NCBI GenBank assembly: GCA_021810375.1
Contig: JAJZJB010000007.1
Coordinates: forward strand, 1 to 32,142
Direction of reading: 5' to 3'
Source: Microcaldota archaeon
GTDB taxonomy: Archaea > Micrarchaeota > Micrarchaeia > Micrarchaeales > CABMGC01
Length of the DNA stretch: 32,142 bases
Below the pieces are notes generated by a model, which saw only the letters and a program-made list of their open reading frames with translations, did not search any database and was not told the DNA's origin. How positions within the stretch are numbered: position 1 is the first letter of the stretch; every line of letters begins with the position of its first letter. Position numbers and translations under genes: made by a program. Of this stretch, positions 1-32,142 are shown piece after piece.

Positions 1-1
1 C

Positions 2-85
2 GTAAGATATGGAATTGCAGGTTTTGAGAGCGTGCAGGGTTATGGCACTGCTGCACTTAGAAAGCAATATGGGTTGGTGGTATAA
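2..85 (+). CDS. 3' end of an unidentified gene
   Basis: An open frame enters from the left edge and ends at TAA 83-85. The last 27 residues include VRYGIAGFES and end in RKQYGLVV. Too little is left to assign a family. Its stop shares one base with the ATG of the next frame (taATG), which suggests the two are cotranslated and supports both as real genes. Confidence 0.5.
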   Translation, partial: VRYGIAGFESVQGYGTAALRKQYGLVV

Positions 86-324
86 TGCTGGTTCACTTCC
101 CCGGCCGGAAGCCGGTGCATTTCGATGATCTAGTAAGGCTTGATGATTTGCGCAGGGTATCCGACATACCATATACAGTTGGGCCTACGGGCAAGGAGAT
201 TGGTAAATATGCTGACACAGATATGCGCAAGGAGCTACGCAAACAGGGAAGCCATGAGGAGAATGCAGAAGCTGATGCCGCGTGCCTAGCCCTTCTGGTA
301 CGAGTAGCCAAAATACTTCCTTAG
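85..324 (+). CDS. small hypothetical protein, 79 aa
   Basis: I do not recognise this protein. It is charged and soluble-looking, with no membrane segment or Cys motif. It begins at an ATG overlapping the stop of the upstream partial gene by one base, a typical sign of translational coupling. Its end overlaps the 3' end of the convergent HIT gene by 39 nt, which is long for this compact genome. The C-terminal residues could therefore be extra, or the whole frame could be fortuitous. The opposite strand is also open over much of the same stretch, so coding-frame evidence is weak. Confidence 0.4.
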   Translation: MLVHFPGRKPVHFDDLVRLDDLRRVSDIPYTVGPTGKEIGKYADTDMRKELRKQGSHEENAEADAACLALLVRVAKILP

Positions 325-741
325 CCGTGCGATTTCAGCGCTTACGTGTTCAGGCCCGAGATCTTCAAGACTTTCTGATATGTCCACCTTGAGGCCCCCT
401 CCCCGCTTCTGGTATTTGTCATCAGGCTTTCTAGGTATAATGTGGATATGGAGGTGGTCTATGGTCCTTCCGGAATATGGCCCAGACTGCACCGCGAGGT
501 TATATGAATTGTCCTCTGATCCGTAGAATCTTATTAGTACAGGTATGACCTCCTTCATGACCCTATTAAGGTCCTTTGCCTCCTTGTCGGTTAGTTCGGT
601 AATCCTCTCTACATGCCTTACAGGCACGAACAGACTGTGACCCGCAGCTATGGGTCTTATATTATACAGCACCATGAAATGGCTGGTGCCATAGAATTGG
701 GTCTTGCCTGTATCAACTGCGCTGCAGAATGGGTCAATCAT
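286..741 (-). CDS. HIT family nucleotide hydrolase/transferase
   Basis: This 151-residue protein carries the histidine triad DHLHIHIIP (H96, H98, H100). In this family the central His attacks the alpha-phosphate of nucleotide substrates such as ApnA or AMP-amines. The upstream part (PIAAGHSLFVPVRH) is the usual HIT-domain strand region. It is closest to FHIT/Ap4A-hydrolase-like archaeal HIT proteins, and the exact substrate cannot be read from sequence. The N-terminal zinc Cys pair of some HIT proteins is missing; only C6 is present. Its ATG overlaps the stop of the secreted protease gene (ATGA), so the two are probably cotranscribed from the promoter near 2571 although their roles look unrelated. 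Confidence 0.88.
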   Translation of the reverse strand: MIDPFCSAVDTGKTQFYGTSHFMVLYNIRPIAAGHSLFVPVRHVERITELTDKEAKDLNRVMKEVIPVLIRFYGSEDNSYNLAVQSGPYSGRTIDHLHIHIIPRKPDDKYQKRGGGLKVDISESLEDLGPEHVSAEIARLRKYFGYSYQKG

Positions 742-2546
742 TTTGCATGCCTTCTTGAACGGTTCTGCTGCTGCCTGGGCAGATGGGACCCTTGTGGCCT
801 GAGGAGTGAGGCGACCAGCAGCAGGAGCACTACGAAGAGTATGACCATGATTGCCAGCAGGACTGTGTACAGACTCTGTAGCTGCTGCTGAAGCCCCGAT
901 ATTTGGTTCGAGAGCGCTGTTATCTCAGATGATGAGATGCCGGGCGGGGCTGGGGCAGTGACATTGTACTCAAACGTGCTATTGAGCTGCTGGTCGTATG
1001 AGCTGAGCATGCGTGCAAGGTCGGCAACATAGTAAGCTGATATGTTGTCGCTCTGGTTCCCTGTGAGTCTCGCCTCGGTTGTGTAGAACTGGGCCTGAAG
1101 TGCGAACTGAGTTGGCCAGACCCCGTAATTGTACCTGGACAGGTTTGACATTGTACTGGCCATGGCGTTGCTGCTTGCAGAAGCACCACCGTAGAATGCC
1201 ATTGCATATGCAGATGCATATAGCGATGCGCCGTAGTTGCCTGCCTTGTAGTTGTCAAGCGCGGATTGGTAGTATAGGGTTGATGTCCCATAGTTGCTTA
1301 TTGCGTTGAGGGCCTTGGTTGCATTGGCCTTTACAGTAGGTGAGAGCGCCACGTAGCTGCCCCCGGAAGATGATGCTATGCTGTACATCTCCTGTGCGGC
1401 TCTGCACCATGCACTGGACTTTCCAATGTCGTCTATGGCAAGCACCAGGCCGTCGGAAGTCTGCGATGCGTTGAGCTGCTGCCTGGCCAGGCTTGCATAT
1501 ACTGTACCCCACGACTGGCGCAGCTCTCCACCTATCACATACTCATAGTTCAGATTGGTGAGAGGCGGCGGTGTGAGGGATGTACAGTATGAGCTAACGT
1601 TGCTAACAGTAAGATTTGCTGAGACTGGCGTAACGTTCCCAGAGTTCAGGAATGTGTATGCATTTGTATATAACAGGAATGAAAGGTCTGCTCCGGAATA
1701 TAGATAGCCTTTCTGCGCTATGGTCTCATACTGATTATTCTGGGATAGCATCTGCGACTTCAGCGCGGAGAATTCTGGGCCCATAGCGTTTATGGCGCTA
1801 TTGGTGTAGTTGAACGTGAAGTTGGTCAGCTGTACGAACAGGCTCACATTGCACGCTGTGCACGTTATGTTTGCTTGCGGCAGGGTGCTGGCATAGTAGT
1901 TTGCGCTTACATTGTAACTGACAGGGCTTATCTGGACAGTTCCATATACATATCCGAGTGCTTGCGAGACATTAGAAACCTCTATTAGAGGTATGTTGAA
2001 TTGCTGCTGCACAAGATAGTAGAGTTGTTGTTCAAATGATCCCTCAGGAACCTCTGGCACTATGATATAGTGCATGCCGTCCTTTGAGGCTGCCTGCGCT
2101 TTGTCATATATGCCGCCTATCTCCCCGGCTTCGCCTGCAGAGTTTATGGTGCCGGTAATAGTAAAGTTGCTGGGGAGCTGCCTGTGCTGTAGCGCAGTTA
2201 CAGCAAGGAGCGTCATTGCCATGCCGCCACTAGGACCGCTTACGTTAGATGCATTGTATATGGTATATATGAAGTTATACCTTGTTTCGTTAACGCCAAC
2301 AAAAGTCGATGCATATCTCGCAGCTGTTATCGCAGACTGGAGCGTGGATTCATTGACTACTTGCGGGCCTTTTATTGCGACATCTCCATTACCTGGAGTG
2401 ACGTTCACTGTTATGGTGGTGACAACGCCTGCATCCTGATTGAAGAGTACTGCTGGGGCCTTTATCTGGGTAGCGTACGCGCCAACTGAGACGGCCATCA
2501 GGGTAAAGAAGAGCAGTGTTCCTACTATTCCAGCATGCAACTTCAT
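738..2546 (-). CDS. secreted, membrane-anchored Lon-type (S16) serine protease
   Basis: The protein has 602 residues. Residues 1-25 form a signal peptide or N-terminal anchor. The S16 Ser-Lys dyad is visible: S106 in GPSGG and K149 in GGIYDKAQAA, exactly 43 residues apart as in E. coli Lon (S679/K722). No AAA+ ATPase domain is present, so this matches the archaeal stand-alone secreted Lon-like family (COG1750 type) rather than LonB. Residues about 560-585 form a C-terminal transmembrane helix followed by a basic tail, placing the protease domain outside the cell. About twenty N-X-S/T sequons suggest a heavily N-glycosylated ectodomain. A TATA-like element lies about 26 nt upstream of the ATG, so the mRNA is probably leaderless. 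Likely role: extracytoplasmic protein quality control or processing. Confidence 0.85.
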   Translation of the reverse strand: MKLHAGIVGTLLFFTLMAVSVGAYATQIKAPAVLFNQDAGVVTTITVNVTPGNGDVAIKGPQVVNESTLQSAITAARYASTFVGVNETRYNFIYTIYNASNVSGPSGGMAMTLLAVTALQHRQLPSNFTITGTINSAGEAGEIGGIYDKAQAASKDGMHYIIVPEVPEGSFEQQLYYLVQQQFNIPLIEVSNVSQALGYVYGTVQISPVSYNVSANYYASTLPQANITCTACNVSLFVQLTNFTFNYTNSAINAMGPEFSALKSQMLSQNNQYETIAQKGYLYSGADLSFLLYTNAYTFLNSGNVTPVSANLTVSNVSSYCTSLTPPPLTNLNYEYVIGGELRQSWGTVYASLARQQLNASQTSDGLVLAIDDIGKSSAWCRAAQEMYSIASSSGGSYVALSPTVKANATKALNAISNYGTSTLYYQSALDNYKAGNYGASLYASAYAMAFYGGASASSNAMASTMSNLSRYNYGVWPTQFALQAQFYTTEARLTGNQSDNISAYYVADLARMLSSYDQQLNSTFEYNVTAPAPPGISSSEITALSNQISGLQQQLQSLYTVLLAIMVILFVVLLLLVASLLRPQGSHLPRQQQNRSRRHAK

Positions 2547-2565
2547 GATAAAACATTATACACCA

Positions 2566-2576
2566 GATTTTAAAAG
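2566..2576 (-). promoter_or_regulatory. TATA-like element of the S16 protease/HIT unit
   Basis: On the minus strand this reads CTTTTAAAAT. Its centre is about 25 nt from the ATG at 2546, the spacing expected for archaeal transcription starting at the start codon. No Shine-Dalgarno site is seen. Confidence 0.55.
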
Positions 2577-2596
2577 TCTTTTGACACGCTCCGCTT

Positions 2597-3853
2597 TTAG
2601 AATTCGCTTATCTGCTTCTGCTTGCCGTGCTTCTTCTCTTCCTGCATCTGGTTGAGTATGTCTATTACACCGAATATGCCATCGTATCCAGGTATTATCC
2701 TGACGCGCTCTGCGCGCACATTCTCTATGGCCTTGGCGAGTTCCGCATCTATCTTGGAAATGCTAGTTATATCACTGTTAAGGAGAACCTCGAATTCATT
2801 GCCAAATGCTTCAATTAACCTCTGGTATGATGCGTTTACATATGCAGTGCCAACGCCTTTTTTCGTGACATATGCTATTACCTCTTGAAGCGGTATCGCG
2901 TGTACGAATGGTATGGCGTTGTCAGGCTTGTATCCTGCAGGCCTGTCTGCAAGTTCCTCTGCCCTGTGAAGCACGCCTATGGTAAGCGGTCTCCTGCACC
3001 GGGGGCATATGTTCCCGTACTTCTTCGCCTCTTCAGGGCTCATAGATATACTGCAATTCCTGTGGCCATCGAAATGGTACTTACCTTCTTCGGGGTAGAA
3101 CTCTATGTTCATCTTGAATTTTTTCCCTTTTATCTGACTGACCAGTTCATTGTAAGTTGGATCCTTCTCAAAGCTGAACACAGTTGCCTCGCGGCCCAGT
3201 TTCGCCAGGGAGTGCGCATCGCCCCCGGATATGGGCACATATCTATCAAGAGATGAGACCCTCCAGAACATTGGCGGATCTGCTGATAGGCCGGTCTCCA
3301 TCGCGTATATGCGCTTTGACTGATCGCCATATGCCTCTTCGATAGAATTGAAGCCCATTGTTCCAAGCACGCCAAACCATGGGGTCCAGCTGTGCGCCGG
3401 AGTCACGATTATCCTGTTGTCTATGCTGTATAAGGTTTCCACAAGCTCTTCATTGCTCATGGACAGCATTGGCCTTCCGTCAGAAGCAAGATTCCCTTTT
3501 CCAGAGAGCGCCTCGTTGACCTGTAGGGCTACTTCTATGCTTGGCGCGAAGATAAGATTATGCACCTTCTTGACCCGTTCAGATGGGTTTCTGCCGAAGA
3601 TCACGCAAACCTCGCTTGTAAGCATGAATGCAGTGCCTGCCGGATTTTCCTTCATGCGATAAAGCCCCGAGTCCCCTACCTCGGAGAGCTTTGCCTTTAT
3701 CTCCTTTAACCAGAGGGGGTGAGTGAAGTCTCCGGTGCCCATGATCCGTATCCCCTTCGTCCTTCCCGCCTTGTCGAGGTTCTCCAGGACAAGCTGCTCG
3801 CTGCACGCGCCTGCATATTTCGAGTGTATGTGCAGATCTGCTATATAGTCCAT
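2597..3853 (-). CDS. EndoQ-type PHP-family DNA repair endonuclease
   Basis: The protein has 418 residues. The PHP metal site is complete: DLHIHS (D6, H8, H10), E81, H98 in KVHNL, H154 in TPAHSW and D212/H214 in GGDAHS. A zinc-binding segment follows (H264, C267, then C283-x2-C286 in CPRCRRPL) and leads into GVLHRAEELADR, the signature of EndoQ-like PHP proteins. EndoQ, characterised in Thermococcales, nicks DNA 5' of deaminated bases (uracil, hypoxanthine, xanthine) and abasic sites. Length agrees with that family (about 420). It lies 5 nt after the endonuclease III gene in the same direction, so two base-damage enzymes are likely cotranscribed. EndoQ is my family call; activity is inferred. 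Confidence 0.85.
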   Translation of the reverse strand: MDYIADLHIHSKYAGACSEQLVLENLDKAGRTKGIRIMGTGDFTHPLWLKEIKAKLSEVGDSGLYRMKENPAGTAFMLTSEVCVIFGRNPSERVKKVHNLIFAPSIEVALQVNEALSGKGNLASDGRPMLSMSNEELVETLYSIDNRIIVTPAHSWTPWFGVLGTMGFNSIEEAYGDQSKRIYAMETGLSADPPMFWRVSSLDRYVPISGGDAHSLAKLGREATVFSFEKDPTYNELVSQIKGKKFKMNIEFYPEEGKYHFDGHRNCSISMSPEEAKKYGNICPRCRRPLTIGVLHRAEELADRPAGYKPDNAIPFVHAIPLQEVIAYVTKKGVGTAYVNASYQRLIEAFGNEFEVLLNSDITSISKIDAELAKAIENVRAERVRIIPGYDGIFGVIDILNQMQEEKKHGKQKQISEF

Positions 3854-3858
3854 GAAAT

Positions 3859-4536
3859 CTAGAGGCTCTTTGTAACATTATTCTTAGGGCAGAGGGCCTT
3901 GATTAGGCACTTGCTGCAGAGCGGAACCTGCGAATGGCATATCTTCTTCCCGTGCGCTTTCATTACGTATGCCAGATTGTGCCAATGCTTCTTGTCCGTT
4001 ATTCTCATGAGGTCCTGCTCTATATCATCCGGCTTCTTTCCCATTGAGAGGCCTATCCTTCCGGAGAGCTTTATCACCCAGGTGTCTACAGGTATGCCCT
4101 CAACCTTGTTGTACGCATTTATCAGTATTGTGTTGGCTGTCTTCCTGCCTATTCCTGGAAGATCAAGAAGTTCGTCCATCCTGTCGGGAACCATTCCGTT
4201 GTATTTTTCTGCTATTATCTTGCATGCCGAAATTACGTTCCTGGCCTTGTTGCCGGCAAAGCTTACGCCGCGTATCAGGTTTTCCAGCTCTTGCGGCTTG
4301 GCATTCGCGTAATCCATAGCAGTCTTATACTTCCTGAAGAGATCCGGGGTGATGGCATTGACGACCTCGTCCCTTGTCTGCGCAGAGAGTATTGCCGCAA
4401 CGACAAGATCTATCGGGGTTGCGAATTTCAAGTAGTATGCCGCGTTTGGATATGCCTTCTCAAGCTTCTCTATAGCTTCTTTTGCTTTCTTCTCCTCTAG
4501 AAGGACAAGTGCCAGGCAATCATCTCTTGTAGCCAA
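3859..4536 (-). CDS. nth: endonuclease III, DNA glycosylase/AP lyase
   Basis: The HhH-GPD fold is clear: the hairpin LLDLPGIGRKTAN carries the Schiff-base lysine (GRK), the catalytic Asp is in PVDTWV, and a [4Fe-4S] loop follows the pattern C-x6-C-x2-C-x5-C near the C-terminus. It removes oxidised pyrimidines and cuts the abasic site. The His that usually follows the catalytic Asp motif (VDTH) is Trp here. Start choice: the long frame opens at GTG 4614 or ATG 4605 but would overlap the upstream gene by 86-95 nt and add residues absent from E. coli Nth. TTG 4536 gives 225 aa, close to the usual 210-220, and a 17-nt overlap. TTG 4554 is also possible. It sits in a run with AspRS, the adenosine-kinase-like gene and EndoQ. 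Confidence 0.88.
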   Translation of the reverse strand: MATRDDCLALVLLEEKKAKEAIEKLEKAYPNAAYYLKFATPIDLVVAAILSAQTRDEVVNAITPDLFRKYKTAMDYANAKPQELENLIRGVSFAGNKARNVISACKIIAEKYNGMVPDRMDELLDLPGIGRKTANTILINAYNKVEGIPVDTWVIKLSGRIGLSMGKKPDDIEQDLMRITDKKHWHNLAYVMKAHGKKICHSQVPLCSKCLIKALCPKNNVTKSL

Positions 4537-5026
4537 GCTCGCGCAACAGTGCAAGCCTCTTTTTGATGTCTTCGTCGGATTCAACGCCCTTGGGCTTGTA
4601 TCCATCGACAACACCGAGTATGCTGTTGCCCTGCTCGGTCTTTGCGACTATTACCTGCACGGGATTGGCAGTTGCACAGTATATGTGCACGACCTCCTGC
4701 ACGTTCTTGAGCTCGTTGACCAGGTTTATAGGAAATGCATTCTTGAATAGGATTATGAAGCTATGCCCTGCGCCTATCCTCATCATATTGCGCTCTGCCT
4801 CCAGCTTCAGTGTCTCATCGTTTCCCTCCATGCGCACAAGGCATGCGCCGCTTGCTTCTGCAAATGCCAAACCGAATTTTATGTCAGGCACCGAACCGAC
4901 CATTGCCTCGTATAGGTCTAGAACGGTCTTGATGAACCCCGCATGGCCCAGAATTACCTGCACGTCGTTGCCTTTCTTTACGTCTATAATGCTGATTTCT
5001 TTTATTTCTCCACCGATATTAGTCAT
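4520..5026 (-). CDS. adenosine-specific kinase-like protein (PF04008 family)
   Basis: This 168-residue protein matches the small archaeal family annotated as adenosine-specific kinase: the core GLAFAEASGACLVR, the HSFIILF strand, VVHIYCATANPVQV, and the C-terminal GVVDGYKPKGVESDEDI ending in LGYKR. Length fits the family (160-170). Function rests mainly on structural and ligand-binding work, so the biochemical role should be treated as tentative. It starts 12 nt after the AspRS stop, and endonuclease III starts inside its 3' end, giving a four-gene minus-strand run. Confidence 0.82.
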   Translation of the reverse strand: MTNIGGEIKEISIIDVKKGNDVQVILGHAGFIKTVLDLYEAMVGSVPDIKFGLAFAEASGACLVRMEGNDETLKLEAERNMMRIGAGHSFIILFKNAFPINLVNELKNVQEVVHIYCATANPVQVIVAKTEQGNSILGVVDGYKPKGVESDEDIKKRLALLRELGYKR

Positions 5027-5038
5027 GCAATCACATAA

Positions 5039-6337
5039 TCATGGAATCAGGCGCTCCCTATCCCTTGGGAAGAGTGCGCACTCGCGTATATTGCTCATGC
5101 CGGTAACCTTCATGGTGAGGCGTTCCAGGCCTATGCTCCAGCCTGCATGCGGTGGAGCACCCCTTCGGAACGCGTCGATGTAGAAAACAAAGTTTTTAGG
5201 GTCGAGACCGCGACTCTCGATCGCACTCAGCAGCATTTCGGGGTTGTGTATACGCTGTGCACCGCTGGATATCTCAAGGCCTTTATATATAAGATCATAG
5301 CTGTTAGAGACTTCGGGGTTCTTTTGGTTGGGCATGCTGTAGAATGCGCGCAGAGCAGTGGGATACTCCTTGACAATAACGGCATCGCTGACAGTCTTGC
5401 AGAGCACTTCTTCTGCCTCCCTGGTCAGGTCATGGCCGAATTCCAGGTGCATGCCGTTTGCGGAGAGCTTCTTCAGGGCCTGCACATATGTTATTTCTTT
5501 TACTGAAGTCTTTCCAAGGCTTACGCCAAGCTCCTCCATGTCTCCGGCATTGTTCTTCTCAGCGGACTTCAGCATGGAAAGAAAGAAAGCCTTGAGGGCC
5601 CTTATAGCGTCGTTGTGGTCTGCAAAACCCATCTCTATATCCATCTGCGTGCTCTCGTTGAGGTGGTAAACGGTATTGTGCTTTTCTGCCCTGAATACAG
5701 GCACCACCATGAAGACACGGTCCATGCCCCCTATCACCGAGAGCTGCTTGTAGAGCTGTGGCGACTGGGCCAGGTATGCCTTCCTCTCAAAATAATCTAT
5801 CTGGAAGAGGTCTGCACCGCCTTCTGTGGCAGCTTCAACTATGCTCGGCGGCCTTATTTCCATGAACCCGTTTTTCTGCGCTGCGTCGCGGAAGCCCTTT
5901 AGTATCGAGGACTGTATCTTGAATATTGAGCTTGTCTCAAGCCTGCGAAAGTCTATGTAACGGTAGTTCAGCCTCACGTCAAGGTCTGCAGGCACTTTCC
6001 CAGTAGTCTCAAAGGGTATGCTTGCCGAGAGGGGATTGAGGTTCTCTATCCCATTAGGCACTATCTCAAAACCTTTCCTTGACTGCTGATTCTTCTTTAC
6101 TGTGCCGCTTATGCTTATGACACTCTCCTTCGGAAGGTTCATTGCGCTGATAACGTGCTCTGGCACAACGCCTTCTTTGGCAGTTACCTGGACTATTCCC
6201 GTGCGATCCCTTATGAGCAGGAAGATTATCTTGCCCATATTCCTTACCTCATGCACCCAGCCGGCAAGCCGGACCTGCTGGCTTTCCATATCAGGAGAGA
6301 GCTCGTTTATGTAATGGGTGCGGTATTGGTTCTGCAA
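5039..6337 (-). CDS. aspS: aspartyl-tRNA synthetase (archaeal type)
   Basis: The 432-residue class IIb synthetase has an N-terminal OB-fold anticodon domain (AGWVHEVRNMGK, FLLIRDRTGIVQVT), motif 2 around VFRAEKHNT, and motif 3 in SIGLERLTM, with the archaeal/eukaryal layout lacking the bacterial GAD insertion. It charges tRNA-Asp; some archaeal forms also mischarge tRNA-Asn. The start is TTG: YRTHY near the N-terminus aligns with the first residues of archaeal AspRS, and no in-frame ATG lies upstream. The next ATG (6292) would remove the first OB-fold residues. Its promoter is probably the central TATA-like element shared with the divergent CBS gene. Confidence 0.95.
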   Translation of the reverse strand: MQNQYRTHYINELSPDMESQQVRLAGWVHEVRNMGKIIFLLIRDRTGIVQVTAKEGVVPEHVISAMNLPKESVISISGTVKKNQQSRKGFEIVPNGIENLNPLSASIPFETTGKVPADLDVRLNYRYIDFRRLETSSIFKIQSSILKGFRDAAQKNGFMEIRPPSIVEAATEGGADLFQIDYFERKAYLAQSPQLYKQLSVIGGMDRVFMVVPVFRAEKHNTVYHLNESTQMDIEMGFADHNDAIRALKAFFLSMLKSAEKNNAGDMEELGVSLGKTSVKEITYVQALKKLSANGMHLEFGHDLTREAEEVLCKTVSDAVIVKEYPTALRAFYSMPNQKNPEVSNSYDLIYKGLEISSGAQRIHNPEMLLSAIESRGLDPKNFVFYIDAFRRGAPPHAGWSIGLERLTMKVTGMSNIRECALFPRDRERLIP

Positions 6338-6378
6338 GCAAACACCATAAGCAGCGATTCAATTATTACATTATGCAA

Positions 6379-6389
6379 ACTTTATAATA
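6379..6389. promoter_or_regulatory. shared TATA-like element, aspS / CBS gene
   Basis: The sequence ctttataata reads as a TATA box on both strands. On the plus strand its centre is about 25 nt from ATG 6410 (leaderless start). On the minus strand it would start RNA near 6358, about 20 nt before the TTG of aspS. It is the best TATA candidate in the 72-nt gap, although an AT-rich stretch at 6360-6370 could also serve aspS. Confidence 0.5.
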
Positions 6390-6409
6390 CATGGATGTTG
6401 ACATTGGAT

Positions 6410-6799
6410 ATGATAGCCATGAAACTGGTGTCTGCTATAATGCACAAGCACGTGGTGGGGGTGGACAGGTCTGCAAAGGTTTCGACTGCGCTGATTGTTA
6501 TGGCGCATTCTAGGGTATCTGTGGCTCCTGTACTCCAGGAAGGCAGGTTAGTCGGTCTACTTACAAGGGAGATAGCAATAGAGAAGGGCAACAGGAACAA
6601 GGAGGCATGGCAGGTAATGCTTCGCCCTCAGCTCGTTGAGAAATCGATGGCAATAGACAAGGCAGCGCAGCTTCTCGTGAGGAGCAAGCTCTCCAGGCTT
6701 CCGGTAATAGACAGCATGAAGAACATGAATGTAGTGGGTACGGTAACTGCAGCTTCGATAGTCAGAGAGCTAAGGCACCCAACCCGCCAAGAAACTTAA
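6410..6799 (+). CDS. CBS-domain-pair protein
   Basis: Chosen from ATG 6410 this is 129 residues: two tandem CBS repeats, the first around HVVGVDRSAKVSTALIVM...PVLQEGRLVGLLT and the second around MAIDKAAQLLVRSKLSRLPVID...VVGTVTAASIV. Stand-alone CBS pairs bind adenosine nucleotides or SAM and act as energy or metabolite sensors; the partner is unknown. The frame is open further upstream, but that part is antisense to aspS, and the TATA element at 6379-6389 fits a leaderless start at 6410 (or 6419). It ends convergent with alba across a 64-nt gap. Confidence 0.85.
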   Translation: MIAMKLVSAIMHKHVVGVDRSAKVSTALIVMAHSRVSVAPVLQEGRLVGLLTREIAIEKGNRNKEAWQVMLRPQLVEKSMAIDKAAQLLVRSKLSRLPVIDSMKNMNVVGTVTAASIVRELRHPTRQET

Positions 6800-6808
6800 T
6801 GATAAGCG

Positions 6809-6839
6809 CGATGCATCGGGAATAACGCCCAGAGCGTTA
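6809..6839. repeat. small palindrome plus hairpin between convergent genes
   Basis: The 64-nt gap between the ends of the CBS gene and alba holds a perfect 10-bp palindrome, cgatgcatcg (6809-6818), and a hairpin with 6-bp arms taacgc/gcgtta and a 5-nt loop (6823-6839). No T-run follows. It could help end transcription of either gene or protect the 3' end, but this is not established. Confidence 0.35.
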
Positions 6840-6863
6840 GCATGCACGTTAATACTAGGCCAT

Positions 6864-7172
6864 TTACCTTCCAAGGGTGATCTCTATCGAGCTTACCTTT
6901 GACCTTGTGCCGTCCTCATTCGAGAGCTCCTCTGACGCTATAGCTATGTGGTTCACCCTTACGTCTGTAACGAACCTGTTGCGCGAGATCTCAGCCACGT
7001 CCACGGCTCTCGATATGGCATTGCCTCTTGCACGTATCTTGACGCTCTTTGCCCCATTGTTGAACTGGGTGACCACGGCAAGCACGTAGTTCATTGGAGG
7101 CTTCTTTCCTATAAGCACTATATTCTCAGAGGAAGGCGCTCCCCGTACCTGTTTCTCATCTAGTTCGCTCAT
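6864..7172 (-). CDS. albA: Alba (Sac10b) chromatin/RNA-binding protein
   Basis: This 102-residue protein has the Alba core: [13 protein letters not shown] with the conserved Lys pair that binds nucleic acid, then the basic strand [26 protein letters not shown], ending in [10 protein letters not shown]. Alba dimers coat DNA and RNA and act as chromatin or RNA-chaperone proteins in most archaea. A good ribosome site, AGGTGA, lies 5 nt before the ATG. The nearest TATA-like element is about 90 nt upstream, implying an unusually long leader (about 60 nt) for this genome. Confidence 0.95.
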
Positions 7173-7256
7173 TTGATCACCTGATTGATTCAGCAGGCCT
7201 GAGCCTTGCAGTATGCCTGGTGAATTTTTGCCTCGGTCTGATATTTGCTGGCAGAG

Positions 7257-7265
7257 TATTTAAAG
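7257..7265 (-). promoter_or_regulatory. TATA-like element upstream of alba
   Basis: The minus-strand sequence CTTTAAATAC is the only strong TATA-like match in the gap between the DUF460 gene and alba. A start about 26 nt downstream gives a 60-65 nt leader, long by local standards. Confidence 0.45.
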
Positions 7266-7290
7266 CTTCGCACAATTTTTGGAAAGGATT

Positions 7291-7803
7291 TTATCTGACC
7301 AGCCTTCTTCCGCGCTTCGCATCTGTTATGACATCATGCATCGAATATTTCAGTATTACCATGGCCTTAAGCTTATCTCGATCACCAAAGTTGTTGCGCC
7401 TCGCGAGGCGCTCTGCCTGGTCAAGCTTGTTCCTGTAGGCATTGTATGCAAACCGCGCAGCTGCAAGGGCATCGCGCTCGTGTATGCTTTCCACGGATTC
7501 CCCAGACCTTATCTCGTTCTTCTTCCTCACGCTGATATCTGAACTGGGAGTGAAGAGCACTGAATCAAAGATCGTCGCAAGCTTGGAGATTGTTGTATCG
7601 GCATGTGTCTTGTCTGTTGCTATTATCACAGGTATCCCAATGGAGCTTAGCTTGCTCGTGAACCATTCGAGGCCGACAAAACGCTCAGCTGCGGAATATA
7701 CCAGGTGCCCATTCAGATCAAGACATGCTATTGCAGCGGTCTTGCCCGTGTCTATGCCTGCTATCAGGTACCTTTTTCCTTCAGCAGAACGATCCGTTGG
7801 CAT
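7291..7803 (-). CDS. DUF460-like RNase H/RuvC-fold protein (COG2433-like)
   Basis: Begun at the ATG at 7803, this is 170 residues: MPTDRSAEGKRYLIAGIDTG opens with the first RNase H-fold strand carrying an Asp (GIDTG), followed by AAIACLDLNGHLVYS, PVIIATDKTH and HERDALAAARFAYN. These match the N-terminal nuclease-like part of archaeal DUF460 proteins, whose role is unknown. Family members are usually much longer with a coiled-coil region, so this is a short version. A longer frame to 7857 would overlap the upstream gene by 77 nt; the chosen start overlaps by 23 nt. It is probably cotranscribed with the DsbA-like gene. Confidence 0.72.
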   Translation of the reverse strand: MPTDRSAEGKRYLIAGIDTGKTAAIACLDLNGHLVYSAAERFVGLEWFTSKLSSIGIPVIIATDKTHADTTISKLATIFDSVLFTPSSDISVRKKNEIRSGESVESIHERDALAAARFAYNAYRNKLDQAERLARRNNFGDRDKLKAMVILKYSMHDVITDAKRGRRLVR

Positions 7804-8848
7804 AGCAAAGTGCCTTGTTAACAGTCTGCGGTATCGCAAGTGTGTCACAATTGACAACTATTGATGGGCTTGCAGTTATGTTATAGCGACCTGCAAGAAG
7901 CGACTGCCTGCTGAATGCATTGAGATAGTTCCCAAGGCAGCTGTTGAACTGGGTCTGATTCATGCCAGACGTGCTTGCTATGCCTTGCAGTTCATTGGAT
8001 GAGATGTAGCTGTTAGAGTAAACATTGTTTAGCAGGGATACGTATTGCGCGAAGCGGGGCTGCTGCTGTGAGGCACAGAAGAGGTATTGCCCGAGTGCCT
8101 GCGCATCTGGCACGCTGGTCTGGCTCGCTATGTTCTGCGATGCGCTGCCGAAGAGCATCTCTAGCGAGATGTTTACGCTGCTGCCATATTTCTGCTCCAG
8201 TGCAGTGACATTCCTGAGACTCTGCACCGCTCCGGCAGAGTAGGGGTCCATGAACCAGTATATCTGCGTGGAATTACTTACAATGCATGCAGGCTGGCCG
8301 GAAATCCTGATTACACCATCACTTGCAACGTAGTTTGAGAGTATCCTCTGCGGTTTTGGTATCTGCAGGAACGGTATCAGCACGCTTCCGTTTGTATCGC
8401 TTATGAGCGCAGACATGTAGACAACTGTTGAGCTGCCTGGCTCTGTTGCAGGAACCTGGACATACCATGCCTTCAGTGCGGGTACGTACGATTCAGACAT
8501 TCCTGAAACATTGCTGTAGAACGGGAGCACTGAGAGAGAGCTGTTCGTAGGCACGTAGCTCGCGAGCATCTGCTCGGCTATATGCTTTATTGTGCTCGCA
8601 TTACGCACAGTTTGGAGTGATATATTAGACGCTATGGTAGTAGTAAGCGCACTTGATGTAGAGTTGTTAGGCATAGCTACAGGCTTATAGTATGAGACAA
8701 GCAGCAGCAGAGCTATGAGTATGGCGACTAAAGCAAGCAGAGCCACATGTATGTTGTCGAGACCTCCAAGCCTGGTTATCGGCCTTATCAGTATGCTAGG
8801 CTCTGCTATCTTTGAATTGCTCTTTGCCTTTGCGCCTTTTTCAACCAT
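7781..8848 (-). CDS. membrane-anchored thioredoxin-fold (DsbA-like) protein lacking CxxC
   Basis: Of 355 residues, about 1-32 are a basic cytoplasmic segment, 33-53 a single transmembrane helix, and the rest an outside domain with about a dozen N-X-S/T sequons. The C-terminal half has a DsbA/thioredoxin layout: strand IYWFMDPYSAGAVQSL at the place where the active site (F.DP.CP.C) normally sits, a helical insert, and ITASPSIVVNC resembling the cis-Pro strand. The two active-site Cys are replaced by Ser and Ala (YSAGA), so classical disulfide exchange is unlikely, although six other Cys remain in this half. The ATG lies 10 nt after the tRNA-Arg gene with a GGTG ribosome site in between, so it may be read from the tRNA promoter. 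Confidence 0.7.
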   Translation of the reverse strand: MVEKGAKAKSNSKIAEPSILIRPITRLGGLDNIHVALLALVAILIALLLLVSYYKPVAMPNNSTSSALTTTIASNISLQTVRNASTIKHIAEQMLASYVPTNSSLSVLPFYSNVSGMSESYVPALKAWYVQVPATEPGSSTVVYMSALISDTNGSVLIPFLQIPKPQRILSNYVASDGVIRISGQPACIVSNSTQIYWFMDPYSAGAVQSLRNVTALEQKYGSSVNISLEMLFGSASQNIASQTSVPDAQALGQYLFCASQQQPRFAQYVSLLNNVYSNSYISSNELQGIASTSGMNQTQFNSCLGNYLNAFSRQSLLAGRYNITASPSIVVNCDTLAIPQTVNKALCYANGSFC

Positions 8849-8858
8849 CGAAACACCA

Positions 8859-8959
8859 CGGGTCCGGCGGGATTTTCATGCCATGCTCTACTTGGCAATT
8901 TGAACCCGCGACCGTCACCTTAGGACGGTGCTGCTCTATCCAAGCTGAGCTACGGACCC
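8859..8959 (-). tRNA. tRNA-Arg(CCU) with a T-loop intron
   Basis: The gene folds as GGGTCCG/CGGACCC acceptor stem, GCTC/GAGC D-stem, anticodon loop GTCCTAA (anticodon CCT, reading AGG), 5-nt variable loop, and T-stem GCGGG/CCCGC, with G73 and no encoded CCA. The T-loop is interrupted: after TTCAAAT come 26 extra nt before the 3' T-stem strand. Removing them gives a standard tRNA. The top pair of the anticodon stem is a G-A mismatch. A loop reading AAG is possible on paper but would break the spacing of the variable and D arms. A TATA element lies 26 nt upstream. Confidence 0.88.
8872..8897 (-). other. 26-nt non-canonical intron in the T-loop of tRNA-Arg
   Basis: The insert contains a hairpin with arms TGCCA/TGGCA around a 9-nt loop, compatible with a relaxed bulge-helix-loop substrate for the archaeal splicing endonuclease. 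The exact cut sites are ambiguous because AAAT occurs at both borders. Confidence 0.8.
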
Positions 8960-8980
8960 CTGTTAACCTTGTTGTAGTGC

Positions 8981-8990
8981 ATATAAATAT
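8981..8990 (-). promoter_or_regulatory. TATA box of tRNA-Arg (and possibly the downstream gene)
   Basis: The minus-strand sequence ATATTTATAT is centred about 26 nt before the first tRNA base. No other promoter-like element lies between the tRNA and the DsbA-like gene. Confidence 0.65.
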
Positions 8991-9014
8991 AATAATGCAC
9001 TTTCCCCGTTCCTG

Positions 9015-10136
9015 TCACGCAAACGAATTGGCATTCCTTGCAGTCTCCACGATCAGCGTCTTAAGCGCCTCGAGTTCCTGAAATGTTATGGTTTCGCTTA
9101 GCGAATGAGGCATGCTGCCCCCTCTTGACATACCAAGGATTGCGAAGCCCTTGTGCTTGAGTATATTTGATTCAGTAGTTGCCCTTACCGTAGACATGGA
9201 AAACTTCAGTCCTGAGGAAGTTGCAGCTGCCTTGGCCAATGCGGCTATCTGCGTGTCTCTTCCAGTAGAGAACGGAGGCGCACCTTCCTTTACCTTCTTG
9301 GTAAATTTGTATGTGCACTTAGTCTTCTTGCAGACAGACTTCACTACGCCCTCCACTTCGGCAAGCCGCTTATCCATCTTGCTTTTTGTAAATGCCCTTA
9401 CTTCACCGCTTATTGTTGTCTTGCCCGGCACCACATTCACAACAGTACCGCCCCTGATCCTGCCGATATTAAGCGTTGAACCATCCCTGGCCTTGCCCAT
9501 GGCAAGCCTTGAGATTATCAGGCTTGCGGTCATTATGGCATTTATGCCTTTTTGCGGGGCGTATCCGGCATGTACTTCCTTGCCGTATATCTCTATATTG
9601 AAAGGTATCTGGCCAAGAGCCTGGTTGATAAATGTGCCGGCCTTGTCAGACCCGTCGAGCACGAAGATAAATTTTGTACTGTGATCCGGGGTTATGTAAT
9701 TAGCCCCCATCCTGCCGTTCTCTTCTCTTGTAGAGAAGACCATCGTGACCGTAGGCCTGTTCTTCATCTGCTTTATTTCCTTCGCCGCAGCAATCAGACA
9801 TGCAACAGCACCTTTGTTGTCTACTCCAAGGATAGTTGTGCCATCGCTTGTTATGCTGCCATGCCTTACTACCGGCTTTATCCGCTCTTTTCCTGTTTCC
9901 ACGGTATCGATGTGGGCTATGAACATTATGTGCGTCTTTCCTCCAGGTATTGTGGCTATGAGGTTGCCGCAGTTGCTGTTGTTCTTCCTTCCGGAATCAT
10001 CAAATCTGGAGGTTACTCCTGTCTTGTCAAGCCTGCCTTTTATGTATCTTGCCACCTCAAGCTCGAACCCGCTCGGAGAGGGTATCTCTACCAGGCTGAC
10101 GAATAGATCAGCAATGCTGTTGCTCAATCGTGACAC
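9015..10136 (-). CDS. M20 family metallopeptidase (PepT/deacylase-like)
   Basis: The 373-residue protein has the co-catalytic zinc ligands of M20: H75 and catalytic D77 in AHIDTV, bridging D106 in GVDNKG, E138/E139 in REENGRMGA, D161 in LDGSD, and a C-terminal His in SMPHSLSE. An inserted dimerisation domain (about 175-290) lies between the two halves. It is most like PepT/tripeptidase or acyl-amino-acid hydrolase members; substrate is not determinable. The start is GTG, 4 nt after the stop of the GNAT gene, so it appears to be last in a GNAT-GNAT-M20 unit. An acetyltransferase followed by a possible deacylase is suggestive but not proof of a shared pathway. Confidence 0.88.
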   Translation of the reverse strand: MSRLSNSIADLFVSLVEIPSPSGFELEVARYIKGRLDKTGVTSRFDDSGRKNNSNCGNLIATIPGGKTHIMFIAHIDTVETGKERIKPVVRHGSITSDGTTILGVDNKGAVACLIAAAKEIKQMKNRPTVTMVFSTREENGRMGANYITPDHSTKFIFVLDGSDKAGTFINQALGQIPFNIEIYGKEVHAGYAPQKGINAIMTASLIISRLAMGKARDGSTLNIGRIRGGTVVNVVPGKTTISGEVRAFTKSKMDKRLAEVEGVVKSVCKKTKCTYKFTKKVKEGAPPFSTGRDTQIAALAKAAATSSGLKFSMSTVRATTESNILKHKGFAILGMSRGGSMPHSLSETITFQELEALKTLIVETARNANSFA

Positions 10137-10140
10137 CTAC

Positions 10141-10650
10141 TCACTTTCTCACTGAAGGTTTAAGATTTATCGCATATACCTTGTACTCCGTTGTAGGGTC
10201 AAGTTCCATTACTGCAGGAGGGAGTTTGCCAACCTCTTCCTTTGTCAACTCCCTGAGCCCCAGGCCGAGAAGGATCGATGTCCCGTTGCTGTTAGCGTTC
10301 TTTACAGCTATGAAAGTAAGAGCCTCGCCATCCCAATGGTCCGTGTTTGATGTCAACTCTTCGAATAGCGCACCTTTCAGGTAATATCCGAGGTTGTTTT
10401 TCCGATGCTCAGGGGTAACGTAGTGCGATCTTCCCTCAATCAGGCCTGGCTGCCATACCGAAGCACCCTGATACCCTATTATCTGACCCTCGAACTCTGC
10501 GATGAATGAATGGCCATTAGCGGTCCACTGTGCTAGCGTTTCTTTGCTCACAGGCAGTACCGCACCGTTCTTCTCCTGCCGGAGCAACGCTGCAATGGCT
10601 GGTATGTCGTCATTTGTAGCCTTTCTTATAACATAGCCTTTTAACATCAT
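10141..10650 (-). CDS. GNAT family N-acetyltransferase
   Basis: From ATG 10650 this is 169 residues. The start VIRKATNDDIPAIAALL is the typical GNAT N-terminus, SFIAEFEGQIIGYQGASVW is strands 2-4, and VTPEHRKNNLGYYLKGALFEEL is the acetyl-CoA pyrophosphate-binding loop (usual Q/RxxGxG/A, here RKNNLGYY, somewhat divergent). The acceptor is unknown. A GTG at 10659 also opens the frame, but AAGTGA lies at ribosome-site distance before ATG 10650. It follows the short GNAT-like gene with almost no gap and precedes the M20 peptidase by 4 nt. Confidence 0.8.
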   Translation of the reverse strand: MMLKGYVIRKATNDDIPAIAALLRQEKNGAVLPVSKETLAQWTANGHSFIAEFEGQIIGYQGASVWQPGLIEGRSHYVTPEHRKNNLGYYLKGALFEELTSNTDHWDGEALTFIAVKNANSNGTSILLGLGLRELTKEEVGKLPPAVMELDPTTEYKVYAINLKPSVRK

Positions 10651-10655
10651 TGGAT

Positions 10656-10934
10656 TCACTTTTCGCAGCCGTAGCCGATATACGGATCGATAAGGGTTCC
10701 GTCCCTTGCGGCCTTGAGCAGGTCTTTTATCTCTTCATGCCCTTGAGCTACAACTTCGTGGCTTGGGCTACTGTAGCCCACCACTTCCCCGTTCTTTACC
10801 GCAAGTAGCCGTGGACCGGGGCGGGAGAAATCTGCTTTTGCAGCGCAAGGATCTATGCGCAACAGTGATGCTATCTGATCAAGATCCCTGATGCTTGCCG
10901 TGTTTATCGAAACGTCTCGTGGTAGAAATTTCAT
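10656..10934 (-). CDS. short GNAT-like protein, apparently N-terminal half only
   Basis: From ATG 10934 this is 92 residues. The segment INTASIRDLDQIASLLRID followed by RLLAVKNGEVVGYSSPS resembles the first two elements of a GNAT fold. The acetyl-CoA loop and the C-terminal half are absent; it ends with a helix and GYGCEK. It may be a truncated acetyltransferase, a small partner of the following full-length GNAT, or an unrelated fold. The frame is open upstream to 11117, but that part is AT-rich and holds the promoter and palindromes. GGTAAG lies upstream as a ribosome site. Confidence 0.65.
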   Translation of the reverse strand: MKFLPRDVSINTASIRDLDQIASLLRIDPCAAKADFSRPGPRLLAVKNGEVVGYSSPSHEVVAQGHEEIKDLLKAARDGTLIDPYIGYGCEK

Positions 10935-10992
10935 ATACTTACCTTCACATCTATTTTGAGAAAAGTTGTTTATTAATTTTATGTCGTATTTG

Positions 10993-11003
10993 TTATAAAT
11001 TAG
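10993..11003 (-). promoter_or_regulatory. TATA-like element of the GNAT/M20 unit
   Basis: The minus-strand sequence TAATTTATAAC would place the start near 10972, giving a leader of about 37 nt before ATG 10934. Two palindromes lie directly upstream. Confidence 0.5.
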
Positions 11004-11009
11004 GCCTAT

Positions 11010-11049
11010 ACTGTTCCATATGAGACAGTTGAATCCAGTCGACTGGATT
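11010..11049. repeat. two adjacent palindromes in the GNAT/M20 promoter
   Basis: The first (11010-11029) is an imperfect 20-bp dyad with arms ACTGT/ACAGT around CATATG. The second (11032-11049) is a perfect 18-bp dyad, AATCCAGTCGACTGGATT. Their centres are 21 bp apart, two helical turns, just upstream of the TATA-like element. A 9-nt direct copy, CTGGATTTG, recurs at 11043 and 11103. These sit in the 334-nt gene-free stretch 10935-11268. Apart from a second TATA-like ATATATAAAA near 11090, which reads on either strand, I see nothing else there. Confidence 0.6.
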
Positions 11050-11268
11050 TGGCCATTGCATATCAAGTAACATATATCTCTCTTGTCATATATAAAACGA
11101 GGCTGGATTTGCCACAATTTACACTGTTGTTTGTAGATTTGTAGCCTGCCGTCCTTAAGTTATTTAGCGATATCTTAATAGGCATCCCTGGGATTCATCC
11201 CTTGAGTTGCCAATGTGTGGATGCAGTCCGTGGCGTATGGATCACTTGTAATTGCAGCGCTGCACCTT

Positions 11269-11874
11269 TTACCCCTGCCTATGTGCAGCTGCAAGCACGT
11301 ATCCGGCATCCTTGGCTTCCCCATATGCGCCTTTCGTCAGAACATAGGCGTATCTTCCGGAGGGACTCTCCAGCTCAAGGCCCATCCCAAGGACCTCGTC
11401 GAGCGGAACCCAGGCAAACCCCTTTTTGGGAAGCAACCTATATCCTTGGCTCCTCTTATTCTTTATCATTACAACTGTTGCAGAGGGATCTTTCTCGAAT
11501 ATCGCCCTTATTATGCTATCGGACATGTTGCCGTAGACACCCAGGCCCCTGTAGCGAGACTGCACCACAATCGACCTTATTTCAAAGCAATGGCTGGACC
11601 ACCTGATCACTGCTGTGTGTGCGGCTGCCTTATCGCCTTCGCTGTGGTCTCTTGCAATAAAGGAATCTGCACTGCCCGAACGGATCCAACCGGCTACATG
11701 CTCGTACGTAACGGCATTGACCGCACCGGATGCTTCATGTTCTTCGTTTACCATCCTGACTATTGCCTTTACGTCGCTAGCACGATGTGCCACTTCTAGC
11801 CCGATGTCATAGCATGCTCCGCGCATGCGCGGAAACTTTGGCTCTATCAGTGCGATCCTGCCTGTCATAGCCAT
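11269..11874 (-). CDS. GNAT family N-acetyltransferase
   Basis: The 201-residue protein has a clear motif A, IRSIVVQSRYRGLGVYGNM (Q-x-x-x-G-x-G type), after a variable N-terminal half, and a C-terminal strand-helix RLLPKKGFAWVPLDEVLG where many GNATs read GFxxxG. The substrate is unknown. It starts 1 nt after the stop of the 87-residue gene, so the two are a tight pair. With the two GNAT-like genes downstream it makes three in about 1.7 kb, but sequences differ enough that recent duplication is not obvious. Confidence 0.78.
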   Translation of the reverse strand: MAMTGRIALIEPKFPRMRGACYDIGLEVAHRASDVKAIVRMVNEEHEASGAVNAVTYEHVAGWIRSGSADSFIARDHSEGDKAAAHTAVIRWSSHCFEIRSIVVQSRYRGLGVYGNMSDSIIRAIFEKDPSATVVMIKNKRSQGYRLLPKKGFAWVPLDEVLGMGLELESPSGRYAYVLTKGAYGEAKDAGYVLAAAHRQG

Positions 11875-11875
11875 C

Positions 11876-12139
11876 TTATCTTATGTAAGAAGGAATCTCG
11901 GATGGATCGTATGCCTTGCCTGTGTCCGGTGCATTGTTGGCAGCATCGGGCTTGGCAAAGCGTATTACCATCGTATTCCTCTTGTTCTTAGGAAACTGGA
12001 ATGTCAGCACCGGATTGTGCTCCTCTATGAACTTGCTGAGTTCCTCCGCCGTTTCCGGGTCGTCGAAGTCTACAGGGAGTTCTATCTTTCCATCCTCCTC
12101 CAGGCTTAGACTCTCCTTTGCGTTTTTCTTCGCAGGCAT
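11876..12139 (-). CDS. hypothetical acidic protein, 87 aa
   Basis: I do not recognise this family. It begins with a basic stretch (MPAKKNAKES), then a strongly acidic part (FDDPETAEELSKFIEEHNP), then VLTFQFPKNKRNTMVIRF. It has no membrane segment or Cys. A strong ribosome site AAGGTGA 5 nt before the ATG and a TATA-like element about 47 nt upstream support expression. It is immediately followed by the GNAT gene; it could be a partner or substrate, but that is only inferred from spacing. Confidence 0.7.
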   Translation of the reverse strand: MPAKKNAKESLSLEEDGKIELPVDFDDPETAEELSKFIEEHNPVLTFQFPKNKRNTMVIRFAKPDAANNAPDTGKAYDPSEIPSYIR

Positions 12140-12180
12140 ATTTTCACCTTATTGTCCCTTAGATAGATTATGCCAGATGT

Positions 12181-12191
12181 CATATATTAAG
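12181..12191 (-). promoter_or_regulatory. TATA-like element of the 87-aa/GNAT pair
   Basis: The minus-strand sequence CTTAATATATG places the start near 12160, a 20-nt leader with AAGGTGA before ATG 12139. Confidence 0.5.
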
Positions 12192-12241
12192 AATGCGGCA
12201 AGAATGATACAATATGAGCTCTCTATGTTTCATATGATACA

Positions 12242-12250
12242 TTTATATAT
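12242..12250 (+). promoter_or_regulatory. TATA box of the ACT-domain gene
   Basis: TTTATATAT is centred about 25 nt before ATG 12271, which argues for a leaderless start there instead of the in-frame GTG at 12262. Confidence 0.6.
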
Positions 12251-12270
12251 TTTGCATAAGTGTGATTATC

Positions 12271-12864
12271 ATGAGCATCTCAGATACGGTTAGGGTATAC
12301 CTGAAAAACAAGCCATATACGCAGGAGGCCCTGGAATATGGAATTGTGAACTTCAGCGCCCTCGCAAGGCTGATACAAAAGGAGTTGGGAATAAAGAACT
12401 ACCAGGCGATCAAGGCAGCGATAAGGAGATACGCGGAGCACATGGAATCGGTCAAGGGCAGCATCGAGAACCGGGCGCTACGTGTGCTGAAGGAGAACAG
12501 GATCGCACTGCTCGACGGCGTACATGTAATTGTGTCAAGCGAGGAATTGGGCATTAATAACGACGCAAAGGTAAAGATAGACGAGTATTACGTATACCTC
12601 ACGAGGAAGGACGTGCTAAAAGGGCTTGGCAAGAAAGCAAGGTCCAGCATAGTAAAGGTCAATGACAATTGCTCCACTTTAGTGATATATTCTGGCGAGA
12701 ACCTTGAGAGCGGGTCTGGAGTAGTAGCTTTCCTCACCTCCCTGCTCGCCGAGCAGAACATAAACGTGGTGGAACTGATATCATGTTACACTGAAACGAT
12801 AATAGTAGTAAACAAGGAAGACGCCTTGAGAAGCTACGAACTACTCTCAGGGATAGTAAGATAA
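12271..12864 (+). CDS. ACT-domain protein with N-terminal helical domain
   Basis: From ATG 12271 this is 197 residues. The first third is helical (SALARLIQKELGIKNYQAIKAAIRRYAEHM) and looks like a wHTH or winged-helix-like domain. The C-terminal part, VVAFLTSLLAEQNINVVELISCYTETIIVVNKEDALRSYELL, closely resembles the ACT fold of aspartate kinases. ACT domains bind amino acids or other small ligands, so an amino-acid-sensing regulator is a reasonable guess; no catalytic domain is present. It is a single gene diverging from the 87-aa/GNAT pair and followed convergently by argS. Confidence 0.75.
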   Translation: MSISDTVRVYLKNKPYTQEALEYGIVNFSALARLIQKELGIKNYQAIKAAIRRYAEHMESVKGSIENRALRVLKENRIALLDGVHVIVSSEELGINNDAKVKIDEYYVYLTRKDVLKGLGKKARSSIVKVNDNCSTLVIYSGENLESGSGVVAFLTSLLAEQNINVVELISCYTETIIVVNKEDALRSYELLSGIVR

Positions 12865-12911
12865 TCAATGAAATGCTGCAACATCTTTATGTGCAGTTGC
12901 AAAGGTTTTGC

Positions 12912-14819
12912 TTACATCGAGTCTACAGTGCCTATTCCCAGGAGCAGGAGCATGTTCTTTGTAACCTGCATTGTTGCAGCCACAAGCGAGAGCCGCAAGT
13001 TCTTCGCGCTGCCTCCTTTTATTACAGGCATTTTTTCGTAAAACCTGCTGAATAGCGTCGCAAGATCCAGCAGATAGTCTGTAATCACGTTAGGGCGGTA
13101 TTCGCTCCCCGCCTTCTCGACTATATCTTGGGCTTCACCCAGAAGCTTTGCAAGGTCGAAGTCAGCTTCTCTTTGCATCTGCTTGTAGTCCGAGTCCTTT
13201 AGTTCCGTAGGGATGTAGGCCGCACGTTCCAGTATCCTTTTTGACCTTGCATAAGTGTACATGCAGTATGGCGCGCTGTTACTCTCGAAGCTGAGCGCCC
13301 TTTCCCACGAGAAAGTGACCTGTTTCTCTGGCGCTATTCTCAGGAATTCGAACTTTATTGCCCCCAATGCTACTGCATTGGCTATTTCGCTGGACTTCCG
13401 CTTGTCCTCAATCTTCTCGCTCTTCTCTACTATCTCAAGGGCTTTTTTCCTTACCTCGGTGAGCAGCGAGTCTGCGGTATAGCTCCTCCCTTCACCTCCG
13501 ATCCATCCGCCTTTTCTCCCGCTAAGCGAGCCGCCTTCTATGCCGACTTCACCATAGGCAAGGTGCACGATGTTATTCGCAATATCTCCGTATCCTGCCA
13601 TACTGAAAGCGGCCTTGAGTATAAGTTGTGCATAACTCTGCTTCGTCCCTATTATGTTGACTATCATGTCGGCCTTGCCGAACAGCGCTGCTACGCCGCT
13701 GGCAGATGTAGTGTATAGTGCCTTTCCGTTGGGCTGCTTCTCTATGAACGGTTCGTATGCAAACGGATCAGCTATCAACCCAAACTTCCACATGTGGAAC
13801 GCTATGTCCTTTGCCACGTATGTTGCTGTGCCGTTGCTCCTCACAAGCACCTTCGTCTCCTCTGCGGGGTTCTCGAACTCCTTGGCAAATCTCTTTGCTT
13901 TCTCTAGAGGCAGTGTTATGCAGTTAGCATACTTGCCTTCTACGGGCTTTTCCAGCATTCCCTTGGAATCCATTATACTTAGTGCCTTCTCAAGCAGCTT
14001 TCCCGACACAATATCGCTTTCCCATACCAGCAGGTCATGCGAGATTCCGTAGCTGGCATTGGTCTCGTATTGCGCTCGCACGCATTTACCCGCCAGATTC
14101 CTGGCCTCTGCTGATTCGGGGCTCGACGGGCTCTCCATCTTCTCGTTTAGCAGTTTAATCTCGTTGGCAATGCTCTTGTCATCTTCCATCTTCTTGTTGA
14201 CTAGAACATATTGCTCTCCGAGCCATTGGTCAAATTTGCCCTCAGGTGCATTGCCCAGATGTTTCACGCCCCATAGTGACTCGGCAACCTGCAGGCCAAG
14301 ATCATCAATGTAGTCTATTCTTTCCACGTTGCATGCATTTGCCGCAAGTATGTTAGATATAGCATCGCCAAGCAATGCATTCCTGAGATGGCCTATGTGC
14401 CAGGGCTTGTTTGGATTGACGCTGGGCCCTTCAACTATTACCTTCTTGCCTTGCCCTGCCTGGGTGAGGCCGTAGAATTCCTTGCGCTCATTTATGGCAG
14501 AAATTACGAGCCTTGCGTATTCCAATTCATTTAGCTTTGCGTTTACATAGCCAGCAGTCTCGCCGATATGGGATATTAGGCCTGAGGGTACAGCCATAGA
14601 TGCTATGGCCTTAGATATTTCCAGCGGTGACTTCTTCAAGCGCTTTGCGAGGCTGAACGAGATTGCAGAGCTGAGGTCCCCGAACCCGGGCTTGGCCTTC
14701 GATATGGAAAGTGCAAGCTGATCATCAGTAACAACATCCTGCGGATACGCAGCTTTGACAGCAGAGGCTAGTGCCTTGATGAATTCGTCCTTTGCTTGCT
14801 TGTTTGGGCTTATCGACAT
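12912..14819 (-). CDS. argS: arginyl-tRNA synthetase
   Basis: Class Ia synthetase of 635 residues from ATG 14819: an N-terminal Add-1-like domain (about 1-110), HIGH motif in PNKPWHIGHLRNALLGD (about 141-144), IDYIDDLGLQVAES, and the LSGRKGGWIGGEG segment that replaces KMSKS in archaeal ArgRS, then a DALR-type anticodon domain (FESNSAPYCMYTYAR). It needs tRNA-Arg for activation. The frame is open to 14849, but that would overlap the HD gene; the chosen ATG has GGATGA 5 nt upstream and follows the HD stop by 4 nt. It is third in a likely unit with nnrD and the HD gene. Confidence 0.95.
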   Translation of the reverse strand: MSISPNKQAKDEFIKALASAVKAAYPQDVVTDDQLALSISKAKPGFGDLSSAISFSLAKRLKKSPLEISKAIASMAVPSGLISHIGETAGYVNAKLNELEYARLVISAINERKEFYGLTQAGQGKKVIVEGPSVNPNKPWHIGHLRNALLGDAISNILAANACNVERIDYIDDLGLQVAESLWGVKHLGNAPEGKFDQWLGEQYVLVNKKMEDDKSIANEIKLLNEKMESPSSPESAEARNLAGKCVRAQYETNASYGISHDLLVWESDIVSGKLLEKALSIMDSKGMLEKPVEGKYANCITLPLEKAKRFAKEFENPAEETKVLVRSNGTATYVAKDIAFHMWKFGLIADPFAYEPFIEKQPNGKALYTTSASGVAALFGKADMIVNIIGTKQSYAQLILKAAFSMAGYGDIANNIVHLAYGEVGIEGGSLSGRKGGWIGGEGRSYTADSLLTEVRKKALEIVEKSEKIEDKRKSSEIANAVALGAIKFEFLRIAPEKQVTFSWERALSFESNSAPYCMYTYARSKRILERAAYIPTELKDSDYKQMQREADFDLAKLLGEAQDIVEKAGSEYRPNVITDYLLDLATLFSRFYEKMPVIKGGSAKNLRLSLVAATMQVTKNMLLLLGIGTVDSM

Positions 14820-14823
14820 GCAT

Positions 14824-16077
14824 TCATCCTTTTTTAAGATAGGAACCAAGAGCCTTGGCGAGCTTTCTGCCCGATCCTGGAATTGCGTATATCCTTGCGT
14901 CGTGGAGGGTCTTGCTGCCTATCATGTTCAGGACAAGCCCGCTACTCTCTGTTATTGGCTTGAGCTTGCCCTTGTTCCTTATATACACATTTGTCTGTTC
15001 GTCTATCAGGCTTAACGGACGCAGCGACACCACGAATATGTCCTCGGGTTTCATTCCTGCCATATCTGCTAGCCGGGACCTTTCCGATTCACTAGTTTCA
15101 AGGCGCTTTATTTTCTCCGCTCCCTCAGGCACAATGCCCTTCTGGGCAGGCTGCGGGTTTATATATACGCATTCCAGAGGCTCCCTTGCAAGGAAGAGTT
15201 TTATCAGGCTCTTCGTGAACCTGCCGGTTCCGGATTCAAGGTACTTGTGCATCGAAGCAAAAAGCATATCGTCAGTATAATTTGTTATTGAATATTCGTC
15301 CTCCTCATTGGCAAGATCCTTAGGGCTGGTCATGTACCCTTCCATAACCATGTTCTCATAGATACGCTCAACCATCAGGTTGAATGAGGTCACGGTCTTG
15401 TGATGGTACACTGCCCGGTACATGTGATACCTTCCTATGAGGAAATCCTCGGCAGAGATCTCGTCCTTCTCGAAGACTATGCCGCTCTTTACATATGACA
15501 TTGTACGGACTAATCGCTGTATGCTTACACGTCCGTACGGCACCCCGCAATGATAGGAATCCCGTATTAGATAATCGGACTTGTCTGCGTCAAGTGCAGA
15601 AGATATGAGAGGGCTTGCATATCCCTTGCCACCGGAAAAGAGATCCGATATTTCATCTGCCCTGTACGTATCCAGCTTGTCAGACAGGAATTTTTTAAGC
15701 AGGTACCTGCCGAATTCCTCGTGTGACATGCCTCCGAGCCTTTTAACCGCCTTTTCCAGGGTATGCGAGTATGGATAATGGCCTATATCGTGCAATAGCG
15801 CTGCTATGCGCAGTTTCTCCATGTCTGTTTCCCTCTCGTGCTTCTCCCTAGACCTTTTCAACGCGTGTAGAAACTGGCTCATCATGTGCATTGTGCCTAT
15901 GCAATGAGCAAACCTTGTATGGGTCGCGCCTGGATAGACAAGGTTTGCCGCTCCAAGCTGCCGTATCTGGTGGAGTCGCTGGAAAGTGGGAGTATCTATA
16001 AGTCGAAGCTCTTGCTCCGAAACATTGACATTGCCATATATGCTGTCGTTTATCCTTTTTGCCGCATCGTGGGCCAT
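14824..16077 (-). CDS. HD-domain phosphohydrolase (dNTPase/SAMHD1-like)
   Basis: The 417-residue protein carries the HD metal site: H58 in RFAHCIGT, H96-D97 in LLHDIGHYPYSHTLE, and an Asp in ALDADKSDYLIRDSYHCGVPYG. The arrangement DTPTFQRLHQIRQLG...VYPGATHTRFAH is that of dGTPase/SAMHD1-type enzymes, which hydrolyse dNTPs to nucleosides and triphosphate. Archaeal members are poorly characterised and other phosphoester substrates are possible. AAGGTAA precedes the start, 5 nt after the nnrD stop, so the two are probably cotranscribed. Confidence 0.88.
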   Translation of the reverse strand: MAHDAAKRINDSIYGNVNVSEQELRLIDTPTFQRLHQIRQLGAANLVYPGATHTRFAHCIGTMHMMSQFLHALKRSREKHERETDMEKLRIAALLHDIGHYPYSHTLEKAVKRLGGMSHEEFGRYLLKKFLSDKLDTYRADEISDLFSGGKGYASPLISSALDADKSDYLIRDSYHCGVPYGRVSIQRLVRTMSYVKSGIVFEKDEISAEDFLIGRYHMYRAVYHHKTVTSFNLMVERIYENMVMEGYMTSPKDLANEEDEYSITNYTDDMLFASMHKYLESGTGRFTKSLIKLFLAREPLECVYINPQPAQKGIVPEGAEKIKRLETSESERSRLADMAGMKPEDIFVVSLRPLSLIDEQTNVYIRNKGKLKPITESSGLVLNMIGSKTLHDARIYAIPGSGRKLAKALGSYLKKG

Positions 16078-16082
16078 GAATA

Positions 16083-16988
16083 TTACCTTGCCGTTACATC
16101 AAATCGCTTAAGCGCTGATGGTATGCTTTCTACTACATCAGTCGAGATTATATGGTTTCCCATCTTCCTGGCAAGGAAGTCACCGATGGCCGAATGGAGA
16201 TGCGCCCCTGCTACTGCTGCTTCGAACGTGTCTGCGCCGGTGGCGGCATATCCGCCGATTATCCCGGAGAGCACGTCACCCGTACCCATCGTTGCCAGAG
16301 CAGGTGTCTTTGCACGGTTCACCTTTATGCGCTTTCCGTCGGTTATCACGGTCTCGTGCCCCTTGAGCAATACTACTGCACCAAGGGATCTTGAGAGCCG
16401 TACGGCGGCAGAGATCCGCCCGTCAATCGTTCTGCCGGACACATCCGTACCGTAAAGGAGCTTGAATTCGCTGTCCTGAGGAGTGATTACAGCGTTAAGG
16501 TTCATCCTTTCCTTAACATACGGCACGGATCGCACTGCTCCGGCATCTATCACAATCTTCTTGCTGTGCAATGAACAGAAATCGATGATGCGTGCGGTTT
16601 CCCGCCTCGTCCTCTGGTCAGTGCCTATCCCCATGCCAATCGCTATGGCATCTGATTTATCGATCGCACGCCGTATATTTTCATTGAATACTATGTTCTC
16701 TTTGCCAAGTGCATTTACCACAATGGCTGGAGACTGCATGCGCACTATCGGAGCTACAGTACTAGGTATGTACGCGATGACGTATCCCGCACCCACACGC
16801 AAGGCAGCAATAACATTCTGCGCCGCATTTGCGGCGAGGGCCGGAGCTCCGTGGTAATACTTGCTGCCTGCTATAACTACAAGCACGCCCTTATCTATCT
16901 TGTTCGTGCCGGAACCCTTGGCCTGGGTTGCCCGCCTTATGTCATCGGATCCGGCAAGCATTTCCTTGACGTCATAGTGCATATGCAT
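16083..16988 (-). CDS. nnrD: ADP-dependent NAD(P)H-hydrate dehydratase
   Basis: The 301-residue protein has the ribokinase-like fold of the YjeF C-terminal domain: VLVVIAGSKYYHGAPALAA, AIGMGIGTD, VIDAGA, and the active-site anion hole ATMGTGDVLSGIIGGYAA (GTGD 235-238). It dehydrates damaged NADHX/NADPHX back to NADH/NADPH using ADP. The N-terminal epimerase domain (NnrE) that many archaea fuse to it is absent. It heads the nnrD-HD-argS run, with a TATA-like element about 39 nt upstream. Confidence 0.92.
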   Translation of the reverse strand: MHMHYDVKEMLAGSDDIRRATQAKGSGTNKIDKGVLVVIAGSKYYHGAPALAANAAQNVIAALRVGAGYVIAYIPSTVAPIVRMQSPAIVVNALGKENIVFNENIRRAIDKSDAIAIGMGIGTDQRTRRETARIIDFCSLHSKKIVIDAGAVRSVPYVKERMNLNAVITPQDSEFKLLYGTDVSGRTIDGRISAAVRLSRSLGAVVLLKGHETVITDGKRIKVNRAKTPALATMGTGDVLSGIIGGYAATGADTFEAAVAGAHLHSAIGDFLARKMGNHIISTDVVESIPSALKRFDVTAR

Positions 16989-17020
16989 CTAGCTCTCTGC
17001 AAACCCTTTTATTAGTTTAC

Positions 17021-17040
17021 ATAGTATAATATCGTACTAT
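17021..17040. promoter_or_regulatory. TATA-like element inside an inverted repeat, nnrD / AbrB-like gene
   Basis: ATAGTA and TACTAT form 6-bp arms around an 8-nt spacer that continues a TATA-like AGTATAATAT. It lies between divergent starts 16988 and 17074. It could serve both directions, and the dyad could be an operator of the adjacent regulator. A second TATA-like CTTAAAAAT at 17051 may serve the plus gene. Confidence 0.4.
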
Positions 17041-17073
17041 CTTCTGCAAACTTAAAAATCAACCGGTAGTCAT

Positions 17074-17946
17074 ATGGTGAAGGTTTACAAGTACAACAAC
17101 AAATTGGCCATTTATCTGCCTTTTGACGTGATAAAGGATTTAGGGCTTTCGGAAAATGACGAGATAGACTTTTTCAGGTTCAGGGGCAGTGCATATCTCT
17201 TTGCCAAGAAGGCCGACATAGCAGACCTGCTTGCCGGAAGCAGCAATGCGGCGGAGAACCTGCAGAATCGCAATGAAAGACAACAGTCGCAGCAGCCGAA
17301 AGCTGACCTTTCTCAAGATGAGATATCGGTGCTCAAGAAGCTTGATACACTGAGATACAACCAGAGGACTCAGCAGAATGTCGATAGGCTGCTCAGCCCG
17401 CAGGAGCGCGAGATACTTAGGCAATTGCTCAAGAAGAAGGCTGTTTCGCTTTTCAGGAGCGGAAAGGACGATGCAACAGTATATAGCATTGGCAAGAGCG
17501 TTTATGACAGGTTCCTTATGAGGAAAAAGCCGCAGGCGGCGGAGAGTACCGTACCGCAGGACATAGATGAGCACCACACAAACCTGCTCAGAGTCCGGGG
17601 CAACGTGGATGACGAGAATATAAAGAAGCTGGAGAAGGAGGGTTACATAGTATTGCAGACTGAGAGCGAGGCCGCTGCAGTGTCAGCTGCTCTTGAAGAG
17701 AGCATAAGGCATGGCCAGGTCTTTGGTACGCGCGCCTTCAACAAGAAGTTTTACATAATGCTCCGGTCCTTCTTGGAGAGATATTCATCGCAGATAATCA
17801 AGGAGCTACGGTCGGGGGATAAGAAGGTCCCAGAGATAGCTGAGAGGGTGCGGATGGATGAGAATGGGGTAAGGGCGGTGCTTTATTATATGGCTGAGAT
17901 AGGCGATGTTAGCGAGAAGAGACGCGACCTTTTCACGCTTACATGA
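17074..17946 (+). CDS. AbrB-like N-terminus regulator with C-terminal winged-helix-like segment
   Basis: The 290-residue protein opens with VKVYKYNNKLAIYLPFDVIKDLGLSENDEIDFF, a swapped-hairpin (AbrB/SpoVT) strand-helix-strand. A polar linker rich in Q/S (about 60-90) follows, then a helical middle (SQDEISVLKKLDTLRY...LSPQEREILRQLLKKK) and a C-terminal SQIIKELRSGDKKVPEIAERVRMDENGVRAVLYYMAEIG that looks like a helix-turn-helix. A multi-domain DNA-binding protein is likely; target unknown. It diverges from nnrD and abuts the Sec61-beta gene tail-to-tail with no spacer. Confidence 0.65.
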   Translation: MVKVYKYNNKLAIYLPFDVIKDLGLSENDEIDFFRFRGSAYLFAKKADIADLLAGSSNAAENLQNRNERQQSQQPKADLSQDEISVLKKLDTLRYNQRTQQNVDRLLSPQEREILRQLLKKKAVSLFRSGKDDATVYSIGKSVYDRFLMRKKPQAAESTVPQDIDEHHTNLLRVRGNVDDENIKKLEKEGYIVLQTESEAAAVSAALEESIRHGQVFGTRAFNKKFYIMLRSFLERYSSQIIKELRSGDKKVPEIAERVRMDENGVRAVLYYMAEIGDVSEKRRDLFTLT

Positions 17947-18096
17947 TCAGACGAAGTGATCTAGTATTATTATAACTATTGAGAATGCTGCTACTGCAAT
18001 GAGCACTAACTTTGCGCTCAGCTTAGGACCGCGCTCTGGCGCATCGTAAAAGCTTAATATTCCTGCCTGCTGTTGGGGCGTGTTTAATGTTGCCAT
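17947..18096 (-). CDS. secG: protein translocase subunit Sec61-beta (SecG-type), 49 aa
   Basis: A 49-residue frame from ATG 18096 to TGA 17947. It has a short N-terminal segment, then the Sec61-beta pattern AGILSFYDAPERGPKLSAK, and one C-terminal transmembrane helix LVLIAVAAFSIVIIIL. The length (about 50-60), the GPK before the helix and the single tail helix are those of archaeal Sec-beta. It would join SecY and SecE in the membrane channel. GTGAT lies at ribosome-site distance, and a TATA-like element is centred 44 nt upstream of the ATG. It abuts the AbrB-like gene convergently. Confidence 0.85.
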   Translation of the reverse strand: MATLNTPQQQAGILSFYDAPERGPKLSAKLVLIAVAAFSIVIIILDHFV

Positions 18097-18135
18097 ACGA
18101 TCACTGACGTAATTCATAGTTATTTACAGAAAACC

Positions 18136-18144
18136 TATTTAAAG
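18136..18144. promoter_or_regulatory. shared TATA-like element, Sec61-beta / DUF998-like gene
   Basis: TATTTAAAG is near-symmetric and is the only strong TATA-like match in the 78-nt gap. It predicts starts near 18114 (minus) and 18166 (plus), about 18 and 9 nt before the two start codons. Confidence 0.55.
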
Positions 18145-18174
18145 TGTGCCTTAGACTGTTTGTTTGGGGAGAAA

Positions 18175-18843
18175 ATGCAAAGGACGGGAACGGACATGCG
18201 GCATGCATTAGACAGGTCTATCAAGCAATCCTTTCGTACGCAGGAGGTAGCGCCACAGCAAGGCAACATCTTAAGGCTTGCGGCAACACTCGGACCTGCC
18301 AGCGGAATAGCGATGGTAATGACCGCAGCAAAACTCAAGCGCGGATTTTCATGGAAGAGAGATACGCTAAGCTCCCTGATGAATGCAGATAGGAAGGAAT
18401 TGGGTTACATGTTTCAGGCAGGCACTGTTGAGTCGGGGCTTGCAACGCTCTTGCTCGCAAACGTACTCAGGAAAGACCATAAGGGATGCCTGGTGGCGAT
18501 GGTTGGGGAAGTCGCACTGATTACAGCTGCCATAGGGCTTGTTGGGACCGGGATTACTAATGGTCCCAGAGAAAAACAGCATGGAAAGTTCGCAACTACA
18601 TTCTTCGTAAGCGGCCCTCTTGCGCTGGTCATAGAAGGCATAGATATGATGATGCATGGGTCAAGGGCGTGGGGGGCTGCCACTGCAGGCGCAGGGCTTG
18701 CTGCAGGATCAGTTGCCATAGCGGGTCTTGATGGACACAGGCTCCCGGCGAGGGCCGAGGCGGTGCATGCAGCACTGGTAGGTGTAGGTGGAATCATGGC
18801 AGGGACTGCGCGGTTTATGCCTATTAGCAGATGCATGCGTTGA
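18175..18843 (+). CDS. multi-pass membrane protein, possibly DUF998-like
   Basis: From ATG 18175, preceded by GGGGAG, this is 222 residues. About six hydrophobic stretches can be seen: LGPASGIAMVMTAA, SGLATLLLANVL, VALITAAIGLVGTGI, FVSGPLALVIEGI, AATAGAGLAAGSVAIAG and AALVGVGGIMAG. The elements SWKRDTLSSLMNADRKELGYMFQAG and GPREKQHGKFATTFF resemble DUF998 proteins, in which a Ser-Leu motif and a His-Gly-x-x-A segment recur. Function unknown. A TTG at 18160 also opens the frame. It ends abutting the alpha/beta hydrolase gene tail-to-tail. Confidence 0.65.
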   Translation: MQRTGTDMRHALDRSIKQSFRTQEVAPQQGNILRLAATLGPASGIAMVMTAAKLKRGFSWKRDTLSSLMNADRKELGYMFQAGTVESGLATLLLANVLRKDHKGCLVAMVGEVALITAAIGLVGTGITNGPREKQHGKFATTFFVSGPLALVIEGIDMMMHGSRAWGAATAGAGLAAGSVAIAGLDGHRLPARAEAVHAALVGVGGIMAGTARFMPISRCMR

Positions 18844-19806
18844 TTACACAGCACCTTTCACGTCATTAGAGTTGTACAGCCTGTGCACATCGCGTGCCAG
18901 GCTGGTCAGCACAGACGGCTTGATGGAATGCCCCATGTGTGTTGCCCCGGTTTCGACTATCAGCATAGCATCAGGCCTTACTGCAGAGGACCTTGCAACT
19001 ATGCCGCCTTTTCCCCTATATGCTATTATCGGAATCTTCGCAGGCTCGGAAAGCCTCCTCACAGCAATTAGCTCTTCGTGCATGCATGACAATATGCCGG
19101 AGCCAATGGCTTTTGATGCGTTAAGCAGGGTCAAGGGTTCGTGTACATGTGTATTCCCGGCCGCGGCCTTTTGCGCCTTGTGCACGCCCAAGGCTATCCC
19201 GTTAGCCAGCCGTATCGGGATGCCTATCATAGCCACCTCCTCAGCAAACGTAAATTCAGGATTTATTGGGGAATCTAGGGTTATCAGGCCTTTGAACCAT
19301 TTGGGATTGCTTTGAGAGAGCAAGAAAAGCTGCGTGCCACCTAGGCTGCGTCCTATCGCCACCACTGGGCCTTCGTTTGCATTGACTATGCCGCTCATGT
19401 CCCTGTTTACTTGATTGAGCGTGTGCACAATCGAGTAGCCATTCCATTTCGGACCTACAAAGTCCGGGGACCAGCCCATGCGCACAAGCCATTCTCCCAG
19501 GGCTTCCATTTGCGGCATGTTTCGCGTTTCGCAGAATCCCTGAAGAAGCGCTACCTTCCTGCCGTCGCCATGGGGCAGACCCTTGCCTTTCCTCCATGTC
19601 TCTGTCTTCTTGAACTCGTTGAATTCCTTCATCTCGAGGCACATTGCCAGCTCCTTGTATACTATGGGTTTTTCCTCGAACATAAATGACTCGGCGAGTC
19701 GAATTGCAGTAGTTATATCATCGATAACGGGATTACGTGCTGCCACTGCAAGCTTTTTTGCCAATAAGGACAGTGCATCGCCGCTGCGGTTTCCGATGTG
19801 CATCAT
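18844..19806 (-). CDS. alpha/beta hydrolase
   Basis: The 320-residue protein has a nucleophile elbow GRSLGG (S154), a following strand LITLDSP, an Asp candidate in the DAMLIVETGA region and a C-terminal His in THMGHS. The strand VALLQGFCETRNMPQM, with an oxyanion-type turn, and the layout fit lysophospholipase/acylesterase-like hydrolases; the region before it (about 1-80) is helical and specific. The substrate is unknown. A strong ribosome site AAGGTGA sits 5 nt before the double ATG at 19806. Its TATA-like element is shared with the divergent GGPP synthase gene. Confidence 0.78.
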   Translation of the reverse strand: MMHIGNRSGDALSLLAKKLAVAARNPVIDDITTAIRLAESFMFEEKPIVYKELAMCLEMKEFNEFKKTETWRKGKGLPHGDGRKVALLQGFCETRNMPQMEALGEWLVRMGWSPDFVGPKWNGYSIVHTLNQVNRDMSGIVNANEGPVVAIGRSLGGTQLFLLSQSNPKWFKGLITLDSPINPEFTFAEEVAMIGIPIRLANGIALGVHKAQKAAAGNTHVHEPLTLLNASKAIGSGILSCMHEELIAVRRLSEPAKIPIIAYRGKGGIVARSSAVRPDAMLIVETGATHMGHSIKPSVLTSLARDVHRLYNSNDVKGAV

Positions 19807-19845
19807 CTGGTCACCTTCACCACATACGGAAAAGCGCTGGGCAAG

Positions 19846-19856
19846 GTATTTAAGGT
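19846..19856. promoter_or_regulatory. shared TATA-like element, hydrolase / GGPP synthase
   Basis: GGTATTTAAGG is near-symmetric and centred about 44 nt from the minus start (19806). On the plus strand it predicts a start near 19876, just before a 7-codon frame (ATG 19882 to TAG 19905) that precedes the GGPP synthase ATG. Confidence 0.5.
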
Positions 19857-19912
19857 TTCTCTGGAAAGAGCTACCTTAGGCATGGCAACATATCCTTTGG
19901 CCTAGTGGTAAG

Positions 19913-20779
19913 ATGCGTAATCCCGAATTTTCTAGAATGAGGCTGCCAGAGGAAGTATCCGCTTCAATAATTAAGGTAGATAGGAGGATAGCGGGACTGG
20001 GCCTTCCGGTTTTCAGGAGCAAGGAGTTGTTTGCTCCGGCAGTGCATCTTCTGCGCAACAGAGGCAAGCTCATGCGGCCTTCGCTCGTCCTGCTAGGCGC
20101 GCATGTCACCGGGCAGGATACGCAAATGTTCGTGGACCTTGCAGTCTCAGCTGAATTGCTGCACATATCTTCGTTGATACATGATGACATAATAGATAGG
20201 GACACCGTGCGCAGGGGCGTCAAGGCAGTACACATAAGATACGGCAATGAAGCGGCCATACTTGCAGGTGACGCGCTGATATCAAAATCAATAAGCAACT
20301 CGGCAAAGTACGGCAAGGAGGTTATTGAGAGCATATCTGAAGCTGCAATGGACATGTGCGCGGGCGAGGCACTGGATTATTCGTTCCAGAAGGGAAAGAA
20401 GGTGCCTAAGCAGTCAGAATATCAGCGCATTGCAGAACTTAAGAGCGCATCGCTCATAGCAACATGCTGCAACATCGCAGCCGTATACAAGAAGGACAAA
20501 CTCGCAGGAAGGCTACATGCGTTCGGGAGGAACGTGGGGATAGCTTTCCAGATGCGGGATGACATACTTGACAGCATAGAAGGCACGGAGAAGAAGTCGG
20601 GTTTCCGGCCAAACATAATAACAACACTAATGGAGCACTTGTCGCTCTCTGGCAAGGAAGCAGTAGATCAGGCCATTGAACTTCACAACAGGCATATAGA
20701 TACGGCCATAAAGGAACTTGGAAGCTCGGAGTCCACGGACCTTCTTGCAGTATATGCCGACACGATCAGGGTAAAATGA
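19913..20779 (+). CDS. idsA: geranylgeranyl diphosphate synthase-type polyprenyl synthase
   Basis: This 288-residue trans-prenyltransferase has the two Asp-rich metal motifs: HDDIIDRD (D91, D92, D95) and QMRDDILD (D216, D217, D220). The residues four and five before the first motif are Ser (ISSLIHDD), small side chains that normally allow a C20 or longer product. It condenses IPP with allylic diphosphates to make the precursor of archaeal lipids. The Pro usually found before VH in RRGxPxVH is Lys-Ala here. It is the tail-to-tail neighbour of a UbiE-like methyltransferase, and an IPP isomerase lies further right. Product length should be called C20 with caution. Confidence 0.92.
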   Translation: MRNPEFSRMRLPEEVSASIIKVDRRIAGLGLPVFRSKELFAPAVHLLRNRGKLMRPSLVLLGAHVTGQDTQMFVDLAVSAELLHISSLIHDDIIDRDTVRRGVKAVHIRYGNEAAILAGDALISKSISNSAKYGKEVIESISEAAMDMCAGEALDYSFQKGKKVPKQSEYQRIAELKSASLIATCCNIAAVYKKDKLAGRLHAFGRNVGIAFQMRDDILDSIEGTEKKSGFRPNIITTLMEHLSLSGKEAVDQAIELHNRHIDTAIKELGSSESTDLLAVYADTIRVK

Positions 20780-20780
20780 C

Positions 20781-21473
20781 TCATTTTGTTCCTGTTATCA
20801 GGAAACCGACGCCCATGGCAAGCTCTCTTGTCTTGACGCTCCTGAAGCCTTCTTCTTTCAGCATGCGCACCGCACTCTTCTTGTCGAAGTGGGTTATGCT
20901 GTGGAGCAGCCATTTGTACGCGTCTATGCCTATAATGTATCCTAGGGGCCGCATCAGCACGCCGAAATAGAACTGGAATACTGCCCTGCGCACAGGATCG
21001 TCAGGGTTACCCATTTCCAATATAACGAACTTGCCATTCTTCTTTAGCACACGATGCAGTTCCTTGAAAAAACTCCTTAGGTCGTCAAAGTTTCTTAGTG
21101 CGAATGCGCAGGTGGCCAGATCATAGGATGAATCTGTAAAATCCATTGAAAGGGCATCGCCTTTGAGCAACGAGATGTTTCCAAGGTTTTTCCTTGCTAC
21201 TTTCTCTCTGCCGGTTTTCAACATTTCGTTGTTGAAGTCCATGCCTGTGATCTCAACCCTCTTCCCATGCCGCATCGCTTCTTCTGCAAGCATTATTGCA
21301 ACGTCTGCGGTGCCCGTAGCCACATCGAGTATGTTGAATGACCTCTTGTCAAGCATCGCTTCCTTCACAGCTTCTTTTCTCCAACTTATGTCTATTCCAA
21401 GGCTGTATATATGGTTCGCGCCGTCGTACTTGCCATGGTATTCAGAGAAGAGTTTTCGGATACGTTCGCTCAT
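20781..21473 (-). CDS. UbiE/MenG-like C-methyltransferase
   Basis: A 230-residue class I SAM methyltransferase: FNILDVATGTADVA (motif I, about 47-59), ITGMDFNNEML (motif II), CAFALRNFDD and KNGKFVILEMGNPDDP. The N-terminal YDGANHIYSLGIDISWRKE and the C-terminal YKWLLHSITHFDKKSAVRMLKEEGFRSV are the UbiE-family signatures that go beyond the generic SAM fold. It probably methylates a prenylated quinone ring, which implies a respiratory quinone or use of a scavenged precursor; other men genes are not in the window. It ends 1 nt from the GGPP synthase gene, convergent. Confidence 0.85.
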   Translation of the reverse strand: MSERIRKLFSEYHGKYDGANHIYSLGIDISWRKEAVKEAMLDKRSFNILDVATGTADVAIMLAEEAMRHGKRVEITGMDFNNEMLKTGREKVARKNLGNISLLKGDALSMDFTDSSYDLATCAFALRNFDDLRSFFKELHRVLKKNGKFVILEMGNPDDPVRRAVFQFYFGVLMRPLGYIIGIDAYKWLLHSITHFDKKSAVRMLKEEGFRSVKTRELAMGVGFLITGTK

Positions 21474-21502
21474 TGTCTAACCTATAATTTGGTAGCCATA
21501 TA

Positions 21503-21512
21503 GATTTAAAAG
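21503..21512. promoter_or_regulatory. shared TATA-like element, UbiE-like / Yip1-like genes
   Basis: GATTTAAAAG is centred 34 nt from the minus start 21473 and 43 nt from the plus start 21550. It predicts a 5'-leader of about 8 nt on the minus side and about 17 nt on the plus side, where AAAAGGT lies before the ATG. Confidence 0.5.
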
Positions 21513-21549
21513 CACATATATGCATTTGTTTAACCGAAAAGGTCTTAGA

Positions 21550-22119
21550 ATGATAATAGTAGACGATATAAAGAAAGGGGTAAATGCAATATTACATCCG
21601 GACAAGAATACAGGAACTACAATGAGCCTTGGAGCAGCTGCAGTAATGTATTACAAGTTTGCTTTCCTGCCATTCCTTGTGCTCTCGATAGTTGTGGATT
21701 TGGTGCTAGGCGGCTTCCTTGGCGCAATATCTGCAGGAGGCACTTTGGTTCAGTATATACTTTATCCGATAGGACTTCTCATAGGCGCCGGAATATTCTT
21801 CTTCATAGGCAAGTATCTCTTTCGCTGGTTCAGGGGCACATTCAGCGGAGCCTTCACGGCAACAGTATATGGGGCATTTCCTAGCCTACTGCTCGCCTGG
21901 GTTGTCTCAGCCATAGTGTATGCAAGTGCACCAGTAGGCGCGGTTATAGGCTTAATAGTAGACCTATGGGCGCTTTACGTTATGGTAGTGGCGTTTTCAC
22001 AGCAGCAGAAGTGCACAAAGCTCCAGTCCTTGATAGTTGTCCTAGTGCCAGTAATAATAGTCGCTATAATAGCTTTCTTGGTTCTGGGATCGGTTGCACT
22101 GTCTGCCACGGGCCTCTAA
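21550..22119 (+). CDS. Yip1-like five-helix membrane protein (copy 1)
   Basis: From ATG 21550 the protein has 189 residues and five hydrophobic segments, among them FAFLPFLVLSIVVDLVLGGF, YPIGLLIGAGIFFFIGKYLF and a C-terminal LQSLIVVLVPVIIVAIIAF. This is the layout of Yip1-domain proteins, integral membrane proteins of unknown function in archaea. It is paralogous to the next gene: both start with a short MI-VD--K segment, share M-S-G-A before helix 1, the FIGKYLFRWFRG / FFGKYVFRQFRS motif after helix 2, and a Gln/Asn-Leu-rich loop before the last helix. The ATG at 21520 would lie upstream of the likely RNA start. Confidence 0.75.
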   Translation: MIIVDDIKKGVNAILHPDKNTGTTMSLGAAAVMYYKFAFLPFLVLSIVVDLVLGGFLGAISAGGTLVQYILYPIGLLIGAGIFFFIGKYLFRWFRGTFSGAFTATVYGAFPSLLLAWVVSAIVYASAPVGAVIGLIVDLWALYVMVVAFSQQQKCTKLQSLIVVLVPVIIVAIIAFLVLGSVALSATGL

Positions 22120-22135
22120 GAGCCATGGTAAGGTT

Positions 22136-22732
22136 ATGATATCAGTAGATGAAGCCAAGTGGACCTGGGGAATGATGTTCAGTCCAGGCAGGTTCACTAA
22201 GAAACGAATGAGCATCGGCGATGCGCTTGGCTTCTATTACAGGCTGGTCATAATACCGCTTATAATATCATTGATACTTGGAGTGCTGGTTGGGGTCGCT
22301 GCTTCTGCTGTGCTCTCCCACTTTGTAGGCATCTTGGGTTTCTTCGGCGGTTTGGGTACCGCAGCCGTAGCCATAGGGGTGGTAGCCATGCTGCTTCTTG
22401 TGTTTATACCAATAGGCATGTTCATTTCAGCAGCGTTGCTTCACTTCTTTGGCAAGTATGTATTCCGTCAATTCAGATCAGATTACCAAGCGACATTCGC
22501 AGCAGTAGTGTATGGCGAGGCACCCGTGATACTCTTCTTCTGGATTGCAATCATACCTGTCATAGGCCTTCTGTACATACTCATCGATATATGGGGCTTT
22601 ATTGTTGAGATCTTCGCACTCTCGAACCTGCAGAAGACAAGCAAGCTCTCGGTAGTCGGGGTCATGATAGGCACGGTTGTTGTAATATTAGTAATCGCAA
22701 TAATCCTTGGGATCGTTGGAGTACTAGCATGA
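22136..22732 (+). CDS. Yip1-like five-helix membrane protein (copy 2)
   Basis: From ATG 22136 (GGTAAGG upstream) this is 198 residues, a diverged copy of the preceding protein. It has MISVDEAKWTWGMMFSPGRF at the N-terminus, a GKYVFRQFRSDY loop, VYGEAPVILFFWIAIIPVIG, and a final helix VVGVMIGTVVVILVIAIILGIVG. It starts 16 nt after the first copy's stop, so both are cotranscribed and may form a hetero-oligomer; that is inference. It ends 14 nt from the convergent EF-Tu-domain gene. Confidence 0.75.
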   Translation: MISVDEAKWTWGMMFSPGRFTKKRMSIGDALGFYYRLVIIPLIISLILGVLVGVAASAVLSHFVGILGFFGGLGTAAVAIGVVAMLLLVFIPIGMFISAALLHFFGKYVFRQFRSDYQATFAAVVYGEAPVILFFWIAIIPVIGLLYILIDIWGFIVEIFALSNLQKTSKLSVVGVMIGTVVVILVIAIILGIVGVLA

Positions 22733-22746
22733 TGAACTCGCTTGCT

Positions 22747-23082
22747 TCAGAGCTTATATACGCTCTCGCCTTCGCCAACCCTGTATTTCAGCTTTATCCC
22801 AACTGAATCGCCTTCGCTTGCCTCTTCCACATCCTCGCGGTTTATCTGCATGCTCAGGACACGTTGCCTGACAGCCTCTTCTTCTGTGCCTATTTCTATC
22901 ACATCACCTACCTTGAGAGTGCCGGATAACCTTATTGCTACAACGCCGATCTTATCGAAGAAGCCCTCTACGGTGCCTACAAGCACTCTTGCCTGTTGCT
23001 GCCTGGATGTACTTCTTGCCGCTTCCCTGGCTTCCATAGTTTCCAGGGAGTCCATAGTGCTATCGAGATCCACGTCTTTCAT
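22747..23082 (-). CDS. small EF-Tu domain-2-like beta-barrel protein
   Basis: Of 111 residues, the first 30 are polar/helical and the rest, VGTVEGFFDKIGVVAIRLSGTLKVGDVIEIG...VLSMQINREDVEEASEGDSVGIKLKYRVGEGESVYKL, is the beta-barrel of translation-factor domain 2, without a GTPase domain. Such stand-alone proteins are widespread in archaea and annotated as translation elongation factor-like; their role is unclear. A strong ribosome site AGGTGA lies 5 nt before the ATG. Confidence 0.82.
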   Translation of the reverse strand: MKDVDLDSTMDSLETMEAREAARSTSRQQQARVLVGTVEGFFDKIGVVAIRLSGTLKVGDVIEIGTEEEAVRQRVLSMQINREDVEEASEGDSVGIKLKYRVGEGESVYKL

Positions 23083-23111
23083 TATCTCACCTACTTCTCC
23101 TTAGTTGTGCT

Positions 23112-23121
23112 GGTTAAAAAG
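23112..23121 (-). promoter_or_regulatory. TATA-like element of the EF-Tu-domain gene
   Basis: The minus-strand sequence CTTTTTAACC is centred about 34 nt before the ATG at 23082, leaving a leader of about 8 nt plus the AGGTGA site. Confidence 0.45.
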
Positions 23122-23180
23122 CCTTTTGCGCAGGGGTAAGCCCGAAAGGCTCGCAGCGTTGCAGAGGGACAATGGCGCAT
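23122..23180 (+). other. GC-rich foldable intergenic segment, possible small RNA
   Basis: The gap is otherwise AT-rich. CCTTTTGCG (23122-23130) can pair with TGCAGAGGG (23160-23168) to give a 9-bp stem including G-U pairs. An inner AGCC/GGCT hairpin with loop CGAAA lies between, and ACA follows the outer stem directly. That arrangement resembles an H/ACA guide RNA, but the upper stem is short, no k-turn is seen, and no TATA box is placed correctly. Weak candidate. Confidence 0.25.
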
Positions 23181-23258
23181 GTGTGCACTGTAGATATGCT
23201 TTATCTGCTTTTCACAGTAGTTATAGCGTGATTAGGAAAGAATTAGGTGAGAGTATTG

Positions 23259-23444
23259 ATGCCTAAGATAACGCTTAAAAGTCTCAAAGAAGAAAGAGGC
23301 AGGAATCGAAAGAGCAACCAGGAGTTCATAGACTTTTATGTCGAGTATATGAAAACGCATGGAAATAGGGTATGGAGCCGTGCGCAAAGGAAACTTATTG
23401 ATGCAGTCTATACCAAGGCTCCACGTAAAGTTGCAAAAACTTAA
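23259..23444 (+). CDS. hypothetical basic protein, 61 aa
   Basis: The start is ATG 23259 with AGGTGA 8 nt upstream. The protein is strongly basic (KITLKSLKEERGRNRKSNQEF...HGNRVWSRAQRKLIDAVYTKAPRK), mostly helical, with no Cys or membrane segment. I do not recognise it; a nucleic-acid-binding role is only a guess from charge. It lies just left of the 13-nt tRNA-Thr repeat, so it is probably outside the vapBC cassette. Confidence 0.65.
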   Translation: MPKITLKSLKEERGRNRKSNQEFIDFYVEYMKTHGNRVWSRAQRKLIDAVYTKAPRKVAKT

Positions 23445-23449
23445 TTTTA

Positions 23450-23462
23450 AGAGCCTCCGGCG
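23450..23462. repeat. 13-nt copy of the tRNA-Thr 3' end (possible att site)
   Basis: AGAGCCTCCGGCG is identical to 24266-24278, the last 10 bases of tRNA-Thr plus its discriminator and two flanking bases. The two copies are direct repeats that bracket the vapBC genes. Confidence 0.6.
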
Positions 23463-23510
23463 GTCTGCGGCCAGTCAGGAGTGGTTTCTTACCGTTGCAG
23501 AGGATAGACC

Positions 23511-23909
23511 TTATGATAGGGCGACTCTTTCTATGCTCTTTATCTTATCGTATGCATGGTCACTACTTAGGATCTTGCTATCCCTGCTTATGGCCGTTGC
23601 GGCATGATAGGCATCGAATGGGCTAAGTTGGTATTCTTCAATTAGTGCCGCGGCATTTAGGCATATTTCCTGACTTAGGTCTATCCATTCCAGATTCTTA
23701 ATATTGAGAAGTGCATCCACCGTTGTCAGGATATCTGTAGCCCTCCCTTCACGCAATAACCAAAACACAATCTCCTGCACTACAGCTACAGATGCATATG
23801 CACCGCTGATCTTTCCTGCTTCTATGTTCTCAAGGATATTGGAAGCTGTGGACTTAAGCCTGTCCCTCTCTTTTATGACAGCTATGAACAAATCCGATTC
23901 TACTAGCAC
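23511..23909 (-). CDS. vapC: VapC-type PIN-domain toxin ribonuclease
   Basis: The 132-residue PIN protein has all four acidic residues: D6 in VESDLF, E46 in VVQEIVFW, D99 in SPFDAYHAA and D117 in SSDHAYD. VapC toxins cut tRNA or rRNA and are neutralised by VapB. The start is GTG immediately after the antitoxin stop (TGAGTG), a typical coupled TA pair. It lies within an 800-bp segment bounded by tRNA-Thr and a copy of its 3' end. Confidence 0.88.
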   Translation of the reverse strand: MLVESDLFIAVIKERDRLKSTASNILENIEAGKISGAYASVAVVQEIVFWLLREGRATDILTTVDALLNIKNLEWIDLSQEICLNAAALIEEYQLSPFDAYHAATAISRDSKILSSDHAYDKIKSIERVALS

Positions 23910-24164
23910 TCAGACACCGCTTTTAGTGGCCGTTCCCATAGCAGTATAATGTATATTTTGCTTTATTTTCTGTACCGAATCTCCGGTCTTTACCTTGAGT
24001 GAGAGGAGAGTTTTTATGGCATTCTTTGTTTTAGGCAGTATTGCTATATGGTCACCCAGATCAACATAGGTAACCATGTCACCTTCCTTTATCGAGTATC
24101 TCTTACGCATTGACTTTGGTAGGGTAATCTGTCCCTGCCGTGTAACTTTGCCCTCGTAGTCCAT
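23910..24164 (-). CDS. vapB: VapB-type AbrB antitoxin
   Basis: From ATG 24164 this is 84 residues: an N-terminal AbrB swapped-hairpin domain (YEGKVTRQGQITLPKSMRKRYSIKEGDMVTYVDLGDHIAIL) that dimerises and binds the operon promoter, and a C-terminal tail (KTGDSVQKIKQNIHY) expected to wrap VapC. A TATA-like element is centred about 31 nt upstream, giving a leader of about 5 nt. A TTG further upstream would precede the predicted RNA start. Confidence 0.87.
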   Translation of the reverse strand: MDYEGKVTRQGQITLPKSMRKRYSIKEGDMVTYVDLGDHIAILPKTKNAIKTLLSLKVKTGDSVQKIKQNIHYTAMGTATKSGV

Positions 24165-24190
24165 TATTATCAGTACTATTATTTGTGGCA

Positions 24191-24200
24191 ATATATTAAT
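24191..24200 (-). promoter_or_regulatory. TATA box of vapBC
   Basis: The minus-strand sequence ATTAATATAT predicts a start near 24169, 5 nt before the vapB ATG, in the gap between tRNA-Thr and vapB. Confidence 0.55.
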
Positions 24201-24267
24201 AAAACTTTGTTTCTAGTATATCCATTTCATTAAATCATATTAGGAAAACGTGCAAAGAGTGAACGAG

Positions 24268-24339
<72 letters not shown>

Positions 24340-24362
24340 ACGACATTAATTTGATTGGGAAG

Positions 24363-24373
24363 ACTATTAAACT
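24363..24373 (-). promoter_or_regulatory. TATA-like element of tRNA-Thr
   Basis: The minus-strand sequence AGTTTAATAGT is about 28 nt before the first tRNA base. Confidence 0.5.
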
Positions 24374-24408
24374 TATTTTATTCGCATGCGGGGATACGCC
24401 GCAGGAAA

Positions 24409-24418
24409 ACTTTTTAAG
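24409..24418 (+). promoter_or_regulatory. TATA-like element of the repeat-protein gene
   Basis: ACTTTTTAAG predicts a start near 24440, 11 nt before ATG 24451, and argues against the TTG at 24439 as start. Confidence 0.45.
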
Positions 24419-24450
24419 AACCTCAAGCGAGTTATTATTTGAGTATTAAT

Positions 24451-25320
24451 ATGGCAATTAGGGACTCTCATGCCTGGAGTAAGAAACTGGCAGGGCTTAA
24501 CGCACAAGCTTTAGAGGAGCTGAGCAGGGTGCATAGGCGGAACGGCTGCAAGAACATGGCTGACTTCTGGATATCCAAAGGCTGGTTTACTGTAGGAAAA
24601 TCTGGAGAGATCATACTTAATAAGCGTCCAAGATGGCAGAGCGAGGCTGACGTGATAGACGGCATACGACTTCTCGCAAAGACTGAGGGGATAGATCCTG
24701 CAAGGATCAGCTATGGGTTTCTGGAAGAGAATGGTTTTGAATGGGCTATAATAAGGTTCTTTGATGGGAGCCATTATCGCGCGCTCAGGGCTGCATTTCC
24801 AGAGATCGGTATCCAGCCGTGGGAGCTCAGCGAAACACCGAAGGGATTCTTTGACGACCCAGAGGAGAGGAAGAGGGCGACAAGGTGGCTTGCAGAGACA
24901 AGACTGTCAAAGGATCCAAGAGAGCTTTCCAAGGCGGATTTCCATGACAACGGCCTTGCAGGACTGCTCCATCATCCAGAGATAAGAGGGAGCCCATGGC
25001 GCTTAATAAGCGAGGCTTACCCTGAGATAAAGCCATGGGAGCTTAAACGCATGCCAGCAGGCGTGGAGCTCTCAGGCAAAGAACTATGTGACATGGTAGT
25101 GACAAGGGCTGGTGAGCTGGGCATAGATCCGATGGACTTGCCGAGGGGGCGCGTGCCCGGAAGCGTACTCAAGGCAAATGGGAATAGCATACTCAACGTA
25201 CTTATTGCAGCAGGCATAGCTACAGAAGAGGATAGGAAGTACGTAGAATGCAAGGGTGCCAGAAAGAGCGCCGAAAGGCGATCAATTAGGGCATTGCGTA
25301 GAAATGAAGACCAGGGCTGA
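24451..25320 (+). CDS. protein with about three degenerate ~70-aa repeats, function unknown
   Basis: From ATG 24451 this is 289 residues, soluble. Units align as: GIDPARISYGFLEENGFEWAI...HYRALRAAFPEIGIQPWELSETPKG; then KDPRELSKADFHDNGLAGLL...SPWRLISEAYPEIKPWELKRMPAG; then GIDPMDLPRGRVPGSVLKANGNSILNVLIAAG (partial). Each has a helix with Asn-Gly, a YPEI/FPEI turn and PWEL followed by P-x-G. The first 60 residues are different and contain two Trp-rich helices. I know similar repeats only from uncharacterised prokaryotic proteins. Basic C-terminus. It stands alone right of the tRNA-Thr/vapBC segment, so it might belong to a larger accessory region. Confidence 0.7.
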   Translation: MAIRDSHAWSKKLAGLNAQALEELSRVHRRNGCKNMADFWISKGWFTVGKSGEIILNKRPRWQSEADVIDGIRLLAKTEGIDPARISYGFLEENGFEWAIIRFFDGSHYRALRAAFPEIGIQPWELSETPKGFFDDPEERKRATRWLAETRLSKDPRELSKADFHDNGLAGLLHHPEIRGSPWRLISEAYPEIKPWELKRMPAGVELSGKELCDMVVTRAGELGIDPMDLPRGRVPGSVLKANGNSILNVLIAAGIATEEDRKYVECKGARKSAERRSIRALRRNEDQG

Positions 25321-25344
25321 ATTAACATTGCTATGCATCAGCTG

Positions 25345-26670
25345 TTACGCTTTTGCAGTAGCTAGCCCAGGAACAGCATTAGGAAGAGCCTGGTGCTTCT
25401 TTCCTTTATTTCTCACAGGCAACACGCTTGCGAAGACCAGTGCTCCGGAGGCAAGGTAGAGGACCGGGAACCCTATCAATTGGGTTGCAGCAGCGGCAAG
25501 GGCGCCGAGGAAGCTGCCAATGCTGCCCGCGCCGTTGTAAATGCCAAGGGCATTTCCCCTTTTCTTGTCGCGCAGTGACTCAAAGAGCAAGGCGTAAGAC
25601 GTGGTGTAGTAGATTGGGTAAGAGATGCCAACTATGATGGCATATAGAAGTATGTTTGCAGTGAGGAAGCTTATACCGCTGACCACAAAGCTAGCTGCCA
25701 CTAGCACATATGAGAATGCCCGTATGTAATTCATATTGATAAATGTCCTGTAAAGCCCATTGGTGTCGTTGGACCTTGTGGCATAGTGGAATATTACGGT
25801 CTGGAGCACTGATGCCACCATTATCACTAGGAATACTTCTGACTCGGTGAGCCCGTGGATGTGTAGTGATGCCGAGTACTCGGTGTTGAACATGTTCACT
25901 CCAAGGCCAAAGATAAAGCATGAAATGCAGAGGAGCACAAAGGTGTCGTTAAGGTATTTGTGCCAGCCGGGTTTGCTTACGGCTTTTGAGATGTCGTCCA
26001 TTCCAGGAACGGAGCTGAATCGGAACGGATATGAGAGCATTGAGATTATGAGTGATCCTGCGTGCTTTAGTATGGATTCCTCCCTTGTCATGTTTACCAT
26101 TGGCTCAACTACAAGCAGGTATGCTGCAGCTGCGGAAGCAAACGAGGAGATGCCAAAGACCAGCACAAGAAGCCTGAGCGAGTACAGCCCCGCCACTACA
26201 GCCGCAGCTATGAGACCCAGGATCATGCCTACGTTAGATATCATCTGTAGGTCTGAGAAGTTCTTGGACCAGTGCTTTTCCTCGTCGGTCTCCATGATCA
26301 GCAAGTTGTACGCAGTGGGGTTGGCCTGCTGGAATAGAGCTATGCCTGCATATAGCAATATTATTGCTGCCGCGCTGGTGTAGAAGTACATTATTAGCAG
26401 CAGCAAGGTTATGCCTAAGTATGATAGCAATATGAACGGCTTCCGCTTTCCGGTGAGATCTGCGAGCTTGCCCCAGAAGAAGGCGCTTATCATGGCTACT
26501 GCGTTGAACAAGCTTACAGCTATGGCAACTGAGAGTATGCTGCCTCCGGTGGCAAGCAGATACAGGGGCACAAACGTAGAGAGCGGCGCATAGGCAAAGC
26601 TGGCAGGTATTGTTGCCAGCATCCAACGCGTATATCCCCCTGGCGCTAACAGTTTGGGATTTTTGTGCAT
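25345..26670 (-). CDS. major facilitator superfamily transporter
   Basis: From ATG 26670 this is 441 residues with about twelve hydrophobic helices in two halves. Motif A is visible after helix 2 (FFWGKLADLTGKRKPF), and a related, weaker GNALGIYNGAGSIGSFLGAL occurs in the second half. A long polar loop (about 210-235) separates the halves. Substrate is unknown; nearest in style to drug or sugar-phosphate permeases of the archaeal MFS_1 type. It stands alone, convergent with the repeat-protein gene. Upstream are two candidate TATA elements (about 26720 and 26741) and, beyond them, a strongly foldable segment. Confidence 0.85.
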   Translation of the reverse strand: MHKNPKLLAPGGYTRWMLATIPASFAYAPLSTFVPLYLLATGGSILSVAIAVSLFNAVAMISAFFWGKLADLTGKRKPFILLSYLGITLLLLIMYFYTSAAAIILLYAGIALFQQANPTAYNLLIMETDEEKHWSKNFSDLQMISNVGMILGLIAAAVVAGLYSLRLLVLVFGISSFASAAAAYLLVVEPMVNMTREESILKHAGSLIISMLSYPFRFSSVPGMDDISKAVSKPGWHKYLNDTFVLLCISCFIFGLGVNMFNTEYSASLHIHGLTESEVFLVIMVASVLQTVIFHYATRSNDTNGLYRTFINMNYIRAFSYVLVAASFVVSGISFLTANILLYAIIVGISYPIYYTTSYALLFESLRDKKRGNALGIYNGAGSIGSFLGALAAAATQLIGFPVLYLASGALVFASVLPVRNKGKKHQALPNAVPGLATAKA

Positions 26671-26736
26671 ATTATGGTCGCTTGATCGAATATTCAAACA
26701 AATGAATGATCGTCAGATAATTTGACAATGCGTCAA

Positions 26737-26746
26737 GAATATAAAC
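26737..26746 (-). promoter_or_regulatory. candidate TATA box of the MFS gene
   Basis: The minus-strand sequence GTTTATATTC would start RNA near 26715, giving a 45-nt leader to ATG 26670. A weaker element near 26720 gives a 24-nt leader. No ribosome site is seen before the ATG. Confidence 0.4.
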
Positions 26747-26749
26747 ATG

Positions 26750-26833
26750 GGCCCTGACCGCGCAATAGTGGCGGTAACGGGCCTTTGATGGCGCCACTAT
26801 TTCTTGGCGAGCATTAATTGCATGCCACCCAAG
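26750..26833. other. structured intergenic element with overlapping hairpins
   Basis: This is within the 345-nt gene-free stretch 26671-27015. Three pairings are visible: (B) GGCCC-ACCGC (26750-26761) with GCGGT-GGGCC (26771-26783); (A) AATAGTGGCG (26764-26773) with CGCCACTATT (26792-26801), a perfect 10-bp pair; (C) CTTGG-GCAT (26803-26814) with ATGC-CCAAG (26822-26833). A overlaps B by 3 nt, so they compete; alternatively the loop of B (AATAGTG) pairs with 26795-26801 as a pseudoknot. The element lies between tRNA-Leu and the MFS gene. It may be a small RNA or a leader on either strand. The rest of the gap (26834-27015) shows nothing I can name. Confidence 0.5.
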
Positions 26834-27015
26834 CCAAAGAGTTGGTTTATTACGTCGACAAGCCAAGCGCGCCGGGGCATTTGAAAGGCGATTGGCTAGA
26901 GCAGGATTATGACGTGTGATTTTAGTGGAAGTATAGTTTAAGGCGTATTTGTGGTTCGCATAGGAATTGCATTATACTTTTGTCGCTTTGTATTGCGCGC
27001 AAAGATTGCAGAGAT

Positions 27016-27120
27016 TGCAGGGGGTCGGATTTGAACCGACGAAGGCGCTAAGCCACAGGATCTTAAGTCCTGCGCATTTTCCGTGGCTCTGTGAACCATT
27101 CCAGGCTCTGCCACCCCTGC
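27016..27120 (-). tRNA. tRNA-Leu(UAA) with a D-loop intron
   Basis: Acceptor GCAGGGG/CCCCTGC, anticodon stem CAGGA/TCCTG with loop CTTAAGA (anticodon TAA), a long type II variable arm (GGC...GCC), T-stem GTCGG/CCGAC with loop TTCAAAT, A73. At 105 nt it is about 20 nt too long. The excess is in the D-loop: after GCAGAGCCTGG comes a 20-nt insert before AAAATGC, whose removal leaves a normal D-arm closed by GCA/TGC. A 9-nt tandem (AGATTGCAG twice) lies at and beyond the 3' end. TATA-like CCTTTTTAAG is about 31 nt upstream. Confidence 0.9.
27081..27100 (-). other. 20-nt non-canonical intron in the D-loop of tRNA-Leu
   Basis: The insert contains TGGTT-CACAG-AGCCA, a 5-bp hairpin (one G-U pair). 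GGAA at both borders leaves the cut sites uncertain by up to 4 nt. It is close to the smallest archaeal tRNA introns known. Confidence 0.75.
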
Positions 27121-27146
27121 AAGTGCATAAGGATAGGATTAGCAGG

Positions 27147-27156
27147 CTTAAAAAGG
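27147..27156 (-). promoter_or_regulatory. TATA-like element of tRNA-Leu
   Basis: The minus-strand sequence CCTTTTTAAG lies in the 39-nt gap after the transglutaminase-like gene stop, about 31 nt before the tRNA. Confidence 0.45.
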
Positions 27157-27159
27157 CAT

Positions 27160-28032
27160 TTATGGGGATGCCAGTTCAACAGCAAGGTTTGTTGCGTCAA
27201 CTGTCCAGGCTTGCCCATTCTCGCCAATGTATCTTACATATGCATGGCCTGGCTCTACTACCCGTCTTACTTGGTTATTTGAGGTGTCGTATTCTGGACG
27301 CTTAAAGGCAACCCCAAACCTACCAGTTATATCACCGCTTTGCCTTAATGCCTGCATGAGCCCCAGGGTGAGATCAGCATGGTTCCTGCATACTCCGCCA
27401 TTCTTTACAAAGTATTCTATAGGCATTAAGGATAATTTACCGTCTTTTGTGAGTATATCAGCAGCTTGTTCATCGTACCTTATTGCTGCAAATGCCGCGG
27501 CTGCAACAATTACAAGCTTGGCCTCCTCAGGTATGTCATTCTCTCGTATTATCCGTCTAAGCGCATCAGACAGCGACGTAATATAATTACCTTTTATGTC
27601 AACTGCTGACCCTACTCCAATGAACTTGCCTATGCCGGGCTTAAGCTCTTCTGATACATCATGCCCAAGGCAAAGTCGATGGAACCCTGAACGGATAAGT
27701 TCGCGTAGCTGTTGTACTGACTCAGCCTTATCTCTAGCTCCTTCCGCTTCGTGGGCGTCCATGATGCGCTGTAGCGACTCGCTTCTTCCCGCAAATGTTT
27801 GCTTGTAATCCTTGATCCATTTACCCATCCTCGTTGCTGCAAGACCCCAGTCCTCGTCTGCAAGCCTATCGAGTTCTCTTATTCCGTCATTGTAAGTGTT
27901 AATGGCGCTGCGATACTTCCCCTCGTCTGCAAGACTTTCGGCAGTCCTAGAGTAACCCCCAGTAACATCTTCCAAGTGCTTAAAAGCAGCATGCTCCCTC
28001 GGAGCGGCTATTATGGCCCTTAGCCTCATCAT
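27160..28032 (-). CDS. transglutaminase-fold cysteine protease-like protein
   Basis: The 290-residue protein has the transglutaminase-core triad near the C-terminus: C215 in NGGVCRNHADL, H263 in EPGHAYVRY and D279 in WTVDATN. Residues about 20-130 are helical with TPR-like spacing (AESLADEGKYRSAINTYNDGIRELDRLADED). No signal peptide or membrane segment is visible, so it is probably cytoplasmic. Such proteins may be peptidases, peptide cyclases or deamidases; the reaction is not predictable. A 6-bp inverted repeat CATAAC/GTTATG (28030-28051) overlaps the start codon region. The gene is followed closely by tRNA-Leu on the same strand. Confidence 0.8.
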   Translation of the reverse strand: MMRLRAIIAAPREHAAFKHLEDVTGGYSRTAESLADEGKYRSAINTYNDGIRELDRLADEDWGLAATRMGKWIKDYKQTFAGRSESLQRIMDAHEAEGARDKAESVQQLRELIRSGFHRLCLGHDVSEELKPGIGKFIGVGSAVDIKGNYITSLSDALRRIIRENDIPEEAKLVIVAAAAFAAIRYDEQAADILTKDGKLSLMPIEYFVKNGGVCRNHADLTLGLMQALRQSGDITGRFGVAFKRPEYDTSNNQVRRVVEPGHAYVRYIGENGQAWTVDATNLAVELASP

Positions 28033-28132
28033 AACATATCAATTAGTTATGTGCATTTCCTGATTCTTAATGCTTATCTTTATGCACACATTAAGTGCCG
28101 TATGTGGTTATTTTGGCTCTGCAGGCCACGGC

Positions 28133-28867
28133 TCATGCGTACATGGACGGCCCCTGGTCAGGAGCATTGCCGCCGAGCGTCTCGTTGGTGTCGCGGACCT
28201 TCTTTGTAAGGCTCCTTATCTTGGCCTCGACAAGTTTTGCCTCCTTCTCCAGGTCATCCAGATCAATGTTCATGTTCATTATCTTGTTAAGCCCTGCTAT
28301 CGCTAGCTCTGCGTACCTCGGATCCATTACTGTTGGATTGACCTCTACAAGCAGGTTCATCATTGGTATCTTGAATTGGTCTGCGTTGGTCATAAGTATG
28401 GCGCTTATTCCTGCTATCACGCCTTCTGCTATTGGCTTTATGCCTACGCTCCCGGCCTTTTTGATAGTCGCGGCGTCGGGAGAAGCTATGTAGACGTTGT
28501 TGGTGGGCTTCTGTGCAGGCATGCCGCTTATCGAGACAATCCTAGATATGCCGTATTTTCTTATGAAATTGAGCAGCTCCATGCTCAGCTGGTATATGGC
28601 ATCCGGAGGGATAGTGAACTCAGATATTATCAATACCGTCTTTGTGTTGTCATCCTTGTAGAGCCTTGCGGGAAACATAGGCAAGCCGTTGTGTATTGTG
28701 GCTATAGGAGGAAACAGGTCGCTCTCTATGTGTCCTATGTAATCCATCTTCAGTTTCTCTATTATATAGCTACCAGACATTGAGCCGACAAGGCCTGCAC
28801 CCGGAAAAGCTTCAATGAGTCCGTATCCCTTCAAGTTTACGTCTTTCGAGAGCTTTATGCTGATCAT
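28133..28867 (-). CDS. PAC2 family protein (proteasome assembly chaperone-like)
   Basis: From ATG 28867 this is 244 residues. The N-terminal LIEAFPGAGLVGSMSGSYIIEKLKMDYIGHI is the PAC2 hallmark (PG-GLVG--A), with ARLYKDDNTKTVLIISEF and IVSISGMPAQKPTNNVYIASPDAATIKKAG following. The last 40 residues form a charged helix (LDDLEKEAKLVEAKIRSLTKKV), and the tail ends in a hydrophobic-Tyr-x motif (MYA), which in archaeal PbaB-type proteins docks on the proteasome alpha ring. Docking here is inferred from that HbYX-like tail. A TATA element is centred about 32 nt before the ATG, giving a very short leader. Confidence 0.85.
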   Translation of the reverse strand: MISIKLSKDVNLKGYGLIEAFPGAGLVGSMSGSYIIEKLKMDYIGHIESDLFPPIATIHNGLPMFPARLYKDDNTKTVLIISEFTIPPDAIYQLSMELLNFIRKYGISRIVSISGMPAQKPTNNVYIASPDAATIKKAGSVGIKPIAEGVIAGISAILMTNADQFKIPMMNLLVEVNPTVMDPRYAELAIAGLNKIMNMNIDLDDLEKEAKLVEAKIRSLTKKVRDTNETLGGNAPDQGPSMYA

Positions 28868-28893
28868 GCTATCAGATGATAGAGGGTAGCATA

Positions 28894-28904
28894 AGTATTT
28901 AAAT
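28894..28904 (-). promoter_or_regulatory. TATA box of the PAC2 gene
   Basis: The minus-strand sequence ATTTAAATACT predicts a start near 28873, about 5 nt before ATG 28867. Confidence 0.55.
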
Positions 28905-29011
28905 GTCAAATTGCTGCGCTTGGCACTTTGAAGTCGTAACCGCCGACAGAGTAATGCCTTTAGATTTACAAAATAACTAAAAGGCCTTGATATTGTGTAA
29001 AAGTTTTGTGT

Positions 29012-29021
29012 GCTTTAAATA
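29012..29021 (+). promoter_or_regulatory. TATA box of the Lrp-like gene
   Basis: GCTTTAAATA predicts a start near 29043, 10 nt before ATG 29053; it excludes the upstream in-frame ATG at 28987. Confidence 0.55.
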
Positions 29022-29052
29022 TGAGAAAATTCACTTTCCTTGTGTCACACTG

Positions 29053-30231
29053 ATGCTGGCGATACCAATGGCCACAACCCCAAATAAAGAGGCCCCACCG
29101 AAGGCCGCATTCAATAGGGAAGCGAAAGATAGGATAGGCACTGCAATATTGCGCGAATTGAGCATGGATGCAAGGCAGAGCCTTAGCGCAATGGCTGAGA
29201 AGACAGGCGCAAGCAAGACTGCAGTCTTCAACGAATTGAACAGTTTGATAGAGCAGAAGGACATAAAGTTTGTTCCAGAGATAAACCTGGAGGAATTGTG
29301 GAGGCACGAGCTGCTTTATACAACCAAATGGATGCAGAAGAGGGAATTCAGGCAGTTGGATATACACCAGATAGGCTTCACCGAATACGTTGGATTTGTC
29401 AAGTTCATTGGAAAGAAACCGAGCGATGAAGAGATAGCCAAGGCGGTCAGAGCCTCATATATACCGCAGAATGTATCTGCAGTATATGGCAGGTACGACC
29501 TCTTCATGTACCTTGTTGCAAGAGATCATGCAGACATAAATGTCTTTGTAAACGCCTTCAACAAGAGCCTTCCAGGCTACAAGATGATAGTCAGGATAAG
29601 GCCTGTCAGGAAGAGCTTTGGCTTCTTCCCGCTTAGGAACGAACTCATAGAGCAGTTCAAGCTGCCTGAGAAATACAAGAAGCTTCTGGTGTCACTGAAC
29701 AATGGCTCTAGGGGCCAGCTCGGCCAGGGCCAGGAGCCGGACAAGAATGCCATTACATACATATACAAGACATTGATTGAGTACGGGATAGTAAGCCGGA
29801 CGACTATGTATATGAGGAACCCTGACAACGGTTTTGCAGGAATAATATCCTACAGCATAGTAGACCACCAGCAGTTCCAGAAGAGCAAGTACAAGTGGTT
29901 CGAGCATCTCGTGAAGATGGACGGCAATAAGTTGGGAACTTATACGTTTATGGCTGATGTCCACGAACCCTATGGAGGGATAATAATAGCCAATGCCAAG
30001 AACGCGGCGTGCTTTGAGGGCATCAAGAAGTCTATAGAAAGCTTAAGGCTCGGAATAGAGGTCGAGAGCATGATATTCTCCAGGCAGATCATTGGCGAAC
30101 TTGGGGTGCGGAACTTCGATCTCAGGTACTCAAACCAGTACGGCATGCTAGCCACAGAAGGCCTTGTGCCGAAAGTATGCACGGACAGGTATGCAAAGGA
30201 GCGTGCAAAGCAGGCATACATAGAGATATGA
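29053..30231 (+). CDS. long Lrp/AsnC-like regulator with two effector-type halves
   Basis: From ATG 29053 this is 392 residues, more than twice a normal Lrp. A winged-helix N-terminus (about 25-75: IGTAILRELSMDARQSLSAMAEKTGASKTAVFNELNSL) is followed by a RAM-like half with YGRYDLFMYLVARDHADINVFVNAFNKSLPGYKMI. A Gly/Gln-rich linker (NGSRGQLGQGQEPDK) leads to a second half starting with a helical NAITYIYKTLIEYGIVSRTTMY and another RAM-like stretch, GTYTFMADVHEPYGGIIIANAKNAACFEGIKKSIESL. A pseudo-dimer in one chain is a reasonable reading. Target and ligand are unknown. A start at ATG 29068 is also possible. Confidence 0.72.
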   Translation: MLAIPMATTPNKEAPPKAAFNREAKDRIGTAILRELSMDARQSLSAMAEKTGASKTAVFNELNSLIEQKDIKFVPEINLEELWRHELLYTTKWMQKREFRQLDIHQIGFTEYVGFVKFIGKKPSDEEIAKAVRASYIPQNVSAVYGRYDLFMYLVARDHADINVFVNAFNKSLPGYKMIVRIRPVRKSFGFFPLRNELIEQFKLPEKYKKLLVSLNNGSRGQLGQGQEPDKNAITYIYKTLIEYGIVSRTTMYMRNPDNGFAGIISYSIVDHQQFQKSKYKWFEHLVKMDGNKLGTYTFMADVHEPYGGIIIANAKNAACFEGIKKSIESLRLGIEVESMIFSRQIIGELGVRNFDLRYSNQYGMLATEGLVPKVCTDRYAKERAKQAYIEI

Positions 30232-30310
30232 GTATCATGTTATCATTTCGCAGACTAGGAGCCCTGCCAGGCTCGATTAGGTGATAGGTATCCCAAAGGC
30301 TTTCTCAAGG

Positions 30311-30646
30311 ATGAATAGCAGGACAAGCACTCTTGCCAGCGCCTCTGCAGACGCACTTGCAGAACTGAGGAGGGGGCTTCCCAATGGGGAGAAGATCAAG
30401 ATAGATATGGCCTTGGCATGCCTTTACGATGCTATTCGCGAAGCCTTCCCTGCAGAAATACCGCAGGGCAGGGATCTGTCTTATAGGAACTCAATGGTTG
30501 GCATTCATGTCGATTCTGCAGTAGACTGGGTGGTGATGGCCTCTGGCAGTAGTGCTGCGCGTATGCCTGAAGAATTCGTCAAGACAGCACAACTGCTTAT
30601 CTATGTCAAGAGATCCGTGTCTGAACAGTTGAGCCAGGAGATCTAG
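30311..30646 (+). CDS. hypothetical protein, 111 aa
   Basis: I do not recognise it. It is helical with a Ser/Ala-rich start (TSTLASASADALAELRRGLPNGEKIKIDMALACLYDAIREAFP) and a strand-like end (WVVMASGSSAARMPEEFVKTAQLLIYVKRSV). ATG 30311 is the first ATG, a GTG at 30281 is also in frame, and neither has a well-placed ribosome site. The end overlaps the 3' end of dph2 by 41 nt. It follows the Lrp-like gene by 79 nt and may be read through from it. Confidence 0.5.
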   Translation: MNSRTSTLASASADALAELRRGLPNGEKIKIDMALACLYDAIREAFPAEIPQGRDLSYRNSMVGIHVDSAVDWVVMASGSSAARMPEEFVKTAQLLIYVKRSVSEQLSQEI

Positions 30647-31562
30647 GCTTCATAGCAAGTTCCTCTCTCATATGTATTACCTCCATCAGCTCGTTTGCGC
30701 TGAGGAGAGGCTTCCTTGTCCTGTCTATATCATCAATGGATAGCCTAGGGCATGCAGTATTGACAAAGGCATCGAACTCCAGCATGTTGTTTAACGACTC
30801 GAAGTCGAAAGTATTAGCGACAAGAATGCCCGCGCTCATGCCGGACTTCTCTATTTTTGCCTTGAGCACCTTTGCAAGCGCCATGTTGTGCTGGCCGTTC
30901 TTCGTAGTGAGCATTATGCCTATGCGCTTTGCTTCAAGCGACCTTAGTATCTTTGCCTTCCTTTTCTTTGCATACAGTTCCCTATAGCCGTCGAACCTCT
31001 CTATAGTACCCTGGAATGGTTCTATCACGAAGAAAGGCTTCTTCGTTGCAAGCACGGCCCCCAACGGATGAAAGATGCCGCCGCCGAAGTATACCAGCGC
31101 GTCGACCTTTGAGTCTATGTTTGCTGCACTCCCTATATCACATCCGAGAATCTGGCCCGGCTTCTTTGCAAAGCCGTATGGCTTGCCTATCAGGACTTCG
31201 TGCCCTTTTGACTCGTAGAATTGCTTCACTGTCCCAAGCTGGTGCATGTGCTGTATTGTTGTAACAAGACCTAGCTTTGTATAGTCTTTCAACGCCTCTA
31301 GGGATTGAGGCAATAGGTCCATCGGTGCGTCAATCTCATAGCTGACATATTCAACATTAAAATCGACATGCTGGAATTCGGCATGGCCATAGTGTATGAG
31401 CTTGTCTACATTGAGGCTCTTTGCCTCGTCGAGTGCAAGATCGCATGCGCCGAATGTAGGCGACGCTGAGATGAGGACCTCATGGCCCTCTTTTTCAAGC
31501 TTCTTCGCATGCTCAAGCGCCTTCTGCTTCAGGCCTTCCGGAAACTGCAGTAATATTCTCAT
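30606..31562 (-). CDS. dph2: diphthamide biosynthesis radical-SAM-like enzyme Dph2
   Basis: From ATG 31562 this is 318 residues. Three Cys placed one per domain can hold the [4Fe-4S] cluster: C40 in TFGACDLAL, C141 in ILGCDIG and C271 in NTACPRL, matching the spacing of Pyrococcus Dph2 (about 100 and 130 residues apart). It transfers the 3-amino-3-carboxypropyl group of SAM to the target His of EF-2, the first step of diphthamide. A TTG at 31574 would add four residues. It shares a central TATA-like element with idi. The convergent overlap with the upstream small ORF is 41 nt. Confidence 0.93.
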   Translation of the reverse strand: MRILLQFPEGLKQKALEHAKKLEKEGHEVLISASPTFGACDLALDEAKSLNVDKLIHYGHAEFQHVDFNVEYVSYEIDAPMDLLPQSLEALKDYTKLGLVTTIQHMHQLGTVKQFYESKGHEVLIGKPYGFAKKPGQILGCDIGSAANIDSKVDALVYFGGGIFHPLGAVLATKKPFFVIEPFQGTIERFDGYRELYAKKRKAKILRSLEAKRIGIMLTTKNGQHNMALAKVLKAKIEKSGMSAGILVANTFDFESLNNMLEFDAFVNTACPRLSIDDIDRTRKPLLSANELMEVIHMREELAMKPRSPGSTVQTRIS

Positions 31563-31601
31563 GGCATTCAACAAAATTAGCAGGATTATATCGCAAAACA
31601 G

Positions 31602-31611
31602 ATATATAAAG
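31602..31611. promoter_or_regulatory. shared TATA-like element, dph2 / idi
   Basis: ATATATAAAG reads as TATA on both strands. Its centre is 44 nt from the dph2 ATG and 34 nt from the idi ATG, in a 77-nt gap. Confidence 0.55.
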
Positions 31612-31639
31612 TTTTATCCCAATGTCTTTATGGGGTTAG

Positions 31640-32142
31640 ATGGAGGACTTGGTTGTACTTGTAGACATGCATGACAATGAAATGGGAACGATGGAAAAGC
31701 TTGCAGCACACAGCAATGGCGGAAGACTCCATAGAGCCATATCTATTTTCATATTCAACAGCAAGGACCAATTGATGCTCCAGCAGCGCGCCGATTCAAA
31801 GTACCATAGCGGCGGATTATGGACCAATACGGTTTGCAGCCATCCGCTTCCCAGAGAAACGCCAATTGAGGCAGCACATAGAAAGCTCGTGCAAGAGATG
31901 GGTTTTGACTGTGATATGCACGAGGCGTTCTCATTCACTTATGAGGCATATGTTGGCAACGGGCTTACCGAGAAGGAATTCGATCACGTTATCTTTGGCA
32001 ATTATGACAATGAGCCCAGGCCCAATCCCGAAGAGGCGAAAGGATGGAGGTGGATAGGGCTCCGTGATCTGAGAGATGAAATAAGGAGGAATCCTGAGTC
32101 TTACACGAAATGGCTCAACATAGTAATAGATAATGCCATAGA
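31640..32142 (+). CDS. idi: isopentenyl-diphosphate delta-isomerase, type I (3' end missing)
   Basis: The frame starts at ATG 31640, immediately after an in-frame TAG, with GGGG upstream, and runs off the window after 167 residues. It is a Nudix-fold type I isomerase: metal-binding H24 and H31, active-site C66 in WTNTVCSHP with H68, E86 in QEMG, and E111/E113 in TEKEFDH (E. coli C67, E116, H25, H32, H69, E114). It interconverts IPP and DMAPP and supplies the GGPP synthase encoded 12 kb upstream. Most archaea use the unrelated FMN-dependent type II enzyme, so this gene may be of transferred origin. Confidence 0.93.
   Translation, partial: MEDLVVLVDMHDNEMGTMEKLAAHSNGGRLHRAISIFIFNSKDQLMLQQRADSKYHSGGLWTNTVCSHPLPRETPIEAAHRKLVQEMGFDCDMHEAFSFTYEAYVGNGLTEKEFDHVIFGNYDNEPRPNPEEAKGWRWIGLRDLRDEIRRNPESYTKWLNIVIDNAI

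Follow-up and report, generated by a model that had tools for sequence, protein, structure and literature searches.

The stretch of DNA analyzed here (the window) comprises 32,142 nucleotides and is contig 6 in the genome assembly of a Microcaldota archaeon, 601 kb in length and 64% complete; G003, the closest relative, shares 91% identity with it over 17 kb. On the reverse strand of the window are two operons with GNAT or GNAT-like genes, one of which also encodes an M20-family deacylase, and the gene of an ACT-domain protein diverges from the other (Table 1).

Table 1. Genes and predicted regulatory features of the locus (positions are those of the window).
Feature	Position	Strand	Remarks
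M20-family deacylase/peptidase (PepT-like, ArgE/DapE-related)	9015-10136	-	PF01546, PF07687
GNAT acetyltransferase	10141-10659	-	PF00583 above cut-off
92-aa ORF, first gene of operon	10656-10934	-	GNAT-N-terminus-like; 95% identical in G003
Probable TATA box of GNAT/M20 operon, TTAATAAA	10969-10976	-	5 bp past secondary operator B
Predicted secondary (degenerate) operator B, TATAACAAATACGACA	10982-10997	-	30 bp from primary; 15/16 bases in G003
Predicted primary operator B, TGTCTCATATGGAACA read toward operon	11012-11027	-	matrix 21.2; 15/16 bases in G003
Perfect 18-bp dyad, AATCCAGTCGACTGGATT	11032-11049		probable chance palindrome outside the system; 4/9 pairs in G003
GNAT-like protein (GNAT0)	11269-11874	-	weak PF00583, E 0.017; beside ACT gene in relatives too
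87-aa ORF, first gene of operon A	11876-12139	-	no family above cut-off
Probable TATA box of 11876/GNAT operon, TTAATATA	12183-12190	-	fixed distance from operators
Predicted secondary operator A, TGTATCATTCTTGCCG	12196-12211	-	same +30 offset
Predicted primary operator A, TGTTTCATATGATACA	12226-12241		matrix 23.0; fully kept in G003
Probable TATA box of ACT gene, TTTATATA	12242-12249	+	abuts primary operator A; kept in G003
Candidate regulator, DUF7523 + ACT	12271-12864	+	N-terminal four-helix region + C-terminal ACT region

The M20 protein also has matches to TIGR01883 and TIGR01910 below cut-off, and the 87-aa ORF shows the codon-position pattern of a real gene in the comparison with G003. 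A long upstream extension of the 92-aa ORF from a TTG at 11117 was disfavored because the SD-like motif GAAGGT lies ahead of the ATG at 10934. This ORF is distantly similar to short ORFs of related arginine clusters (hhalign E=1e-4, probability 57%), which likewise resemble a GNAT N-terminus (L108:6798-7100, L136:6733-7074, L139:6083-6421, L140:6604-6942). These short ORFs (92-113 aa) are without a Pfam match and resemble one another only distantly; possibly, they are regulatory half-GNAT partners. Rfam searches identified tRNA only. The non-coding stretch 11111-11165 between the two GNAT operons is 91% identical to G003, with less conserved flanks, and is perhaps a terminator or small RNA.

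A sequence-only reading had described the perfect dyad and an imperfect 20-bp dyad (ACTGTTCCATATGAGACAGT, 11010-11029, 8 of 10 positions paired) with centers 21 bp apart, and had proposed that they are two dimer sites on the same DNA face upstream of the GNAT/peptidase operon. The geometry is as it was described, and the 9-bp direct repeat that it also reported, CTGGATTTG, is found at 11043 and again at 11103, 60 bp apart. The pair of dyads was chosen post hoc, however, and a perfect arm of at least 9 is found in 17% of dinucleotide-shuffled windows (mean 0.17), making the perfect dyad only mildly unusual. Dyads with at least 8 of 10 positions paired number 16 in the window versus 14.4 expected from shuffles, and the imperfect dyad is thus unremarkable alone. 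By sequence alone the dyad finding is weak, and comparison with relatives was the sole means of telling the two dyads apart.

That comparison reversed their ranking, with the eye-catching perfect palindrome apparently being the wrong one. Its counterpart in G003, AACTCGGTCGGGTGGATT, has 5 of 18 bases changed and retains 4 of 9 pairs, whereas the core of the imperfect dyad (11012-11027, TGTTCCATATGAGACA) keeps 15 of its 16 bases. Genome-wide, the perfect 18-mer has no other copy within two mismatches, nor was one found in an exact contig search, whereas the imperfect core has one, 12226-12241, which lies between the ACT-domain gene and the divergent GNAT operon and is the only other genomic site within two mismatches. 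Because the perfect dyad has neither a second genomic copy nor a conserved counterpart in the nearest relative, it is probably a chance palindrome, and these findings together with the shuffles led us to reject it as an operator. The 9-bp repeat, although present, is not conserved in G003 and was also rejected as an element. Perfect symmetry and a location 5 bp off the predicted primary operator B would suit the 18-bp dyad being a functional site of a second regulator, recently gained in this lineage, but its decay in G003, its single copy in the genome, the frequency of equally long dyads in shuffles, and the decay in G003 of two further perfect 16-bp palindromes of the window (7396-7411 and 11818-11833) make this very improbable. 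The contrast between the two dyads in one close relative is indecisive by itself (at a substitution rate of 0.18, at least 5 changes in 18 bases have p 0.21 and at most 1 in 16 has p 0.19), so that the decisive evidence is the wider comparison.

In the wider comparison, the imperfect-dyad core emerges as a member of a conserved family of predicted operators with the consensus TGTATCAWATGATACA, so that the earlier proposal of a regulatory palindrome before the GNAT/peptidase operon is supported. Lack of conservation, which the sequence-only reading had named as grounds for refutation, thus applies to the perfect dyad and not to the imperfect one. Orthologs of the ACT gene in 60 relatives are often preceded by a matching palindrome, such as TGTATCAAATGATACA, TGTATCATATGGAACA and TGTACCAAATGATACA. 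A symmetric matrix was built from 17 such sites in ACT-gene promoters of relatives, with the window's genome (G000) and G003 excluded, and its top two matches in the 32 kb were 12226 and 11012, compared with a score of 9.9 for the next, non-operator match. Since the training sites were picked by eye, the matrix was retested on 20 genomes outside the training set. Ten of 19 ACT promoters in those genomes score at least 17, whereas column-permuted matrices gave 0.03 on average, and 19 matches of at least that score were found in 195 kb, versus about 1.2 per Mb at random. Some ACT promoters, for example those of G198 and G016, are without a good site. Sites scoring at least 19 were found in 15 of 23 genomes with the ACT gene versus 3 of 37 without it (p 4e-6), the few strong sites in the latter group being in G022, G028 and G055. 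In G022, identical operator-like sites lie inside two large neighboring ORFs (L117, G022:C11, at 4124 and 6784) and probably belong to a coding stretch that occurs there as repeat copies.

Searches of 60 genomes with the pattern TGTNNCANNTGNNACA gave 65 sites outside the window's own genome, 15 of which lie no more than 5 kb from an ACT gene versus 0.27 expected. Across whole genomes, the pattern occurs no more often than a reversed control, and the regulon therefore appears to be small and local. Only two operators were found in the window's genome, where the remaining near matches are at control level and no genome-wide regulon was seen; one near match, C25:4207, was rejected as an operator, as it sits within an ORF.

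The predicted operators also have a fixed architecture. When 29 promoters were aligned on the primary site, a second match peak occurred exactly 30 bp toward the gene, with a matrix mean of -2.8 at that offset versus a background of -23.9 (sd 2.8). Target promoters consist of a strong site, 14 bp, a weaker site, 5 bp, and a TATA part that is present in most of the 29; the position of 10969-10976 matches TTTATATA or TTAATATA in most of those aligned. The idea of two dimer sites on the same DNA face is thereby retained with a different partner, as the predicted second site is 10982-10997, three helical turns away, and not the perfect dyad at 21 bp. The TATA-like element that had been placed about 7 bp from the dyads overlaps this weaker operator, to which we reassigned it given the +30 offset peak and the aligned TATA. 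The proposed likeness to archaeal Lrp-type activators gained support from the offset peak and the constant TATA distance: the dimer site of such activators lies a few bp upstream of the BRE in a highly constrained position, and neighboring sites of archaeal Lrp proteins are two or three turns apart (PMC2995911). Primary operator A is common to the divergent ACT gene and 11876/GNAT operon and is kept before ACT orthologs in many relatives. Site position varies at the ACT gene, being mostly about 30 bp or less than 10 bp from its start codon in other genomes, and either would block the ACT promoter.

Many of the genes behind these sites point to arginine metabolism. In related Micrarchaeota, operator sites precede argG in G026, G005 and G137, argH-argG in G012, ornithine carbamoyltransferase in G031 and arginine deiminase in G001, as well as many GNAT and M20 operons in relatives, including GNATs adjoining M20 deacylases. 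NCBIfam labels for the genes behind the sites are argininosuccinate synthase, argininosuccinate lyase, ornithine carbamoyltransferase, arginine deiminase and ArgE/DapE-type deacylases. Among 60 genomes, ArgG is found in 13 relatives, every one of which carries the ACT gene too (p 2e-7), and the two genes are nearly always within a few kb of each other, mostly adjacent. No ArgG was found in the 64% complete assembly of the window's genome. In some relatives (G015, G019, G031 and G034; loci L113, L108, L111 and L128), the ACT gene is present but no ArgG was found in the assembly, which would point to arginine pathways of a partial or salvage type or to gaps in the assemblies. The literature searched, which took in few subscription journals, yielded no report of an arginine regulator or operator in archaea.

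The ACT-domain protein of the window, which the sequence-only reading had listed among its candidate regulators, is favored by this gene linkage and by its own domains. It matches PF24367 (DUF7523) with 36.9 bits and PF13840 (ACT_7) with 34.3 bits (curated cut-off 27 each), and all 20 aligned orthologs match both at E<0.5. Lrp/AsnC families are absent among the Pfam matches of the 20 orthologs up to E 0.5, and the protein has no ArgR match. Its AF2 model has a pLDDT of 86 (94 for the N-terminal four-helix domain), and the modeled C-terminal fold resembles the amino-acid-binding regulatory ACT regions of aspartate kinases, which would fit amino-acid sensing. A profile search of PDB sequences returned no match. 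Because the N-terminal domain had no fold match among PDB structures at E<0.001, the case for DNA binding comes from gene linkage and helix layout; the invariant residues of this domain include A46, K48, A49 and R53, and the helix bearing them would read DNA. A distant second DUF7523/ACT paralog is present in the window's genome (G000:C5:33863-34513, L132), with similar ones in several relatives. The protein can be likened by description to COG2150, an archaeal family titled 'predicted regulator of amino acid metabolism, contains ACT domain'. In the literature searched, COG2150 appears in one paper, solely as a list entry among euryarchaeal families (PMC1852104), and DUF7523 had no mention in that same literature with its few subscription journals.

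From the operator family, its fixed architecture and its linkage to the ACT gene and arginine genes, all of which are features of sequence, we infer protein binding, arginine as ligand and the sign of regulation. The 11012-11027 site and its partner likely form one operator, of two in all, in a local arginine regulon whose likely cognate regulator is encoded 1.2 kb away. This site would be the strong half of the tandem operator for the operon 10934-9015 (small ORF, GNAT and M20 deacylase), and a second tandem operator, 12196-12241, would control the divergent 11876/GNAT operon and the ACT gene. One dimer of the regulator, most likely the ACT-domain protein, with arginine as its likely signal, would occupy the strong palindrome, and a second would bind cooperatively to the weak copy 30 bp nearer the promoter. 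The proximal dimer, directly upstream of the BRE/TATA, probably helps to recruit TBP/TFB, whereas the strong site that abuts the TATA at the ACT gene would block transcription. We consider it quite probable that the tandem operators serve two promoters of an arginine regulon and that the ACT protein is a ligand-responsive regulator that activates the enzyme operons and represses itself. Activation at the former and repression at the latter are favored because of the Lrp-type activator geometry and the precedent of Tar, an archaeal amino-acid regulator that binds palindromes upstream of the BRE/TATA and activates (PMC6737238). A more far-reaching proposal, to which we give a little less than even weight, is that DUF7523-ACT proteins are dedicated DPANN arginine regulators that bind a defined tandem operator through a DNA-binding domain not named before and that work in two modes, recruiting basal factors at enzyme operons and shutting their own promoter.

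The main rival to activation at the enzyme operons shares the operators and the regulator, and takes the latter as an arginine-dependent repressor everywhere, comparable to TrpY with tryptophan, with the proximal site blocking TFB/BRE. This is a real, if less probable, alternative, as the secondary operator lies over the BRE region and stops 5 bp short of the TATA, the ACT-gene site abuts the TATA or is no more than about 10 bp from the start codon, and the divergent regulator and enzyme genes with common boxes recall trpY/trpE, which are repressed by TrpY (PMC6737238). However, at the targets the 30-bp spacing and the distance to the TATA are constant, which suits a blocker less well than an activator in contact with TBP/TFB (PMC2995911), and site position is variable at the ACT gene only. 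Possibly, a different protein, for example one that is Lrp- or AbrB-like, binds the operators and controls the ACT and arginine genes, with the ACT protein acting otherwise. The N-terminal domain of the ACT protein has no recognized DNA-binding fold match, and the window encodes an AsnC-type HTH protein (28987-30231, weak match), but the sites track the presence of the ACT gene across genomes and adjoin it, and we regard this explanation as unlikely. That all the dyads are chance and the common motif is AT-rich promoter sequence would agree with imperfect dyads of such quality being as frequent in shuffles; against the held-out validation, the permuted-matrix control and the +30 offset peak, it has next to no plausibility.

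Little is known of the control of arginine synthesis in archaea. With regulation by the ACT protein as the preferred reading, the DUF7523-ACT family of unknown function gains a candidate pathway, operator and promoter grammar conserved across many genera, and claims about a group of tiny, symbiont-type archaea as yet hard to study in the laboratory become directly testable.

The proposed system has partial counterparts among known regulators. Bacterial ArgR/AhrC also use paired palindromic operators before arginine genes, although the ArgR family (Arg_repressor, PF01316) is absent from all 60 relatives. Bacterial paired ARG boxes differ from the present operators in box and spacing. TrpY of Methanothermobacter and Tar of Thermococcus (TK0271) are regulators that act locally in an amino-acid pathway, as is proposed for the candidate described here, and their sites at target operons are palindromic or box-type; the TrpY gene is divergent from its target operon and is also under TrpY control (PMC6737238). 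Both differ in acting on aromatic amino acids, the Tar box is TGGACA-N8-TGTCCA, and the ACT protein is set beside them by description. The ACT protein is also distinct from the Lrp-type activators Ptr2, LysM and Ss-LrpB in having no AsnC/Lrp match, an N-terminal DUF7523 in place of the Lrp winged helix, and a link to the arginine pathway. Nonetheless, its predicted operators share with theirs a serial arrangement of palindromic dimer sites two or three helical turns apart, of which the one nearest the gene sits at a constrained position directly before the BRE (PMC2995911).
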